Translations under genes and position numbers: made by a program
Notes under the pieces: model-generated
What the model was told of the DNA's origin: nothing
What the model saw: the letters and a program-made list of their open reading frames with translations, nothing else
Database searches by the model: none
NCBI RefSeq assembly: GCF_022828475.1
Contig: NZ_CP059557.1
Coordinates: 5,875,470-5,939,469, forward strand
Direction of reading: 5' to 3'
Length of the DNA: 64,000 bases
DNA from: Saccharopolyspora gloriosae
Lineage (GTDB): Bacteria > Actinomycetota > Actinomycetes > Mycobacteriales > Pseudonocardiaceae
In this document: positions 1 to 64,000 of the stretch, in pieces
How positions within the stretch are numbered: position 1 is the first letter of the stretch
Layout: every line of letters begins with the position of its first letter

Positions 1-19
1 GGAGCAGGTCGAGCGTGTC

Positions 20-364
20 GTGGCGATCGCGATGGATCTGGCCAGGGAAGGCGACACCGAGCAGCTGATCGAGTTCGTCGGGCACGGGCTGCCCGTCAAC
101 GTGACCGACTCGGACGCGAACACGCTGCTGATGCTCGCCGCGTACCACGGTCACGCGGCGACGGTCCGCGCGCTGCTCGACCACGGCGCCGATCCTGACC
201 TGCGCAACGCGCGCGACCAGTCCCCCATCGCGGGTGCGCTGTTCAAGGGCGCCGACGACGTGGTGGCGGTGCTGCTCGCGGCGGGTGCGGACCTGGACGC
301 AGGCGTTCCGACGGCCCGCGACGCCGCGAAGATGTTCGGCCGGGAACACCTCCTGGCGGGCTGA
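20..364 (+). CDS. Ankyrin-repeat protein (possibly 5'-truncated by window edge)
   Basis: A 114-residue product from a GTG at 20; an in-frame ATG at 32 is an alternative. The frame stays open to the left edge, so the true start may lie outside the window. Two ankyrin repeats are visible. The first, near residues 33-66, carries the LLMLAAYHGH helix and the ALLDHGADPDLRN turn; the second, near 67-100, carries VVAVLLAAGADLDAG. Ankyrin repeats act as protein-binding scaffolds, and no enzymatic domain is present. Nothing in the window identifies a partner. It ends 153 bases before the convergent AhpD-like gene. Confidence 0.8.
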   Translation: MAIAMDLAREGDTEQLIEFVGHGLPVNVTDSDANTLLMLAAYHGHAATVRALLDHGADPDLRNARDQSPIAGALFKGADDVVAVLLAAGADLDAGVPTARDAAKMFGREHLLAG

Positions 365-516
365 CCGGAGAAGTGGCTCCACTTCCTCCGACGTCACCCT
401 GCTACGCGGCGGAGAGCAACATGAGCTCCTGCCGGATCACCACGTTCTCCCGCTCGGCGGGCTCCTGCGCCGGTTGATGAGACGACCGGAATCGGTCCGG
501 CCGCCTCGCCTCCGCT

Positions 517-984
517 TCACTCCGCGACGCTGCGGCGCCGGACCGGGTGCTGGGACAGGATGGACACGCGGTTGAACGCGTTGATGGTGATGGCCGCCCA
601 GATCACCAGGGACACCTCTTCGTCGGTGAGGGCTTCCCGTGCTCGCGCGTAGGCGGCGTCGTCGGGGTGCCGACCGGCGACCAGCGTGACCGCTTCGGTC
701 AGCTCCAGGGCCGCGCGCTCGCGCGGACCGAACAGGTCGGTGTCCCGCCAGCCGGGCAGCACGCCCAGCCGCTGAATCGTCTCACCCGCTTCGAGGGCGC
801 GGCGGGTGTGCAGGTCCAGGCAGAACGCACACCCGTTGAGCTGCGAGGCGCGGATGTTGACCAGCTCCAGCAGCACCCGCTCCACGCCGATCTCGCGAGC
901 TTGAGCGGTGACCTCCGCCGCGGTCGCGTTCAGCGCCTTGAACACCGTCGGAGTCCGCTTGTCGAGGAAAACCCGATCGGACAT
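517..984 (-). CDS. AhpD-like carboxymuconolactone decarboxylase-family protein
   Basis: A 155-residue, all-helical protein of the CMD/AhpD family. The thiol motif Cys-Ala-Phe-Cys lies near residues 52-55 and is followed by a conserved His (about 59), the CxxC...H signature of alkylhydroperoxidase AhpD-type peroxidases. Such proteins reduce organic peroxides in the cytoplasm using thiol electron donors. It is the last gene of a six-gene minus-strand operon with a MarR regulator, pirin, a flavin oxidoreductase and an FMN reductase. Only 3 bases separate it from the acetyltransferase gene upstream. The exact substrate cannot be told from sequence. Confidence 0.88.
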   Translation of the reverse strand: MSDRVFLDKRTPTVFKALNATAAEVTAQAREIGVERVLLELVNIRASQLNGCAFCLDLHTRRALEAGETIQRLGVLPGWRDTDLFGPRERAALELTEAVTLVAGRHPDDAAYARAREALTDEEVSLVIWAAITINAFNRVSILSQHPVRRRSVAE

Positions 985-987
985 CGT

Positions 988-1323
988 TCACCCCGTCCGT
1001 TCGCGTACCGCGGCGAGCTCGTCCGGCGTGGCCTTGTCCACGAGCTCGTCGACCTCGTGGTGGCTCTTGAGGTACTTCACCACGAACGGGCACACCGGCA
1101 CGATGCGCAGACCCGCATCAGCGGTCTCGGCCAATGCGCGGCCGACGAGCGTGCCGGCGAGCCCGCGACCGCCGAAGTCCGCACCGATCTCGGTGTGGAA
1201 GAAGATGCGTTTCCCGTTGCGGTCGAGGTATTCGGCGAATCCCGCCTGCGTGCCGTCAACGGTGATCTCGTAGCGGTCCCGGTCGGTCGACCGGGCGACC
1301 GCCACCTCGGATTCGTCAGACAT
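988..1323 (-). CDS. Small GNAT-fold N-acetyltransferase (YjdJ/COG2388 type)
   Basis: A 111-residue protein. It shows the minimal acetyl-CoA-binding core of the small YjdJ-like GNAT proteins: a central segment with FFHTEIGADFGGRGLAGTLV, in which the G-rich turn binds the CoA pyrophosphate, and a C-terminal VPVCPFVVKYLKSH segment typical of this subfamily. These are much shorter than classical GNATs and their substrates are mostly unknown. It is fifth in the redox operon, 8 bases after the FMN reductase gene and 3 before the AhpD gene, so it is probably co-transcribed. Confidence 0.85.
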   Translation of the reverse strand: MSDESEVAVARSTDRDRYEITVDGTQAGFAEYLDRNGKRIFFHTEIGADFGGRGLAGTLVGRALAETADAGLRIVPVCPFVVKYLKSHHEVDELVDKATPDELAAVRERTG

Positions 1324-1331
1324 GGCTTCCT

Positions 1332-1931
1332 TCAGCGCGTCGCGGTTTCTCGGATGAGTTGTTCGAACGGAACCGGGTCGGTGAACGGATCCGCCTTCGT
1401 CGCCGCCGGTTGACCTCGCACGACTGCGGCGAGTTCACCCGCGGCGCGGGTGATGCGCCGGTTGAGTTCGGTGTCGCCGCCCCAGTCACCGCTGGCGGCG
1501 TAGACGGCGGTGGGCACCACGCGTGCCCGCAGGTAGGCCAGCAGTGGCCGCAGCGCGTGCTCGAGGACCAGCGAATGCCGCTCCGTGCCACCGGTCGCGG
1601 CGAGCAGCACCGGTTTGTCCTGCACCGAATCCGGATCGACGATGTCCATGAAGGACTTGAACAAGCCGCTGTAGGACGCGGTGAACGTGGGACTTACCAG
1701 GATGAGTCCTGCCGCGGTGCCGAGCCGGTCGAGCACCTCCTGCAGGTGCGGGTTGGCGAACCCGGTGAGCAGGTTGTCGGTGATGTCGTGGGCGTAGTCG
1801 CGGAGTTCGACCACCTCGATCGTGGTGTCGTCGCCCAGCTCGTCGCCGGTGGCCGTGGCCAGCCGGTCGGCCAGCATCCGGGTGCTCGACGGCTGCGACA
1901 ACCCGGCGGAGATGACGAGAACGTGCGTCAT
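1332..1931 (-). CDS. NADPH-dependent FMN reductase (CE1759-type)
   Basis: A 199-residue flavodoxin-fold protein. The N-terminal strand VLVISAGLSQPSSTRMLADR binds the FMN phosphate, and a second loop, VSPTFTASYSGLFKSFMDI, lines the flavin. The ATG overlaps the stop of the upstream oxidoreductase gene as ATGA at 1928-1931, so the two are translationally coupled. The pairing matches the known CE1758/CE1759 arrangement, in which the reductase supplies FMNH2 to a luciferase-like monooxygenase. A longer open frame extends upstream, but it is only the shadow of the neighbouring gene. Confidence 0.9.
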   Translation of the reverse strand: MTHVLVISAGLSQPSSTRMLADRLATATGDELGDDTTIEVVELRDYAHDITDNLLTGFANPHLQEVLDRLGTAAGLILVSPTFTASYSGLFKSFMDIVDPDSVQDKPVLLAATGGTERHSLVLEHALRPLLAYLRARVVPTAVYAASGDWGGDTELNRRITRAAGELAAVVRGQPAATKADPFTDPVPFEQLIRETATR

Positions 1932-3010
1932 GCCGTTGCCTCCTTCTGCCGAACCAGGGACTCGTGGGTGGGCGCGTCGGGCACGTGCTCCGGCTTCCGC
2001 GCCTCGAATTCCTTGCGCAGCACCGGGATGACCTCTTCGCCGAGCAGGTCGAGCTGTTCGAGCACTGTCTTGAGCGGCAGGCCCGCGTGGTCGATCAGGA
2101 AGAGCTGGCGCTGGTAATCGCCGACGTACTCCCGGAAACCGAGCGTCCTGTCGATGACCTGCTGCGGACTGCCGACCGTCAGCGGGGTCTGGGCCATGAA
2201 GTCCTCCAGCGACGGACCACCGCCGTAGACCGGCGCGTCGTTGAAGTACGGGCGGAATTCCTTGACCGCGTCCTGGGAGTTGCGGCGGATGAACGTCTGC
2301 CCTCCCAGTCCGACGATGGCCTGGTCGGCCTTGCCGTGACCGTAGTGCTCGAACCGATTCCGGTACAGCTCGACCATGCGCCGGGTGTGCTCGGCGGGCC
2401 AGAAGATGTGGTTGTGGAAGAAGCCGTCGCCGTAGTAGGCGGCCTGCTCGGCGATCTCCGGGCTGCGGATCGAGCCGTGCCAGACGAACGGCGCCACCCC
2501 GTCCAGCGGCCGCGGGGTGGAGGTGAAGCCCTGCAGCGGCGTGCGGAACCTGCCCTCCCAGTCCACGACGTCCTCGCGCCACAACCGGTGCAGCAGGCGG
2601 TAGTTCTCGATCGCCAGCGGGATCCCTTGACGGATGTCATGGCCGAACCACGGGTACACCGGCCCCTGGTTACCGCGTCCCAGCACCAGATCCACCCGGC
2701 CGTCGGCGAGGTGCTGCAGCATCGCGTAATCCTCGGCGATCTTGACCGGGTCGTTGGTGGTGATCAGCGTCGTCGACGTGGACAGGATCAGCCGCTCGGT
2801 CTGCGCCGCGATGTAACCGAGCATCGTCGTCGGCGAGGACGGCACGAACGGCGGGTTGTGGTGCTCACCGGTGGCGAACACGTCCATGCCCACTTCTTCG
2901 GCCTTGCGCGCGATGGCCACCGTCGCCTTGATCCGCTCACCTTCGGTGGGCGTGCGACCGGTCGTCGGGTCGGGCGTGACGTCCCCGACGGTGAAAACCC
3001 CGAACTGCAT
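1928..3010 (-). CDS. LLM-class FMN-dependent monooxygenase (CE1758-type)
   Basis: A 360-residue luciferase-like TIM-barrel protein. Family features are visible: the start MQFGVFTVGDV, the segment FATGEHHNPPF around residue 45, the flavin-loop LVLGRGNQGP near 107, and a C-terminal LPLKTVLEQLDLLGEEVIP region. It probably oxygenates an unidentified substrate with FMNH2 made by the coupled reductase. The ATG at 3010 is chosen because AGGGG lies 8 bases upstream; a GTG at 3019 is an in-frame alternative. It is third in the MarR-headed operon, after a 115-base gap that holds a possible second regulator box. Confidence 0.9.
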   Translation of the reverse strand: MQFGVFTVGDVTPDPTTGRTPTEGERIKATVAIARKAEEVGMDVFATGEHHNPPFVPSSPTTMLGYIAAQTERLILSTSTTLITTNDPVKIAEDYAMLQHLADGRVDLVLGRGNQGPVYPWFGHDIRQGIPLAIENYRLLHRLWREDVVDWEGRFRTPLQGFTSTPRPLDGVAPFVWHGSIRSPEIAEQAAYYGDGFFHNHIFWPAEHTRRMVELYRNRFEHYGHGKADQAIVGLGGQTFIRRNSQDAVKEFRPYFNDAPVYGGGPSLEDFMAQTPLTVGSPQQVIDRTLGFREYVGDYQRQLFLIDHAGLPLKTVLEQLDLLGEEVIPVLRKEFEARKPEHVPDAPTHESLVRQKEATA

Positions 3011-3033
3011 CCTGACCACCCCTGACGTATTGC

Positions 3034-3045
3034 TTCAGATTTGAA
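3034..3045. promoter_or_regulatory. Possible secondary MarR-type box upstream of the LLM gene
   Basis: TTCAGATTTGAA is an imperfect inverted repeat of TTCA and TGAA half-sites. It resembles the core of the perfect operator in front of marR, but the spacer is one base shorter. It lies in the gap between the pirin and monooxygenase genes, just upstream of the latter's start. Weak evidence on its own. Confidence 0.3.
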
Positions 3046-3125
3046 CTACCACCGGCAACGAAGGCCCCCTGGCACCTATTCCCGACAGTTCGAGGAAGGT
3101 GGCGCACCGCACAGCAGCGCACTGG

Positions 3126-4130
3126 TCAGGGTCGCGAGTGGTAGCGCCCCTTGGCCTTCAGCCGCGCGTTGGGCAGCGTCGGCGCGGGCAACGTGAGCCC
3201 GTCGTAGCCGTGCACCGGGCCGAATCGGCGGTCGGTGAGATCGCTGTCGCGCTCACGTTCCCAGGCGGCGCGGGCGTCGACGATGTCCTCGTGGCTGCGG
3301 CCGACGAAGTTCCACCACATCACCAGGTCCTCGGTGAACGGCTCCCCGCCCAGCAACAGCGCCCGGCTCGCCACCTCCGCGTTCAGCCCCACCTCGCCGC
3401 GGCCGCGACCGAGGTACAGCATCGCTCCCACCGGAATGGCGACGCCCTCGACGGTCAGTCCGGGCGACAAGGCGAGGATCGCGTGCTCGAACTCCGGCTC
3501 CAGCACGACATCCAGCCGCCCGCCCGCGGAGATCTCCAGGCTCGCGCCGACCAGCGGCGTGTACGTCGTGGCCGGCGAGATCGCACCGTCGACCTCCCCG
3601 GCCAGGACGGTGATGGCGCCTTCCCGGAGTTCGTGCCTCGGCAGCGACGAGTGGAATTCGAACGCCGGTGAGATCTGCCGAGACCGCTCTGGAAGGGCCA
3701 CCCACAGCTGCGCCCCGTACAGGCGCGAGGAGTGATCCGGCGGGGACTGCTCGGAATGCGCGATGCCGTGCCCGGAGGTCATCAGCGAAAGATCCCCGGG
3801 ACGCACGAGCCTGCGGCTGCCCACGCTGTCCTGGTGCCGGACCTCGCCCTCGACCAGCCAGGTCACCGTCTGCAGCCCGATGTGCGGATGCGGCGGAACC
3901 TGCATCCCCGGCTGCCCGGCGATATCGCTCGGGCCGTACGAGTCGGCGAAGCACCAGGCCCCGACCATCCGCCTGCCGCGGTTGGGCAGTGCGCGCCGCA
4001 CCCGCATCGCCCGCGGCCCGCCCAGCGGCACGTCGCGCGGATGCAGCAGCTCGACGTCGGGCTCGGCGGCGACGGCGGTGTCCGCCGAGCACACCGTCTG
4101 CTCGGCCGGATCGTTCTCGATGTTGCTCAT
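3126..4130 (-). CDS. Pirin-family cupin protein
   Basis: A 334-residue bicupin. The pirin N-domain metal motif is clear: PPHPHIGLQTVTWLVEG near residues 80-96, then the SGHGIAHSEQ segment near 119-128, which together hold the three His and one Glu that bind iron or another metal. A pirin C-terminal domain follows (EPFTEDLVMWWNFVGRS). Some pirins are quercetin dioxygenases, others redox-sensing cofactors; the sequence does not decide. Its ATG overlaps the marR stop (ATGA, 4127-4130), so regulator and pirin are translated together. Confidence 0.92.
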   Translation of the reverse strand: MSNIENDPAEQTVCSADTAVAAEPDVELLHPRDVPLGGPRAMRVRRALPNRGRRMVGAWCFADSYGPSDIAGQPGMQVPPHPHIGLQTVTWLVEGEVRHQDSVGSRRLVRPGDLSLMTSGHGIAHSEQSPPDHSSRLYGAQLWVALPERSRQISPAFEFHSSLPRHELREGAITVLAGEVDGAISPATTYTPLVGASLEISAGGRLDVVLEPEFEHAILALSPGLTVEGVAIPVGAMLYLGRGRGEVGLNAEVASRALLLGGEPFTEDLVMWWNFVGRSHEDIVDARAAWERERDSDLTDRRFGPVHGYDGLTLPAPTLPNARLKAKGRYHSRP

Positions 4131-4636
4131 CGGTCGCTCCTGTCCGGTTCCACGGCGGCACCGGATTCGGCGTCCGCCTGCCCTGGTGCGGCGTGCAGGC
4201 GGTCTTGCAGACGAGTGAACACGCGAGCGAGCACGTGCAGCTCTTCCTCGTCCAGATCATCGGTGAACAACCGCTGCACGGTGTCGATGTGAGGGGGGTC
4301 CGCCGCGCGCAGCGCTTCGAGCCCGGTCGCGGTCAGCACCGCGTGATGAACGCGCCTGTCCTCCGGCGACACCTGCCGCAGCACCCAGCCGCGCCGCTCC
4401 ATCACCTTGATCTGATAGGTCAAGCGGCTCGGCGAGAACACCATGCGCGTGGCCAGTTCCCCCATCCGCAGCCGGTGCGCCGGGCTCTCCGACAGGATGA
4501 GCAGGACGTTGTAGTCCATCAGGCTCATCCCGGCGGACGCTCGCAGGTCCTCGTCGAGCCGCGTCTCCAGCAGCAAGCTCGCCTCGATGTACGGGCGCCA
4601 CGCTCTCCGCTGCAACGAATCTCGCCAAGCCATCAT
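4127..4636 (-). CDS. MarR-family transcriptional regulator
   Basis: A 169-residue winged-helix protein. It contains the MarR DNA-binding core: a recognition helix FSPSRLTYQIKVMERRGWVLR near residues 71-91 and a wing with SPEDRRVHHAVLTATG. The frame is open further upstream, but those codons run through a perfect palindromic operator. I therefore start at the ATG pair 4636/4633, just downstream of it; ATGs at 4648 and 4657 are possible. As the first gene of the six-gene redox operon it probably represses its own operon and is released by an electrophile, quinone or oxidant. Confidence 0.9.
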   Translation of the reverse strand: MMAWRDSLQRRAWRPYIEASLLLETRLDEDLRASAGMSLMDYNVLLILSESPAHRLRMGELATRMVFSPSRLTYQIKVMERRGWVLRQVSPEDRRVHHAVLTATGLEALRAADPPHIDTVQRLFTDDLDEEELHVLARVFTRLQDRLHAAPGQADAESGAAVEPDRSDR

Positions 4637-4654
4637 GCTGACGAGCATATCCAA

Positions 4655-4673
4655 CATTTCAAAAGTTGAAATG
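4655..4673. promoter_or_regulatory. MarR operator palindrome
   Basis: CATTTCAAAAGTTGAAATG is a perfect 8-bp inverted repeat around a 3-bp centre. It has the size and the TTGAA/TTCAA half-sites seen in MarR-family operators. It sits 19 bases before the regulator start, where a repressor would block the promoter of the whole operon. Confidence 0.75.
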
Positions 4674-4706
4674 CTTCCGGGCCGGCGACCACCACCGCCC
4701 GGACCG

Positions 4707-7151
4707 TCAGTCCTGGCGGGTCGCGATGGCCGGAGGTGTTCTGCTGGCACGCCACGACGGCAGGAGGCCGGCCGCTCCGGCGACCACCACGAGTCCGGCG
4801 CAGGCCGCCAGCAGCGCCGGGACCGGTATCGCCAGCGGCGCCTCCGGAACCAGCGCGGTGATCAGCAGCGTGCCCAGCGCGATCCCGTGCGGCACCCCGA
4901 AGACGACACCGAGCAGCCCGTACAGAGCGGACTCACCGACCCGGACGCCCAGCAGCCCGCTGCGGGACAGGCCCACCGCGCGGAGCATGCCGCTCTCCCG
5001 GCCGCGCTCGACGACCGACAGGCTCGCGGTGGTGCCGACGCCGACCAGGGCGACGAACACGGTCAGCGCGATCAGCGCCAACGCGCTGCCGGTGAGCTGC
5101 CCGACCAGGTCGGACTGCTTCGCGCGGAAGTCGTCGAGCACGCTGACCTCCAGCTCCGGCCCGGTGCTCCCGTGCGCGGCGACCGCGGACTGCGCCGCCG
5201 CCAGGTCCCCGCGGGCGGCGTCGAGCACGACGCCGGTCGGAGCCGGGGCGACGCCGAGGGCGTCGAGGTCGGACGGGTGCGCCAGCACCAGCGAGCCGCC
5301 GAGGCTCGACCCGACGACCACCGCCGCGACCCGCACCTCCCGGTCGCCGAGCCGGGCGGAATCGCCCGCGGCGAGCCGGGTCTTGCTCGCTAAGGCGTCC
5401 GACACGACGATCGTGCCGGGTCCCGCGTCCTGCAGGGACCCGTCGGCGGCGGTGCTCCCGGCCGAGCCGGACAGCCGGGTGATCGGCAGGTCCGACACCT
5501 CCAAGGTCGTCGGCCCGCTCGGCACCTCCAGCCGCAGCCGAGGCGCGCGGAACGGGACGACCGAGCGCAACGCGGGATCGGCCGCCAACGTCGCGGGCAG
5601 GTCGGCGGGCAGCACCTCCCCTTCCGGTGCGCGCACCTCGATGTCGGCGGGGTACTGCGCGGCCGAGCTCGCCTCGCTGTAATCGCGCAAGGTGCCTCCG
5701 GCGGTGAGCGCCGCGATGAGCAGCGTCGCGGCCAACGCCACCACCGAGGACACCGACGCCGCGCGACGCGGCATCCCGCCCGCGCTGCGCACCGCCAACG
5801 TCGCGACCGGGCCGAACCGCCGCAGCAACCGGTGCGCACCGGCGAGCACCGAACGTGCCAGCGCCGGCGCGAACGCCAGATATCCGCAGAAGCACGCGGC
5901 GACGGCCAGCACGCCGTACAGCATGAGATCTTCGGTGCTCCCGGCCGGGCGGTAGCGCGACAGCAGCCCACTGGACACGGCGAACACCACCAGCAGCACC
6001 GCCGCGACCAGCAGCGCGGCACCCAGCGCGGTCCGGAGCGCGGTCCTGGCCGCGCGCTCGCTCGCCCGCGTCGTCGACCGCAGCGCTTCCAGCGGGGACA
6101 CCCGTGCCGCGTCCCGGGCCGGGGCCAGCACGGCGAGCACCACCGCGAGCACGACGCCCACCACCACCGAACCCAGCACCAACGGCGAGGGGGTCACCGC
6201 CGAGACCGGCGCGACCAGCGGCACGAGCAGCCCGGCTCCGACGGCCAGCAGCGTCCCGGCACCTCCCGCGAGCAGGCCGGTGAGCGCGCCCTCGGCGACC
6301 AGCGCCCGGCGCAGCCCGCCCCTCGTGGCGCCCAACGCGCGCAGCATCGCGAGGTGCCGGGTGCGCTGCGCGAACACGATCCGGAAGGCGGACACCGCGA
6401 CCATGGTCGACGCGAGCGACGCCACCAGCACGAACGCGCCGAGCACCGCCGAGACCTTGTCGACCGTTTCCATGCTTTCGCTCAACTCGGCCTGTCGCGC
6501 GTTCTCTGCGGACTGCACGGCCAACGTCGTGGGCTGGGCGCTGCGCTGGATCGTGGGCAGGTCGCCGGTGAGATCAACGCGGGCCAGCTCCGCACCGGTG
6601 CGGGCGAGCACTTCCCGGTCCGGGGCGTAGAGCGCGAGCCCGTCCGCGGACGGGGAGTCCACCAGCGCGGTCACGGTGAGCGGCTGCGGTGGGCCACCAT
6701 CCGGGTCCGCGAACTCGACCTCGTCGCCGACGCGCAGGTCGAGCCGTTCGGCGGCGCGGGCGGACGCCGCCACTTCCCCCGGTGAACGCGGATACGCGCC
6801 CTCGTCCACCTGGACCCGGCTCAGCGGCCCCGCTCCGGGATCGGCGGTGAGGTCGACCTCCACGGCTCCGACCAGGCCCGATCCGCTCACCCGGCCGGTC
6901 GATCCGGTCACGCCCGCCAGTCCCTCAGCCCGATCCAGCTCGGCGGGCCCGAACCCGGACGGGGAGCGCACGACCGCCGACGCCGCCTCCGGGATCGACG
7001 TCAGATCATCGGTGATCGTGCGCAGCGCGATGTCCCGGCCGAGCAGCGTGGCGGTGATGAAGAAGGCGGCCACGGCGATCGTGACGCCGCACAGCAGCAG
7101 TCGCACCGGAGCGCGCCGGACGGTGCGCAGGTGCGGGACGACGGCGCTCAT
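4707..7151 (-). CDS. ABC transporter permease with two FtsX-like domains
   Basis: An 814-residue permease with the MacB/LolE-like duplicated layout. A first membrane helix (about 18-40) is followed by an external domain, three helices with the FtsX signature around residues 230-360, two central helices, a second external domain (about 470-670) and a final three-helix FtsX domain (about 690-805). Its start overlaps the stop of the ATPase gene as ATGA at 7148-7151. Such exporters move lipids, peptides or antimicrobials out of the membrane. The divergent histidine kinase/response regulator pair suggests induction by an envelope-active compound, but the substrate is unknown. Confidence 0.9.
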   Translation of the reverse strand: MSAVVPHLRTVRRAPVRLLLCGVTIAVAAFFITATLLGRDIALRTITDDLTSIPEAASAVVRSPSGFGPAELDRAEGLAGVTGSTGRVSGSGLVGAVEVDLTADPGAGPLSRVQVDEGAYPRSPGEVAASARAAERLDLRVGDEVEFADPDGGPPQPLTVTALVDSPSADGLALYAPDREVLARTGAELARVDLTGDLPTIQRSAQPTTLAVQSAENARQAELSESMETVDKVSAVLGAFVLVASLASTMVAVSAFRIVFAQRTRHLAMLRALGATRGGLRRALVAEGALTGLLAGGAGTLLAVGAGLLVPLVAPVSAVTPSPLVLGSVVVGVVLAVVLAVLAPARDAARVSPLEALRSTTRASERAARTALRTALGAALLVAAVLLVVFAVSSGLLSRYRPAGSTEDLMLYGVLAVAACFCGYLAFAPALARSVLAGAHRLLRRFGPVATLAVRSAGGMPRRAASVSSVVALAATLLIAALTAGGTLRDYSEASSAAQYPADIEVRAPEGEVLPADLPATLAADPALRSVVPFRAPRLRLEVPSGPTTLEVSDLPITRLSGSAGSTAADGSLQDAGPGTIVVSDALASKTRLAAGDSARLGDREVRVAAVVVGSSLGGSLVLAHPSDLDALGVAPAPTGVVLDAARGDLAAAQSAVAAHGSTGPELEVSVLDDFRAKQSDLVGQLTGSALALIALTVFVALVGVGTTASLSVVERGRESGMLRAVGLSRSGLLGVRVGESALYGLLGVVFGVPHGIALGTLLITALVPEAPLAIPVPALLAACAGLVVVAGAAGLLPSWRASRTPPAIATRQD

Positions 7152-7921
7152 CGGATCTCCCCCAGCAGCCGCATGGCCTCCGCGATCCGCGCGGGGTCCG
7201 GCTTGGCGAGCGTGTCGACGAGCCGCCCGTCCGCGACCAGCACGACACCGTCGGCGTACGAAGCCGCCACCGGGTCGTGGGTGACCATCACGACGGTCTG
7301 CCCGAGTTCGCGCACCGACGTCCGCAGCAGGTCCAGGATCTCGCCGCTCGACCGCGTGTCCAGGTTCCCGGTGGGTTCGTCGGCGAAGATCACCTCAGGC
7401 CGGGTGAGCAGCGCCCGGCCCAACGCCACCCGTTGCTGCTGCCCGCCGGACATCTCCGCGGGACGGTGCCCCAACCGGCCCGACAGCCCCAGCCGTTCGG
7501 CGAGCTCGCGGACCGCGCCGCGTTCCGGCCTGCGCCCGGCGAGCTGCACCGGCAGCACGATGTTCTCCTCCGCGGTGAGCTCGGGAAGCAGGTTGTACTG
7601 CTGGAAGACGAACCCGATCCGTTCCCGCCGGATTCGGGTGAGCTCGTCGTCGCCCAACGTGGCCAGGTCGACGCCACCGATCAGCGCGCTCCCGCCGGTC
7701 GGGGTGTCCAGGCCCGCCGCGCACTGCAGCAACGTCGACTTCCCGGAGCCCGACGGCCCCATCACCGCGGTGAAGCTCCTGGCGGGGAACCGGACGGACA
7801 GCCCGTCCAGCGCGCGGACCTCCGCAGGGCCGGTGCCGTAGGTCTTGACGAGGTCGACCGCTTCGACGGCGTAGGACGCGCCGGGACGCGCGGCGTCGGC
7901 GGGTCGGCTGTGTTGGTTCAT
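7148..7921 (-). CDS. ABC transporter ATP-binding protein (MacB/LolD family)
   Basis: A 257-residue ATPase with every ABC motif: Walker [10 protein letters not shown] (about residue 56), the Q-loop in FVFQQYNLLPELT, signature MSGGQQQRVALGRAL, Walker [13 protein letters not shown] and switch His VMVTHD. The ATG at 7921 follows an AGGG element. Although the frame remains open upstream, that part is antisense to the histidine kinase gene. It pairs with the FtsX-type permease through a 4-base overlap. Confidence 0.93.
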   Translation of the reverse strand: MNQHSRPADAARPGASYAVEAVDLVKTYGTGPAEVRALDGLSVRFPARSFTAVMGPSGSGKSTLLQCAAGLDTPTGGSALIGGVDLATLGDDELTRIRRERIGFVFQQYNLLPELTAEENIVLPVQLAGRRPERGAVRELAERLGLSGRLGHRPAEMSGGQQQRVALGRALLTRPEVIFADEPTGNLDTRSSGEILDLLRTSVRELGQTVVMVTHDPVAASYADGVVLVADGRLVDTLAKPDPARIAEAMRLLGEIR

Positions 7922-8041
7922 GTCCCGGACCCTGCCGAGTCGCGGGTGCGGTCCACCTCCGTCCGCCGACCGGTTCGCCTGCGGAGAACTCTGCCTTTCG
8001 GCTGATCCCGGCGGCTGACCCCGCTTGTCTAGGGTCGGCGC

Positions 8042-9220
8042 ATGGTGTTCCCCGGCAAGCCCGCATGGCAGTCGTTGCTCTGGCTGTTCGGCATCCTCGT
8101 GACGACGCCCGTGACGATGCTGCTGGAGTACGTGATCTTCGAGGGCTTCGACGGCACGCGGTGGCCGCCGGCCGTGATGTTCACCGGCGGGTCGGTGGCC
8201 GCGGTGGTCCTGCTGATCGCGCCGCGGCTCGGACCTCGTGCGCTGCCCGCGGCCGCCATCGGCGCCGCCGTGATCTCGGCGGCCGTGTACTACCCCGCTT
8301 ACGACGCCGAGGGCTGGAAGGAACGCCCCGACCTCGGGTTGCTGCTGCTCACGCCGACCGCGGCGCTGCTGATCCTGCTCGGGCTCGTGGTGTGGCGGGC
8401 GGAGAAGCGCTGGGCGATCGCCACCGGGATGGTCGTGTCCGCGGTCGTCGTGGCCCAGCCCGCGATCGGGCGCGGCCGCTTGACCGAGGTGGTGATCGGA
8501 TTCCTCCTGGTGTGCTGCGTGACGCTGTCCTGCACGATCGGCCTGGCCGCCCGGCTGGCCCGCCGGGCGCGGCAGCGCCAGATCGAGCACGAACGGCTGA
8601 TCCAGCGCACCGACTTCGCCCGCGACCTGCACGACTTCGTCGGCCACCACGTGACGGGAATGGTGGTGCAGGCGCGCGGCGCGCAGGCGATCGCGAAGCG
8701 GTCGCCGCAGCAGGCGCTGGACGCGCTGGACAGCATCGCCGAGGCCGGTGCCGAGGCGATGGAATCGCTGCACCGCATGGTCGGGCTGCTGCGCGCCGAC
8801 GACGGCGGGACCACCGCGCCGCCGATCACCATCGACGAGATCTCCACCATGGTCGAGCGGTTCAACCGCGGGCCGGGACCGGAGGCGCGGCTCCGGTTGC
8901 CCGACTCCACCGACGGCATCCCCGCCGACGTCGGCACCACCGCGCACCGGGTCGCCCTGGAAGGGCTCACGAACGTCCGCAAGCACGGCCGGAACGTGAC
9001 GACGGTGCGGATCGACGTGGAACGCGCCGAATCCGAGCTGGTGGTGCGCGTCGGCGACGACGGCGAGGTTGGCAAGATCTCCGGCAGCGGATTCGGTCTG
9101 CGAGGCCTGCGCGACCGCGTCGCCGAAGTCGGCGGCGAGTTCGAGGACGGGCCCGCCCGGACGGGCGGCTGGGTCCTCGCAGCCCGCATGCCGCTGCCAT
9201 CGAACGGAGGTACCGCGTGA
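8042..9220 (+). CDS. Membrane sensor histidine kinase (HisKA_3, NarL-type)
   Basis: A 392-residue kinase. About five hydrophobic segments fill residues 12-170, with little extracytoplasmic loop, as in kinases that sense stress within the membrane. The HisKA_3 dimerisation helix carries ARDLHDFVGHHV with the phospho-acceptor His at about 197. The ATPase domain shows the N box (LEGLTNVRKHG) and a G box (GSGFGLRGLRDRV). It starts 120 bases from the divergent ABC transporter and overlaps its response regulator gene (GTGA, 9217-9220). It probably controls the transporter. Confidence 0.92.
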   Translation: MVFPGKPAWQSLLWLFGILVTTPVTMLLEYVIFEGFDGTRWPPAVMFTGGSVAAVVLLIAPRLGPRALPAAAIGAAVISAAVYYPAYDAEGWKERPDLGLLLLTPTAALLILLGLVVWRAEKRWAIATGMVVSAVVVAQPAIGRGRLTEVVIGFLLVCCVTLSCTIGLAARLARRARQRQIEHERLIQRTDFARDLHDFVGHHVTGMVVQARGAQAIAKRSPQQALDALDSIAEAGAEAMESLHRMVGLLRADDGGTTAPPITIDEISTMVERFNRGPGPEARLRLPDSTDGIPADVGTTAHRVALEGLTNVRKHGRNVTTVRIDVERAESELVVRVGDDGEVGKISGSGFGLRGLRDRVAEVGGEFEDGPARTGGWVLAARMPLPSNGGTA

Positions 9221-9864
9221 CCATCAAAGTGCTCATCGCCGACGACCAGGCGATGATCCGCACCGGATTCGAAATGATCTTGGGTGCCGAGGACGACATG
9301 GAGGTGGTCGGCACGGCGTCCGACGGCGTGGAAGCGCTGGAGATGGTCGCGCTGCACCGGCCGGACGTGGTGCTGATGGACATCCGGATGCCCCGGCTGG
9401 ACGGTCTGGACGCCTTGCAGCGGATCAACGCCACGGGCGCGGTCGCCCCGCCGAAGGTCGTGGTCGTCACCACCTTCGAGGACGACGAGTACGTGCACCG
9501 CGCGCTCAACGGCGGCGCCAGCGGCTTCCTGCTCAAGACCGCCAGCTCCGCGTTGCTGCTCGAAGGCGTGCGCGCGGCGGCCTCGGGTGAAGCGCTGGTC
9601 AGCCCCGCGATCACGGTGAAGCTGCTGCGCAACCACTCCCCCGCCGAACCCCGCGCGAACCGGCCGAACCCGCTGTCGGCGCGCGAGGGGGAGGTCGCCC
9701 AGCTGGTCGCCACGGGCGCCACCAACGCCGAGATCTCCGAGCAGCTGTTCCTGTCCCTCGGCACCGTCAAGACCCACCTGTCGAGCATCCAGTCCAAATT
9801 GGACCTCCGGAATCGGGTGGAGATCGCCGCGTGGGTCTGGCAGTCGCAAGGGGTAGGCCGATAG
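9217..9864 (+). CDS. NarL/FixJ-type response regulator
   Basis: A 215-residue regulator. The receiver domain has the acidic pair at residues 9-10 (IADDQ), the phospho-acceptor Asp at about 55 (LMDIRMPRLDG), the Thr/Ser switch (VVTTFEDD) and the Lys in LLKTASS. A C-terminal LuxR HTH (LSAREGEVAQLVATGATNAE, then LGTVKTHLSSIQSKL) binds DNA. The GTG start overlaps the kinase stop and is preceded by GGAGG six bases upstream. The likely target is the divergent ABC transporter promoter. Confidence 0.94.
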   Translation: MTIKVLIADDQAMIRTGFEMILGAEDDMEVVGTASDGVEALEMVALHRPDVVLMDIRMPRLDGLDALQRINATGAVAPPKVVVVTTFEDDEYVHRALNGGASGFLLKTASSALLLEGVRAAASGEALVSPAITVKLLRNHSPAEPRANRPNPLSAREGEVAQLVATGATNAEISEQLFLSLGTVKTHLSSIQSKLDLRNRVEIAAWVWQSQGVGR

Positions 9865-9977
9865 TCATAGGGATTCCCGCGCGAACCGGTCGTCCGACCG
9901 ATCCGCGACCGAGCGGGTGGCCAATAGCGTTCGGTCTCGGAAGATCGAACGCCGTTGCGCGAAGGAGCTCAATCCCC

Positions 9978-10340
9978 ATGAAGCGTGCACTCGTGTTGGC
10001 CGTGCCGGCACTCGCCCTCGTCGGCCTCACCGCGTGCGGCGGTCCGCCGGAGCAGACCGCCTACGAGGTGACGCTGGAGGTCGCGGGTCCCGCCGGGGCG
10101 ACCGGCACCATCCAGAAGTCCACTTCGGACTCGCAGAACCAGCCTCCGGTGCAGTTCAGCGTCCCGCACAAGGACACGTGGGTTCCGATGGGCGGCCCGG
10201 CGAAGATCGTCGTCACGCCGGACTCTCCTGATTCGGCCCTCACCTGCAAGGTGCTGGTCGAAGGCGAGGAGCGGGTGACCGAGGCCGGGCAGCCCGGCCG
10301 GGCGGTCACCTGCGCGCTGACCATCGACGGCCCGGCCTGA
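9978..10340 (+). CDS. Small MmpS-like lipoprotein
   Basis: A 120-residue exported protein. The signal sequence ends in a lipobox, GLTAC, so the Cys at about 20 is probably lipidated. The mature part is a beta-rich domain with two Cys in TCKVLVEGEE and VTCALTIDG. These are arranged as in MmpS-family accessory proteins, which partner RND exporters in mycobacteria; no MmpL-type transporter is visible here. GAAGGAG lies 9 bases before the ATG. The family assignment rests on the spacing of conserved Tyr, Val and Cys positions and is tentative. Confidence 0.7.
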   Translation: MKRALVLAVPALALVGLTACGGPPEQTAYEVTLEVAGPAGATGTIQKSTSDSQNQPPVQFSVPHKDTWVPMGGPAKIVVTPDSPDSALTCKVLVEGEERVTEAGQPGRAVTCALTIDGPA

Positions 10341-10486
10341 GGCTCCGGCCTGCCACTCGCGGGCCGGTCCACGCACGGTCCCGTGCCGGCATCGCCCTCG
10401 GCTTCGATCGACCAACAGTGAACATCCATTTCCCGGAAACGGCCATCCACGGCCGCTTCGTGATACCCGTTCGGAAAGGAACTCCC

Positions 10487-10714
10487 ATGAGCATCCGCAA
10501 AACCATCACGGCTCTGGCACTGTGCGCGGCGGGACTGTCCGTCGCAGGCGCGGGCACCGCGCTCGCCGAAGAAGTAGTGGGCGAATACCCCACCGCCCAA
10601 GCCTGCTCGGACAAACTCGAAGAGCTCGCCGAGCACGGCGACCCCGGCCCGCTGATGTGCGTTCCCGTGAACGCCGACGACCAGGACGGCCCGAACAACC
10701 TCGTCCGCGACTGA
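10487..10714 (+). CDS. Small secreted protein, function unknown
   Basis: A 75-residue product with a clear Sec signal peptide (residues 1-27, ending AGTALA). The mature region is about 48 residues, acidic, with two Cys (ACSDK and LMCVP) that could form a disulfide. The ATG follows GGAAAGGA at a normal distance. No family recognised. It is followed by a strong hairpin. Confidence 0.7.
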   Translation: MSIRKTITALALCAAGLSVAGAGTALAEEVVGEYPTAQACSDKLEELAEHGDPGPLMCVPVNADDQDGPNNLVRD

Positions 10715-10722
10715 CGCCCCGA

Positions 10723-10760
10723 CACCGGTTCCCCCGTTGCCTTCGACGGAGGAACCGGTG
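10723..10760. terminator. Hairpin after the small secreted protein gene
   Basis: Two perfect 10-bp arms, CACCGGTTCC and GGAACCGGTG, flank an 18-base loop 9 bases after the stop codon. There is no strong T tract, as is common in actinomycete terminators. Confidence 0.55.
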
Positions 10761-11110
10761 CTTCCGGCAGCCCGCGTCTTCCGTGCAGGGAAACCTCCCC
10801 CGAGACCAGAACACCGGTCAGACGATCGGGCCGAGCGAATGGATCGCCGTGGTCAGGGCCGCCCTGGCGACCGTGCAGTCCGGCATCGACCGCTGGATCG
10901 ACACGTTCGCCACGAACCCGAGACCAAAACAGACTCGCATCTCGATGGGACTGCGCACCGGCGGGCGGCCCGGCCGCACCGACACGGCCTACGGCACTAC
11001 GGTCCGAACAACACCTTCGCGCAAACCTCGGGCATCACGCCCGGCTGACCGCCGGCGCACCGGCTACCGCCGATTCGGCGTTCGGACGGCTCCTCAACGC
11101 CCCCCGTTGA
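10761..11110. other. Gene-free interval, 350 bases
   Basis: I see no convincing gene. The rightward frame that runs through it has no start signal of its own and no recognisable domain. It separates the small exported protein genes from the convergent glycosidase gene. Confidence 0.4.
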
Positions 11111-12397
11111 TCAGCCGCCTGTCAAGCGGTGCCAAGCCGCCGCGCGCCAGTCGTCATCGTCGAGGGACTGCCGGTTGCCGTCCGCGTCCCAGTTCATCAG
11201 GCCCCAGCCATTGCCCTCGCCGTTCTCGTGCCAGCCGACCAGCGGCCAATAGGCGAAGTCCGTGTCGTTGTCGACGAGGAAGTCCACGAAGTTCTCGAAC
11301 CACGCGCGCTCCTTCGGATCTTCCTCGCCGCGTCCCGCGCCGAACTCGCTGATCCACAGCGGCGCGGTGTACGGCTGACCTTCCTCGGTCACGAAGAACG
11401 CCTGTCTGCGGAGCACCTCGTAGAGCTCCTCGCGGCTGAAGTCCCGGTAGCGCGGGTCGGTCGTCTCCCCCGTTCCGGTCGCGCCGCTGTGGTTGGGGCC
11501 GGTGTATCCATAGAAGTGCGCCGAGTAAACGAGCTTCCCGGGCTCGGCCAGCTCGTGCGACAACTCGCGCACCGGTTCCAGCGTCGGCCGCTCGTGCGGG
11601 AACCCGTCGACCGGGATGCCGGTCCAGTTGATGCCTTCGATGATGATCAGCAGGTTCGGGTTGGCCTCGTTGAGGATGCGGTCACCGGCGCGCTGCGACG
11701 CGGCGAACCAGTCGTGCTCGTCCCCGAGACCCCAGTTCGGGTCGTCGAGGACGTCGCGGCGCACCTCGTTGTAGAGGTCCGCGCCGACGACACGCGTGTT
11801 GTCCTCGTAGCGACCGGCCATGAAAAGCCAGTCCTCTTCCCATTCCTGGTCGCTCTGGGCGCTGTTCCAGCGTTCGTTGCCGTCGGTTCCGCAGCACCAG
11901 CGCGAAGTGTTGGTGTGGTTGTTGAGGATCACGGCGAGGCCGCTGTCGGTGAGGGCCTGCACGGCCGCGTCGTAGATCTCCAGCCGCGTCTTGCCGCGCA
12001 GCTCCGGATTCGCGGCGACCGCCTCGTCGGGCAGGACCGCCTCGTCGTCGATCATGTCGTTGGCGAACGGCAGCCGGACGCTGTTGAGCCCGAGTTCCTG
12101 GAAGCTCCCGATGATGTCGTCCATCGAGGCCCGGTCCAGGCCGAGCGGAATGCCGTGGCTGTTCTCGCCTTCGTGGTGGTTGGCCGGATCTTCGATGTCA
12201 CCGGAGCCGTTCCACGTGCCGCTGGCCCCGTGCCAGTTGCCGGACTTCAGCTTGAACCGGTCGCCGTCGGCGTCGACGATGTCGCGCCCCTCGGTGTGCA
12301 ACGGCCCGGTCCAGGAGACTTCTTCTTGCACCGCCGCCGACGGTGCCGGGGCCAGCAACGACGCGGCGAGCACAGTAGCGAGCACATTGGCGATCAC
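11111..12397 (-). CDS. Secreted glycoside hydrolase family 5 enzyme
   Basis: A 428-residue exported TIM-barrel glycosidase. Residues 1-22 form a Sec signal peptide. The GH5 acid/base Glu lies in DLYNEVRRD at about 211, and the nucleophile Glu in LWISEFGAG at about 351. The intermediate His-Asn (NNHTNT, HFYGY) positions of clan A are also present. It therefore looks active, most likely on a beta-glucan or related polysaccharide; no carbohydrate-binding module is attached. It is monocistronic, with convergent sequence on one side and an unknown gene upstream. Confidence 0.9.
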   Translation of the reverse strand: MIANVLATVLAASLLAPAPSAAVQEEVSWTGPLHTEGRDIVDADGDRFKLKSGNWHGASGTWNGSGDIEDPANHHEGENSHGIPLGLDRASMDDIIGSFQELGLNSVRLPFANDMIDDEAVLPDEAVAANPELRGKTRLEIYDAAVQALTDSGLAVILNNHTNTSRWCCGTDGNERWNSAQSDQEWEEDWLFMAGRYEDNTRVVGADLYNEVRRDVLDDPNWGLGDEHDWFAASQRAGDRILNEANPNLLIIIEGINWTGIPVDGFPHERPTLEPVRELSHELAEPGKLVYSAHFYGYTGPNHSGATGTGETTDPRYRDFSREELYEVLRRQAFFVTEEGQPYTAPLWISEFGAGRGEEDPKERAWFENFVDFLVDNDTDFAYWPLVGWHENGEGNGWGLMNWDADGNRQSLDDDDWRAAAWHRLTGG

Positions 12398-12531
12398 GTG
12401 TCGGCTCCCTGCGGGGTCGGCGATCCGCGGATCGGCGGCGGAACCCCATCCTCGCAGCGATCACCGCGACGAAGTGATCTGTGAAATCCACGCTTTTCCC
12501 GGCCCGCCGACGCCGAAACTCATCGGCTCGA

Positions 12532-12924
12532 TCAGCCGTCGGCTCGCCACCCGATGGGCAGCGAGACCGCGTGATACCCGGGAGAGCCGGTCCTCCGGTG
12601 CTCCTCGACGGCACGCAGCTCGGCGGCCTCCCGGCCCGCGTAGACGGCGATGCCGATGGGATCGTCCGGTCCCCCGTCGACGTCCCCACCACCCAGCAAC
12701 ACCACATGGATGATCTCGCCGTCCACCAGCGCAGCGGTCTTCTCCGCGGACCCGGCGAGCGGATGCTCTTCCCACGAGACGTACCGACCACGCGCGGAGC
12801 TCCGCTCCTTGATCCGCTCGGCCTCGTCCACCCCGGCGCACACTGCGATCAACGGCTCCACGCCGGAATCCACACCGCGCGGGCTGGTGCGCTCGTAGAC
12901 CAGGCGCACGACCGGCTCAGGCAT
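12532..12924 (-). CDS. Conserved hypothetical protein
   Basis: A 130-residue soluble protein (ATG at 12924; GTG at 12939 is an alternative). I do not recognise the family. It has alternating acidic and hydrophobic stretches, including IIHVVLLGGGDVDGGPDDP, and reads like a small alpha/beta protein with no signal or membrane segment. Codon usage is ordinary high-GC, which supports a real gene. It is the last chromosomal gene left of the integrated element. Confidence 0.55.
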   Translation of the reverse strand: MPEPVVRLVYERTSPRGVDSGVEPLIAVCAGVDEAERIKERSSARGRYVSWEEHPLAGSAEKTAALVDGEIIHVVLLGGGDVDGGPDDPIGIAVYAGREAAELRAVEEHRRTGSPGYHAVSLPIGWRADG

Positions 12925-13103
12925 CGCTGGTCTCACCACCGTGATCGCTCACACCTCGACAAGCCGTTCCACGACCAGGCGGGGAACTCCCCGCCGCAAA
13001 ATCCGACGAGAAGCGGCCCCCGCATCGTGGAGGCTCGCCCCCACGATGAAAACGCAAAGAGGCCCCCGCTCTCCGCGAGCACGAGCCTTCTTACGTGGAG
13101 GTC

Positions 13104-13275
13104 GGGAGCTTACTCGAACACCGAACCGCTGATCAGTGAGCAGACCGGGAACCCTCCCCAACGGAACAAACCCACACACCCCAGCCACCGCACCGTGGGG
13201 GCCTACGGGGGCTCGGCCCCCGTACGAACAAAAAGGAGCCGGGAAGACGCAACAGCGTCAACCAGACTCCTCCGA
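13104..13275. repeat. 172-bp repeat, copy 1 (stable-RNA flank relic)
   Basis: As read, identical to 13287-13458. On the minus strand each copy contains an intrinsic terminator (hairpin then TTTTTG, here 13230-13271), then the conserved hairpin motif seen after all stable-RNA genes in this window (13185-13225), then a G/T-rich tract. The copies are separated by only 11 bases. Confidence 0.9.
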
Positions 13276-13286
13276 ATAGAGGTTGA

Positions 13287-13458
13287 GGGAGCTTACTCGA
13301 ACACCGAACCGCTGATCAGTGAGCAGACCGGGAACCCTCCCCAACGGAACAAACCCACACACCCCAGCCACCGCACCGTGGGGGCCTACGGGGGCTCGGC
13401 CCCCGTACGAACAAAAAGGAGCCGGGAAGACGCAACAGCGTCAACCAGACTCCTCCGA
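13287..13458. repeat. 172-bp repeat, copy 2, abutting attL
   Basis: Second copy, offset 183 bases from the first, ending exactly where the 43-bp att repeat begins. It is the original 3' flank of tRNA-Ala(GGC) before the element integrated: on the minus strand it would supply the terminator (13413-13454) and the conserved hairpin motif (13368-13408) directly after the tRNA. Confidence 0.88.
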
Positions 13459-13501
13459 GTGGAGCTGAGGGGATTCGAACCCCTGACCCCTTGACTGCCA
13501 G
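13459..13501. repeat. attL, 43-bp core repeat
   Basis: An exact copy of 32824-32866, covering the T arm and acceptor 3' strand of tRNA-Ala up to the anticodon stem. It is a truncated tRNA fragment, not a functional tRNA gene. Confidence 0.93.
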
Positions 13502-14000
13502 GCATTTCGGGTTGTCGATCGACGTGGACAGCCCACCGCAATGACCTGCATCCACTGTCCGGAACGGTCCACATGAGTCCACACACGACAGCACCGGTTG
13601 TCACCCAGTTAGTCACCCATCGGATCTCACGGGCAGTGCTTACGCCTGCGCCAACGGACGCTGCCTCAGGGAGGTTAGTACCGCACGGGGGCCAGAGACG
13701 CGCGCTTTCAAGGTCAGCGACCCGACGTTCGTACTGTACGGGGCTGGCCGTAGCTGCTGGTGAGCGCAGCTTTCGGCATTTGCCGAACCCTGGCGAACGG
13801 ACGCGAATGAGACGAGAACTGCGACGGGGTTAGAAGCAGCGTTAAGGGCCGCGGCGGGCCGGCCGAATGGGGTGCAGTCGACCAGCCCGCATCGGACCGG
13901 GAGATCTTCCCCATCGTCCCGACCCGACTTCCAAGCACACTAGAATGCGTGTTCGAAAGATCGCCAGCCTGGTCGCGCTGCTGGCCGTAACGAGTGGCAA
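13502..14000. other. Left-end non-coding region of the element
   Basis: About 500 bases without a credible gene. It contains a candidate integrase arm site at 13600-13614, and otherwise I see nothing specific. Short open frames here lack start signals and domain features. Confidence 0.5.
13600..13614 (+). promoter_or_regulatory. Candidate integrase arm-type site, left end
   Basis: GTCACCCAGTTAGTC matches GTCACGCAGTTAGTC at 32746-32760 in 14 of 15 positions and in the same orientation. One copy lies inside each end of the element (about 100 and 65 bases from the core repeats), as expected for arm sites bound by the N-terminal domain of a tyrosine integrase. Confidence 0.5.
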
Positions 14001-14828
14001 TCAGCGGAGAAGGCCCCCTCGGGCGTACCCCAGGAGTCGAAGTTTTCCGTCAAGTTGCCTGCGCCAGCGATTGCCTTCGCAGTCATCGAAATGCACCGCC
14101 CCGGTATCTAGGATTCGGAACCACTCTTCCTGAATACTGGATTTGATTTTCACTTTCGCCTCGGCTATTGTTGATCGCACACCCCCGTCCGCAATTGCTG
14201 CTTCGTACCATTCAGCCGCGTCTAGGCCTGCCGCCTCATCCGGAAGTGAAGCGCGCAGCTCGCTTGCCAGTTTAATAGATCTCGGAAAAGCATCCTTGAC
14301 TTTCACTGAATTCGACCCGTGGTCTTCATTCGTCGGCATTATTCGAACGATTCGATGGACGATCGAAAGTCGCCTAGTTTGATCCTTGTACACCAGTGCA
14401 ACATTGTAGACTGGTAGATCGCTGGCGTTAATGTACCGCAGTACGTCCCACGCTAAGTACGCTGTTCCAACTAGCATTTCTCCGGGAATGTGTTTGAGCC
14501 CAGGATCATCCTCTAGCCATGCGGTGAATTTTGACGATTGCTGGCGGAGCTCCTGGCTTCGCGCCAGAGAGAGTTGGGCTGCCTGCTTTCGGTATGCACG
14601 ATAGGCGAAGAACGCGACGATGCTCGAGACAAGCACCGAGAGAAGTGAAGCGCTTGCGCTGACAACCGGAGGCTTGAAATGCTCAATTATCGCGAAAAAC
14701 TTACCAACTAGATCACTAAACGGCACAGCGTAATCGTAGTCTGTTGATCTACGTTGGTGTCGGTTTTGTGGAGGCTTGCTCCGCAGTCTGCCTAGTTGGT
14801 CGCGACGCCTCTGCATCTCATCAGGCAT
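14001..14828 (-). CDS. Single-span membrane protein, unknown (cargo)
   Basis: A 275-residue product, ATG at 14828 chosen because AGAGGA precedes it; an ATG at 14846 is also in frame. A basic N-terminus is followed by a membrane helix near residues 55-75 (VSASASLLSVLVSSIVAFFAYRAY) and a long cytoplasmic domain of about 190 residues. Its codons are visibly richer in A and T than the surrounding genes, indicating recent acquisition. No family recognised. It is monocistronic and sits at the outer edge of the cargo region. Confidence 0.65.
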   Translation of the reverse strand: MPDEMQRRRDQLGRLRSKPPQNRHQRRSTDYDYAVPFSDLVGKFFAIIEHFKPPVVSASASLLSVLVSSIVAFFAYRAYRKQAAQLSLARSQELRQQSSKFTAWLEDDPGLKHIPGEMLVGTAYLAWDVLRYINASDLPVYNVALVYKDQTRRLSIVHRIVRIMPTNEDHGSNSVKVKDAFPRSIKLASELRASLPDEAAGLDAAEWYEAAIADGGVRSTIAEAKVKIKSSIQEEWFRILDTGAVHFDDCEGNRWRRQLDGKLRLLGYARGGLLR

Positions 14829-14939
14829 AGGTTCCTCTGCCCGCATAGCGTCGGACCATGAGCTGGGAGAGCCGCGTAGACAGGATCAACCGGGTCCCGC
14901 CGGTTGGCTGGGCGCCCGCCCCCCGGCGCCAGGGTGCGA

Positions 14940-15821
14940 TCAAGGCACAGCACGCCACCCGCCCCATGGGCGTGGGCCTTTATGCCCCTGAAGACAGGCA
15001 AGCCGGTGAGCGAGCTGGGTGCTGGCTGACGGGTCCTTCTCGGCGACTTGGGCGGCCATGGTGGTCATGCGTAGTTCACGGATGTCGCGCAGGATCTCGA
15101 AGCCGTCCCATGCGGTCACGTCGTAGCCGTAGGTGCGGCAGTAGTCGGTCCACTGTTCGGCGGTGAGCCAGCCGGTAGTGACATGGGATACGGCGGTGGA
15201 GACGAGGTCCCATTCCGGTGGGCCGTAGGCGCAGCGCTCGAAGTCCATGAGGATCGGGCCGCCTGCGGTGGCGGCGACGTTGCCGCGCCAGGCGTCGCCG
15301 TGGACCAGGCGCCACGGGATACCGGCAGGGAGCTCCCTGTAAGCGTCTTGGAGTTCGGTCAGACGCTTGCGCAGCCAGTCCCGGTCCTGGGTGTGGAGCC
15401 AGGTGGCACCGTCGATGCGTTCGGCCACGCGCACGAACGGCGCCAGCTCCGGCAGGTCCATCCCGTCCGGGACGTTAAGGCTGTGCAGCTCGCGCAGCAG
15501 CCCGGCTACGTCGGTCGTGCTGCCTTGCTCGTGCGGCGGAAGCTCGTGCCAGAACGTCACCCCCTGCTCCCCGACCACAACCGGGGCGTCCGGCTCACCC
15601 CACGGACGCACCGCCGGAACCTGGGTACCGGCCAGCCATCGGGTCACCTGTAGTTCCTTGGCCGCCGCGGAGACCTGGCCGGGCCGGGAGATGCGCGCGA
15701 CCACGCCGCCGGGCAGTCGGTAAAGGTCGTTCTCCCCTGCCCTGATGAGCTTTGCGGCCCCGTGGTCCAAGCCAACCCGCTCACACGCCCCACGCAGCAC
15801 GGCAGCCGTCTCGGTGCTCAT
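14940..15821 (-). CDS. APH-fold phosphotransferase 1 (aminoglycoside phosphotransferase family)
   Basis: A 293-residue kinase-like protein. The Brenner motif LVHGDAWRGN lies near residues 170-179 with the catalytic Asp, and the metal-binding LMDFERCAYGPPEWD near 190-204. The family covers aminoglycoside, choline, homoserine and sugar kinases, so resistance cannot be claimed from sequence. The start overlaps the stop of the XRE/TPR regulator gene as ATGA (15818-15821). A paralogue with a similar C-terminus (YG-D--WDGF--IR-IREL-MTT) is encoded at 18373-19266, pointing to a paired role. Confidence 0.88.
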   Translation of the reverse strand: MSTETAAVLRGACERVGLDHGAAKLIRAGENDLYRLPGGVVARISRPGQVSAAAKELQVTRWLAGTQVPAVRPWGEPDAPVVVGEQGVTFWHELPPHEQGSTTDVAGLLRELHSLNVPDGMDLPELAPFVRVAERIDGATWLHTQDRDWLRKRLTELQDAYRELPAGIPWRLVHGDAWRGNVAATAGGPILMDFERCAYGPPEWDLVSTAVSHVTTGWLTAEQWTDYCRTYGYDVTAWDGFEILRDIRELRMTTMAAQVAEKDPSASTQLAHRLACLQGHKGPRPWGGWRAVP

Positions 15822-17140
15822 ACGGTCGCGACCGCCGCTTCGATCCGGCCGCGCAGCGCGGTTACCTCTCCGAGATCCCGGTGAGCACTCGCGTACCCGC
15901 TCAGCGCCCGGAGGTCGTCGGCGGCCCGATGGGACTTCAGCGGGGTAGCCGCTTCCAACGCCCCGCCTCCGAGGGTGGCCGCTTCGAGCGGGTCGCCGGT
16001 GACCATGATGAGGGAAGCGAGCTTGGTCTGACTGATCGCGCGCGAACGAGCTGCGGCTTCTCCGTGCTGCCGGACGGCCGTCTCCAGCCGAGTCGCTGCG
16101 TCAGTGACGAAACGACCCTGGATGGCCAACTCCCACAAAGCGTGGCCCGTATCGCCCGCGTGCTGGGCGCCGTCGTAGTACGCCATCCACGGAGGATCGT
16201 TCGCCGGTTCGGCGCGGGCGTATGCGTCATCCGCGTTGCCCACTGCCATCACGGTGTCCTGCGAGCGCCGCAGCTTGCCGAGTGCTCGGGCTCGGGCGGT
16301 GTGCAACATCGCCTGCTCGGTTCCGGTGAGCCGGTCGGACCGCACCAAGGCCATCTCCGCGAAAGTCAGGCCCGAATCCGGATCGCCGCACCAGATGGAT
16401 TGTCGCGCCATCGACGACAGGATCTTTGCCCGCAGGTGCCAGTCCCCCACCTCTTCCGCACACGAGAGCGCGAACCGGAACATCCGCCGCGCATCGTCAT
16501 GGGCGTAGGCGTCGAACGCCATGAAACCGGTGACGTGCCCGAGGTAGCCCACTGCGGACAACAGCTCGCCCCGAGTTCGTTCGGAGCACCGGACGTTGAG
16601 CAGCTGCACGGCGAACCGCAGTTGCGCCATCACCGCTTCGCGGACGAAGCCTCCGCCGTAGCGGGCATCCCAGGTTCCGAAGGTCTGCGCGATAGCCCGC
16701 ACCTCGGCGACTTCACTCGCTCCCACCACCGACGGAACAGGGGTCGGCTCGCTGAACGCGAACATGTCGATGACGCGTGCACTGCCGACCGCAGCCGCGC
16801 CGGCCCCGACGGTCCGCAAGAACGTCTGCCGGTTCACGCCCATCTCGCGCGGAGGCTCACGGCGGGGACGACGTAACCCCAATTCGCTGTCGGTGGCGAC
16901 GCCAAGCACGACGCGGAGCGCAGCGCGGCGCTGCTCGTCCTGCGGCCAGCGGATCTTGCCCTGTTCGAGCTTGCCGATGTAGTTCGCGTCGATCTCCGCG
17001 ACGTTCGTGGCGCCAGTGTTCTCGTAGATCCACGCGTTGACGAGCTCGGCGAGTTCTTGGCGCGTCAACGATTCCCCGGACGCGTTCGGCGACTCGACGC
17101 GCTCCCGAGCACGACGCAGCGGTTCATTGGCCTCGGGCAT
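15818..17140 (-). CDS. XRE-family regulator with TPR-like C-terminal domain
   Basis: A 440-residue protein. The N-terminal HTH region (about 20-85) includes LTRQELAELVNAWI and IDANYIGKLEQGKIRWP. The remainder is all-helical, of the TPR-like type common in Streptomyces XRE regulators that respond to small molecules or peptides. The ATG at 17140 follows GAGGGG at proper spacing; a longer frame upstream lacks such a signal. It is translationally coupled to APH kinase 1 and divergent from the Cys-rich protein operon, so it probably controls both. Confidence 0.85.
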   Translation of the reverse strand: MPEANEPLRRARERVESPNASGESLTRQELAELVNAWIYENTGATNVAEIDANYIGKLEQGKIRWPQDEQRRAALRVVLGVATDSELGLRRPRREPPREMGVNRQTFLRTVGAGAAAVGSARVIDMFAFSEPTPVPSVVGASEVAEVRAIAQTFGTWDARYGGGFVREAVMAQLRFAVQLLNVRCSERTRGELLSAVGYLGHVTGFMAFDAYAHDDARRMFRFALSCAEEVGDWHLRAKILSSMARQSIWCGDPDSGLTFAEMALVRSDRLTGTEQAMLHTARARALGKLRRSQDTVMAVGNADDAYARAEPANDPPWMAYYDGAQHAGDTGHALWELAIQGRFVTDAATRLETAVRQHGEAAARSRAISQTKLASLIMVTGDPLEAATLGGGALEAATPLKSHRAADDLRALSGYASAHRDLGEVTALRGRIEAAVATV

Positions 17141-17355
17141 GGCCGACCCCTCATCCACGGTTGGAGGCTCGCTACTCCAAACAGTAACCGCGATCACCGG
17201 GACAGATCCTCCCTCAATCCTCCCCCTGCGTTCCCCTTGACAGCCCGGTTATCCGACGTCCCGGCATGAGGCCGTTCAGCGCCACTGTGGACATAGCGCG
17301 AGCAGTGACGCCGCGTCGTGCGGCTCTCGCCCGATGAAGGGGAGGTAGTCGGTCC

Positions 17356-17667
17356 ATGTCATTCGAGGAACACCGGTCCACCGAAGCGAGACCAGAGGGC
17401 ACATTTCGTCCGGTTAGCTACCGGTTTCGGTATCTGCGCGGAGTCGTCGGCGAGTCCCAACGAGTCGTCCACCTAGCGGTATTCGCCGATCAGGGCTCGG
17501 TCTGGTCGCTGTGCCGCCGGGAGTTCGTGCTCGACGACGTCGAGCAGATCGAACGCTGCGGGATGCCGTGCATTCCTTGCGCGGGGCGAGCCGCCACGGC
17601 GACGGCAGGCTTCTCCCCCGAACTCCAATCGGGCGTGCTCTCCGATGAAGGGCGGGAGGAGCAATGA
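17356..17667 (+). CDS. Small Cys-rich protein 1 (zinc-ribbon-like)
   Basis: A 103-residue soluble protein. Four Cys in the pattern C-x(n)-C-x3-C-x2-C (SLCRREF, ERCGMPCIPC, residues about 54-77) resemble a structural zinc ribbon. Homologue-like features recur in the gene two positions downstream, so the two may be paralogues. Its TGA overlaps the ATG of the next small gene (ATGA, 17664-17667). Function unknown; probably a partner or regulator in the cargo cluster. Confidence 0.65.
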   Translation: MSFEEHRSTEARPEGTFRPVSYRFRYLRGVVGESQRVVHLAVFADQGSVWSLCRREFVLDDVEQIERCGMPCIPCAGRAATATAGFSPELQSGVLSDEGREEQ

Positions 17668-17774
17668 CGGGCGCTGTCGTGCTACTGCTCCTACTTTCGA
17701 TCGGGCTCGGTGTGCTCGCCTGGCCTCCCGAGCACCCGCAGCAGCCGACTTCTCCTCGTCGTGGGGTTCGCTGA
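17664..17774 (+). CDS. 36-aa membrane peptide
   Basis: A very short gene locked between its neighbours: its ATG overlaps the previous stop (ATGA) and its TGA overlaps the next ATG (TGATG, 17772-17776). The peptide has one hydrophobic helix (residues 4-22, VVLLLLLSIGLGVLAW) followed by a Pro/Gln/Arg-rich tail. GGGAGGAG lies just upstream. The double overlap makes translation likely. It could be a small membrane anchor or toxin-like peptide; nothing else can be said. Confidence 0.6.
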   Translation: MTGAVVLLLLLSIGLGVLAWPPEHPQQPTSPRRGVR

Positions 17775-18181
17775 TGGACAGCCCGCTGATCTGGATCGCG
17801 AGCGTCGCGGAATCGGAATGGCACGCCGCGGCTCGTTGGGAGTGGAACGGCGCTCGACCGGTCGCCGTGTGCGGCCACGTCGTACCGGGCAAGGTGCACG
17901 GCCGCCGCAGCGTCCTGCCACCGGCGGGCGCGGGCCGCTCGTGGTGCGCAGCATGTCGCGCCGCGTTGGAGGTCGAACACGGGCACCTCAGCTCTCACCA
18001 CATCCCGACGCTGGAACCGGACACCACCGCAGTGATCGAGCCCCTGAGCCGAGAAGCGGAGACAGCCCGCAACGTCGAGCTGACCCAAGCACTTCGGTTG
18101 GACCCGTCGTGGCCATCGACAGACCTCGACGCCCTAAGTCAGGTCAGGCGAACTCAGTGGGAGCCCCGGTTAGCCGCCTGA
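17774..18181 (+). CDS. Small Cys-rich protein 2 (zinc-ribbon-like)
   Basis: A 135-residue protein. A putative zinc site is formed by AVCGHVVPG and WCAACRAAL (residues about 32-63: C..H..CxxC). The C-terminal half is helical and charged. It resembles the first gene of this chain in the VHL/VxxLC region, suggesting a duplicated family. It is translationally chained to the 36-aa membrane peptide and followed after 191 bases by APH kinase 2 on the same strand. Function unknown. Confidence 0.65.
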   Translation: MDSPLIWIASVAESEWHAAARWEWNGARPVAVCGHVVPGKVHGRRSVLPPAGAGRSWCAACRAALEVEHGHLSSHHIPTLEPDTTAVIEPLSREAETARNVELTQALRLDPSWPSTDLDALSQVRRTQWEPRLAA

Positions 18182-18372
18182 ACACGCCCCACCAGCTGAG
18201 TGCACGGCTCGCCACCCGGCAGCTGTCTCAGCTCCCTGATCGCCGGTCGGCGGTGCAGGCCCCGATACCGCACCGCCGACCGGTTTCCATCCATCCACCC
18301 GGTCCGGGCACCGCATAGGCAGCCGCTCGGACTCCCCGTAGCCTGAGGCGAGCCGAAGAGGAGCAGCGCTTG

Positions 18373-19266
18373 ATGGAGAACGCGACGTTCACGCCGCAGA
18401 CCACCCGCCAAGTCCTGGAGACCGCCAGCGAAGCCGCCGGAGTCGACCCGCGCGGCGCTGAGCTGGTCCGCATGGGCGAGAACGCCATGTTTCGGCTCGC
18501 CACTGCTCCGATCATCGCCAGGGTCGGCCGCTCCGTCTCCGCCGGCCGCAAGGAAACACGGATCGCGAGCTGGCTCGCCTCCCACCAGTTCCCCGCCGTC
18601 CGGCTCGCCCCGGTCGACCGCGAGCTCGTTCCCGTCGGCGACCTGGCGGTGACCTTTTGGGAGTTCATCGAGGAGAGCGAGCAGCCGATCAGCTCCGGCG
18701 AGCTGGGCGACGTGCTGCGGCGGCTGCACTCCATCCCCGAGCCGTCGGACCTCTCGCTGCCGTTCTTCGAGCCCATGCCGAAGGTGGAGAGCCGACTCCA
18801 GAACATCGGCTCCGCCCTACCCGACGACGACCGGGCCTTCCTCAGCAACCGCAAGAAGGAACTCGACGAGCAGTTCGCCGACCTCACCTTCGAACTCGGC
18901 TTCGGCCCGGTCCACGGCGACTACCACAAGGGCAACCTCATGCGGGACCACAACGGCACCATCCGGGTCATCGACCTCGAAGACTTCTGCTGGGGACCAC
19001 GCGAGTGGGATGCTTGTGTGGAGGCCGTCCGCTACCAAGCGATGGGCTGGGTCAGCGACGCCGCCTACGCCAGCTACACCGGCGCCTACGGCTTCGACCC
19101 GCTGGTATGGGACGGCTTCCCCACCATCCGAGCCATCCGCGAGCTAAACATGACCACCTGGCTCGCTCAGCAGCTCGGGCAAGCTACGGACGTCGACGCC
19201 GAAGTCCACAAGCGGATCACAGACCTACAAACCGGCGACCGCCCGCGTCGATGGGCCACCTTCTAA
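18373..19266 (+). CDS. APH-fold phosphotransferase 2
   Basis: A 297-residue kinase-like protein, paralogous to the one at 14940-15821. It has the Brenner motif PVHGDYHKGNLM near residue 180 and the metal site VIDLEDFCWGPREWD near 200. AGGAG is 7-8 bases before the ATG. Both catalytic segments are intact. As with its paralogue the substrate is unknown; the two kinases flank the Cys-rich/peptide genes and the XRE regulator, so all may form one functional unit. Confidence 0.86.
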   Translation: MENATFTPQTTRQVLETASEAAGVDPRGAELVRMGENAMFRLATAPIIARVGRSVSAGRKETRIASWLASHQFPAVRLAPVDRELVPVGDLAVTFWEFIEESEQPISSGELGDVLRRLHSIPEPSDLSLPFFEPMPKVESRLQNIGSALPDDDRAFLSNRKKELDEQFADLTFELGFGPVHGDYHKGNLMRDHNGTIRVIDLEDFCWGPREWDACVEAVRYQAMGWVSDAAYASYTGAYGFDPLVWDGFPTIRAIRELNMTTWLAQQLGQATDVDAEVHKRITDLQTGDRPRRWATF

Positions 19267-19641
19267 ACCGGCCTTTAGGAAAAGTGGGTTTTCGCTGTTC
19301 GACAACGTTCATTGATACCTCCCGTACACTCGCCGCTTCGCGACTACGAATAGCCACTGTGGACGGACACCTGTCAACGTTTGCCGTTAATCTGCGGGAA
19401 AACGGGGGTGCCTCTCAACCCTGCCACCTGCCTCCGGAGGGCGTTCCGGCCGCAGCGTGTACCGGCCACGCAGCTGGCTACCTGTGGGCTCGCCAGCTGC
19501 CGATATCTGTTAGTTGTCGTGGTCTTCGACATCTGTTAGCCGCTAGTGCCCCACGGATTGGCTTCCCGCGGCGGGTGGGTGTGTCGCGGCAAAGTTTCGA
19601 CATCGGGCCAACTTGAGAGGTGTGTGTGGGACGCTACGGGC
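19267..19641. other. Gene-free interval before the NACHT gene
   Basis: About 375 bases. It contains two direct copies of ATCTGTTAG (19505-19513 and 19531-19539, 26 bases apart) that could be regulator sites upstream of the NACHT gene. I see no gene. Confidence 0.4.
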
Positions 19642-21790
19642 GTGACAGAGAGTGGTGGGGTCCACAACGAGAATAGCGGTAAGGTCAGCGGGATTTCTTT
19701 CCAAGCTCGCGACGTGCACGGCAATGTCACGTTGCAGCACCGGGCTGCCGGTGCAGACGAGCTGCTAGCCGGGTACTTGGCAGATGCGGTGCGAGAACTC
19801 AGTAGAAAGGAAGAGGATCACTGGCGGATCGGTGATCCTGCTCCGTTGTCGGTGCGTTGGCATTCGGCTGAGCAGGATCTGTTCGACTATTGGGAGAACA
19901 TTCAAGCCAGCCCGCAACGGGCGGATCCGGTGTCGCTGTCGGGTGAGTTCACGACAATCCGGGAGACCTTCAAGGCCACTGGTTCGCAACGGTTGCTGGT
20001 TCTCGGACGTGCAGGGGCGGGCAAGACCGTGCTGGCCCACCGTCTGGTTCTCGACCTAATCGAACACCGGGACCACCGCGCGCCGGTACCGGTGTTGTTC
20101 AGCCTAAGTGATTGGAACCCCATCACAACCGGGCTGCGGGACTGGATGGCCAACCGGCTTGTGCGCGATCATCCCTTCCTGGCAAAGCACGACGTCACGG
20201 GAAAACGAAGCGCCGAGCTGCTCGTCGATAGGGACTGGGTCCTGCCTGTACTAGACGGGTTCGACGAGCTTCCCGAACAGCACCGCCGCGCCGCAATATC
20301 CGAAATTAGCCGTGTTCGATGGCCGCTGATGGTCACCAGCCGCCCAGCTGAGTATGCGCAGGCTGCTCGGGAAGTTAAGGCCGTCGGCCGGGCAGCGGCC
20401 ATCGAACTCGAAGACCTCACCCTTGAACAAACTGAACAATATTTGCGCCGGAGCAGTAACCCCTCGCGCGCCACGGAATGGGAATGCATCTTTGAGTATT
20501 TGCGCACTGAGCCCGCGACGATAGCAAGCCGCAACCTCGCACCGGTAGTGACTACACCGTTAATGGTCATGCTCGCTCGCACCACCTATAACGACGTCAA
20601 CGAAAACTCCCCCGGGAACTGCTTGATACCACACGCTTCCCTGCCCGTGATGATCTGGAACAGCATCTGTTGGGTCGCTATGTGGACACCGTCTACACCG
20701 ACCACCACGCCATACCATCCGGATCCACAGTCCTAGTCTGGGATCCTGAACAGGTCCGCCGTTGGCTCGGATACCTCGCCACCAGACTCCAAAGTCACGG
20801 AACCCATGATCTTACCTGGTGGCGACTTCCCACTCTTCTACACCGCCGCACTCGAATTTTCGCCACCACCATCGCCTATGGGCTCATGCTCGGGCTCGCG
20901 TATTTAGTGCTAGAGTCATTCGCCTACGGATTCGAGGACTGGCTCACAGACTTTCTGAAGTTCGGACGTATGCGCGGGGGGAGCGATTTCGCAGTTGCAT
21001 TGCCGATTAGGCTGGGTTTAGGGCTCGCGCTAGGACTAGGGCTGGGGCTTACGCTCGCGCTTATCAACGAAAAGCGAATCAGCAGACGCGAGCCGGAACG
21101 AATACGATTGCGACGCCGAATCAGTATAAAACGCTCTGCCCTGACTTCAAGTGAAGAAGCGGCACGCGGGTTCGTACTCGGGTTAGGAATCGGGATCACA
21201 CTCGGCCTCGCGGGGGGCCTAGCGTACGGGCCAGTGTACGGACTGGTGTTTGGCCTCACCCATCCGGACGGGGATGGGATCGCGGTCATACTTTTACTAA
21301 GCCCGCTTGGGGGATCATGGGAGGCATGTTATTCGGGCTCATGGTCGGGCTCGTGGTCGGAGTCATGATGGGAATCGCGAACGCCGTTGTCTCATCTCTC
21401 GGGGAGATCCTGTCCCCGAGAGAGGGGACCACGCCCTGGCAGCTCTTAAGTACTGACCGCACAGTTACGCTTTTCCGAATAACTGTGTCTGTAGTAACAA
21501 TAATGCTCGTCGCTTATCTCCTTGCTGCTCCCATCACCTCAGGCGCTATCGCAGTCGCATCTTTCTTCGGGGTCATGGGCGGAGCACTTCAGTTAGCCTT
21601 CTCGGCATGGGGGAACTGGCTGCTCTTTGCGCGCCTGCTTCTTCCGCTTGCTCGCAGATTTCCGTGGCGCCCAAAACGTTTCCTTGAAGACGCTTACCAG
21701 CGAGGCGTGCTGCGCCAAGCAGGTTCGGTATATCAATTTCGGCATACTAGGCTTCGTGACCACCTCGCTGCCGTCAATGAGTCCGAATAG
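19642..21790 (+). pseudogene. NACHT-domain NTPase with C-terminal membrane domain, broken by two frameshifts
   Basis: Starts at GTG 19642. The first frame (to 20736) gives an N-terminal segment (ISFQARDVHGNV) and a NACHT NTPase with Walker A GRAGAGKT, Walker B VLPVLDGFDEL and the downstream TSRPAEYA segment. At the GGG of 20614-20616 one base appears missing: adding a G restores a reading through GELLDTTRFPARDDLEQHLL into the frame of 20670-21368. That frame encodes glycine-rich membrane helices. A second shift near 21290-21320 leads into the last frame (21317-21790), ending FLEDAYQRGVLRQAGSVYQF, a conserved end of Streptomyces NACHT proteins. Bacterial NACHT proteins are often anti-phage sensors. 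It could be a true pseudogene or an assembly error. Confidence 0.8.
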
Positions 21791-21987
21791 ATAACCGAAT
21801 CACATCGCTGGTGCCTGAGCTTGAAGATATTGCCTTCCGCTTTGCGCCCGGCCGCTGGCCGCCGGGTCGGCGCCAGCCGCACGCCCGGCGGGTCGGCTTG
21901 GCCGGGCTCGGATACAGCGGGCAGGCGGCCCCGCAGAGACCGCCCTTGATGAAGAAAAGAAACTCTGAAACACGATAAAACTGAGGT

Positions 21988-23379
21988 CTACAGAACCCTG
22001 AGCAGACTCGACGGCATCGAGTCAGCCGCGTAATCCTCGAACGCTGCGACGGCCGACGAGTCGGAGTGCTGGCGTAGCCGGTCGCGGAACTCATCGAGGT
22101 AGGAGTTGACGCGGTAGGACTTCAGCCCGGCGGCAGTATCGACGACCTCGCGGGCGACGGTGACCGCCTGCTCTACCTCGTTCGCCTGGAGGTACGACGT
22201 GGCCAAGACCGTACGGCAGAAGGAGAGGCTGCGGACGTAGAGGCTGTCGGAGGACTCGATGGACCTGGCGGCGTGTTCGGTGGCCAGGTCGGGTTTGTCG
22301 AGGTCGCGGAAGCAGTGGGCGAACTCGGCGTTCAACTCGGCGAGGTCGAAGTAGCGGATCCAGTTCGGATCGTTCGCAGGGTTGCTGGCGCTGAGGGACT
22401 TCTCAGCTTCACGCATTGCCGTGGTGGCTTCCTGCTCATTGCCCTGGGAGGAGAGGGCGCGGGCCTCCATCGAGTGGAACAGTGCCATCGCTGTCGGCGT
22501 CGCCTGCCCGCGTGCTCCTTGCGAGGCTGCGCGGGCCAGGTGGACGGCCTGCTCGTAGTAGCCGAGGAAGTTCGCCTGGTGGCTCATGCCCGCGAGGATT
22601 CGGCCGGCTAGCGCCCGGTCCCCGGCCGCCCGCGCGAGGCGGAACGCGTGGTGCAGGTAGCGCTGCGCGAGCGCGTGCTGACCGGTGTCGTAGCAGGTCC
22701 ATCCGGCCAACCGGGTCAGCGCGGCGACCTCTTGGAAGTACCTGCGCCCCAGCTCGTTGTCCGGTGAGACGTGCGGCAGTAGCGGGAGCACTTCGCTTTC
22801 GAGGTACTGCGCTACCAACGGCTTCGGTCGACCTCCGCCGTAGCGGTAGTCGTAGCCCGCGAACATCGTGGTCGCGTCGTGCACGGCCTGGACGTCGAAC
22901 TCGCCGATCGGCCGCGGCTCCACCGGCCGCGAACGCTCACCGTCGCTGCCGAACATCCATTTGACCAGCAACGAACTCCACGCGGCCGGAACAACCAGCA
23001 ACCGGTCCGACTGCCCGGACGGGCGGAGCTCGAACGAGGCGAGCTGCGTCAGCGACGTGATCGAGTCGCTGATCGTCTCCGGGTATTCGAGCGTGTCGTC
23101 CACGTTCTCGGCCGACACTTCGCCGTAGCCAACGTCGTCCATCGTGACCGGGCGGCCGAGCACGTGGCTGAGCACCTTGACCAGCACGTGGCAGGTACGA
23201 GCCTTCGGCCGCTTGGTCGCGCCGCTCAGCCACTTCTCGACGTTGGTGTGGGACGGGGCGATCGGCTCGGAACCGTCGAGCTTGCTCAAGTCGCTCATGC
23301 GCTTGGCCAGGCCCTTGTTCGTCAGGCCCGCTTCGCTCATCAGCGCAGCTAGGCGCCGGTTCGGTTCCCGCTCAGCCAT
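21988..23379 (-). CDS. XRE-family regulator with TPR-like domain 2
   Basis: A 463-residue regulator. The N-terminal HTH (residues about 8-60, with LAALMSEAGLTNKGLAKRM and HTNVEKWLSG) is followed by roughly 350 residues of helical TPR-like repeats (YLHHAFRLARAAGDRALAGR and similar). The ATG at 23379 follows GGAGG; the codons upstream lack a start signal. It is the second such regulator in the cargo, convergent with the NACHT gene and divergent from a small membrane protein gene. It may read out a signalling peptide or stress, but has no coupled partner gene. Confidence 0.85.
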   Translation of the reverse strand: MAEREPNRRLAALMSEAGLTNKGLAKRMSDLSKLDGSEPIAPSHTNVEKWLSGATKRPKARTCHVLVKVLSHVLGRPVTMDDVGYGEVSAENVDDTLEYPETISDSITSLTQLASFELRPSGQSDRLLVVPAAWSSLLVKWMFGSDGERSRPVEPRPIGEFDVQAVHDATTMFAGYDYRYGGGRPKPLVAQYLESEVLPLLPHVSPDNELGRRYFQEVAALTRLAGWTCYDTGQHALAQRYLHHAFRLARAAGDRALAGRILAGMSHQANFLGYYEQAVHLARAASQGARGQATPTAMALFHSMEARALSSQGNEQEATTAMREAEKSLSASNPANDPNWIRYFDLAELNAEFAHCFRDLDKPDLATEHAARSIESSDSLYVRSLSFCRTVLATSYLQANEVEQAVTVAREVVDTAAGLKSYRVNSYLDEFRDRLRQHSDSSAVAAFEDYAADSMPSSLLRVL

Positions 23380-23598
23380 GATCCGAATGCCTCCGCCGAG
23401 TAGTAAAACATGCGGGCCAACCGGACAGGGGCACACGCGACTTGTGGCGTGTGCCCCCTCTGTGCCAATGCGCCCCCTCGTGTGCGCTGCCGTAACGGCG
23501 TCCGAACACGGACTCTTGAGTCATGGCAACGGAAACGGAAACCGGGAGCGACCAGACGCCCCGCCACTCCGCGACCACCGCGACGAAAGGACACAGCC

Positions 23599-23802
23599 AT
23601 GGCCAAGCAGACGTTCCCCATGCCCGGCTCGAACGGCGGCGGGGTGCTGCCGAAGGTGCTCGGCACGCTGATGACGCTGGCGGTCGTGACGCTGGTGGTA
23701 CAGGACCCGGTCAGCGCCGCGAACCTGGCGAGGCAGCTCGCGGGATTCCTCGGATCGGTGGTGACCGGGATGGCGACGTTCTTGCAGAACGTTCTGAGCT
23801 AG
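23599..23802 (+). CDS. Small membrane protein of the element
   Basis: A 67-residue product. A Gly-rich N-terminal segment is followed by two hydrophobic stretches (residues about 17-35, LPKVLGTLMTLAVVTLVV, and 45-65). GAAAGG lies 10 bases before the ATG. Small proteins of this form are frequent in actinomycete conjugative elements. Its stop overlaps the end of the convergent HTH gene by 4 bases. Confidence 0.6.
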   Translation: MAKQTFPMPGSNGGGVLPKVLGTLMTLAVVTLVVQDPVSAANLARQLAGFLGSVVTGMATFLQNVLS

Positions 23803-24128
23803 CTCAACCGCTTTTCCAGCTGCTCGACCCGCTTCCGCAGCGCGCGCAGCTCGGCGCGGACCGCCTGGAGATCGTCACTGCCAGCGTCCGGAGTGGACGA
23901 CTCGCCACCGCGCAAGACCTTCTGCAAGTGGTCCTCCGGCCAGCCGAGGGCCTTCGAGATGCGGCTCAGCGTCCGCGGGTTGCGCCGGCGGGTGCTCAGC
24001 ACGTGCACGAGTTCGCGCACCGTCGTCAGCGAGACCTCGGCCTGCGTCGCGAGATCGGTCATCGTCGTGCCTCGTTCGTCCAGCCGCTCGCCGATGGCTT
24101 GGCCGACCGCACGCCAGTCCTCGTTCAA
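23799..24128 (-). CDS. HTH regulator with C-terminal coiled coil
   Basis: A 109-residue protein. An XRE-like HTH fills residues about 10-70 (MTDLATQAEVSLTTVRELVH, then LSRISKALGWPEDHL). Residues 84-108 form a heptad-rich coiled coil (LQAVRAELRALRKRVEQLEK) for dimerisation. It is divergent from the transfer operon whose strong promoter lies 80 bases away. It is therefore the best candidate for the element's transfer repressor, since no GntR-type KorSA-like gene is visible. Confidence 0.8.
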   Translation of the reverse strand: MNEDWRAVGQAIGERLDERGTTMTDLATQAEVSLTTVRELVHVLSTRRRNPRTLSRISKALGWPEDHLQKVLRGGESSTPDAGSDDLQAVRAELRALRKRVEQLEKRLS

Positions 24129-24190
24129 GGGGCCTCCTGCCCGTCGTGACCTGCGGCAAGCCTAGCTGAGCCGATCACTTCACTGCCAAA

Positions 24191-24200
24191 TCACTGGTGA
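24191..24200. promoter_or_regulatory. Possible repressor site upstream of the transfer promoter
   Basis: TCACTGGTGA is an inverted repeat of TCAC/GTGA located 6 bases before the -35 box. Related direct repeats, TTCACTGCCAAAT (from 24179) and TTCACTACCAAT (24224-24235), bracket the promoter. They could be operators of the divergent HTH regulator. Confidence 0.35.
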
Positions 24201-24205
24201 ACCCG

Positions 24206-24234
24206 TTGACAATGCACTATCAATTCACTACCAA
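24206..24234 (+). promoter_or_regulatory. Promoter of the transfer/replication operon
   Basis: A consensus -35 box TTGACA (24206-24211), a 17-base spacer and a -10-like TACCAA (24229-24234). It precedes the first rightward gene by about 30 bases, and all downstream transfer genes are tightly packed behind it. Confidence 0.6.
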
Positions 24235-24265
24235 TATGAGCGTGAAACGACACCATGGAGGCGTC

Positions 24266-24550
24266 ATGTACGAGCTTGACCTCGACGTTCCGAGCGCTGC
24301 CGATCTGGCCTCGATCGAAGCCGAGTTGCCTGAGTGGGACCGACTGCGGGTGCGGGACCACTGGGATGCCGTGATCGCCGAAGAGTTGGGAGCGCCGCAG
24401 CCTCCCGCAGCGCCTTCCGGGAGCTCGAACCTGGGTTCCGGCGATCGGGTGCGAGCTCGGCGCCACCTGCGGCGGGCCGACAACACCGTTCTCCGACGTG
24501 TCACCGCCGCAGTTGAGGACCCGACGGTCCTGCACGACGAGGCCGCGTGA
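24266..24550 (+). CDS. Small element protein, DUF6284-like
   Basis: A 94-residue product from the ATG at 24266 with GGAGG just upstream; earlier in-frame ATGs (24197, 24236) lack such a site, and 24197 precedes the promoter. The N-terminal part, SAADLASIEAELPEWDR, resembles DUF6284 proteins, which are found almost only in actinomycete integrative elements. The C-terminus is basic (RVRARRHLRRAD). First gene of the transfer operon; role unknown. Confidence 0.6.
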   Translation: MYELDLDVPSAADLASIEAELPEWDRLRVRDHWDAVIAEELGAPQPPAAPSGSSNLGSGDRVRARRHLRRADNTVLRRVTAAVEDPTVLHDEAA

Positions 24551-24683
24551 TCAGCGTCAGCCGAACGACCGTCGTCTACGACGTCCGCACCTTCAGCTAG
24601 CGGTGCCCCCGGCCCGGCCGATCCCGCCAAGAACCGCCGGGCCGGGGCTCCCGACCAATCCCTGATCAACCAGGAGGAATCCG

Positions 24684-24923
24684 ATGCTAGTGCGCCTGTT
24701 CAGGTTCGTGAGCCCGTCCGTGCGGGTGACGTTCCGGGTGCTGCGAGGGCTGGTCTTTCCGATCGCCCTGCTGATCGCGCTGTCGCTGGCCTCCGGGCTG
24801 GTGCGCACGGCCGCGCTGTGCGCGTTCGCCGTGGTCGCGTTGCTGCGCGGCGCCATCCTCACCGTCGACTACTTGGCCGAGCGCACACCGGCGCCGCGGC
24901 TGGGTGGGGCGGTGGCCCGATGA
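24684..24923 (+). CDS. Small membrane protein of the transfer operon
   Basis: A 79-residue protein with two hydrophobic helices (about 22-42 and 43-62, IALLIALSLASGL and AALCAFAVVALLRG) and basic ends. A good AGGAGG site precedes the ATG. Its stop overlaps the next start as ATGA (24920-24923). Probably one of the small spread proteins that aid plasmid distribution in mycelium; inferred from position only. Confidence 0.65.
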   Translation: MLVRLFRFVSPSVRVTFRVLRGLVFPIALLIALSLASGLVRTAALCAFAVVALLRGAILTVDYLAERTPAPRLGGAVAR

Positions 24924-25780
24924 ACACCGCCAAGAGCGCCTACCCGGTTCCGATCGACGAGCTGATCCCGCAAGCCCGGCAGCTGGCCACCGATCTCGGC
25001 GAGTTGCCGTCGCGGAACCGGCTGATGTCGGAACTGCGGATCGGGGCGAAGAAGGCAAACACGGTCCTCGAATTCCTTGGCAAAGCTGATGCGGAGGCCG
25101 AGGAGGCGAGTCCGGTCCGGCTGCACCTGGTCGCCGAGACCGAGCCGGACGACTCCGGCCAGGACCCGGCCGAGCCCCTCTCGGAGGACGACGAAGACCA
25201 GCTGACCCCGGAGCCGGAACCCACCGAGCCCGTCTCCGCAAGGGGCCGTGGACCGGAGAAACAAGGCACTCACACGGAAGCCGTTCCTGCCGAGCACGAG
25301 CAGGCCAGCAAGATCGCGAGCCCGGAGCTGCCTCCAGTGGCCCGGCCGGTTCCGCGATGGCCGGTGCTGTTGCTGGCGTTGCCCGCGTTCGTGGCGATCT
25401 GGTCCGGCTGGGTCGGCCTGGGCGGGCTCACCGGCTTCGGCATCGTGCACCCGCTTCCGGGCATCTGGGACGGGTTCGAACTCAACACCGCGATCACCCT
25501 CCCCATCGGAGTCGAGACCTACGCCGCCTACGCACTGCGGGTCTGGCTCTCCGGCCAGGTCCCGCAGCGAGCACGCCGGTTCGCCCGCATCTCCGCGCTG
25601 GGCTCGCTGGGACTCGGCGCACTCGGGCAGATCGCCTACCACCTGATGACCGCCGCGGGCATGACCTCAGCTCCCTGGTGGATCACCACCTTGGTCGCCT
25701 GCCTGCCCGTTGCCGTGCTCGGCATGGGCGCGGCCCTCACTCACCTGCTGCACACCGACCCCACGGAGGTGACCCCATGA
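24920..25780 (+). CDS. Spd-like membrane protein with N-terminal winged-helix segment
   Basis: A 286-residue protein. Residues 1-55 look like a small DNA-binding fold (SRNRLMSELRIGAKKANTVL). An acidic, Pro/Glu-rich linker (60-130) follows, then four membrane helices (about 145-280) with the conserved GLTGFGIVHPLPGI and AYHLMTAAGM segments of a family often mislabelled as ABC permeases in actinomycete plasmids. There is no ABC-permease signature. Gene overlaps on both sides (ATGA at 24920 and 25777) tie it to the translocase. It probably aids intramycelial spreading. Confidence 0.75.
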   Translation: MNTAKSAYPVPIDELIPQARQLATDLGELPSRNRLMSELRIGAKKANTVLEFLGKADAEAEEASPVRLHLVAETEPDDSGQDPAEPLSEDDEDQLTPEPEPTEPVSARGRGPEKQGTHTEAVPAEHEQASKIASPELPPVARPVPRWPVLLLALPAFVAIWSGWVGLGGLTGFGIVHPLPGIWDGFELNTAITLPIGVETYAAYALRVWLSGQVPQRARRFARISALGSLGLGALGQIAYHLMTAAGMTSAPWWITTLVACLPVAVLGMGAALTHLLHTDPTEVTP

Positions 25781-27951
25781 CCAACCACAACGAGCACCAA
25801 GACCAGGACGAGCAGCAGACCGCACGAGTCCTGCACCTGCACTCCGAGAGGGTCGAAGCTCCCAACTCTGGGAAGCCCGGAGCGCCGGAGCCGGAGGTGG
25901 TCGAGGGCGAGATCGTCGAGCCGGAGACCGTCGACCAGACCGAGCAGAAATCCGAGACCACGTCGCCGCTGGTGCGACCGGAGAAGCGGCTGCCGATCCT
26001 CCCCGCCTGGGCCAAGGACCCGCAGGAATTCCGGGCTACCGCGCGGTGGGCGCTCGGCTACACCGGACACACCGCCGGGTACCACGCGGTGCGCTGCCCG
26101 CTCTACCTCGGACGCATCCTCGCGCGAGTTCCGCAAGGAACCCTCCGGCTGCTGCGCGCCTTGCTCAACTGGGTCACCGACGCCGAAGGTCGTCCGGTCC
26201 GGTACGCCTCGGCCCGACGAGAGGACGCCGCCGAGTACCTGAAGCTCTCCCAGCAGCGGGACGGCCGAGTCCGGGCCAGAGCTGTGATCGCCACCGGCCT
26301 CGGCGCTGCGAGCGTCGTAGCGATCTTCCTGGTGCGGGAGCTGCTGCCGGAGATCGCGCAGTGGGTCTTCGTCACCGCTGCTCTCGCCGGTCTGGGCTGG
26401 TTGGGAGCGCCTTCTGACAAGCCGATCGCGAGCCGGGCGGTGGAGTCCACCAAGGTCCCCAAGCTCACCTCCGGTGCTGTCGAAACGGCCTTGGCGTCGC
26501 TGGGCATCTCCCTGGTCAACCAGGCTTTGGGCAAGGGCGGAACCGGGGTCGGGTTCCCCCGGCCGATCGCACGCGACGGGAAGGGCTGGCGCGCGGACAT
26601 CGACCTGCCGCCCGGAGTCACGCCCGGCGACATCATGGAACGCCGCGCCAAGCTCGCCTCCGGACTCCGGCGCCCGCTCGGGTGTGTGTGGCCCGAAGCC
26701 GACAACACCGAACACGCCGGACGCCTCGTGCTGTGGGTCGGGGATCAGGACATGCGCAAGGCCACCCAACCGGCATGGGCGCTGCGCAAGGGACACCGGG
26801 TGGACCTGTTCCAGTCGCAGCCGTTCGGCACCGATCAGCGTGGGCGGTGGGTGGATGTGCGGTTGATGTTCACCTCGGTGGTCATCGGGGCAATTCCGCG
26901 GATGGGTAAGACGTTCGCGCTGCGTGAGCTGCTGCTGATCGCCGCACTCGATCCGCGTTCCGAGCTGCACACCTACGACCTCAAAGGCACCGGCGACCTC
27001 GACCCCCTCGAACCCGTCACCCACGTCCACGGGGTCGGGGACGAGCCCGAAGAGATCGACCAGGCCGTGACCGACCTGCGCGGGCTGCGCGACGAACTGC
27101 GGCGGCGGGCGAAGCTGATCCGCGATCTGGCGAAGAGCGGAAAGGCGCCGGAGAACAAGGTCACCCCGGACTTGGCCAGCAAGAAGAGCTTGCGGCTGCA
27201 TCCGATCGTGATCGGGGTGGATGAGTGCCAGGTGTGGTTCGAGCATCCGGACTTCGGCGAGGAGTTGGAGGCGATCTGCACGGACCTGGTCAAGCGGGGT
27301 CCGGCGCTGGGCATCATCTTGATGCTCGCCACCCAGCGCCCCGACGCGAAGAGCCTGCCGACCGGGATCAGCGCGAACGTCTCGACCCGGTTCTGCCTGA
27401 AAGTCCAGGGACAGACCGAAAACGACATGGTGTTGGGCACCTCGAAGTACAAGCAAGGCGTGCGCGCCACGACGTTCGCGTGGGACGACAAGGGCATCGG
27501 CTACCTCGTCGGCGAAGGCAGCGAAGCGCAGATCGTGCGCAGCGTCGCCGGACTCGACGGACCCGCCTCGGAGAAGGTCGTTGCCTACGCCCGGAACCTG
27601 CGCGAGCAGGCGGGGACGTTGACCGGTCACGCCATCGGCGAGCGACTGGAGTCCGAAGAGGACTCCCGCCGAGACACGCTCTTGGAAGACGTCCTCACGG
27701 TGGTGCCGGAGGCGGAGAAGAAGGTCTGGAACGAACGCGTCATCGCACGCCTCTACGAACTGCGACCCGACGTCTACGGCACCTACCGGGAAGCCGCCGA
27801 CCTCACCGCCGCACTGAAGCGACACGGCATCCGCACCGCTCAGGTCTGGGGCACCACCGACGAAGGCAAGGGCGCCAGCCGCATCGGCATCACCCGCGCC
27901 GACATCACCGAAGAAGTCACGGAACGTAACCGTCATCGCGATGCCGGATAG
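25777..27951 (+). CDS. FtsK/SpoIIIE-type conjugative DNA translocase (Tra)
   Basis: A 724-residue motor. Two membrane helices lie near residues 168-188 and 195-211. The FtsK-type ATPase follows: a variant Walker A, GAIPRMGKT, near 371-379, Walker B PIVIGVDECQVW near 475-485, and an ATQRPDAKSLPTGI segment near 525. A C-terminal winged-helix region (about 640-720, ending SRIGITRADI) probably recognises the transfer site. In AICEs this single protein moves double-stranded DNA between hyphae. Translationally coupled to the Spd-like gene; the CTAG cluster immediately downstream may be its recognition locus. Confidence 0.92.
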   Translation: MTNHNEHQDQDEQQTARVLHLHSERVEAPNSGKPGAPEPEVVEGEIVEPETVDQTEQKSETTSPLVRPEKRLPILPAWAKDPQEFRATARWALGYTGHTAGYHAVRCPLYLGRILARVPQGTLRLLRALLNWVTDAEGRPVRYASARREDAAEYLKLSQQRDGRVRARAVIATGLGAASVVAIFLVRELLPEIAQWVFVTAALAGLGWLGAPSDKPIASRAVESTKVPKLTSGAVETALASLGISLVNQALGKGGTGVGFPRPIARDGKGWRADIDLPPGVTPGDIMERRAKLASGLRRPLGCVWPEADNTEHAGRLVLWVGDQDMRKATQPAWALRKGHRVDLFQSQPFGTDQRGRWVDVRLMFTSVVIGAIPRMGKTFALRELLLIAALDPRSELHTYDLKGTGDLDPLEPVTHVHGVGDEPEEIDQAVTDLRGLRDELRRRAKLIRDLAKSGKAPENKVTPDLASKKSLRLHPIVIGVDECQVWFEHPDFGEELEAICTDLVKRGPALGIILMLATQRPDAKSLPTGISANVSTRFCLKVQGQTENDMVLGTSKYKQGVRATTFAWDDKGIGYLVGEGSEAQIVRSVAGLDGPASEKVVAYARNLREQAGTLTGHAIGERLESEEDSRRDTLLEDVLTVVPEAEKKVWNERVIARLYELRPDVYGTYREAADLTAALKRHGIRTAQVWGTTDEGKGASRIGITRADITEEVTERNRHRDAG

Positions 27952-27963
27952 CCCCCGGCACGT

Positions 27964-28048
27964 CTCTAGCCCTAGACGGTGCCGCCTCTAGGCCTAGAGA
28001 CCCCGCTAGACACCTCTCTCTTTCCTCACCAGCGCCCTAGCCCCTAGA
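27964..28048. promoter_or_regulatory. CTAG-rich cluster, candidate transfer or replication locus
   Basis: Seven CTAG tetramers occur within 82 bases (27966, 27972, 27988, 27994, 28006, 28037, 28044). Two TCTAG-NN-CTAGA sites (27965-27976 and 27987-27998) start 22 bases apart, two helical turns; the second is part of a perfect 14-bp palindrome, CTCTAGGCCTAGAG. CTAG is normally very rare in high-GC actinomycete DNA. The position right after the tra gene matches where clt loci are found in related plasmids. Confidence 0.6.
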
Positions 28049-28092
28049 GGCGCCTGGGCCGACGCGTGCCAAAAACCGCCAGGAGGCCATCC

Positions 28093-28350
28093 ATGACCCC
28101 CACCGAACCGGCAACGGCGTTCCTGTTCGCCGCCCTACTGATCGTCACTCTCGGTTACGCGGCGAGCTGCAAGATCTGGCCGTTCAAGGCCTGCCGGACC
28201 TGCGGCGGCACGGGCAAGCTCCGCTCCCCGTTCATCCGGGCCATCCGCCACTGCCCGCGCTGCCGCGCCACCGGGCTGCGCCCGCGGATCGGGCTGAAGG
28301 CGTGGAACGCCTACCGGCGCCTGCACCACAGCAACCGCCGCAACCGCTGA
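28093..28350 (+). CDS. Membrane-anchored zinc-ribbon protein
   Basis: An 85-residue protein. An N-terminal membrane helix (residues 8-28) is followed by a DnaJ-type zinc-finger pattern: CRTCGGTGK near 38-46 and CPRCRATG near 58-65. The C-terminus is strongly basic. AGGAGG lies 6 bases before the ATG. Such proteins recur in actinomycete conjugative elements; their role is unknown. Confidence 0.7.
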   Translation: MTPTEPATAFLFAALLIVTLGYAASCKIWPFKACRTCGGTGKLRSPFIRAIRHCPRCRATGLRPRIGLKAWNAYRRLHHSNRRNR

Positions 28351-28437
28351 CGAAGACCGCGGCCCCGCCCGGCTGTCTCTGGCCGGAGCACCGACCGGGC
28401 GGGACCACTTCACCCCCTTGCGCAGGAGGCGCACCTG

Positions 28438-29037
28438 ATGTTCGCAGAGATCACCTTGCCGCTGGCTACCGCTGGTTGGGCGGCAATCGCCACCGCCACG
28501 GCCGTCACGCTCCACCGACGTCTCCACACCGACGAACTGACCGGCATCGGCAACCGTTCCGCCCTCCGCCGCCACGCACGCCGCACCCGTCGAGCGGGAC
28601 TGGTCGGAGTGCTGCTGATCGACCTCGACCGCTTCAAGGTCATCAACGACACCCACGGGCACGACTTCGGCAACGAGGTCTTGGCCGCCGTCGCCGCCCG
28701 CCTCGCGGATAACACCGCACCGGGTGAGCGAGCCGTCCGGCTGCACGGGGACGAGTTCGCCGTGCACCTCGGGCGGACCACCCGCACCCACGCCGTGCGC
28801 CGGGCCAACGAGATCACAGCCGCTCTCGCCGAGCCCCTCGACGTACGCGGCCATCAGATCACCGCGCTCGGCAGCCTCGGGCTCACCGTCGCCGCAGCCG
28901 GCACTCCGCTCGGCGACCTGCTCGGCGCGGCCGATCGCCGCATGTACCGGGCCAAACATGCCCGCCGGATGCCCGCGATCCGAACCGGCAGACCTCGGCG
29001 CACCCGCGATCTGTCGCCACCCGACCACGCCGCATGA
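28438..29037 (+). CDS. GGDEF-domain protein, predicted diguanylate cyclase (HGDEF variant)
   Basis: A 199-residue protein with one membrane helix (about 6-25) and a GGDEF domain. It has DELTGIGNRSAL at the domain start, the metal loop LLIDLDRFKVINDTHGHDFG, and the signature RLHGDEF, in which the first Gly is His. The domain ends properly (DRRMYRAKHAR). The altered signature leaves activity uncertain: it could make cyclic di-GMP, or only bind GTP. AGGAGG precedes the ATG. It sits in the conjugation operon between the zinc-ribbon gene and the replicase. Confidence 0.85.
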   Translation: MFAEITLPLATAGWAAIATATAVTLHRRLHTDELTGIGNRSALRRHARRTRRAGLVGVLLIDLDRFKVINDTHGHDFGNEVLAAVAARLADNTAPGERAVRLHGDEFAVHLGRTTRTHAVRRANEITAALAEPLDVRGHQITALGSLGLTVAAAGTPLGDLLGAADRRMYRAKHARRMPAIRTGRPRRTRDLSPPDHAA

Positions 29038-29048
29038 AGGAGGAGACC

Positions 29049-30059
29049 ATGACGACTTCCCTCGAACTCGCCACCTGGCTCGCGCGCCACGAGCTGCACG
29101 TCTTTCCCTTGCGGCCGAACAGCAAACGCCCGTTCGGCAACTGCTCGGGGTGCAGGGCCGAGCAGTGCATCCCTGCTGAATGCGGGTGCCTGGCAGCCGA
29201 GCGTCCGTGCCACGGCTACCTCTCGGCGACCACCGACCTGGACCAGATCCGGCGCTGGTGGTCGCGGATTCCACGAGCGAACGTCGCGATCAGTACCGGT
29301 CCGTCCGGACTCGTGGTGCTCGACCTGGACCGCAAGACCAAGCCAGCCGCACCCGCCGCACACGACGTGCCCACCTCGGTCGCGGACGGGTTGGAAGCAC
29401 TGCACGCCATCACCGCGGCCGAAGACGTGGCCTGGCCGGAGACGCTGACCGTCGAGACCCCCAGCGAAGGACGTCACCTGTACTTCCGCTCCCCTGACGA
29501 GCTGGAAGTCAGCAGCGACGCCACCGGCCGGGTCGGCCACCAGATCGACATCCGGGCACAAGGCGGCTACGTGGTCGCACCGGGCTGCGGGATCACCGCG
29601 CCACCCGAAGACCTCTTCGGCCGCTACGAGCGAGTGTCGTTCGGGATCGAGATCGCCCCACTGCCCGAGTGGCTGAGGCCGCGGGTCGCTCCTCCGACTC
29701 CGGCAGTCGAGCCGGTGGAAGCTCCCAACGTCCCCGCCGGTCCGATCGGAGACCACGCTCCCGCCTACTGGCGCCGGATCTGGGATGCCGAGCTGCACAA
29801 GGTCGAGACACGCGAAGGGGAGCGGTGGCGACTCGTCTACGCCTCTGCCCGTCGGCTGGCGAATCTCGCCGTCCACGACGCCGCGCCGTGGTCCGAGCAC
29901 GACGCCGTTGAAGCCCTGGTCGCCTCCGCGATCCGCCGCCGCCAGCGCACCGGCAAACCGCTCGAAGAAGCCACCGCCCGCCGCAACGCCGCACGCGGTT
30001 GGCAACGCGGCAGCCACGACGGCCCGGAATCCCTGCTCGGCCTCGGCCGCACCGCATGA
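29049..30059 (+). CDS. Prim-Pol replication protein (RepPP type)
   Basis: A 336-residue protein with an N-terminal bifunctional primase/polymerase domain: LATWLARHELHVFPLRPNSK at the start, catalytic acidic pair in GLVVLDLD near residues 89-96, HLYFRS near 140, and the RAQGGYVVAPG motif near 170. A CxxC...C cluster near 33-46 may bind zinc. AGGAGGAG lies just before the ATG at 29049; an ATG at 29034 overlapping the previous stop is possible. In AICEs such proteins replicate the excised circle. Coupled downstream to the DUF3631 gene. Confidence 0.88.
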   Translation: MTTSLELATWLARHELHVFPLRPNSKRPFGNCSGCRAEQCIPAECGCLAAERPCHGYLSATTDLDQIRRWWSRIPRANVAISTGPSGLVVLDLDRKTKPAAPAAHDVPTSVADGLEALHAITAAEDVAWPETLTVETPSEGRHLYFRSPDELEVSSDATGRVGHQIDIRAQGGYVVAPGCGITAPPEDLFGRYERVSFGIEIAPLPEWLRPRVAPPTPAVEPVEAPNVPAGPIGDHAPAYWRRIWDAELHKVETREGERWRLVYASARRLANLAVHDAAPWSEHDAVEALVASAIRRRQRTGKPLEEATARRNAARGWQRGSHDGPESLLGLGRTA

Positions 30060-31339
30060 CCACTCCCGACTCCACCGGAGACAGCCCGATGACATCCCAG
30101 CCCGCCCGCACCGGCGCCGCACTGCTCGACGAACTGCACGCCGCCCTGACCCGCTACGTGATCCTGCCCAGCCCGCACGCCCTGGACGCCGTCGTGCTCT
30201 GGACCGCCGCCAGCCATGCACAACTCGCCTGGGCACACGCCCCGCGCCTGGTCATCCGTGCACCGGAGAAGCGCTGCGGGAAGTCCCGACTGCTCGACGT
30301 CGTGGAGGCGACCTGCCATGACCCGTTCCTGACCGTCAACGCCAGCCCGGCGGCCGTCTACCGCTCCATCACTGACGACCCGCCCACGATGCTCGTCGAC
30401 GAAGCAGACACGATCTTCGGCCCGAACGCCGATGGCAACGAAGATCTTCGCGGTCTGCTCAACGCCGGGCACCAGCGCAACCGCCCGGCCAAGCGCTACG
30501 ACGCCTCCACCAACCGGGTCGAGTCGATCGCCACGTTCGCGATGGCCGCACTCGCCGGAATCGGCACCATGCCCGACACCATCGAAGACCGCGCCGTCAT
30601 CATCCGCATGCGCCGCCGAGCACCCGGCGAAAAAGTCGCCCCCTACCGCCACCGCCGCGACCGCCCCGCGCTCGTGGAACTCGCCGGACGGATCAGCGAC
30701 TGGCTCCGCACCGACCTGGCCCAACTCGAACGCGCCGAACCCCCGATGCCCATCGAGGACCGCGCCGCCGACACCTGGGAACCGCTGATCGCTGTCGCCG
30801 ATCACGCGGGCGGTGACTGGCCCGACCGGGCACGGCAAGCGGCCCTGACGCTGATCGCCGAGTCCCAGGGCGACAACGAAGGAACGCTGCGCACTCGGCT
30901 GCTGGTGGACTGCCGCACCGCGTTCGGTGATCAGTACGAGATCGCCAGCGGGGAACTCATCCGTCAGCTCAATGCCGACCCAGAAGCGCCGTGGCGGGAC
31001 TACGGGGCTCAAGGGCTCACTCAGGCCAAGCTCGCCCGGCTGCTCGGAGAGTTCGACATCCGCTCGGGAAACGTTCGCTTCCCGGACGGCAGCCAGTCCA
31101 AGGGCTACCGACGGGCGGACTTCCTGGACGCCTGGACCCGCTATTGCCCGCCCCCTGGGGGTGAGCCGTCCCGGCCGTCCCAAGCGTCGCCGCCCAGCTC
31201 AACGCGGGACGCCTTGCACCCCTGGGACGGATCAAAGCGTCCCACCGAACCAAACCGTCCCAGCCTGACCAGCATCGCAACGCCTGGGACGGCTGGGACG
31301 GACAACCCCGCCAACACCACCGAGAGGGGAGCAGCGTGA
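30056..31339 (+). CDS. DUF3631 ATPase, replication helper of the element
   Basis: A 427-residue protein. A P-loop, RAPEKRCGKSRLLD, near residues 66-79, with Walker B TMLVDEADTIF near 108-118, precedes the DUF3631 domain (about 180-350, with DRPALVELAGRISDWL). The last 70 residues are Pro/Ser-rich and disordered. The ATG overlaps the Prim-Pol stop (ATGA, 30056-30059). DUF3631 proteins accompany Prim-Pol replicases in AICEs and may load or act as helicase; that role is inferred. Confidence 0.85.
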   Translation: MTTPDSTGDSPMTSQPARTGAALLDELHAALTRYVILPSPHALDAVVLWTAASHAQLAWAHAPRLVIRAPEKRCGKSRLLDVVEATCHDPFLTVNASPAAVYRSITDDPPTMLVDEADTIFGPNADGNEDLRGLLNAGHQRNRPAKRYDASTNRVESIATFAMAALAGIGTMPDTIEDRAVIIRMRRRAPGEKVAPYRHRRDRPALVELAGRISDWLRTDLAQLERAEPPMPIEDRAADTWEPLIAVADHAGGDWPDRARQAALTLIAESQGDNEGTLRTRLLVDCRTAFGDQYEIASGELIRQLNADPEAPWRDYGAQGLTQAKLARLLGEFDIRSGNVRFPDGSQSKGYRRADFLDAWTRYCPPPGGEPSRPSQASPPSSTRDALHPWDGSKRPTEPNRPSLTSIATPGTAGTDNPANTTERGAA

Positions 31340-31590
31340 CCGAGAACGTCAGCACCGAATCGACCCCGTTCCGGCGCGAGGACGTCCCCGCTCGACTTCT
31401 CTACCCGGTCCGCGAAGCCATGGTTCTGCTCTCCATGAGCCGCTCAACGATCTACGAACAGCTGCGCAGTGGACGGCTGCGTTCGGTGTCCCAAGGCAGT
31501 TCACGGCTGATTCCCGTCCGAGCGCTGGACGAGTACGTGGAACTGCTGGAGAACGAGGCGAAGGAGGCCACCGATGGCAAAGCGGCGTAG
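31336..31590 (+). CDS. Excisionase (MerR/HTH_17 type)
   Basis: An 84-residue protein with the HTH_17 fold: YPVREAMVLLSMSRSTIYEQ, then LRSGRLRSVSQGSSRLIPV near residues 24-62. GTG start overlapping the DUF3631 stop; its end overlaps the integrase start by 17 bases. Directs the integrase towards excision by bending DNA at attL/attR. Confidence 0.88.
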   Translation: MTENVSTESTPFRREDVPARLLYPVREAMVLLSMSRSTIYEQLRSGRLRSVSQGSSRLIPVRALDEYVELLENEAKEATDGKAA

Positions 31591-32746
31591 CCGAGGTGAC
31601 GGCGGCCTGTACTGGTCCGAGGAACGACAGCGGTGGATCGCGTCGGTGACGGTCGGTTTCGACGCACGCGGAAAGCGCATCGTCCGGAAGGCGAGCGGCA
31701 AGACGAAGACCGCCGCCCATGCGAAACTCCGCGAGATCCTGCGCGACCAGGAAGATGGTCAACCGGCTGAAGACACCGCCTACTCCGTCGCTGATGCGGC
31801 CCAGAGCTGGTTGGCCTACGGGCTGAGCGGCCGAAGCAAGTCCACAGTAGACAACTACCGCTTCCAGGTCGAAGGCCACATCCTCCCCCGCCTCGGAAAG
31901 CGAAAACTCCGTGAGCTGTCCGTCGAAGAGGTCGACAAATGGTTGGCCGACAGGGCCAGCGTGCTGAGCACGCGAACCGTACGCCTGCTGCATTCGCTCT
32001 TGAGCCGGATCGTCAAGCACGCGCAAGCCAGGGACAAGGTGAAACGGAACGTCGTATCCCTCTGCGAGATTCCAACGGGGTTGGACGGAAGGCCGTCGAA
32101 GTCCCTCAACCTGGAACAGGCCAGGGCCGTGCTCAAAGCCTCGGAGAAGTCTCCGTTGCACGCCTACATCGTGCTTTCACTGCTCATCGGAGCCCGTACC
32201 GAAGAACTTCGCGCGCTCCGTTGGGATCACGTCGACCTGGACGGTGCCGTCACGGCAGAACCTCCGGTGCCTCGTTCGATCTCGGTGTGGCGCTCGGTTC
32301 GCGAAGGTGGCGACACCAAGACGCGAAAGTCACGCCGGACGCTCGCGCTTCCGATGCGCTGTGTCGTCGCGCTGCGGTTGCACCGCATCCGGCAACGGCG
32401 GGCGAAGCAGATCGCCGCCAGCAGCTGGCAGGCGACGAACCTCGTGTTCACGTCCGCGGTCGGCACTGAACTCGACTCGCACAACGTGCGCCGCGAGTTC
32501 CGGAAAGTCATCAAGGCCGCAGCCTGCGGACTCGATCCGAAGGAGTGGACTCCGCGGGAACTGCGCCACAGCTTCGTCTCACTGATGTCGGACTCCGGGG
32601 TACCGCTGGAAGACATCGCGCGGCTGGTCGGTCACAGCGGCACCAGGGTGACCGAGCTGATCTACCGGCACCAGATCAGGCCGGTCCTCGTCGACGACTC
32701 AGGGACCATGGATCGACTCTTCCCCACCCAGCGCAGAGAGCCGTAG
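31574..32746 (+). CDS. int: Site-specific tyrosine integrase
   Basis: A 390-residue tyrosine recombinase. N-terminal AP2-like arm-binding and SAM-like core-binding domains (to about residue 170) precede the catalytic domain. The catalytic set is intact: Arg near 208 (GARTEELRALRW), Arg331/His332 (RELRHSF), His354 (VGHSG) and nucleophile Tyr364 (LIYRHQ). The gene lies directly beside tRNA-Ala, as is usual when the integrase uses the tRNA 3' end as attB. Overlap with the excisionase gene ensures joint expression. Confidence 0.95.
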   Translation: MAKRRSRGDGGLYWSEERQRWIASVTVGFDARGKRIVRKASGKTKTAAHAKLREILRDQEDGQPAEDTAYSVADAAQSWLAYGLSGRSKSTVDNYRFQVEGHILPRLGKRKLRELSVEEVDKWLADRASVLSTRTVRLLHSLLSRIVKHAQARDKVKRNVVSLCEIPTGLDGRPSKSLNLEQARAVLKASEKSPLHAYIVLSLLIGARTEELRALRWDHVDLDGAVTAEPPVPRSISVWRSVREGGDTKTRKSRRTLALPMRCVVALRLHRIRQRRAKQIAASSWQATNLVFTSAVGTELDSHNVRREFRKVIKAAACGLDPKEWTPRELRHSFVSLMSDSGVPLEDIARLVGHSGTRVTELIYRHQIRPVLVDDSGTMDRLFPTQRREP

Positions 32747-32760
32747 TCACGCAGTTAGTC
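32746..32760 (+). promoter_or_regulatory. Candidate integrase arm-type site, right end
   Basis: GTCACGCAGTTAGTC begins at the last base of the integrase gene and matches the left-end copy at 13600-13614 in 14 of 15 positions, same orientation. Confidence 0.5.
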
Positions 32761-32773
32761 CCTCAGAAAGGAA

Positions 32774-32807
32774 ACAGGGCCGATGTTCCGAAGAACATCG
32801 GCCCTGT
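32774..32807. terminator. Bidirectional terminator between int and tRNA-Ala
   Basis: Perfect 15-bp arms, ACAGGGCCGATGTTC and its complement, around a 4-base loop. On the minus strand the loop reads TTCG and the hairpin is followed by TTCCTTTC, so it can terminate tRNA-Ala transcription; on the plus strand it follows int. The element thus brings its own terminator to replace the one displaced to attL. Confidence 0.75.
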
Positions 32808-32823
32808 GACCTGCGATTTCAAT

Positions 32824-32866
32824 GTGGAGCTGAGGGGATTCGAACCCCTGACCCCTTGACTGCCAG
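32824..32866. repeat. attR, 43-bp core repeat
   Basis: Identical to 13459-13501; forms the 3' half of the intact tRNA-Ala gene. Confidence 0.93.
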
Positions 32867-32897
32867 TCAAGTGCGCTACCAGCTGCGCCACAGCCCC
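32825..32897 (-). tRNA. tRNA-Ala(GGC)
   Basis: 73 bases without encoded CCA. Acceptor GGGGCTG pairs with CAGCTCC (one G:U), discriminator A; anticodon loop CTGGCAG gives GGC. T loop TTCGAAT is canonical. The 3' half is supplied by the integrated element. Confidence 0.96.
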
Positions 32898-33086
32898 TGA
32901 TTCACTTCTGCGGTGTTCGGTTCCGGTGTTCCGGTCCCGTTCATCGCGTGCCTGCATACCGTACAACAGGTCGCTGAGGGGCTCGCGAAGGGGGTCCCCT
33001 TTGGATCATCGACGCGACCGAGAATCCGCCGCGCGGGCGACCGCTGAGGCTTTGCGCTGGGAATCCTCAGCGGCCGCCCGTCGGAG

Positions 33087-34490
33087 TCAACCTGCTCGGC
33101 CGTGCTCGCTGGGGAGGCCTCGGGTGTTGGCGGCTCTGACGAACTCGGCGCGCGGATCGTGCAGTTCGCCCAGGGCCACGGTCTGGCGGCGCAGTGGCAG
33201 TTCCAACAGCCAGTCACCGAGGATGCGGGCCTTCAAACGCGCCGTCGGCAGCTTCGCCAAGTGGTACACGCGATGCAGCACCCACGCGGGCAGGCCTTTC
33301 AGCTTGATCCCGTAAACCTCGGCGGCTCCCTGGTACAAACCCAGGCCCGCGACGGAGCCGGCGTGGCGGTGCCGGTAGTCGCGAAGTTCGTGGCCGCGCA
33401 GCGAAGCGACGATGTTGTCGGCGAGCACCCTGGCCTGACGCACCGCGTGCTGCGCCGACGGGCTGCACATGGCGTCCTCGTCGTCGCTGGTCAAGTCCGG
33501 AACGGCCGCGCAGTCACCGGCCGCGAACACCTCCTGGGTGCCGCGGACCTGGAGTTTCGGGGTGCATTCGACGCGGCCCTTGGCGTCGCGCGGCAGATCC
33601 GAGTCCTCCAGCATCGGGTGCGGTTTGACCCCTGCGGTCCAGGCGATGGTGTCCGCGTCGAACTCGTCGCCGTCGGAGAGGACGACGTGCCCGTCGGTGA
33701 GCGTCTTGACGGTGGTGTCGGTCTTCACCTCGATGCCGCGCTCCTCCAAGATGCGGCGGGTGTACTCGCCCATAGGTGCGCTGACCTCGGGCATGATGCG
33801 CCCGGTGGCCTCGATCAAGATCCAGCGCATGTCGCCGGTGTCCAGAGTTCGGTAGCTGGGCACGGCCTCGCGGGACATGCTCTCCAGCTCGGCCATCGCC
33901 TCGATGCCCGCGTAGCCGCCGCCGATGAACACGAAGGTGAGCAGGCGCCGCCGCAGCTTCACATCCGAGGTGCTGGCTGCGATGTCCAGCCGGGACAACA
34001 CGTGGTTGCGCAGGTAGATGGCCTCGCCGATGGTCTTGAAACCGACGCCTCGCTCGCTGAGGCCGGGGATCGGCAGCGCCTTCGACACCGAACCGGGCAC
34101 GACCACCAGCACGTCGTAAGTCACGTGCTCCTCGGTGCCGTCGGCGAGCGTCGCGGTGAGTTCACGATTTCCGTAGTCGATGCAGGTGACCTGTGCGGTG
34201 AGGACTTCGCTGCGGCGCAGCGTCTGGCGCAGTGGAACCACGATGTGCCGGGGCTCGATGGAACCGGCGGCCGCCTCCGGCAGGAACGGCTGGTACGTCA
34301 TGTGCGACTGCGGGTCGATCACGGTGATCCGTGCTTCGCCGGGCTCCAGTTGCTTCTGCAGCCGCATGGCGACCGTGAGGCCGACGTGGCCGCCACCGAC
34401 GATGACGATCCTCGGTTTACGGCCGCCCGGGCCGGGGGTCGAGCCGGTGGACTGCTGTTCGGGGGTCTGCTGGTCCGTTTCACTGGCCAT
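33087..34490 (-). CDS. ndh: Type II NADH dehydrogenase (NAD(P)/FAD oxidoreductase)
   Basis: A 467-residue flavoprotein. The FAD-binding GGGHVGLTVAMRL lies near residues 32-44, and the NADH-binding Rossmann motif FIGGGYAGIEAMAELESM near 185-202. The FAD-contact motif EVFAAGDCAAVP is near 310. The C-terminal amphipathic region (WVLHRVYHLAKLPT) resembles the membrane-attachment segment of NDH-2 enzymes. These enzymes pass electrons from NADH to menaquinone without pumping protons. It is the third gene of a whiB-DUF6158-ndh cluster, overlapping the DUF6158 gene by 11 bases. Confidence 0.9.
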   Translation of the reverse strand: MASETDQQTPEQQSTGSTPGPGGRKPRIVIVGGGHVGLTVAMRLQKQLEPGEARITVIDPQSHMTYQPFLPEAAAGSIEPRHIVVPLRQTLRRSEVLTAQVTCIDYGNRELTATLADGTEEHVTYDVLVVVPGSVSKALPIPGLSERGVGFKTIGEAIYLRNHVLSRLDIAASTSDVKLRRRLLTFVFIGGGYAGIEAMAELESMSREAVPSYRTLDTGDMRWILIEATGRIMPEVSAPMGEYTRRILEERGIEVKTDTTVKTLTDGHVVLSDGDEFDADTIAWTAGVKPHPMLEDSDLPRDAKGRVECTPKLQVRGTQEVFAAGDCAAVPDLTSDDEDAMCSPSAQHAVRQARVLADNIVASLRGHELRDYRHRHAGSVAGLGLYQGAAEVYGIKLKGLPAWVLHRVYHLAKLPTARLKARILGDWLLELPLRRQTVALGELHDPRAEFVRAANTRGLPSEHGRAG

Positions 34491-34716
34491 GAACCGGGTC
34501 TCCTCTCGCGCCCGCGCGAGTCCGCCGCGGGTCGACCTCGCGGTCCGGATGCCTGCGCAGGTACTCCTGTTCCAATGCGAACGAGCGGGCCGTGTGCTCG
34601 CGCAACGCGTCGTGCGAGCCGTGCAGGAACGTCTCGTTCCGGGTGAGGTGCAGCTGGTGGATCTCCCGCAGCAAGTCTTGCTCGGTGAGGTCGTTGCCGG
34701 GCACGCCGATGCTCAT
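34480..34716 (-). CDS. DUF6158-like small protein
   Basis: A 78-residue helical protein (DLTEQDLLREIHQLHLTRNE, then FLHGSHDALREHTARS), a pattern seen in small actinobacterial DUF6158 proteins. GGAGGG precedes the ATG by 6 bases. Encoded 11 bases after whiB and overlapping the start of ndh, so expressed with both. Function unknown. Confidence 0.7.
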   Translation of the reverse strand: MSIGVPGNDLTEQDLLREIHQLHLTRNETFLHGSHDALREHTARSFALEQEYLRRHPDREVDPRRTRAGARGDPVHGQ

Positions 34717-34727
34717 CGCCACCCTCC

Positions 34728-35027
34728 TCAGGCCGCGGCGCGCTGCTTCGGCACCCGCTTCGCCAGCAGCTCCTGGCGCTCCCGCTCGCTGAGTCCGCCC
34801 CACACGCCGTAGGGCTCCTGCACGGCCAACGCGTGCTCTCGGCAGGATCGCATCACCGGGCAGGAGTGGCAGATCCGTTTGGCCTGCTCCTCGCGATTGC
34901 TGCGGGCGCTGCCGCGTTCGTTCTCCGGGTGGAAGAACGTGCTCGTGCTCAAGTCCCGGCAAGCAGCCTGCAACTGCCACTCCCAGGTCTCCGCCACCGG
35001 TTTGGGCAGCCGCATAGTCGCCGTCAT
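34728..35027 (-). CDS. whiB3: WhiB-family iron-sulfur regulator, WhiB3/WhiD-like
   Basis: A 99-residue Wbl protein. Four Cys (one in QAACRDL near residue 24; three in ICHSCPVMRSC near 53-63) bind a 4Fe-4S cluster, and YGVWGGLSERER forms the sigma-factor-contact turn. The segments WEWQLQAACRDL and FFHPENERG match the WhiB3/WhiD branch better than other Wbl types. Wbl proteins act with the principal sigma factor and respond to redox or nitric oxide. I start at the ATG at 35027; 35039 (GTG) is possible. Operon with DUF6158 and ndh links it to respiratory redox state. Confidence 0.9.
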   Translation of the reverse strand: MTATMRLPKPVAETWEWQLQAACRDLSTSTFFHPENERGSARSNREEQAKRICHSCPVMRSCREHALAVQEPYGVWGGLSERERQELLAKRVPKQRAAA

Positions 35028-35121
35028 CGTGATCACCACCTCGCCACGGGCTCGGGCACTGCGGTTGTCAGCACCAACGACGACATACCCGGTTAGGGGA
35101 CGTCGGACACCTGCGTCAGCT

Positions 35122-35232
35122 GGGGGTTTTGGAATCTTGTCCGGCTTGGCGTGTCGGCGGGGGTTTTGGAATCTTGCCCGGCTTGGCGTGTCGGCGGGGG
35201 TTTAGAACCTTCCCCGGCTTGGCGTGTGGTTG
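35122..35232. repeat. Three tandem 37-bp repeats upstream of whiB
   Basis: Units begin at 35122, 35159 and 35196. The first two differ at one base; the third has diverged. Each starts with GGGGGTTT and contains CCGGCTTGGCGTGT. They lie about 100 bases upstream of whiB and could be regulatory or a minisatellite. Confidence 0.85.
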
Positions 35233-35293
35233 CTGTGGTGCGTGGAAGGTCGGCTTTAAGGATTGCTTCCACGGCTCTTGTTGCTGAGGCGTA

Positions 35294-35407
35294 CGGGTAG
35301 TGGAACCTCAGCGGTCTTCTCGCTGCGGGATCTTTTTCCCTAGTGGCTCCGCCACGAGGGAAAAACCCGTCCTCGCGAGAAGACAGCCGAGAACCCGTCG
35401 GTGGTCA
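35294..35407. repeat. 114-bp nested hairpin element, copy A
   Basis: Outer arms 35307-35322 and 35376-35391 (14 of 16 paired); inner arms 35333-35347 and 35351-35365 (14 of 15 paired). The same element lies in reverse orientation at 61004-61117 with compensating changes in the outer stem. It fills most of the gap between whiB and the acetyltransferase gene. Confidence 0.88.
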
Positions 35408-35535
35408 CCCTGCTTACGTGGGCTATGCGCTGACGCGCATACAGGCACGGCCTCCGGCCGCAAGGCAGGCTTGCTTCGCTGCGACCTTCGCGGGCTTCGC
35501 CGCGTAGAGGTGCCGGTGCGGGTCGGGTGTTCTCG

Positions 35536-36360
35536 TCAGTCGAGGAGTTCGTCGACTCGTCTGGCGTAGGCGGTGACGGGGTACACGGGTTCGAAGCCGC
35601 AGGTTTCGGTGAAGCGTTCCGCTGCTCCGCCCTCGTCGCCGTAGGCCGCGACCAGGCGGGCGCCTCGGGCGTAGAGGTCGTCCACGACGTCTGCGACCAG
35701 GGACGATCCTGCTCCGCGGCGTCTGCGGCCGGGGCGGACGATGGCGTGTTCGACTAGGGCGACGCCGTGTTCGACGAAGCCTTGGGCGAAGCCCGCGAGC
35801 CGATCGGCCTCCGGGTCGTCGAGCACTCGCAGCACGCAGCGCGGGTCGTCGCCCCGGTGCGCCAAGGTCCGGACCAGGCGTCGTTCGCCGGAGTCGGACA
35901 GGCCCGCGTCGTCCCCGATGAGTTCGGCGATGCCGCGCAGGTCGTCGTCGGTGGCCGGCCGCACGGGCTGGGTGGCCGTCTTGCGGGCGCGGTGCAGCAG
36001 CGCCATGTTCTCCTCCACCGCGCGCCAGCCGGAGTCGTCGGCGATGCCTTCGATCTCCCCGACGGTGGTGGGCGAGGCGTACACGACGGCTTCGGAGCGT
36101 CCCGCGTCGGCGAAGGACTGCTCCAGCGTGAGCAACGTGGTGGCCACTTCGGCCAGCGTTCCCCACAGGCCGCAGGCGTGGTTCGCGGCGGGCAACGGGT
36201 TGTCCTGGTTGAGCACCAGGGTGGCCGCGCCGACCCGGCCGATGCGGCCGTACCGGACGGCGCCGGAGGCGAGGCGGGCGTTTTCGACCAGCCCTGCGAG
36301 TTCCCGCGCTTGGCGCGGGTGCAGCAGGGCGTCGTCGTCAGGATCGTGCAGCGGGTCCAC
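35536..36360 (-). CDS. GNAT-family N-acetyltransferase
   Basis: About 274 residues from a GTG at 36360; a TTG at 36387 is in frame and the start is uncertain. A variable N-terminal domain (AATLVLNQDNPLPAANHACG) precedes a C-terminal GNAT core with acetyl-CoA motif IVRPGRRRRGAGSSLVADVV near residues 210-230. Substrate unknown. Monocistronic and divergent from the helicase gene. Confidence 0.82.
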   Translation of the reverse strand: MDPLHDPDDDALLHPRQARELAGLVENARLASGAVRYGRIGRVGAATLVLNQDNPLPAANHACGLWGTLAEVATTLLTLEQSFADAGRSEAVVYASPTTVGEIEGIADDSGWRAVEENMALLHRARKTATQPVRPATDDDLRGIAELIGDDAGLSDSGERRLVRTLAHRGDDPRCVLRVLDDPEADRLAGFAQGFVEHGVALVEHAIVRPGRRRRGAGSSLVADVVDDLYARGARLVAAYGDEGGAAERFTETCGFEPVYPVTAYARRVDELLD

Positions 36361-36457
36361 ACGTCCATTGTGGAGGTCTCCGGCCAAGTTTCGTATCCGC
36401 CTGCGACATTAAGGTGATCCCAGTTCGCAACTCTCGAAATCGCGCCAGAAGACCGTA

Positions 36458-38470
36458 ATGTCGCTAGAGCACCTGCGTGCGAACTCGGGAGTCGCCGTGA
36501 CAGGGACATACGATCACCACCGCGAGCGGCTGCGGCGCCAAGCCGACGAACAGCTCCGCGCACGCCCCCCGTTGCCGACCTGGCAGAAGCGGGTCGTGGA
36601 GCGGTTCGCGGTGGAGCGCGGCACCGGTTGGTACACGTTGTTGAACCAGTTCGCCCCGCACACCCCGGACAACCGGCCGGACGTGGTGCTCATCGGCCCG
36701 GGCGGAGTGCTGGTGGTGCTGCTGTGCGATCACGAGCCGCACGCGGAGGCGACGCGCGCGGCGTTCGTGTGGACCGCGGAACTGCTGGCGGGACTGGCCA
36801 CGCCGCACGGGCTGCTCACGGAGGCCGCGTTGCGCACCGTCGCGGTGTTCCCGGAAGGCCGGCGCGGCACCGCGGGCGACGGTGAGCACCTGGTGGTGAC
36901 CGAGTCGGAACTGGACCGGGTGCTCGTGCGCGACGAGCCGCTGCTGGACGCGGCGGACGCGCTGGCCGCCGCCCGCCACCTGGACAACCGCACGTTCGAC
37001 CTGACTCCGATCGCGTGGAATCCGTACCGGATTCCGCAGCCGAGGGGCGCGGGCGAAGTGGGTTCCTCGGACCGTTCCTCCGGCCTGTTCGAGGTCCGGC
37101 GGTTGCGGGAGGAGCGGGCCGAGCATCCGCCGCAGGACTCCGCGTTGGACTGGCGGCTGTTCCTCGACGACCCCCAGCTCGGCGCGGTGCGCAGGCAATA
37201 CGGCGGTCCCGCGCTGATCTCGGGGCCTGCGGGCACCGGGAAGTCGACGCTCGCGCTGCACCGGCTGGCGTACTTGGCGCGGCGCAGCCCGGGCAAGCTG
37301 CTGTTCACCACACACCTGAACACGCTGCCGGAGCTCGCGCGGGAGCAGTTCCGGGCGTTGGCGCCGCAGGTGGCGCACCGGGTGGAGTTCCGGAACCTGC
37401 ATTCGTGGGCGGCCGACCTGCTCGCCGAACGCGGCCGGGACGCGGTGGTGGACGAACCGCGGGTGGACGCGGCGTTCGCGGACGTGTGGGAACGCTCCGG
37501 GCGTCGGGGACCGCTGGCGGGCGCTCGCCCATCGCGGCACTACTGGAAGGACGAGATCGACCGGGTGATCAAAGGCCGTGGCCTGGGCACCTTGGAGTCG
37601 TACAAGTCCGCGCCGCGGCGCGGTCGCGGTGGACAGCTCAGCCCCGCTTTCCGGGCGCACGTCTGGGAGTTCTACTGCGAATACGAGCGGGAACTGTGCG
37701 AACGCGGCATCTACGACCGCAACGATGTGCTGATCCGCGCGTGGGACGAGCTCGGGCGGAAACCGTTGGGCCGCGGCTATTCGGTGGTGGCGGTCGACGA
37801 GGTGCAGGACCTGACGCTGGTCGGTTTGCGGCTCGTGCACGCCGTCAGCGGCGAAGGACCGAACCGGTTGTTGCTGATCGGCGACGGTCAGCAGCAGGTG
37901 TTCGCCGGTGGCTGGCGGCTGTCCGAAGCCGGGATCTCGTTGCGCGGCCGCAGCGAGGTGCTGCGCCGCAACTACCGCAACCGGGGCGCGATCGTCGAGG
38001 CCGCCGGTGAGCTGGACGCGGTGAACCGGTTCGACGACATCGACGGCGGGGCGCCGGCGACGCTGCGGTCGGCGCTGCCGGTGCTCAGTGGCGGGAAAGT
38101 GGTGCGGTGGAACGGAGCCGCGCAGCAGGACGCGGTGCTCACGGCACTGCGCGAGCTCGGCGCGGAAACCGGTTCCGCCGTGCTCACCCGCACCCGTTCC
38201 GCCGCTGAGGAGTGGGTGGAAGTGCTGCGCCGCAACGGTTTCCCCGCCGATCGGATCGCTCCCTGGTCGGCGGATCCGGAGCCGGTGCGGGTGGGGACGT
38301 TGGCGGAGGCGAAGGGCTTCGAGTTCCGCGCGGTGTTCCTGCCCGACGAGCACCGGCCCATCGGTTTCCACCGCGACGAACTCGAAGCACTGCAACGGCA
38401 ACTCCTGGTCGCGACCACCCGAGCCCGCGACTACCTGTGGATCGGAGCGCTGGAGGAAGCCGACGAGTGA
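36458..38470 (+). CDS. UvrD/Rep-like superfamily 1 helicase with NERD-like N-terminal region
   Basis: A 670-residue protein. Residues 25-180 resemble a nuclease-related domain (WYTLLNQFAP, DVVLIGPGGVLVV). The helicase core has Walker A SGPAGTGKSTLAL near 254-266, motif II AVDEVQDLT near 447-455, motif III LLLIGDGQQQVF, motif IV LRRNYRNR, and motif VI LLVATTRARDYLW. The ATG at 36458 is listed; a GTG at 36497 with GGGAG five bases upstream may be the real start. Probably a DNA repair or stress helicase; no partner gene adjoins. Confidence 0.85.
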   Translation: MSLEHLRANSGVAVTGTYDHHRERLRRQADEQLRARPPLPTWQKRVVERFAVERGTGWYTLLNQFAPHTPDNRPDVVLIGPGGVLVVLLCDHEPHAEATRAAFVWTAELLAGLATPHGLLTEAALRTVAVFPEGRRGTAGDGEHLVVTESELDRVLVRDEPLLDAADALAAARHLDNRTFDLTPIAWNPYRIPQPRGAGEVGSSDRSSGLFEVRRLREERAEHPPQDSALDWRLFLDDPQLGAVRRQYGGPALISGPAGTGKSTLALHRLAYLARRSPGKLLFTTHLNTLPELAREQFRALAPQVAHRVEFRNLHSWAADLLAERGRDAVVDEPRVDAAFADVWERSGRRGPLAGARPSRHYWKDEIDRVIKGRGLGTLESYKSAPRRGRGGQLSPAFRAHVWEFYCEYERELCERGIYDRNDVLIRAWDELGRKPLGRGYSVVAVDEVQDLTLVGLRLVHAVSGEGPNRLLLIGDGQQQVFAGGWRLSEAGISLRGRSEVLRRNYRNRGAIVEAAGELDAVNRFDDIDGGAPATLRSALPVLSGGKVVRWNGAAQQDAVLTALRELGAETGSAVLTRTRSAAEEWVEVLRRNGFPADRIAPWSADPEPVRVGTLAEAKGFEFRAVFLPDEHRPIGFHRDELEALQRQLLVATTRARDYLWIGALEEADE

Positions 38471-38514
38471 CGTTCACACCTGCTCAGGTGACTGTCTCCT
38501 TCGCCCGGTCGGAC

Positions 38515-38553
38515 GGGCCGTTCACCCGGCGGCGCCGATCAGGTGAATGGCCC
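38515..38553. terminator. Hairpin between convergent helicase and LuxR genes
   Basis: GGGCCGTTCACC (38515-38526) and GGTGAATGGCCC (38542-38553) pair at 11 of 12 positions around a 15-base loop, midway between two convergent genes. Likely a bidirectional terminator. Confidence 0.55.
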
Positions 38554-38583
38554 TTGACCGGCGTGATCAGGCGAAAGGGGCGT

Positions 38584-41211
38584 TCACTCCGGTGGAACCG
38601 TTGCGGCGGGCTCGAGCAGGTCGCGCAGTTGGTTCCGGTTGCTGACACCGAGTTTCGGGAACGAGCGGTACAGGTGCGAGCCCACGGTGCGCGGTGACAG
38701 GAAGAGCCGATCCCCGATCTCCCGGTTGGTGAGTCCGCGCGCGGCCAGCCGGACGATCTCCTGCTGCTGCGGGCTGAGTTCGTCGAGCACGTCGGGTGCG
38801 GCGGTGCCGGGGTCCGCGCCGCCGGAGGCCCGCAGTTCCGCCTCGGCCCTGGCGGTCCACGGAGCCGCACCGAGCCTGCGGAACGTCTCCAGCGCCGCCT
38901 CCAGCGGGGCGCGGGACTCGGCGATGCGGCGTGCGCGACGCAACCATTCGGCCTGGTGCAGCAGGGTTCGTGCGCGTTCGAACGGCCACTGCTCGGTGCG
39001 GGGGTCGGCCAGCGCGGCGGCGAACAGCGGTTCCGGGTCGGCGGCCAGCATCGCGCGGGCGTGGTCGAGCAGCGCCCGCAGCCGCACCGACGCGCCGTCG
39101 TCGAGTCGGTGCGCGGCGGCCCGCACGATGCGCTCGGCGTCGTGCGGTGTTCCCAGGCGTGCCGCGGCGGCGGCCAGTTCCGGCAGCGCCACCGCGGACT
39201 GGTGGTAGTGCTCGAATTCCCCGTCGGCGGTGAACATCCGGCGGAACTGCGCGTAGGCGGTCGCGTGATCACCCGCCCCGGCGGCGACCATGCCCAGCAC
39301 GTACCTGGCCCGGACCGCCACCATCCGGCTCGCCGCCGGGTCCACCATGGACAGTGCTTCGGTGGCGAGTTCCGCGGCTCGCGCGGATTCCCCTCGTAGC
39401 GCCAGGACGGCGCCGTCCATCGTCTTGGATCCGGCCATGACGTGCGGGAGTTCGGCGCGGGCACCGTTGTTCAGCGAGTCTCCCGCGATGGCCCGGACCT
39501 GCGTCCAGGCACCGGATTCGAACAGCGCCCAGCCTTGGGCGCAGCCGAGCCCTTCCGGCAGCGGTCCCCGCACCCGCCAGCGCTCGAATGCTTGCTCGAA
39601 CAGGCGAACCGCGAGCGGCGTCTCGTCCAGCAGCCAGGCGATCGTCGCCACCGCGACGCTGTGTCCCGGGCCGGACTCCGCGGAACTCAGCGCGGGAAGC
39701 AGCGGCAGCACTTCCGCCCTGCTGCCCACCGGGTCCGCGACGGCCGACACCCATGCCCTGGTCACCGGGTTCTGTTCGCCGGGGATCTCCGGCAGCGCCG
39801 CGAGCACCGCATCGCGCCTGCCCGGTTCGGCCGAGTAGTAGGCGACGACGGCGGCGGTGGCCAGCACGTCCAGCGCGGTGCCCGGATCGCGCCGCGCCAG
39901 CGCGGTCGCGGTGCGGAACAACTGCGTGAACGCCGCCGCGTGCCGGGTGGTGACGGTGAGCGCCTGCCCCGTCCGCAGCGCGGCGATCGCGAGCAGCTCC
40001 GGATCGTCGGTGAGGCCCACGACCCGCGCGGCCAGGTCCTCCACCCACCCGGCCTGGGCGGTGAACAACGCGGAGTTCGCCGCGAGCACGAGTCGCCGGG
40101 CGCGTTCGGCGCGGTCCGGGCTCAGCTCGGCGGCGCGCTCCAGCGTGGTCGCGGCGGCCGCGTAGCCACCACGCCGGCGGGCGCGTTCGGCGGTGGCTTC
40201 CAGTGCCGCGGCGACGTCCTCGTCCGGTTCGCCCGCGGCGGCCGCCAGGTGCCAGGCGTGCCGATCCGGTTCCTCCGTCGCAGCGGCCAGCCGGAGGTGC
40301 GCCCGGCGGCGCTGCTCGAACGGGGCCGAGTGGTACAGCGCGGACCGCACCAGCGGATGCCGGAACCGGAACCGGGAGCCCGTCCAGCGCACCAGCCCGG
40401 CTCGTTCGGCGGCCTCCCAGCCCGCGCCGGGCGGGCGCACCGGGTCGGCGGTGTCGGCGGCGGCGAGCACCAGCAGCAATTCGCGGCTGTGCTCCGGCAG
40501 TTCCTGCGCCCGCGCCGCGAAGATCTTCTCCAGCCGTTCGGTGGTGGCCGACGGTCCCGGACCGGATTCCTCCGGCACGGCGGCGAGTTCGGTCAGCGCC
40601 AGCGGATTCCCCCCGGCCTCCGCCAGCACCCGCAACCGCCGCGCACCGGTCGGCGGCTGCGGCCGCGCGTCGAGCACCCGGTTCGCGTCGAGGTCGCCGA
40701 GCGGCTCCAGGCGCAGCGTCGGCAGCCGGTCCATTCCGGGCAGCGGCTGGTCTTCACGGGCACCGATGAGCAGGCTCAGCGGCTCGGCGTCGATCCGGCG
40801 GGCCAGGAAGGCGAGCACGTCCAGGCTGGCGCGGTCCAGCCATTGCGCGTCGTCGACGATCAGCAGTCCACCGGTGTCGGACAGCAGGCTCAGCACGGCC
40901 AGTCCCAGCCGCATCACGTCCGGTTCGACCGGGTCCTCGTCCACGCCGAACGCGGCGAACAGCCGCGCCGCCTCCGGCCGCCCTTCGGCCCGGCGCAGCA
41001 CGGGCGCGAGCAGCTGGTGCAGTCCGGCGAAGGCCAGATTCGTCTCGGTCTCGCTGCCGGTGGCGCGCAGCGCGTCCGGCTCGGCCGCCGCGTCGAGCAG
41101 CGTGGTCTTGCCCATCCCCGGATCGCCGGTGACGATCAGCACCTGCCCGGTCTCGCGGGCCGCCCGCCGCACCTGCGCGAGCTCCGCGTCCCGGCCGATG
41201 ATCTCCTGCAC
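38584..41211 (-). CDS. LAL-type LuxR-family regulator with AAA ATPase domain
   Basis: An 875-residue regulator. The AAA domain has Walker A GDPGMGKTTLL (about 29-39), Walker B LLIVDDAQWLDRASL near 115-130 and a helical sensor region. A long TPR-like middle (about 330-790) is followed by a C-terminal LuxR HTH, LSPQQQEIVRLAARGLTNRE then RTVGSHLYRSF. LAL/MalT-like regulators are ATP-dependent activators, often of catabolic or secondary-metabolite genes. It diverges from the hydrolase/esterase pair by 95 bases and may activate it. Confidence 0.92.
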   Translation of the reverse strand: MQEIIGRDAELAQVRRAARETGQVLIVTGDPGMGKTTLLDAAAEPDALRATGSETETNLAFAGLHQLLAPVLRRAEGRPEAARLFAAFGVDEDPVEPDVMRLGLAVLSLLSDTGGLLIVDDAQWLDRASLDVLAFLARRIDAEPLSLLIGAREDQPLPGMDRLPTLRLEPLGDLDANRVLDARPQPPTGARRLRVLAEAGGNPLALTELAAVPEESGPGPSATTERLEKIFAARAQELPEHSRELLLVLAAADTADPVRPPGAGWEAAERAGLVRWTGSRFRFRHPLVRSALYHSAPFEQRRRAHLRLAAATEEPDRHAWHLAAAAGEPDEDVAAALEATAERARRRGGYAAAATTLERAAELSPDRAERARRLVLAANSALFTAQAGWVEDLAARVVGLTDDPELLAIAALRTGQALTVTTRHAAAFTQLFRTATALARRDPGTALDVLATAAVVAYYSAEPGRRDAVLAALPEIPGEQNPVTRAWVSAVADPVGSRAEVLPLLPALSSAESGPGHSVAVATIAWLLDETPLAVRLFEQAFERWRVRGPLPEGLGCAQGWALFESGAWTQVRAIAGDSLNNGARAELPHVMAGSKTMDGAVLALRGESARAAELATEALSMVDPAASRMVAVRARYVLGMVAAGAGDHATAYAQFRRMFTADGEFEHYHQSAVALPELAAAAARLGTPHDAERIVRAAAHRLDDGASVRLRALLDHARAMLAADPEPLFAAALADPRTEQWPFERARTLLHQAEWLRRARRIAESRAPLEAALETFRRLGAAPWTARAEAELRASGGADPGTAAPDVLDELSPQQQEIVRLAARGLTNREIGDRLFLSPRTVGSHLYRSFPKLGVSNRNQLRDLLEPAATVPPE

Positions 41212-41306
41212 AGCAGCCTCCCGTCCGCCGACTGTAGCCCTCCCGGCGCAGGTGCAGTCACGTGACGGATACCCCGCGACCTGGTGCGCGGTGCATATTT
41301 CGGGGC

Positions 41307-42221
41307 ATGCAGAGCATCACGCTGGGAGACGTCGAAGTCACGCGAGTGCTGGAGTTCCACGGGCGCGCGATGGGCATGGACGAGTTCTTCCCCGACATCC
41401 CCGCCGAGCTGTTCGAGGCCGAGCGGTCCTGGCTGGCCCCGGACTTCTGGTCACCTGCCGACAACGGGTTCATCTCGGCCGTGCAGACCTGGGTGTTGCG
41501 CAGCGCGGGCCGCACGATCCTCGTCGACACCGGCGTCGGCAACCACAAGGAACGGCCGTACTCGCCGCATTGGCGGCACCTGAACACCGGCTACCTCGGC
41601 AACCTGGCCGCGGCGGGCGTCCGCCCGGAGGACGTCGACATCGTGATCAACACGCACCTGCACGTGGACCACGTGGGGTGGAACACGCGGCTCGTCGACC
41701 GGGACTGGGTGCCGACCTTCCCGAACGCCACCTACCTGCTGCCGCGCCTCGACTTCGACTACTGGAACCCGTTGGGCGAGCACCGGCCGAAGCGCGCGCT
41801 CAGCCACCAGAACGTGTTCGAGGACAGCGTCGCGCCCGTGCACGAGGCGGGGCTCGCCGAGCTGTGGGAGGGCGAGCGGGTCATCGACGAGAACCTGCGG
41901 TTGCTGCCCGCGCCCGGTCACACGCCCGGCTCCTCGGTGCTGCACCTGAGTTCCGGTTCGGACCGCGCCGTGTTCATCGGCGACCTGCTGCACACCCCGC
42001 TGCAAATGCAGGATCCGACGCACAACTGCGATTTCGAGGAGGACCCGGCGACCGCCCGCGCGTCCCGCCGCCGACTGCTCGACTTCGCCGCGGACAACAC
42101 CGCCCTGGTCGTGCCCGCCCACTTCGGCGGTCACGGCGCGGCCGAGGTCGGCCGCTCCGGCGACCGCTTCGAGATCAAGGACTGGGCCGCGTTCGACCGC
42201 CCGGAACGGAGCAACCGATGA
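41307..42221 (+). CDS. Metallo-beta-lactamase-fold hydrolase
   Basis: A 304-residue MBL-fold protein. The metal motif THLHVDHVGWN (His117, His119, Asp121, His122), the third His in PAPGHTPGS near 208, the bridging Asp in FIGDLLH near 229 and the last His in PAHFGGHG complete a dinuclear site. This subgroup contains lactonases and various esterases; the substrate is unknown. The ATG at 41307 is chosen because the upstream extension overlaps the divergent promoter region. Its TGA overlaps the esterase ATG. Confidence 0.9.
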   Translation: MQSITLGDVEVTRVLEFHGRAMGMDEFFPDIPAELFEAERSWLAPDFWSPADNGFISAVQTWVLRSAGRTILVDTGVGNHKERPYSPHWRHLNTGYLGNLAAAGVRPEDVDIVINTHLHVDHVGWNTRLVDRDWVPTFPNATYLLPRLDFDYWNPLGEHRPKRALSHQNVFEDSVAPVHEAGLAELWEGERVIDENLRLLPAPGHTPGSSVLHLSSGSDRAVFIGDLLHTPLQMQDPTHNCDFEEDPATARASRRRLLDFAADNTALVVPAHFGGHGAAEVGRSGDRFEIKDWAAFDRPERSNR

Positions 42222-43693
42222 CCACCGTGCCGACCGCGAAGGGCCGGGTCCAGGGCAGGAGAACTGGCGACGGCCTGGTGTTCTCCGCGATCCCCTACGC
42301 CGCAGCGCCGGTCGGTCCCGCCCGGTTCGCCGCTCCCCGGCCTGCTCCGCGCTGGGACGGCGTGCGGGACGCGACGCGGCCCGGCCCGACCGCCCCATCG
42401 CCGGAACGGGCGTTCGGCGCGCTGGACATGGCCCCGTTCTTCGGCCCCGGCTGGGTCCGCGGCGAGGACTACCTGACGGTGAACGTGTGGACGCCGGACA
42501 CCGCCGCCCGCGGCTTGCCGGTCATGGTCTTCGTGCACGGTGGCGGATTCGTGTCCGGTTCGGCGCAGGCCGCGCTCTACGACGGCACCGGCTTCTCCCG
42601 CGACGGCGTGGTCCTGGTGACGCTGAACTACCGGCTCGGCGCCCCGGGATGGCTCTCGGTGCCGGGAGCTCCGGACAACCGGGGGCTGCTGGACGTGCTG
42701 GCCGCGCTGCGCTGGGTTCAGGAGGAGATCGAGGCGTTCGGCGGCGACCCGGGCAACGTCACCCTGTTCGGCCAGTCCGCCGGAGCCACCATCGTCGACG
42801 CCGCCTTGGCCGAGCACGCCGACAGCGGGTTGTTCCGGCGGGTGATCAGCCAGAGCGGCAACGGGCTCGGCGCGTTCGTGCCGGCGCAGGCCGAGCTCGT
42901 AGCGAACCGGCTCGGCTCGGTCCTGGCCGTGCCGGTGGCGGAACTGGCGGAGGTGCCCGATGAACGCCTGATCGCGGCGACGCCGCAGCTGCGCGGGATG
43001 GACCTCGCGGTGGACGGGCGATTCGACCCGCTGCTGCGGCTCACCCCGTTCGGCCTCGTGCTGGAACGGCAGCCCGCCGTGTCCGTCGCCGCCGGGGCTG
43101 GCGCGGAGATCACCTTGCTCGTCGGGAACAACACCGAAGAGGGCAACCTCTACCTGGCCCCGAACTGCGACCTGGATCAGTCCACACTGGACGATGTGCG
43201 ATCGGTCGCGGCGCGAGCGCACCCGGATCCGGATCGGCTCGTCGCCGCGTACCGGGCGCAACGCCCGTCGGCCACCGCCGGTGAGCTGCGCTCGGCCGTG
43301 CTCGGCGACGCCCTGTTCGGCGCGGGCACCCGGGCGCTCGCCGACGCGCACTCCGCGCACGCGACGACGTACCGCTACGAGTTCGCCTGGCGCTCCACCG
43401 CACTCGGCGGCTCACTGGGAGCGGCGCACGGCGTGGAGCTGCCCTTCGTCTTCGACTCCGCCCGCGGCCCCGGGTCGCACGGCCCGAACTCCCTGCTGGG
43501 CACGGAATACGATCCCGAGCTGGGCGCCGAGGTGCACTCCGCTTGGGTGCGCTTCGCCACCGACGGGGACCCCGGCTGGGAGCGCTACACCACGCCCCGC
43601 CGCCCCGTTCGACGATTCGCTCGACCGTCCGCAGTGGTCTCGGATCCGCATCCGCTGGAGCGCGGGGCCTGGCGGAACACCGCTACCAGGTGA
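42218..43693 (+). CDS. Type B carboxylesterase
   Basis: A 491-residue alpha/beta-hydrolase of the carboxylesterase/PnbA family. It shows GEDYLTVNVWTP near residue 83, the oxyanion loop FVHGGGFVSGS near 106, nucleophile elbow LFGQSAGAT with Ser near 187, a Glu in NNTEEGN near 308 and the catalytic His in GAAHGVELPFVF near 405. ATGA overlap with the MBL-fold gene implies the two hydrolases act together. It ends 11 bases into the convergent P450 gene. Confidence 0.9.
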   Translation: MTTVPTAKGRVQGRRTGDGLVFSAIPYAAAPVGPARFAAPRPAPRWDGVRDATRPGPTAPSPERAFGALDMAPFFGPGWVRGEDYLTVNVWTPDTAARGLPVMVFVHGGGFVSGSAQAALYDGTGFSRDGVVLVTLNYRLGAPGWLSVPGAPDNRGLLDVLAALRWVQEEIEAFGGDPGNVTLFGQSAGATIVDAALAEHADSGLFRRVISQSGNGLGAFVPAQAELVANRLGSVLAVPVAELAEVPDERLIAATPQLRGMDLAVDGRFDPLLRLTPFGLVLERQPAVSVAAGAGAEITLLVGNNTEEGNLYLAPNCDLDQSTLDDVRSVAARAHPDPDRLVAAYRAQRPSATAGELRSAVLGDALFGAGTRALADAHSAHATTYRYEFAWRSTALGGSLGAAHGVELPFVFDSARGPGSHGPNSLLGTEYDPELGAEVHSAWVRFATDGDPGWERYTTPRRPVRRFARPSAVVSDPHPLERGAWRNTATR

Positions 43694-44894
43694 CCGGCAG
43701 CGAGTACACGCCGTAAATGACGGCGTCGTCCTTGAACGGCAGCTCATCGCGAGGCCCGGCCAGCGCGAGCGACGGGATCCGGCTGAACAACGTGTCGAAC
43801 ACGATCTGCAGTTCCAGCCGCGCCAGGTTCTGCCCGAGGCACTGGTGCGGCCCGTAGCCGAACGCCACGTGCTGGCGGGCACCGCGATCGATGTCGAACT
43901 CGGCGGGCTCGGGGAACGTCGCCGGGTCGTGGTTGGCGGTGTGCCCGAGCGCGATGACGGCTTCGCCCTCGCGGATGAGCGTGCCGCCGATCTCGACGTC
44001 GGCGGTGGCGACTCGCGAGGTCACGGTCTCGACGATGGTGAGGTATCGCAGCAGTTCCTCGACCATGCCCAGCGTGCGCTGCGGATCGTGCTTGATGGCC
44101 GCGATGTCACCGGGGTTCTCCAGCAGTGTGAGGGTGCCCAGCGAGATCATGTTCGCGGTCGTCTCGTGCCCGGCGACGAGCAGCAGCGTGGCCGTCGCGA
44201 CCAGGCCCTCGTCGTCTTCGATGCCGTCCTCGCGCTGCTTGGCGATCTGCCTGCTCAGCAGATCGTCGCCGGGCGCGGACTTCTTCGCGGTGATCAGGTC
44301 GGCCAGGAAGCCCCGCACCTCACCGGCGGCGCGCAGCCGCTCGTCGGCCGAGGTGGTGCGCCGCAGCATCGCCGCGGAGCGCTCCTGGAAGAAGTCGTGG
44401 TCGGCGTAGGGCACGCCGAGCAGTTCACAGATCACCAGCGAGGGCACCGGCAGCGCCAGCTCCGCGACCAGGTCGACGGGTCGCGGACCGGCGAGCATCG
44501 AGTCGAGGCAGTCGTCCACGATCCGCTGGATGCGGGGCCGCAGCGCCTGCATCCGCCGCACGGTGAACTCGCCGAGCACCGACCGCCGCACCGGCCCGTG
44601 CTCGGGCGCGTCCAACGACAGCATGTTCGGCCGGAAGTTCTTGATCGACTCCTGCTGGCCGGCGACGAGGAACGGGAACCCGGGGTTGCGCCGGTCGGAA
44701 CTGAACCGCGGATCGGAGAGCGCGAAGCGGACGTCCTCGTGCCGGGTGAGCACCCACGCCGTTGTGCCGACCGGCGTCCTGACCTGGGACACCGGCGCCG
44801 ATTCGCGCAGCTGCGCGTACTCCTCGGGTGGCGCGTAGGGGCATTGCCGCGCGACGGGGAAGTCCTGCACTGGCTTGTCGGTCACATCGGGCAT
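43683..44894 (-). CDS. Cytochrome P450 (CYP105-like)
   Basis: A 403-residue soluble P450. It has the I-helix LLVAGHETTANM near residue 240, the ExxR motif EELLRYLT near 280 and the heme Cys in FGYGPHQCLGQNLAR near 350. These are all typical of bacterial three-component P450s that hydroxylate macrolides, terpenoids or drugs. No ferredoxin gene is adjacent. It is divergent from a TetR gene with two GGAAG-type palindromes between them, so it is probably repressed until the inducer binds TetR. Confidence 0.94.
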   Translation of the reverse strand: MPDVTDKPVQDFPVARQCPYAPPEEYAQLRESAPVSQVRTPVGTTAWVLTRHEDVRFALSDPRFSSDRRNPGFPFLVAGQQESIKNFRPNMLSLDAPEHGPVRRSVLGEFTVRRMQALRPRIQRIVDDCLDSMLAGPRPVDLVAELALPVPSLVICELLGVPYADHDFFQERSAAMLRRTTSADERLRAAGEVRGFLADLITAKKSAPGDDLLSRQIAKQREDGIEDDEGLVATATLLLVAGHETTANMISLGTLTLLENPGDIAAIKHDPQRTLGMVEELLRYLTIVETVTSRVATADVEIGGTLIREGEAVIALGHTANHDPATFPEPAEFDIDRGARQHVAFGYGPHQCLGQNLARLELQIVFDTLFSRIPSLALAGPRDELPFKDDAVIYGVYSLPVTW

Positions 44895-44912
44895 GACTCA
44901 GCCTCCCAATAT

Positions 44913-44927
44913 GGAAGAAAACCTTCC
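44913..44927. promoter_or_regulatory. Candidate TetR operator 1 (P450 side)
   Basis: GGAAGAAAACCTTCC: an inverted repeat of GGAAG/CTTCC in the P450-tetR intergenic region, 19 bases before the P450 start. Confidence 0.5.
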
Positions 44928-44950
44928 GCTTATCTCCGAACGTACTGAAC

Positions 44951-44963
44951 CGGAAGCGTTCCG
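44951..44963. promoter_or_regulatory. Candidate TetR operator 2 (tetR side)
   Basis: CGGAAGCGTTCCG: 5-bp inverted arms around GCG, sharing the GGAA/TTCC half-sites of the first box; 36 bases before the tetR start. Confidence 0.5.
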
Positions 44964-44998
44964 TCCACCTGCTAACGGGTGGATGCGAGAATCCCCCC

Positions 44999-45643
44999 GT
45001 GAGCTCGGACATTTCGGCGCAGGAAGGTGAACTGCCGCTGCGCGCCGACGCACGCCGCAACCGCGACCAGATCATCAGCGCGGCCAAGGCGATCTTCGCC
45101 GCCGAGGGGCCGGACGCCCCCATGGAAGCGATCGCACGCCGAGCCGCCGTCGGCGTCGGAACCCTCTACCGGCGCTTCCCCGACCGCGAGGCGCTGATCC
45201 GCGCCGTCGCCAGGGACAACTTCGCCAACGCGCTGGCCCACGCGCGAGCAGCGGCGGCGGAGCACACCGGCTGGGAGGCGTTGGTGCGCCTGCTTGAAGG
45301 CTCCGAAGAACTCCAGTTGAGCGTGCACCTGGCCATGTTGTCCCCCACCGCCTGGAAGATCCTCAAAAGCGACGAGGTCACCCAGGAACTGCGGGCGGCC
45401 CTGCTGAGCGTCCTGGAGGACGTGGTGCACGCCGCCCAGGCCGAAGGCTCGATGCGCACCGACGTCGGTGCCGGTGATGTGGCGGCCACCTACTCGCTGC
45501 TGCTGCGCCGCACCAACAGCCCGTCCCCCGCCAACCGGCTCGCCGCGGACCGCGCGCTGATCATCATGCTGGACGGCCTGCGCACCTCGCGCTCCGAACT
45601 GCCCGGCCACCCCCTCCAGGTCTCCGAAGTCCACCCCACCTGA
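44999..45643 (+). CDS. TetR-family transcriptional regulator
   Basis: A 214-residue regulator. The N-terminal HTH contains RDQIISAAKAIFAAEG and IARRAAVGVGTLYRRFPDRE (residues 22-66), followed by a helical ligand domain. GTG start. It is transcribed away from the P450 gene across a 104-base region with two palindromes, consistent with local repression of both genes. Confidence 0.92.
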   Translation: MSSDISAQEGELPLRADARRNRDQIISAAKAIFAAEGPDAPMEAIARRAAVGVGTLYRRFPDREALIRAVARDNFANALAHARAAAAEHTGWEALVRLLEGSEELQLSVHLAMLSPTAWKILKSDEVTQELRAALLSVLEDVVHAAQAEGSMRTDVGAGDVAATYSLLLRRTNSPSPANRLAADRALIIMLDGLRTSRSELPGHPLQVSEVHPT

Positions 45644-45665
45644 CCTCGCACGGGCGCGCGCCGGG

Positions 45666-47315
45666 TCACGACGGGCGGAGCAGGACCGGCCTGCCGGTGA
45701 TCTCCATCGGCTGATCCTGGTCCACGATCTCGGAGGAGCCGTCCAAGCGCTGCACCACCTCGGAGCCCGGTTCCGGCGGTAGCCACGCGGTGCCCTCGTG
45801 GGTCCAGCGGATGACGAACCGCTCGCCGCCCCGGTCGAACCGGCACTGCCAGACGTTCTCCGGCAGCAGCGCCCCACCCCCATGACCGCAGGAATTGATC
45901 CGCGCACCGCGCAGCCAGTTCTGGAACTCACCGACGAACCGACCGGCCTTGGTCGGCGGGAAACCGGCCGCCTGCAACGGGATCGGCACCCGCCCACCGC
46001 CCCAGCTGTAGAAGTAGACGCGGTCGTACCACAGCCACAAGCTCACCAGGTACAAGCGAACCGCGTGGTCGGCGGCCCGTTCCGGCTCGACCTTCGGATC
46101 GAACGGGTCCGCGAAGCTGACGCCCGTGTTCCACATCGACGGGTTCGCGTGGGCGTTGTGCAGGGTTCGTTCGATGTCGGCACCGAGTTCGAACATCGTC
46201 TCGGGCGGGTCGGCGGCCTTCCGCGGATGCAGCTTCACCCCGCCCGCATCGCAGTGGTCGTAGCCGCGCAGCTCGGCGAACCGCGCCAGGAAGGCGTGGT
46301 TGGCGGGCTCCCAGAGCTCCCCGAACCCGGGGCAGACGACCGTGGCACCGGGGGCGACCTCCCGGATCACGCGACTGCCGATCTCGGTCATCTCGACCAG
46401 CGTCTCCACCGACCCGGTGAAGTACGGCGGCCCGAAGTCCCACAGTTCGAAGGCCTCCACCCGCCCGGCCGAGCGCGTGGCCACGGCGCGCACGAAGCGC
46501 TCCCAATCGTCCAGGTCGTCCGGCGGACCGATCCGCGAATCGTCGTTGTACGCCGACGTCCCGCCCTCGGGAGCCGCCCAGCCCGGCGTGCCACCGAAGG
46601 TGAACACGAGCGGCAGCCCCGCGTTGCCCGCGGCCCGGACCAGCCGATCGAAGGTGGTCCAGTCGTACCTGCCGCGCTCGGGTTCCAGGCTCTGCCAGCG
46701 GGTCTCGGATTCCCACAACCGCGCTGATCCGACCGGGAATCCGGGCATCATGCCGGTCGCGCTGTTCATCGTCACACCGACGAACGCGGGGTCGATCGGC
46801 TGCGGCTGCAGCGTCCAGTCCGGCGCGGAGACCTCGGCCGGCGCGGAGGTCGGCGGCGGGCCGGCGCGAAGCACGTACGCGACCAGCAGGAACGTCGCGA
46901 GGAAAGTAGCGACCGCCGCCGGGAACCACCACCACCGCGCTCTCGCGGCCGGCCCGTCCTGCGGACGCGGGACGGGCCGCTCAACCACCCCGGAATCGCC
47001 CGGCCCCTCGGGACGTTCCGCCATTTCCGGAATCACGGCGTCGCCCTGCATCGCGGTCCCGTCCGGTCCGGAGTCGCGGTCCGGCCCTTCCCATAAGCGA
47101 TGCAGCTTCGACAGCTCCGCCCTGCTCGCCCCGCACACCGTGGCGATCGATTCGACCGCCCCGAAGGTCTGCGGGATTCCCTGCCCGCTGCAATAGCGGT
47201 GCACCGTGGATCTGCTCAGGTGAGTTCGCGCCGCGATCTGCTCATAGCTGTACCCGCTCCGCCGTTTCAGGTCGTCGAGCAGTTCCGCAACGGCATTGCC
47301 GCGTCCCGGCGCCAT
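45666..47315 (-). CDS. Transmembrane HTH protein with external pseudo-glycosidase domain
   Basis: A 549-residue protein with an unusual order of domains. Residues 8-75 form a cytoplasmic XRE-like HTH (YSYEQIAARTHLSRSTVHRY). A Pro-rich linker leads to a single membrane helix at 128-150. Residues 175-465 form a TIM-barrel glycosidase fold like GH39/GH5 (clan A) families, and the C-terminus is a beta module. Where clan A enzymes have WNEP on strand 4 this has LWDFGPP (292-296), and where they have the nucleophile W-x-T-E it has WNTG (395-398). Both catalytic Glu are absent, so it probably senses sugars rather than cutting them. The ATG at 47315 has GAGGGGAG upstream. Confidence 0.82.
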   Translation of the reverse strand: MAPGRGNAVAELLDDLKRRSGYSYEQIAARTHLSRSTVHRYCSGQGIPQTFGAVESIATVCGASRAELSKLHRLWEGPDRDSGPDGTAMQGDAVIPEMAERPEGPGDSGVVERPVPRPQDGPAARARWWWFPAAVATFLATFLLVAYVLRAGPPPTSAPAEVSAPDWTLQPQPIDPAFVGVTMNSATGMMPGFPVGSARLWESETRWQSLEPERGRYDWTTFDRLVRAAGNAGLPLVFTFGGTPGWAAPEGGTSAYNDDSRIGPPDDLDDWERFVRAVATRSAGRVEAFELWDFGPPYFTGSVETLVEMTEIGSRVIREVAPGATVVCPGFGELWEPANHAFLARFAELRGYDHCDAGGVKLHPRKAADPPETMFELGADIERTLHNAHANPSMWNTGVSFADPFDPKVEPERAADHAVRLYLVSLWLWYDRVYFYSWGGGRVPIPLQAAGFPPTKAGRFVGEFQNWLRGARINSCGHGGGALLPENVWQCRFDRGGERFVIRWTHEGTAWLPPEPGSEVVQRLDGSSEIVDQDQPMEITGRPVLLRPS

Positions 47316-47650
47316 CTCGCGCTCCCCTCGCGTTCCGATGGCCGGGGAGTCTCCCACGGGACGCCGTCCCAGCGGCCCCGATTCATCTCAAGACGGCCCG
47401 ATCAAGCCTGGTCGCAACAGACATTTCATCCCATCGTCCCAAGATCGTCCCAGCGCGTTGTCCCACCGGAATTCGCCCGGTGAAGGTGTGTCCACGCGGT
47501 TCGACACCGCTCACTGGGGGTCGCTGGGGGTGAGGTCGAGCGGTCACGAGGTGCCGGCCGCACCGAGTGACCGCTCGACCGGAATCCGTTGCCGAAGCGA
47601 CTCGCGGGATGGATTTCAGCGATCAACGGAACGGATGAAAAGGAGCGAAC
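47316..47650. other. Intergenic region with a 47-bp interrupted palindrome
   Basis: 335 bases between the membrane HTH gene and the exported protein gene, which diverge. Arms 47534-47547 and 47567-47580 are perfect 14-bp complements (GGTCGAGCGGTCAC). Inside them GGTGC/GCACC form a further 5 pairs after a GA/GA mismatch. It could be an operator or an RNA stem in the 5' leader of the rightward gene. Confidence 0.7.
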
Positions 47651-48031
47651 ATGGGCAAAGCGAAACGGGCGATGGTGGCGACCGCAATGGCGGCGAGCCT
47701 GGCATCGGTGCTCGGGGGTCCCGTCGCGAGCGCGGCGCACAACGCGGCTCCGGCGCAGGACGTCGCCCCGCTCAGCAAGTGCGGTGACCACGGGCCGATC
47801 GACATCCCCGGCGGGAGGGCCGACTTCAAGCTCACCTGCAAGGGCGGCAAGATCACGATCACGGGCTGGGTGCTGGACACCGCCGCGAACGGGAAGTGCG
47901 TCTGGGCCTACGGAAAAGTAGGAAACAACGATTTCAAGAGCGGGAAGGCCTGCCCGAAGGGGAAGTCCGTCAACTTCAAGGCCACCGGCAAGGGCAGCAC
48001 CGCCAAGGTCTACCTCAAGGACGACGGCTGA
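47651..48031 (+). CDS. Small secreted Cys-containing protein
   Basis: A 126-residue exported protein. The signal peptide runs to about residue 29 (LGGPVASAA). The mature domain is Lys/Gly-rich and beta-like with four Cys (SKCGD, LTCKGG, GKCVWA, KACPKG), which could form two disulfides. No known family recognised. AAAGGAG precedes the ATG. It is encoded divergently from the membrane HTH/pseudo-glycosidase protein, which could control it. Confidence 0.72.
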   Translation: MGKAKRAMVATAMAASLASVLGGPVASAAHNAAPAQDVAPLSKCGDHGPIDIPGGRADFKLTCKGGKITITGWVLDTAANGKCVWAYGKVGNNDFKSGKACPKGKSVNFKATGKGSTAKVYLKDDG

Positions 48032-48135
48032 TCAGTCCCGTCCCTGGCGCTGTTGTCCCTCTCCGAGGGGCAACAGCGCGACGGCGAGCAGGGGCCGGCC
48101 AGGCCGGGGCGCCCACCGACGCCCCGGCCTTCGGC

Positions 48136-49449
48136 TCACTCGACGTCGAGCCGCTCGGACAGTTGCGGCAGCAGCGGTTGCCGCTCGTCGACGGGGATCT
48201 CCGGGTCGACCGGGGCCTGGTCGGTGTCGCCGCAGTTCGGCGTGGTCGGCTCACCGGTCACGCGGTCGTCGATCCACGCGAACGCGCGCGGGAAGGACGC
48301 GATCGCCCCGCCGATGTGCGTCGGCCCCAGGTTCGGCGCGAACTGCACGTCCGCACCCTTGCCGCACCACTCGTCGGCGAGGTTCTTGGACTGCTCGAAG
48401 GGGATCACGTCGTCCAACCGGCTCTGCGCGAGCAGCACGGGGAAGTCGGGCTTGCCGTTGCCGATCCGCTGCTCGCCGACCGCACTCGCGAACGGCTCCT
48501 CCGTCAGGTATTCGGTCAGCGGCCTGCCGTCCTCGGTGAAGTCCTTCGACTGCGCGAACGCGAACTGCGCGATCCCGTCCACGGTGCACGAGTTCTCGAC
48601 GCCCTCACGGAACTGCTCGCCCTTGTCGTTGAGGTAGGGCGCGAGGTCGATGTCGTAGCCGGAGGCGATCCCCGCCACGGCGTAGCCGAGGAACGCGGCG
48701 TAGAAGCCGCCGTCGAGGTTCTCGCCCACTCCGCCGAGCTCGGCGGGCACGGCACCGGCCGCGACTCCGCGGATGTCGAGCTCCGGGGCGTGGTCCGAGG
48801 CCAGCTCGGCCGCTCCCGCCACTCCGCCACCGCCTTGGGAGTAGCCGTAGAGCACCACCGGACCGTCGTCCGGCACGTCAGCGTCGGGCAGCCGCTGCGC
48901 GGCGCGCACCACGTCGAGCACCGCGTTGCCGCTGACCTCGCGATTGGTGTAGGTGTGCACTCCCGGCGTGCCGAGGCCCTGGTAGTCGGTCATGGCGACC
49001 GCGTAGCCCTTGCTGAGCATGGCCTTCACGAAGAAGCCCTCGTACTCGGTGCCGTTGGCCAGCTGCCGGGACGGCGCGCAGTGGTCGGCGATGCCCTGGG
49101 TGCCCGGCGCGTAGCCGATGACGGGCCGCTCCCCCTCACCTGCCCATTCGCCGCGCGGCGTGATGACGGTGCCGGTCACCGCGATCGGAGCACCACCGCG
49201 ATCACTGGACCGGTACATCACCCGCTGCACATCGGCATCGACCTGCACGACCTTCAACGGATCGAGGAAGTACTCGGACGACTCGGAACGGACGACGTCT
49301 CCATTGCCCGACGGCAGTTCGGCCGGCGGCTCGTAGAACGGCGGCCGCTCCTCAGCGGACGCGCCGGATGCGGTGGCGACAGCGAGCGACACCCCGACCA
49401 CGGAGGTCAGCAGCATCGCACCCGCCCGACGAAACGGACGAAGGCTCAC
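48136..49449 (-). CDS. Secreted lipase (LIP family, alpha/beta hydrolase)
   Basis: A 437-residue exported hydrolase. The GTG at 49449 follows GAGGAG, and a signal peptide ends near residue 32 (ATASGASA). The nucleophile elbow LYGYSQGGGG is near 180, an Asp in QSRLDDVIPFEQ near 350 and the catalytic His in LGPTHIGGA near 393. This is the secretory lipase family (PF03583) common in actinomycetes and yeasts, acting on triacylglycerols or esters outside the cell. Monocistronic. Confidence 0.88.
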   Translation of the reverse strand: MSLRPFRRAGAMLLTSVVGVSLAVATASGASAEERPPFYEPPAELPSGNGDVVRSESSEYFLDPLKVVQVDADVQRVMYRSSDRGGAPIAVTGTVITPRGEWAGEGERPVIGYAPGTQGIADHCAPSRQLANGTEYEGFFVKAMLSKGYAVAMTDYQGLGTPGVHTYTNREVSGNAVLDVVRAAQRLPDADVPDDGPVVLYGYSQGGGGVAGAAELASDHAPELDIRGVAAGAVPAELGGVGENLDGGFYAAFLGYAVAGIASGYDIDLAPYLNDKGEQFREGVENSCTVDGIAQFAFAQSKDFTEDGRPLTEYLTEEPFASAVGEQRIGNGKPDFPVLLAQSRLDDVIPFEQSKNLADEWCGKGADVQFAPNLGPTHIGGAIASFPRAFAWIDDRVTGEPTTPNCGDTDQAPVDPEIPVDERQPLLPQLSERLDVE

Positions 49450-49747
49450 GGGCAACTCCTCATTGAGTCCGAACCGAGCGAACCTACCGGCGAGTAGGCC
49501 GATCCGATAGTGACCCGCGACACCGACCCCTGACAATCACCACAACTACCCGAAAGTAACTCCGCAACCACTTCGCAACGAAAACTGCACCCCCAGTAAC
49601 CCCCCACCACGATCAGTTCGCCCACCAACGAACAGCAACCCCACACCACCCGTCCCAACACCCAACAGCAAAAACCCGAACCCACACACCACACAAAGCC
49701 CACAACCCCAAACCCCACCACCCCAAAGGCCCCAGGCAGAGCCCCAA

Positions 49748-49911
49748 CAAGTCGAAGGCCGGAGGCCAAGCCCACACCAATCGAAGCCCACACCACCCCG
49801 AAGGCCACAGGCCAAGCCCCCCACACGTCGATGGCCGCAGGCCAAGCCCCCGCACGTCGAAGGCCACAGGCCGAGCCCCCACACGTCGAAGGCCGCAGGC
49901 CGAGCCCACCC
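49748..49911. repeat. 29-bp tandem repeat array
   Basis: About six units around CACGTCGAAGGCC followed by a mini-palindrome GGCC-nnA-GGCC and AGCCCC. Units start near 49748, 49777 (short by 11 bases), 49795, 49824, 49853 and 49882. Units directly abut with no unique spacers, so it is a minisatellite, not a CRISPR array. Confidence 0.8.
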
Positions 49912-49988
49912 CCACGCCGTTCACCGGCTCAGGCTGGTCCCCACCCAACCCAACCCCCCACCCCCGCAAGGAGCACTCCCCCACCGGA

Positions 49989-50028
49989 CCACCGCACCGT
50001 GGGGGCCTACGGGGGCTCGGCCCCGTAC
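49989..50028 (-). repeat. Stable-RNA-linked hairpin motif, tmRNA copy
   Basis: One of five copies in the window (others 13185-13225, 13368-13408, 56411-56451, 56864-56904). This copy lacks one C, leaving a 7-bp stem. Confidence 0.85.
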
Positions 50029-50074
50029 AAAAAACAAGGAGCCGGGAAGACGCCAAAGGCGTCAACCAGGCTCC
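50029..50074 (-). terminator. Intrinsic terminator of ssrA
   Basis: On the minus strand GGAGCC...GGCTCC arms enclose a second hairpin, GACGCC-TTT-GGCGTC, followed by TTGTTTTTTG. Immediately downstream of the tmRNA 3' end. Confidence 0.8.
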
Positions 50075-50077
50075 AAG

Positions 50078-50444
50078 TGGAGGTGCCGGGAATCGAACCC
50101 GGGTCCTCCGTCGCTTCACCAAGACTTCTCCGTGCGCAGTCCGCTATGCCTCTGCTTGGCTCCCTCGGTCTCGCGAACTAGCCGAGGTGACGAGCCCAGC
50201 CGCTGTTCGATGTCCCACCAGGCCCCGCGGCCGGGTCTGGCGGTAAGAGCCTCCTAGTCGATGCCGGATTCCGGGACGGAGGCGTTCCCGGTCCGACAGA
50301 GTTGCTCCTCGCTCAGGCAGCGAGGGCGAACTCGCGCTGACTCTTGTCGGCGCTTATAAGTTGCGGCGACGCTCTCGGTGGTCTCCCGCCTGCACCGGCA
50401 CGCTTCCCTTGGATCGACGTACGGAGTCGAAACCGTTCACCCCC
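50078..50444 (-). ncRNA. ssrA: Transfer-messenger RNA (tmRNA)
   Basis: About 367 bases without encoded CCA. The tRNA-like ends pair: 5' GGGGGTG with 3' CACCTCC plus discriminator A. The 5' segment has the GGTTTCGAC D-loop-like motif, the 3' segment the GGTTCGATTCC T arm. The tag frame (50313-50351) encodes ADKSQREFALAA followed by TGA. It rescues stalled ribosomes together with SmpB, whose gene lies just upstream. Confidence 0.95.
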
Positions 50445-50542
50445 TCGTCCACGGCCGTACCTTCCCGGCCGTTAGGTCCGTACAGCATAACGTCCGTGCC
50501 CCCGCCGATCATTCCAATATCGACCTTCGAGTTTTTCGCAGG

Positions 50543-51448
50543 TCAGAGCTTCAAGAGCCGGGACGGGGCGTCGTGCAGGACGCTGCGCAGGAAATCCGTT
50601 CCCAACCGGTCGTCGGCCGCGGCCCAACCGGCGATCGCGGCGAGCTGTTCGGCGTAGGGATACGGGATGTTCGGGTAGTCGGTGCCGAGCACGATCCGGT
50701 CCCGCACCGGCACGAGCCGCGTCGCCCAGTCCGCGGGCAGCGGGGCGAATCGTTCGGTGAAGGCCACGCCGACCATCGTGGTGTCCAGGTGCACTCGCTC
50801 GAAGGTCTCGACGAGCCGCAACGCCACGTCGTACTCGGGCATTCCGGCGTGCGCCAGCACCGCCGTCAGCCGCGGGTGCCGCTGAAGCACCTCCTCGAAC
50901 ACGTCCAGTCCGGTGTGGTCGCCGCGGATCGGACCGTGCCCGCAGTGGATCACAACGGGCACCGCGGCCTCGGCGAGCAGGCCCCACGCCTCGTCCAGCA
51001 GTTCATCGCGCGGGTCGAACTTGCCGACCTGCACGTGGACCTTCACGCATCGCGCGCCGGCGTCCAGGGCGGCGCGCAACGACTTCGCCATGCCCGGTTC
51101 CGGGTAGAGCGTGGCCGTCGGCACGGCACCGGGGGTGCGCTGCCCGAACTCCAGCGCCCACTCGTTGAGCCATTCCGCCATGCCCGGCTTGTGCGGATAG
51201 ACCAGCGGCGCGAACGTGCGCACTCCGAGTTCGTCGAGCAGCCGCAGCCGGGTTGGCTCGTCGTGGCGGTAGTGCACCGGCCAGTCCATGCCGTAGTGCG
51301 TGTGCGCCTGGTCGAAGTACGCCCACACCTTCTGCAGCATCCGCTCCGGCAGGAAGTGGGTGTGCAGGTCGACCAAGCCGGGGATGCCGAGCTCGTCGAG
51401 CCAGGGACGCACCTCCGCGTCCGAGGCCGGGCCGAGCAGCGGGCTCAC
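50543..51448 (-). CDS. Amidohydrolase family protein (TIM-barrel metal hydrolase)
   Basis: A 301-residue amidohydrolase_2-type protein. The metal-binding VDLHTHFLP lies near residues 26-34, a conserved His in VKVHVQVGK near 139, the HCGHG motif near 171 and the catalytic Asp in [10 protein letters not shown] near 252. Related enzymes are decarboxylases and lactone hydrolases. It starts with GTG overlapping the smpB stop (GTGA, 51445-51448) and lies between smpB and ssrA, which are usually adjacent or nearly so. Its role there is unknown. Confidence 0.87.
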
Positions 51449-51924
51449 ACCCGCCGTCCTTTGCGGATCCGCCCGATGTGGCGTTGCATTTCGCGGTCGG
51501 CGTCCCGCTTCGCCATGTCGTGCCGCTTGTCGTGCGCCTTCTTGCCGCGTGCCAAGGCGAGTTCCACTTTGGCTTTGCCGTCGGAGAAGTACATCGACAG
51601 CGGGACCAGGCTCAGCCCGGTCTCCTTGATCTTGCCGACGAGGCGGAGGATCTCACCGCGGTGCAGCAGCAGTTTCCGGGATCGCCGCGGTTCGTGGTTG
51701 GTCCACGTGCCTTCGGTGTACTCCGGGATGTGCGCGTTGCGCAGCCACACCTCGCCGTCGTCGACCGTGGCGAACGCGTCCACCAGGGACGCTTTGCCCT
51801 GCCGCAGGCTCTTCACCTCGGTACCGGTCAGCACGATCCCGGTCTCGTAGGTGTCCAGCACCGACCAGTCGTGCCGCGCTTTGCGGTTCTGCGCGATCGG
51901 CTTGCGCCCGCGTTCCTTCACCAT
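51445..51924 (-). CDS. smpB: SsrA-binding protein SmpB
   Basis: A 159-residue OB-fold protein. Family segments are clear: [41 protein letters not shown] and the basic C-terminal tail [20 protein letters not shown] that reaches the ribosomal mRNA channel. It binds the tRNA-like domain of tmRNA during trans-translation. The tmRNA gene lies downstream on the same strand, separated by the coupled amidohydrolase gene. Confidence 0.97.
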
Positions 51925-52059
51925 GCCTGCACTTTAAGACCCGGGGTCAACCGAGTTCTCACACCCTGTCCGTGACATGACGGAGGCGGCCCTGACATGA
52001 CGAAGCGGCTGCGCCCGCGTGCGGAACACGCGAGCACAGCCGCTCGGCAGGACGATTCG

Positions 52060-52962
52060 CTAGAGCCGCACGTAGAGGCGCAGCGTCACATAACCGGTGG
52101 TCGCCGAGATCACCGCGGCCACCAGCAGCATGATCGGTGAGACGGCGGCGATGTCGCCGTAGCCGATCTCGGGGATGATGCCGGTGCCGAACACCGGCGA
52201 CATGACCCTGTCGATGAACGCCGCCTTCGAGATCAGCAGCCCCACGATGGCCAGCAACGCCCCGATCAGACCGGAGACCATCGCCTCCAGCAGGAACGGG
52301 AGCTGGGTGTACCAGCGCGTCGCCCCCACCAGCCGCATGATGCCGGTCTCCGTTCGCCGGGTGAACGCGGAGAGCTGAATGGTGTTGGAGATCAGCAGCA
52401 ACGCACCTACCGCCTGCACGAGCGCGATCGAGAAGGTCGCGTTGCGCACGCCGTTGAGCACGCTGAACAGCCGGTCCAGGTAGTCGGCCTGGTCGACGAC
52501 GCTGTCCACGCCGGGCTGGCCTTCGAACTTCTGCTGGATCGCGCCGAACCGCTCCTGGTCGGTGAGCTTCACCCGCAGCGAGGCCGGCATCGCTTCGACA
52601 CGGGCGACGTCACGCAGCTCCGGCATGGTCTCGAAGACCTTGTTGAAGTTCTCGAACGCGGCGTCCCGGTTCTCGTACTTCACCGAGTCCACGCCGGACG
52701 AGCGGGTCAGTTCGGACTTGAGGTTCGCGCAGGGCTGCTGGGTGCAGTCCGGGTCGTTGGCGCTGACATCGTCGGTCATGAACACCACGACCTCGACGCG
52801 GTCCTGGTAGACCTCCTGCATCCGGTCGATCAACCGGACCACCAGGAGACCGCCACCGAGCAGGCCGACCGAGATGGCCGTGGTGAGGATCATGGCGATG
52901 GTCATCGTCACGTTGCGCCGAAGGCCGTTGACGACCTCGCTGAATACGAAGCTCGCGCGCAT
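52060..52962 (-). CDS. ftsX: Cell division protein FtsX
   Basis: A 300-residue membrane protein with four helices (near 20-45, 170-195, 220-250, 270-295) and an external loop with two Cys (DCTQQPC). With FtsE it forms an ABC-like complex that activates peptidoglycan hydrolases at the septum. The loop Cys pair is typical of actinobacterial FtsX. It follows ftsE after 43 bases. Confidence 0.96.
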   Translation of the reverse strand: MRASFVFSEVVNGLRRNVTMTIAMILTTAISVGLLGGGLLVVRLIDRMQEVYQDRVEVVVFMTDDVSANDPDCTQQPCANLKSELTRSSGVDSVKYENRDAAFENFNKVFETMPELRDVARVEAMPASLRVKLTDQERFGAIQQKFEGQPGVDSVVDQADYLDRLFSVLNGVRNATFSIALVQAVGALLLISNTIQLSAFTRRTETGIMRLVGATRWYTQLPFLLEAMVSGLIGALLAIVGLLISKAAFIDRVMSPVFGTGIIPEIGYGDIAAVSPIMLLVAAVISATTGYVTLRLYVRL

Positions 52963-53005
52963 CTTGGTGTGTGCTTCCTGGCTGGGTTCGGGGGTGCGGG
53001 GCTGC

Positions 53006-53695
53006 TCAGCGACCGACGCCGTAGACGCCGCGGGCGTCGTCGCGGATCACTTTGCCGAGGCTGAGTTCCACGACTCGACGCCGCATCGAGTCCACGATCG
53101 AATGGTCGTGCGTCGCCATGATCACCGTGGTGCCGGTGCGGTTGATCCGCTCCAGGAGCAACATGATGTCCTGGCTGGTGTCGGGGTCGAGGTTGCCCGT
53201 GGGCTCATCGCACAGCAGCACCAGCGGCCGGTTCACGAACGCACGCGCGATCGCCACGCGCTGCTGCTCACCACCGGAGAGTTCGTGCGGCATGCGGTCG
53301 GCCTTGCCGTCCAGGCCGACCAGCTGCAAGACCTCCGGCACCACCTTGCGGATGGTGTGCCGGGGTTTGCCGATGACCTCCAGCGCGAACGCGACGTTCT
53401 CGGCGACGGTCTTGTTGGTGAGCAGCCGGAAGTCCTGGAACACACAGCCGATTCGCTGTCGTAGCCGCGGCACTCGGCGCCGCGGGAGTTTCGCGACGTT
53501 CCAGTCGGCCACGAACACCCGGCCGCGGGTCGGCACGTCCTCGCGGAGCAGTAGCCGCAGGAACGTGGACTTCCCCGAGCCGGAAGGGCCGATGAGGAAC
53601 ACGAATTCGCCTTTTCCGACGCCCACGGAGACATCGTCCAACGCGGGGCGGGTCGAGGTTTTGTATCCCTTGGACACGTGCTCAAGCCGGATCAC
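53006..53695 (-). CDS. ftsE: Cell division ATP-binding protein FtsE
   Basis: A 229-residue ABC ATPase. Walker [10 protein letters not shown] near residues 37-45, signature [14 protein letters not shown] near 138, Walker [13 protein letters not shown], switch His MATHDH. GTG start. Partner of FtsX at the divisome. Order prfB-ftsE-ftsX-smpB is the standard actinobacterial arrangement. Confidence 0.96.
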
Positions 53696-53950
53696 GGGGC
53701 GTGAGTTTACCTGCGACCTTTCGGGGGATGACGGCTCACCCAGACCAGTTGATGCCGAGTCCGCGATCGCCGCCTTATCCGCAGGTCACCGCATGATCAG
53801 CGAGAAACCGGAGCGCCCGGCCCAGGCCTCGCGAGCTTCACCCGGGTGAGCGGTCTCGACCGGTCTCGCGGGCACGAGTGGTCCCGATGCGCTAGGGAGC
53901 CCGGCAGGTTCCGCTGTCCGAACGCCCACGTAGCTCAAGAGCCGGAACGA

Positions 53951-55051
53951 TCAGGCGTCGTGCTGGCGGCGCCAGCGGATGCCGGCTTCCAGGAAGCCGT
54001 CGATCTGCCCGTCGAGCACCGCGTCCGGGTTGCCGACCTCGAACTCGGTCCGCAGGTCCTTGACCATCTGGTACGGGTGCAGCACGTAGGACCGCATCTG
54101 GTTGCCCCAGCTGGAGCCGCTGTCCTTGAGCGCGTTGAGCTCGGCGCGCTCCTCTTCCCGCTTGCGGGCCAGCAACTTGGACTGGAGGACGCGCAGCGCG
54201 GCAGCCTTGTTCTGCAGCTGCGACTTCTCGTTCTGGCAGGACACCACGATGCCGGTGGGCGCGTGCGTGATGCGCACCGCGGAGTCGGTGGTGTTGACGC
54301 TCTGCCCGCCGGGACCGGAGGAGCGGAACACGTCGACGCGGATGTCCTTCTCGGGGATCTCCACGTGGTCGGTCTCCGCCACGACCGGCAGCACCTCGAC
54401 GCCGGCGAAGGAGGTCTGGCGCCTGCCCTGGTTGTCGAACGGCGAGATCCGCACCAGCCGGTGCGTGCCCTGCTCGACGGACAGCGTGCCGTAGGCGTAG
54501 GGGGCGTTGATGCGGAAGGTCGCCTGCTTGACGCCGGCCTCTTCCGCGTAGGAGGTGTCGTAGACCTCGACCGGGTATTCGTGGCGCTCGGACCAGCGCA
54601 CGTACATCCGCATGAGCATTTCGGCGAAGTCGGCGGCGTCGATCCCGCCCGCTTCGGCCCGGACGGTGACGACGGCTTCCCGCTCGTCGTACTCCCCGGA
54701 GAGCAGGGTGCGGACTTCGAGCGCGTCGAGTTCCTTCTTCAGCCGCTTGCGCTCGGTGTCGGCCTCGTCCAGTCCGGCTTGATCGCTTTCGTCCTCGCTG
54801 AGCTCGTAGAGGACTTCGAGGTCTTCCATGCGCTGGCGCAGGTCGGTGACCTTGCGCAGTTCGGCTTGGCGGTGCACGAGCTGGCTGCTGATCTTCTGCG
54901 CGTACTCGACGTCGTCCCAGAGGTTCGGCTTGGCCGCCTCGGTCTCCAGCTCGGCGATCTTCGCCCGCAACTCGTCGAGGCCCATGACGCTCTCAATGCC
55001 TTCGAGCGTGGTGGACAGGTCCTTGATATCTGCGGCGACGTCGGGATTCAC
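53951..55051 (-). CDS. prfB: Peptide chain release factor 2
   Basis: A 366-residue class I release factor. The UGA-recognition motif SPF (RISPFDNQG) lies near residue 204 and the peptidyl-hydrolysis GGQ ([10 protein letters not shown]) near 249. The gene reads through in a single frame with no programmed frameshift, as expected for actinobacteria. GTG start. Terminates translation at UGA and UAA. Confidence 0.97.
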
Positions 55052-55172
55052 AATGTTCGAGGGTACTTCACCGGCGGGCGGCCGCCCACGAGGACGGCCC
55101 CGGCCGCCGCTGATGCCGACCGCTCTGGCGGCGATGCCGCCGGGAACGGAGCTTCAGATCATTCCCGTTGGC

Positions 55173-55670
55173 TTACTCCGGAATGCTGTCCAGCAGTTTG
55201 ACGATGGCCCGGTTGTGGGCGACGGTGAAATCGGCTGCGGCCTTCTCGTACGGGTCCGCGGTGGCCTTCGCGGCGTTCTTCGCCTCGTCCAGTCGCGCGG
55301 TGTATTGCTCCCTTGCCGATTCCACGAGCGCGGAGCGTTGTTTCGGCGTCAGCGATCCGGCGTGCACGAGGCGCAGGATCAGCGGGCTGCGCACGTTGTC
55401 GGGGCCGGGTTCGGTGTTCAGCCAGGACTTGAAGGCCCGCTTGCCTGCCGCGGTGATCGCGTACTGCTGGCTCGACCGAGGTCCCTGCTTGCCGAGGCGC
55501 AGCAGTCCGGACTCGGTGAGCGCGGGAAGTTCGCGGTACACCTGGCTGCGGGTCACGCTGAAGAATCCACCGAATCGTTCGGTGGCGGCAGCGACGAGCT
55601 GCCCCCCGGTCTTCGGGCCGTCGTGCAGCAGCCCCAGCAGGGCGGCGGATGTCGAGTTCAGCTCAGTCAC
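55173..55670 (-). CDS. PadR-family transcriptional regulator
   Basis: A 165-residue regulator. The PadR winged helix (residues 8-85: LLGLLHDGPKTGGQLVAAAT, SVTRSQVYRELPALTESGLL) is followed by a helical dimer domain. GTG at 55670 is chosen with GGTGG six bases upstream; GTG at 55679 is also possible. The long open frame upstream is only GC-rich sequence. Ligand unknown; not in an operon. Confidence 0.9.
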   Translation of the reverse strand: MTELNSTSAALLGLLHDGPKTGGQLVAAATERFGGFFSVTRSQVYRELPALTESGLLRLGKQGPRSSQQYAITAAGKRAFKSWLNTEPGPDNVRSPLILRLVHAGSLTPKQRSALVESAREQYTARLDEAKNAAKATADPYEKAAADFTVAHNRAIVKLLDSIPE

Positions 55671-55700
55671 GGAATCCACCGTGCCATGACCCTCGCAGGC

Positions 55701-55734
55701 TGTCCACAATGGTCGGCCACTCTGTCCACTGTGG
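55701..55734. promoter_or_regulatory. Possible PadR operator repeats
   Basis: TGTCCACAATGG (55701-55712) and TGTCCACTGTGG (55723-55734) are direct repeats 22 bases apart, two helical turns, 31 bases upstream of the padR start. Possible autoregulatory sites. Confidence 0.35.
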
Positions 55735-56025
55735 TTGCAATGGGCTGGTCCGAGTGGACCATCCGCTGCTGGCGCTGCGTAAGCGGATGCGGCCGACTCA
55801 GCGTGGCTTGGCGCACATCGTTCTGCCATCAAGGGGAACGGCAGGCGGCAGGACTCGACGGGACACCCGCGCAGGGTGTCCCGGACGCCCCGGATCGCTA
55901 CCTGATCGTGCGATCTACCTGCACGAAACGGTTCGGTCGCGCGCCGAAGCCCCCGATTACCGGGAGTGACTCGCATGCTGTGAGCGGCGATCGGCGCTTC
56001 CGACGGTCGCATTCGGACGGAGGTC
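55735..56025. other. Gene-free interval with a hairpin
   Basis: Nothing coding is evident. A perfect 9-bp hairpin, GGGACACCC / GGGTGTCCC (55860-55882), is the only clear structure. Confidence 0.45.
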
Positions 56026-56211
56026 ATGATGCGTCGCAATGAGCCGGTGGCTCGAGTTTTCAGTTGTGCGAGCAAGAAAATCCGCCTACCGGGCCAAGCC
56101 TGCGCCGTCTGCGGCCGAACCATGCCCCCAGTCCCAGGCGTCCCCCCAGCAGAACGCCTCTGCTCCCCCGCCTGCGCAAAAATCTGGACCCGCCCCACCC
56201 AAAAACCCTGA
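56026..56211 (+). CDS. Small zinc-finger-like protein
   Basis: A 61-residue product with GGACGGAGG just before its ATG. Cys pairs in ACAVCGRTM (near 26-29) and LCSPACAKIW (near 46-50) form a CxxC...CxxxC pattern like small zinc-binding proteins. The N-terminus is basic. No family named. The gene could be real, but the C-terminal codons run into low-complexity C/A-rich DNA. Confidence 0.45.
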   Translation: MMRRNEPVARVFSCASKKIRLPGQACAVCGRTMPPVPGVPPAERLCSPACAKIWTRPTQKP

Positions 56212-56410
56212 CCCCCCACCCCCCACAAAGCACAAAACAACCACAAACCACAAGACACAAGACACGAAGCGCGAGCCGCAACCACGACGCGCGACGCGCG
56301 AGCCGCGAGCCGCAAAGCGCGAGCCCCCAACCGCAAAGCGCGAAGCGCGAGCAGTCCCCCTAAACCCAGCCCACCCACAAACCAACCCCGACCACACCCA
56401 CCACACGCAA

Positions 56411-56451
56411 CCACCGCACCGTGGGGGCCTACGGGGGCTCGGCCCCCGTAC
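56411..56451 (-). repeat. Stable-RNA-linked hairpin motif, fMet copy 1
   Basis: 41 bases; 9-bp arms TACGGGGGC/GCCCCCGTA around TCG, preceded by CCACCGCACCGTGG. Identical to the copies at 56864-56904, 13185-13225 and 13368-13408. Confidence 0.88.
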
Positions 56452-56471
56452 AAAAAACAAGGAAACGGAAA

Positions 56472-56500
56472 GAGGCCCCCTCTCTGGCGAGAGGGGCCTC
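56472..56500 (-). terminator. Terminator of tRNA-fMet copy 1
   Basis: 12-13-bp arms (GAGGCCCC-rich) around loop TGGC on the plus strand, followed in the minus sense by TTTCC. Sits 14 bases after the tRNA. Confidence 0.75.
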
Positions 56501-56514
56501 GAACACGACCACAG

Positions 56515-56588
56515 TAGCGGGGACAGGATTTGAACCTGCGACCTCTGGGTTATGAGCCCAGCGAGCTACCGAACTGCTCCACCCCGCG
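56515..56588 (-). tRNA. Initiator tRNA-fMet(CAT), copy 1
   Basis: 74 bases. C1:U72 mismatch at the acceptor end, anticodon CAT in loop CTCATAA, and three G:C pairs (GGG/CCC) at the base of the anticodon stem: all initiator features. Confidence 0.95.
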
Positions 56589-56625
56589 CCGCTGCGCAAC
56601 TGTTCGCTGCGCTGTATTTCGTTGT

Positions 56626-56770
56626 AATGAGAACTCTACACCTCCCCCAAACCCTCCCGAACACACCCCCCTCAACACCAGCAAACCCCCACCCACCACA
56701 CCCAACAGCAAGCCCAGCCCCAGCCCCAGCCCCGAAGCACATACAGCAAGCCCACCCCAAAGCCGCGATG
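56626..56770. other. C/A-rich spacer between the two tRNA-fMet units
   Basis: About 145 bases with very little G on the plus strand. No gene. Confidence 0.6.
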
Positions 56771-56863
56771 CGCAAAGCGCGAGCCCCCAACCGCAAAGCG
56801 CGAGCAGTCCCCCTAAACCCAGCCCACCCACAAACCAACCCCGACCACACCCACCACACGCAA

Positions 56864-56904
56864 CCACCGCACCGTGGGGGCCTACGGGGGCTCGGCCCCC
56901 GTAC
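56864..56904 (-). repeat. Stable-RNA-linked hairpin motif, fMet copy 2
   Basis: Identical to the copy at 56411-56451. Confidence 0.88.
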
Positions 56905-56924
56905 AAAAAACAAGGAAACGGAAA

Positions 56925-56954
56925 GAGGCCCCCTCTCGCCAGAGAGGGGGCCTC
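56925..56954 (-). terminator. Terminator of tRNA-fMet copy 2
   Basis: Perfect 13-bp arms around loop GCCA, the reverse complement of the loop in copy 1; followed in minus sense by TTTCC. Confidence 0.75.
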
Positions 56955-56968
56955 GAACACGACCACAG

Positions 56969-57042
56969 TAGCGGGGACAGGATTTGAACCTGCGACCTCT
57001 GGGTTATGAGCCCAGCGAGCTACCGAACTGCTCCACCCCGCG
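56969..57042 (-). tRNA. Initiator tRNA-fMet(CAT), copy 2
   Basis: 74 bases, identical in sequence to copy 1 at 56515-56588, with the same initiator hallmarks. Confidence 0.95.
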
Positions 57043-57151
57043 CCGCTGCGCAACTGTTCGCTGCGCTGTATTTCGTTGTGTGCAGAAGACTACGTGACGC
57101 TGAATGCGGCCTGACACCGGGGGTCGCTTAACGCGGTCCGCCTTCGACGGT

Positions 57152-57185
57152 CCGCGGATCGGCCCTGGTCAGGGCCGATCCGCGG
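57152..57185. terminator. Terminator after the UPF0182 gene
   Basis: Perfect 15-bp arms (CCGCGGATCGGCCCT and complement) around loop GGTC, 12 bases beyond the stop codon. Confidence 0.7.
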
Positions 57186-57196
57186 CCGGGGGAAGG

Positions 57197-60103
57197 TCAG
57201 CCGCCGCTGCCTTGGAGTTGTTCGAATCGACCGACGGCGCGTTCCAGTTGTTGCAGTGCGCCGCCGAGGTCACCGAGGTTGCCGGATTGCTGCGAGGTCC
57301 GCACTCGTTCCAGGGCGCCTTGGATGTCGTTGACGGCGCTGCGGAGTTCGGGTGTGGTCTGCTGTCCGGGTTGTTGCTGGCCGGGGGGCTGCTGGGTCGG
57401 CGGCTGTTGGTCGCCGCCTTCTCCGGTGGCGTCGCCCGCTCCGGCGCCGAAGACCTGTTCGAGGGCCTTGGGCAGGGTTTCGGCGAAGCCGACGTTGCCG
57501 CCGAAGGACACGAGCACCCTGGCGAGCTGCGGGTAGGAGTCCTGCTCGTTGCGCTGGATGTAGATGGGCTCGACGTAGAGCAGGCCGCCCTTGACGGGCA
57601 GGGTCAGCAGGTTCCCGAAGATCGCGTTGACGTTGGGGTTGTTGAACAGGGTCCGGTTCTCGGTGACTTCCGGGGTGGACTCCATTTGGTTCTGGACCTG
57701 GTTGGGGCCGGCCGTCTGGGTGTTGGTGGGCAGCCGCAGGACTCGCAGTTTGCCGTAGTCCTTCGGGTCGGAGGACGCGGAGACCCAGGCGGCCATGTTC
57801 TGCCGTCGCAGCGCGGTGAGGGCGCTGGTGAGTTGGAACGTGGGGTTTTCTTGGCCTTCGACTTGGGCGACGACGTAGTACGGCGGCTGCTGGTTGCCGT
57901 CTTCTGCCGCGCCGCCTTGTCCGCCGCTGGTGGGGTCGGGCGGGACTTCCCAGAAGGTCTGGGTGGAGTAGAAGTCGGCGGGGTTGTCCACGTGGTACTT
58001 GGTCAGCAGTGAGCGTTGCACCTTGAACAGGTCTTCCGGGTACCGGAAGTGTTCGCGCAGTTGCGGGCTGATCTCGGAGCTGGGTTTGACGACGCCGGGG
58101 AATACGCCTTCCCAGGCTTTCAGCACGGGGTCGGGTTTGGTGTCGTCGGTTTCGTAGAGGTCCACGCTGCCGTCGTAGGCGTCGACGGTGGCCTTGACCG
58201 AGTTCCGGATGTAGTTGATCTGCTGGTTCGGCTGGCGCTGCACGCCGCGCAGCGTGTCGTTGGTGGCTTCGCCGAACTCGGTGATCTCGGAGTACGGGTA
58301 GTTGTTCAGCGTGGTGTAGCCGTCGATGATCCACTTGATGCGGCCGTCGACGACGGCCGGGTACGGATCGCCGTCGACCTTGAGCCAGGGTGCGACCTTC
58401 TGCACCCGGTCTCGCGGGTTCCGCTCGTAGATGATCTTCGAGTTGTCCCCGATGGCCTGGTTGAACAGGATGTTGCGTTCGGCGTGGTGGGCGGCGAACA
58501 CGAGCCGGTTGAACCAGTTCCCGATCGGCACGCCGCCCTGGCCGTCGTAGGTGTAGGCACTGCGGTCGGTGTCGTATTCGCGGGGCGCTTCGCCGGGGTT
58601 GCCGCCGACGATCGCGTAGGTGTCGGCGAGTTCACCGAAGTAGCTGCGCGGCTGGTCCACGGGGATCTTGCCCTGGCCGTCGTTGGCGACGTCGCTGACG
58701 GAGAACACCGGGTAGCCGCCTTGGGTGCGGCCGTCTTCGAGGGTGGAGTCGACGCGGTCGGCGGGTGCGCTCACGAAGCCGTTGCCGTGCGTGTAGACCA
58801 TGTGCCGGTTGATCCACGACTGCTGGTTCTCGGCCAGCCCGGCGGTGTTGATCTCGCGGAGGGCGACCAGGTAGTCCTGCAACTGCCCGTTCTCGTCGCG
58901 GTAGCGGTCGACGTCGAGCTTGTCGGGGAAGCCGTAGAAGTTGTACTGCTGGGTGAGCTGGGTGAACGTGTCGGACAGGACGCTGGGGTCCAACAGCCGG
59001 ATGTTCGGGATGGTTCCGGTGTCGTCGGCGACCTGCTGCGGTCGCAGGTTCGTGACACCCGGGTAGTCGTGCACCTCGACCTTGTCTTCGCCGATGTCGA
59101 AGGCCTGGCGGGTGGCGGCGATGTTGCGGCGGATGGATTCCGCCTCGCGCTGGTTGGCGTTGGGCCGCACCGAGAACTGTTCGAGCAGCGCCGGTCCGAC
59201 CGCTCCGACGAGCACGCTGGAGAGCACCAGCAGGACCGTGGCCAGTGCGGGGATCCGCAGGTCGCGCAGGAACACCGCGGCGAAGAACGCGAAGGCGCAG
59301 AACACCGCGATGCACAGCAGGATCAGCTTCGCGGGCATCACCGCGTTGAGGTCGGTGTAGGTGGCACCGGTGAACAGCGAGTTCCGCCGCGACAGCAGCA
59401 GGTCGTACCGGTCGAAGAAGTAGTCGACGGCCTTGAGGAGCACGAACAGCCCGGCGAGGATCGCCAGCTGCACCCGGGTCGGCGCCGACAGCTGCCCGGC
59501 ACGCCCGGCGAGCCGCACGCCGCCGAAGATGTAGTGGGTGACCAGCGAGCCGAGGAAGGCGACGGTCACCGCGACGAAGGCCCAGGACAGCAACCAGCGG
59601 TAGAACGGCAGCTCGAACGTGTAGAAGCTGGCGTCGTGGCCGAATTCGGGGTCGGTCTGGCCGAACGGCACGCTGTTGAGGAACAGCTGCAACGTCTGCC
59701 AATCGGCCTGCGCGGCGAGTCCGCCGAGCACGCCGACCGCCAGCGAGATGCCGACGGCGAGCAGCACCGGCCGCGCGCTGATCACCGTGCGGTAGCGGGC
59801 CAGCGGATCATCGGGGCCGCTGATCGGCACGAACACCGGTCGGCTCCGGTAGGCGATCCACAGGTTCAGCAGCAGCACGCCGCCGAGGAAGACGGCTGCC
59901 GCGGCGCCGAGACCGATCCGGGTGAGCAGTTGGGTGGTGAACACCCCCCGGTACCCGACTTCGCCGAACCACAGCCAGTCGACGTAGGCGCCGACCAGAC
60001 TCGACGAGATGATCAGGGCGGCGAGCACGACCACGCCGATGATCAGCAGGATCCGGCTCCGCCGGGACAGTTTCGGCATTCCAACCGGGGGCCGCATGGC
60101 CAC
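57197..60103 (-). CDS. UPF0182-family membrane protein
   Basis: A 968-residue protein of the actinobacterial UPF0182 (COG1615) family. About seven membrane helices occupy residues 15-325 (e.g. ILLIIGVVVLAALIISSSLV), followed by a large external domain (about 330-880) and a Pro/Gln-rich, disordered C-terminus (about 890-935). GTG at 60103 is chosen for its upstream GGAG; ATG at 60097 is possible. Function is unknown in the family. Transcribed alone, with a strong terminator after it. Confidence 0.93.
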   Translation of the reverse strand: MAMRPPVGMPKLSRRSRILLIIGVVVLAALIISSSLVGAYVDWLWFGEVGYRGVFTTQLLTRIGLGAAAAVFLGGVLLLNLWIAYRSRPVFVPISGPDDPLARYRTVISARPVLLAVGISLAVGVLGGLAAQADWQTLQLFLNSVPFGQTDPEFGHDASFYTFELPFYRWLLSWAFVAVTVAFLGSLVTHYIFGGVRLAGRAGQLSAPTRVQLAILAGLFVLLKAVDYFFDRYDLLLSRRNSLFTGATYTDLNAVMPAKLILLCIAVFCAFAFFAAVFLRDLRIPALATVLLVLSSVLVGAVGPALLEQFSVRPNANQREAESIRRNIAATRQAFDIGEDKVEVHDYPGVTNLRPQQVADDTGTIPNIRLLDPSVLSDTFTQLTQQYNFYGFPDKLDVDRYRDENGQLQDYLVALREINTAGLAENQQSWINRHMVYTHGNGFVSAPADRVDSTLEDGRTQGGYPVFSVSDVANDGQGKIPVDQPRSYFGELADTYAIVGGNPGEAPREYDTDRSAYTYDGQGGVPIGNWFNRLVFAAHHAERNILFNQAIGDNSKIIYERNPRDRVQKVAPWLKVDGDPYPAVVDGRIKWIIDGYTTLNNYPYSEITEFGEATNDTLRGVQRQPNQQINYIRNSVKATVDAYDGSVDLYETDDTKPDPVLKAWEGVFPGVVKPSSEISPQLREHFRYPEDLFKVQRSLLTKYHVDNPADFYSTQTFWEVPPDPTSGGQGGAAEDGNQQPPYYVVAQVEGQENPTFQLTSALTALRRQNMAAWVSASSDPKDYGKLRVLRLPTNTQTAGPNQVQNQMESTPEVTENRTLFNNPNVNAIFGNLLTLPVKGGLLYVEPIYIQRNEQDSYPQLARVLVSFGGNVGFAETLPKALEQVFGAGAGDATGEGGDQQPPTQQPPGQQQPGQQTTPELRSAVNDIQGALERVRTSQQSGNLGDLGGALQQLERAVGRFEQLQGSGG

Positions 60104-60301
60104 AGGGCACACTCCAGGCGACGATCGACGGGCCGGGGCGTTGTACACCCCTCGCGATGTTCAACTCTACGATGCCTTGCGAGGTTCCCCCGATCGCACT
60201 CGAATTCCGGCGAATCCGACATCACATCGCCTGGTCGTGGCGGGTCCGGTGCGCTCGGAGCCGGTCCGGGGTGATCGGGACGGGGGTGCGACGATGAGCC
60301 C

Positions 60302-60835
60302 ATGTCAGCCGCTGATGGCGAGAACCTCGCCGCCGCCCTGCCCGGTGCCGCACGCGAGATCGAGGAGTTCGTGTCCGCCGCGGGCTGGGATCAGCCCACT
60401 CAGGTGTTCGCCTTGGTCCCGACCGAGCAGCTGCTGGTCGCCGAGCCGAACCTGGCCGACGAGGTGGACGTGAACTCCCCGCTGACGCCGATCGCGCAGG
60501 AATCGCTGCCCGCGGAGGATCTCGCGGAGGCGTTGTCCCGCATCGAGTGGCCGGAACAGGTCGCGGGTTGCGCGCTGGTGCAGGAGATCGTGGTGCTGCC
60601 GCCGGAGGCGGAGGCCTCGCTTCCCACCGAGGACGAGCAGGCCCGCAACGCGGCGGCGGAGCACCCCGACCGCCAGGAGGCACGGCTGGTCGCGGCGGTC
60701 CTGCGGGCGGGCCACGAAACCTGCGTGCTGCGCCTGCGCGCGAGCGGCGAGGAAGGCGAAGCCGGCGAACGGGTCCAGGACCCGACACTCGCCCCGAACC
60801 TCCTCCGAGCCCTCCACGAAACCTTCGCCGCCTGA
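60302..60835 (+). CDS. PPA1309-family protein
   Basis: A 177-residue soluble protein conserved in actinobacteria (QPTQVFALVPTEQLLVAEP and SRIEWPEQVAGCALVQEIVV segments). It is nearly always found close to the UPF0182, PDZ-protease and DUF2342 genes, as here. Function unknown. ATG is not preceded by a strong ribosome site. Confidence 0.9.
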   Translation: MSAADGENLAAALPGAAREIEEFVSAAGWDQPTQVFALVPTEQLLVAEPNLADEVDVNSPLTPIAQESLPAEDLAEALSRIEWPEQVAGCALVQEIVVLPPEAEASLPTEDEQARNAAAEHPDRQEARLVAAVLRAGHETCVLRLRASGEEGEAGERVQDPTLAPNLLRALHETFAA

Positions 60836-60963
60836 CGGCCACCCCCCGAATGACCTTTTGATCGCTGCGCAAGACGGGCCTTCAGGTCGGCGCACCGGAC
60901 GACCTCTGGGGCGGCGCGCTGGAGGCTCTTTGGCGCCCTGATGATCGTTTGATCAGTGTCCTG

Positions 60964-60982
60964 TCAGCGGCGAAGCCGCTGA
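60964..60982. terminator. Small hairpin beside the 114-bp element
   Basis: TCAGCGGC and GCCGCTGA form a perfect 8-bp stem with loop GAA. Probably part of the termination region between PPA1309 and the convergent protease gene. Confidence 0.45.
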
Positions 60983-61003
60983 GCAGTGACCACCAAAGCA
61001 AGC

Positions 61004-61117
61004 TGACCACCAGCGGGTTCTCAGCGGCTTCCTCGCGAGGACAGCTTTTTCCCTCGTGGCGGAGCCACTCGGGAAAAAGATCCCGCAGCGAGGAAGCCGC
61101 TGAGGTTCCGCTACCCG
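61004..61117. repeat. 114-bp nested hairpin element, copy B
   Basis: Reverse-orientation copy of 35294-35407. Outer arms 61020-61035 and 61089-61104 pair perfectly (16 of 16); inner arms 61046-61060 and 61064-61078 pair at 13 of 15. Lies between two convergent genes. Confidence 0.88.
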
Positions 61118-61145
61118 GACACCTACCCGGGCATTTGGAGAGACC

Positions 61146-62171
61146 TCAGCAGCTCGGCGGGACGCCGCCTTCGCGGATCACGTCCAGGGCGTGCGTCGCC
61201 TCGTCCAAAGTGCCTGCTCGGGCGAGCTGGAGTCCGTCCGGTGCCTGCGATTTCGCCTCGGCGCAGTTGCCTGCGGGCACCAGGAACGTGGTGGCCCCGG
61301 CTTCCTTCGCCATGATCATCTTGAACGGGATGCCGCCGATGGGGCCGACCTTGCCGGTTTCATCGATCTCCCCGGTGCCCGCGATGAAACGGCCGCCGTT
61401 GAGCTCCCCCGGCGTCAGCTTGTCCACGATGGCCAGTGAGAACATCAACCCGGCCGAGGGACCGCCGACGTCGGCGAGGCTGATCTCGATGTCGAACGGC
61501 ACGTCCGGGCGGCCGACCGCGCCGACGCCCAGGAAGCCCTGCGGGCGCCCGTCGTCGTTCGCGCCCAGCGCCACCGGGACCGTGCGTTCCGGCTCGGTGC
61601 CGTGGCGGTAGGTCAGCTGGACCTGATCGCCCGGCTTGCTGCTCGCGACCGCGGCCTGCAACGCGGGCGGATCGGTGATCGGCTTCCCGTTCACCGCGAT
61701 CAGCTGATCACCCGGTTCGAGCACCGCGTCGGCGGGACTGCCGGTCACGACCTGCCCCGCCAGCACCTTCGTCGGGTAGCCGAGGTGGTTCAGCGCCGCG
61801 GTCTCCGCAGAGGTCTGGGAGTCGTTGAACGCCCGGGTGTTCTCCTGCTCGATCTGCTGCTCGGACTTCTCCGGCGGGTAGTAGACCTCGCGCGGGGCCA
61901 GCGCGTAGCGACCGCTCACCCACAGCCCGAGCGCGCCCAGCATCGACAGGTGATCGGTCACCGACACCGTGGTCATGTTCAGGTTCCCGGCGGTCGGGAA
62001 GGTCCGCTGCCCATCGATCCGGATGACCGGCGTGCCCGCCTCTTCACCCAGGGTGTTGTAGGTCGGTCCCGGGCCGAGCGCCACGAACGGCACCGGGACG
62101 AATGCCCCGAGCAGCCCGAAAGCGGCTACCAGGATGACGCTGGTCAGTAACGTCCAGGTTCGACGGCTCAC
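61146..62171 (-). CDS. PDZ-domain Lon-like serine protease (S16 family)
   Basis: A 341-residue protein anchored by an N-terminal membrane helix (residues 7-28). A PDZ domain (about 125-210, VVTGSPADAVLEPGDQLIAV) is followed by a Lon-type protease domain with catalytic Ser in GGPSAGLMF near 238 and Lys in GGIPFKMIMA near 281; both are intact. This YlbL-like family is widespread in actinobacteria and Bacillus; targets are unknown. GTG at 62171 is chosen because the segment upstream lacks a start signal. Confidence 0.9.
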   Translation of the reverse strand: MSRRTWTLLTSVILVAAFGLLGAFVPVPFVALGPGPTYNTLGEEAGTPVIRIDGQRTFPTAGNLNMTTVSVTDHLSMLGALGLWVSGRYALAPREVYYPPEKSEQQIEQENTRAFNDSQTSAETAALNHLGYPTKVLAGQVVTGSPADAVLEPGDQLIAVNGKPITDPPALQAAVASSKPGDQVQLTYRHGTEPERTVPVALGANDDGRPQGFLGVGAVGRPDVPFDIEISLADVGGPSAGLMFSLAIVDKLTPGELNGGRFIAGTGEIDETGKVGPIGGIPFKMIMAKEAGATTFLVPAGNCAEAKSQAPDGLQLARAGTLDEATHALDVIREGGVPPSC

Positions 62172-62311
62172 GAGGCGACAGGGTACGTGTTCGCCCTCGG
62201 CGAGATCCTCGGGCGGGTGATCGCCGGATCGAGCCACTAGCTGCGGACATCGCACCGGCGAAGGCGTCGAGCTACTTATCCGTGAGCGCGCGATCCGCGT
62301 ACGGTGGAGGC

Positions 62312-63802
62312 ATGAATGACATGCCGTTCGGGTTCGGCCCGCAGGATCCCGACGACGACCGCAACAAAGGGGAGTCGTCGGAAGGGCGCTCCGAGGGTGG
62401 CGCCGGCAATTCCGGGCAGCAGCCCGGCTTCGGTTTCGGCGGCGCCCTGCCGGGCGGCATGGGCGGCATGCCAGGGGGCATGAACTTCGACATGGGCCAG
62501 CTGGGGCAGATGTTCTCCCAGCTCGGCCAGGTGCTGAGCCACTCGGGCAGCGGCGGTTCGGGGCCGGTGAACTACGACCTCGCCAAGCAGCTCGCCGTGC
62601 AGCAGCTGCACTCGAACCAGCGCACCGAACGGCCCAGCCAGCAGGAGGTCAAGGGCGTCGAGGACGCCGTCCACCTCGCGGAGCTGTGGCTCGATCCGAC
62701 GACGGCGCTGCCCGCGGGCGTGCGCACGGCACGGGTCTGGTCGTCGGTCGACTGGGTGGAGCAGACGTTGCCGACCTGGCAGCGGCTGTGCGACCCGGTG
62801 GCGCAGCGGATGTCCAACGCGTGGCTGGATGCGATGCCCGAGGAGGCCAAGCAGGCCGCCGGGCCGCTGCTGTCCATGCTCGGCCAGATGGGCGGACTGG
62901 GATTCGGTTCCCAGCTGGGCAACAGCCTCGCCGAGCTCGGCGCCGAAGTGCTCACCTCGTCCGATGTCGGCCTGCCGCTGGCCCCGGAGGGCACCGCGGC
63001 GCTGCTGCCCGCGAACGTGGCGCGATTCGCGGAGGGCGTGGACCGCCCGCTGGACGAGGTGACCTTGTTCCTCGCCGCCCGCGAGGCCGCGCACCACCGC
63101 CTGTTCAGCCACGTGCCGTGGTTGCGGCAGCGGTTGCTGGCCACCGTCGAGGAGTACGCCCGCGGCATCCAGGTGGACACGTCCTCGCTGGAGGACCTGG
63201 CGAGCAAGATCGACCCGGCGGATCCGAGTTCGATGCAGGAGCTGATGAGCTCCAACCTGCTCGAACCGAAGACCACCCCGGAACAGGAAGCGGCGCTGGC
63301 CAGGCTGGAGACGCTGCTGGCGCTCGTCGAGGGCTGGGTCGACGTGGTCGTGGCCGATGCGCTGGGCGAGCGGCTGCCGGGCTCGGGCGCGCTGAGCGAG
63401 ACGATCCGCAGGCGCCGGGCGAGCGGCGGGCCGGCCGAGCAGACCTTCGCCACGCTGATCGGGCTGGAGCTGCGGCCGCGGCGGCTGCGGGACGCGGCGA
63501 ACCTGTGGCGGCTGATGACCGAGCGGCACGGCACCGACAGCCGGGACCGGGTGTGGGACCACCCCGATCTGCTGCCGGACGCCTCGGACTTGGACGAGCC
63601 GCTGGACTTCGCCGACCGCTGGGGCGGTTCCTCGGACCTGGACGACCCGATCGCGGCGATCAAGCGCGCTGAGGAGGCGGAGCGGGCCGCCCGATCCGGC
63701 GAAGGCGAACCGACGGACTCGGGCTCGACGGACTCGGGTTCGACGGACGCCGACGACCCGAAGGATTCGGACGACAAGGGCGACGACTCCGACACGAAGT
63801 GA
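62312..63802 (+). CDS. DUF2342 zinc-dependent metalloprotease-like protein
   Basis: A 496-residue protein. The N-terminal 75 residues are Gly/Met-rich and disordered. The DUF2342 domain contains LAAREAAHHRLFSHVPW near residue 258, which holds the family's putative zinc-binding EAAHH variant of HExxH. The C-terminus is an acidic Asp/Ser-rich tail. GGAGG lies directly before the ATG at 62312. The family is conserved in actinobacteria next to the PDZ protease; its activity is not established. Confidence 0.9.
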   Translation: MNDMPFGFGPQDPDDDRNKGESSEGRSEGGAGNSGQQPGFGFGGALPGGMGGMPGGMNFDMGQLGQMFSQLGQVLSHSGSGGSGPVNYDLAKQLAVQQLHSNQRTERPSQQEVKGVEDAVHLAELWLDPTTALPAGVRTARVWSSVDWVEQTLPTWQRLCDPVAQRMSNAWLDAMPEEAKQAAGPLLSMLGQMGGLGFGSQLGNSLAELGAEVLTSSDVGLPLAPEGTAALLPANVARFAEGVDRPLDEVTLFLAAREAAHHRLFSHVPWLRQRLLATVEEYARGIQVDTSSLEDLASKIDPADPSSMQELMSSNLLEPKTTPEQEAALARLETLLALVEGWVDVVVADALGERLPGSGALSETIRRRRASGGPAEQTFATLIGLELRPRRLRDAANLWRLMTERHGTDSRDRVWDHPDLLPDASDLDEPLDFADRWGGSSDLDDPIAAIKRAEEAERAARSGEGEPTDSGSTDSGSTDADDPKDSDDKGDDSDTK

Positions 63803-63884
63803 GCCGAGCGGGCGGCGCGAAGCCGGACTTCGCACTGCCCGCGCTCACCAACGGACGCACCTGACGCGGTTTGCGTCGAGGCGG

Positions 63885-64000
63885 TCAGTCTTCTTGGTCG
63901 CCCATGCTCAGGCCCAGGTTCGCCGCCGCGGAGAGCCCTTCGAGGTATCCGACGGCGCGCTCGGTCTTCGGATACCGGTTGACCCACTTCCAGAACTCGG
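63885..64000 (-). CDS. C-terminal end of a gene running off the right edge
   Basis: The last 37-38 codons of a minus-strand gene: EFWKWVNRYPKTERAVGYLE and then a short helical end, NLGLSMGDQED, before TGA. The coding character is clear, but the piece is too short to name. It converges with DUF2342. Confidence 0.65.
   Translation of the reverse strand, partial: EFWKWVNRYPKTERAVGYLEGLSAAANLGLSMGDQED

Follow-up and report, generated by a model that had tools for sequence, protein, structure and literature searches.

Transmembrane transcription regulators (TTRs) form a recognised and widespread class, most members of which pass through the membrane once according to a survey of the class (PMC10269533). 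In Vibrio cholerae, a pair of transmembrane regulators is described for chitin-induced transformation (PMC11856585). Domains related to glycoside hydrolases are found in sensors of another kind, the RsgI anti-sigma factors of Clostridium thermocellum, whose outside GH10 domain or CBM is reported to sense polysaccharide (PMC12203970), as well as in the plant proteins BZR1-BAM7 and BZR1-BAM8, described as transcription factors fused to an inactive beta-amylase domain (PMC6394054). The window analysed here, a stretch of 64,000 nucleotides from Saccharopolyspora gloriosae (contig NZ_CP059557.1, positions 5,875,470 to 5,939,469), encodes a protein with a DNA-binding domain and a membrane helix in one chain, the combination that marks the TTR class (Table 1). 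The protein is probably a transmembrane one-component transcription regulator, with a dead GH39-like barrel as receptor (most likely for a glycan) and an HTH domain that would act on TGGGAC repeats to control the adjacent gene for a secreted protein.

Table 1. Features of the regulator locus (positions counted from the first nucleotide of the window).
Feature	Position	Strand	Basis or remark
Regulator gene	45666..47315	-	Product of 549 aa: HTH_31, single membrane helix, GH39-like barrel lacking both catalytic Glu, beta domain at the C-terminus
Cytoplasmic HTH_31 (Xre-type) domain, residues 10-70	47106..47288	-	Pfam PF13560, E=2e-13
Membrane helix, residues 137-155, Arg/Lys N-terminal of helix	46851..46907	-	Hydropathy scan
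Predicted extracellular GH39-like beta/alpha barrel, residues ~166-468	45912..46820	-	AlphaFold2; best Foldseek match PslG (5bx9)
C-terminal beta domain, residues ~472-549, near-invariant Cys476 and Cys491 (98/99 each)	45669..45902	-	AlphaFold2 model, homologue alignment
Site 1 (LWDFGPP, residues 291-297), at the end of strand 4	46425..46445	-	Acid/base position F294; enzymes have W-N-E-P/A
Site 2 (WNTG, residues 395-398), at the end of strand 7	46122..46133	-	Nucleophile position G398; enzymes have W-x-T-E
Candidate operator, direct repeats	47428..47465	-	TGGGAC at 47460-47465, 47447-47452 and 47436-47441; TGGGAT at 47428-47433
Further TGGGAC copy, candidate operator region	47366..47371	-	
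Divergent gene for small secreted protein (126 aa, signal peptide), putative target	47651..48031	+	

The regulator ORF starts with the ATG at 47315, and an alternative GTG start is possible 14 codons further upstream. An AlphaFold2 model of the 549-aa protein, calculated from 49 sequences, reached a mean pLDDT of 85.7 and exceeded 90 over most of the extracellular part. In the HTH region it shows five helices, all within residues 5-76, and it puts the membrane helix at residues 131-150, close to the single hydrophobic segment seen in the hydropathy scan. In the cytoplasmic part, Pfam returned HTH_31 and weaker HTH models and no anti-sigma family; HTH_25 (RodZ-type) was not among the matches of the protein, and Trans_reg_C and BTAD, the two domains that would mark a SARP, were both missing. 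A hydrophobic segment ahead of the barrel, with at least two Lys or Arg residues among the preceding 15, was detected by hydropathy scan in 45/45 homologues. Since arginines precede the membrane segment, the C-terminal part is predicted to lie outside, so that the protein would have an N-in, C-out topology with an exposed barrel. The cysteines of this part (Cys328, Cys355, Cys476 and Cys491) are kept in 98-99 of 99 homologues. Pfam, hydropathy, AlphaFold2 and Foldseek thus agree on the plan proposed in the first-pass annotation, in which an HTH domain, one membrane helix and a barrel are joined in one protein.

Homologues were collected from 297 genomes of the window's family, 75 of which gave matches, HTH-only ones included. 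Forty-five ORFs (the window's among them) passed a full-sequence threshold of E <1e-90; weaker or broken ones were dropped, and fragmentary copies (L074 and L082, for example, with E >1e-90) were removed ahead of the homologue count. In named genomes, an alignment-based scan led to 157 confirmed relatives. The best 80 of these 157 were taken and came from Saccharopolyspora, Amycolatopsis, Lentzea, Actinokineospora, Streptomyces, Nonomuraea, Sphaerisporangium, Dactylosporangium, Embleya and other genera. HTH and barrel are covered by one ORF in 80/80 relatives, although only to query residue 486 in L158. A single-sequence search of genome contigs yielded 28 pattern matches, none of them confirmed as a relative. 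After removal of duplicates, the homologue set comprised 99 distinct proteins. The genome of the window contains a single copy of the regulator. Some other genomes hold copies that match piecewise, in part with stops (G230:C1:466077-467533, G140:C43:324977-326083, G072:C22 and G058:C2), for which reason repeated decay of the gene is suspected.

The barrel is faint in sequence profiles (Pfam GH42, E=7e-4, below cut-off; a beta-galactosidase in the PDB, E=2.8e-5). Sequence searches of Pfam, NCBIfam and the PDB lacked the strength to assign it, so that structure was needed. The model contains an eight-stranded beta/alpha barrel (strands at residues 179-183, 197-200, 236-239, 288-290, 325-331, 357-360, 393-396 and 432-438). 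Its top Foldseek match was PslG of Pseudomonas aeruginosa (5bx9; E=1.9e-19, TM 0.71 on the target, 18% identity), and the best four were PslG/GH39 entries (5bx9, 4zn2, 9g17, which includes a pentasaccharide, and 5jvk; TM up to 0.72 on the target), the fourth being a Bacteroides GH39 enzyme. The fold is therefore that of GH39 and clan A. Clan-A enzymes hold their two catalytic Glu residues after strands 4 and 7, and this pair defines retaining catalysis. Both sites of the window protein lie after the same strands. The first-pass annotation had proposed structure prediction and a survey of homologues as checks on the loss of both residues. The WNTG motif was numbered correctly there, while LWDFGPP, placed at 292-296, is actually at 291-297.

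The survey likewise bore out the proposed loss. No Glu occurs in column 294 (Leu 32, Met 24, remainder mixed) or column 398 (Gly 98, Ser 1) in any of the 99 distinct homologues, the window's counted, and the surrounding motifs are kept, with Glu290, Trp292 and Trp395 present in 99/99 and Thr397 in 96/99. Some Glu is found near one of the sites in 32/99 rows, including 12/99 at alignment column 296; none of these falls in a catalytic column and none is conserved. A complete absence from both columns argues that the loss is neither chance nor a sequencing artefact. A broken fragment outside the set (L185) has Asp at column 398.

Neither the recurrent small secreted neighbour nor the repeated TGGGAC boxes between or in front of the gene pair was part of the first-pass annotation; both are new in this follow-up. 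The divergent 126-aa protein gave no match in Pfam (E up to 0.1), NCBIfam or PADLOC, a Pertactin match at E=0.12 lying below cut-off. The sole congener with the regulator (L032) has a secreted protein of the same family at nearly equal distance (334 vs 335 bp). A secretory lipase gene (LIP, PF03583; 48136-49536, minus strand) adjoins the pair in the window, and a homologue of it stands beside the regulator in L032. A second copy of the small secreted protein, 35% identical, is encoded at G000:C1:751907-752269; as the genome has only one regulator, this copy is unlinked. A role in defence found no support, as PADLOC matched the HTH region only weakly (E=7e-4).

To count as a neighbour under the strict rule, a gene had to be divergent, to encode 70-300 aa with a signal peptide, to have coding base composition and to lie within 450 bp. 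Such a gene accompanies 39/99 regulators vs 23/431 control genes of the same loci. A looser signal-peptide rule (61/99 vs 133/477) let in spurious frames and was replaced by the strict one. Profiles sorted many of the neighbours into family A (33 matches), family B (15, one of them 4 kb off) and the window's own family W (3). Comparison of A, B and W with hhalign gave no credible relation, the best score (A-W, probability 16) resting on 16 signal-peptide columns, and none of the members tested matched a Pfam or NCBIfam model above cut-off. A model of a family-A protein had a mean pLDDT of 72.9 (76-92 per ten-residue block in the mature part, with one block at 66) and had no PDB match with E ≤0.001. 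Genes of family A, B or W lie within 2.5 kb of the regulator in 48/99 loci. When each cluster at 60% barrel identity is reduced to a single row, 8/15 have a secreted neighbour. Apart from the secreted protein, no constant partner was found: the largest other neighbour cluster spans 9/94 loci, leaving aside the regulator itself and a 12-locus cluster that is largely family B (five loci without a called central gene, L037, L041, L062, L094 and L122, were omitted from this clustering). Other neighbours include a ricin-like lectin, just under the Pfam cut-off, and a PLD-like protein. Family A also occurs away from these loci: of the 46 matches listed from the 297 genomes, 15 stand beside the regulator. 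The barrel profile found no match in 20 loci with unlinked secreted-protein genes (19 family A, 1 family W).

With so frequent a neighbour, the ectodomain might sense, in an autocrine loop, the small secreted protein (by itself or in complex with a glycan) and not an environmental polysaccharide. This is possible, if somewhat unlikely. When genes of families A, B or W within 2.5 kb and strict divergent secreted genes are taken together, the secreted neighbour is the commonest partner found (62/99 loci); it is drawn from at least three families without credible sequence relation, and its promoter carries the box array. As a precedent, the secreted HbpS of Streptomyces is described as working with the sensor kinase SenS (PMC4991794). 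On the other side, the partner is swapped among unrelated families while the barrel stays recognisable, and 37/99 loci have no counted secreted neighbour at all.

Across the whole window, TGGGAC is found at chance frequency (39 vs 41.5); six copies on both strands, within 123 bases at 31177-31299, may be part of a coding sequence. Upstream of the regulators the picture differs. A k-mer comparison of 350-bp upstream regions gave TGGGAC as the top six-mer and TGGGACG as the top seven-mer; TGGGAC/GTCCCA was present in 63/99 regions vs 12.7 expected and TGGGACG/CGTCCCA in 55 vs 5.5 expected. Copies within 400 bp point 120 to 10 in one direction, and spacings of 8-9 and 42-44 bp recur. TGGGAC precedes 63/99 regulators vs 69/888 control genes, and box pairs are found at 42-44 bp in 32 regulators vs 5 controls, at 8-9 bp in 25 vs 2, and at either spacing in 43 vs 5, comparisons whose Fisher values overstate independence because the sequences are related. 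Among single representatives of the clusters at 60% barrel identity, TGGGAC is still found in 10/15 and the pair in 7/15. A reversed-motif control was not enriched (7/99 regulators vs 79/888 controls). No simple rule connects the type of recognition helix to the presence of TGGGAC.

The boxes follow the secreted-protein gene. At regulator loci, GTCCCA was found upstream of 37/48 genes of families A, B and W (paired in 33), vs 40/800 control genes (paired in 3). GTCCCA stands in front of 12/16 secreted-protein genes that are not divergent, and only 3/18 of the corresponding regulators have a box within 300 bp. (Two start-codon rules gave 14/18 and, with genes lacking a usable start omitted, 12/16; the lower figure is used.) As the boxes thus accompany non-divergent genes that should have a promoter of their own, they are assigned to the secreted-protein gene wherever it is found at the regulator's locus. 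The link between a box pair upstream of the regulator and a strict neighbour is loose (both 20, pair only 23, neighbour only 19, neither 37). Boxes in such own promoters mostly lie ~90-180 bp before the start codon, a position that makes activation of the secreted-protein gene appear more likely than repression. In the genome of the window, a loose repeat pattern had 17 matches, three of them at the regulator locus, vs 9 for a reversed control, so that a wider regulon is not indicated.

It is unlikely that the boxes are bound by some other regulator, or are a promoter feature, and that the membrane protein acts otherwise. In favour of this explanation, an unlinked family-A gene (L226; G192:C21, ~4959-5432) carries the full box array (-133, -91, -83) with no such membrane regulator within its 10 kb, and 36/99 regulators, among them the close homologues L033, L034 and L035, have no exact TGGGAC within 400 bp. 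Three observations speak against it: the pair is rare before control genes; boxes precede only 2/20 unlinked members of the secreted families (paired in both), one of which stands beside a lectin-type HTH membrane regulator; and a variant with a SARP-type N-terminus has no TGGGAC upstream, as expected if HTH_31 reads the boxes, albeit in one case.

This variant (L073; G117:C8, 7176-9413) carries Trans_reg_C and BTAD domains (BTAD E=3.5e-44) instead of HTH_31 and continues with a membrane segment and the Glu-less barrel; a family-A secreted protein is encoded divergently. A swap for a SARP unit would be hard to explain unless the N-terminus were DNA-binding, although it was seen in one of 99 cases. 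Direct gene regulation from the membrane, as suggested in the first-pass annotation, is supported in part, namely by the conserved plan, the SARP swap and boxes that follow the target; that the HTH binds these boxes is a step we infer.

The outside domain is exchanged as well. In L242, a single-pass regulator (3246-4736) adjoins a family-A secreted protein (4779-5420) with boxes and consists of an HTH_31-like domain (E=0.013, below cut-off), a membrane helix and a ricin-B lectin (PF14200, E=9e-17). Relatives of this lectin type occur in 7/297 genomes at E 1e-15 or better, in five of them (that of L242 included) over most of the length; loci with such relatives are L246-L249. A divergent ORF with a signal peptide is present in four of these five and belongs to family A in three (two by profile, one by eye). 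Copies of TGGGAC lie near 4/5 of the loci, at spacings of 10 and 25 in two (for L245 only the spacings were used), vs 8-9 and 42-44 at barrel-type loci. The replacement of the barrel by a lectin favours carbohydrate recognition.

RodZ proteins have an HTH_25-type domain, one membrane helix and an outside domain, and they have a role in cell shape. On the strength of this common order of parts, the window protein might be RodZ-like, with an HTH that binds protein, a barrel that serves as cell-wall scaffold and no role in transcription. This is very improbable, given that a SARP DNA-binding domain can replace the HTH, that the gene is sporadic, unlike a shape gene (2/6 genomes of the genus), and that boxes and target co-locate.

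A class-wide search with the barrel alone gave matches in 63/394 genomes. Among the barrels from L186-L209, 31/31 have Glu in both catalytic columns, in motifs such as WNEP/WNEA and W-x-T-E, as do five more distant relatives (L075-L079). The family HTH profile was not matched at E up to 1 in any of the 31 ORFs, many of which have N-termini resembling signal peptides or lipoprotein leaders. Some of these Glu-bearing proteins are encoded as tandem pairs (L194, L198, L202, L205 and L206). A tree was calculated from 73 rows, comprising 38 randomly chosen regulators, that of the window, the SARP form, the 31 Glu-bearing relatives and two outgroup proteins. The 40 regulators, SARP form included, form one group with 100/100 support and a long branch (1.01), and the 31 others form a group with 93/82 support; a program warning of long branches meeting makes the rooting less sure than the split. 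As the nearest HTH-less relatives examined keep both Glu residues, the dead receptor appears to derive from a glycosidase, an enzyme having become a sensor. There is only a very slight chance that the protein is a membrane-tethered active glycosidase relying on other residues: Glu290 and Glu372 are invariant in 99/99 homologues, which makes a migrated catalytic residue formally possible, but both catalytic Glu are lost in all of these homologues and kept in all 31 HTH-less relatives, and the latter, with their catalytic pair intact, vary in the columns of Glu290 (Gln 21, Glu 10) and Glu372 (Glu in only 12). Asp356 is nearly invariant.

In the regulatory mechanism that we favour, the dead barrel would bind a ligand outside the cell, binding would alter the state of the tethered HTH on the TGGGAC direct repeats, and transcription of the adjacent small secreted-protein gene would change with it. 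The descent of the barrel and the analogy with the lectin type make a glycan the most likely ligand. More tentatively, and with some doubt, the loci may belong to a modular actinobacterial system in which dead-glycosidase or ricin-type lectin receptors, one membrane helix, swappable DNA-binding domains and TGGGAC repeats are combined with readily exchanged secreted proteins whose target or binding partner would be that same surface ligand. If true, the loci would encode a complete circuit for surface recognition, perhaps of neighbouring cells.

The change from enzyme to receptor is unusually clear-cut in this family, with relatives that have both catalytic residues and regulators that have neither and form one group on the tree. 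At the locus, the predicted DNA site, target gene and receptor lie close together, which makes surface sensing by soil bacteria directly testable, and it brings a function for secreted families A, B and W within reach. It recurs in Saccharopolyspora, Amycolatopsis, Lentzea, Streptomyces, Nonomuraea, Dactylosporangium and others.

The architecture was at first not known to be described. No paper on the precise combination or on the boxes was found among the full-text literature matches listed; the protein is less isolated than was thought, as comparison with TTRs, RsgI and BZR1-BAM makes clear. Described TTRs such as ToxR, CadC and TfoS resemble it in having a DNA-binding domain, a membrane helix and an outside domain in one chain. 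TfoS is the name of the chitin-linked transmembrane regulator of V. cholerae. PslG and the GH39 enzymes, its closest structural matches, use two catalytic Glu residues, whereas the window protein has neither. The lectin-type regulators share its plan, its secreted neighbour and its TGGGAC boxes, with a lectin instead of the barrel. Unlike the window protein, TTRs with a glycosidase ectodomain are not mentioned in the main text of the survey of the class, where 'glycos', 'hydrolase' and 'XRE' have 0 occurrences (PMC10269533). RsgI, as described, is likewise a membrane receptor with a GH-type outside part, but its inside part is an anti-sigma domain and not a DNA-binding one. For BZR1-BAM7 and BZR1-BAM8, no membrane part is described, the domain is of another GH family, and one catalytic Glu is retained. 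Judged by the papers listed, the precise combination may be new; transmembrane regulators, GH-domain sensors and transcription factors with an inactive amylase domain were already known.
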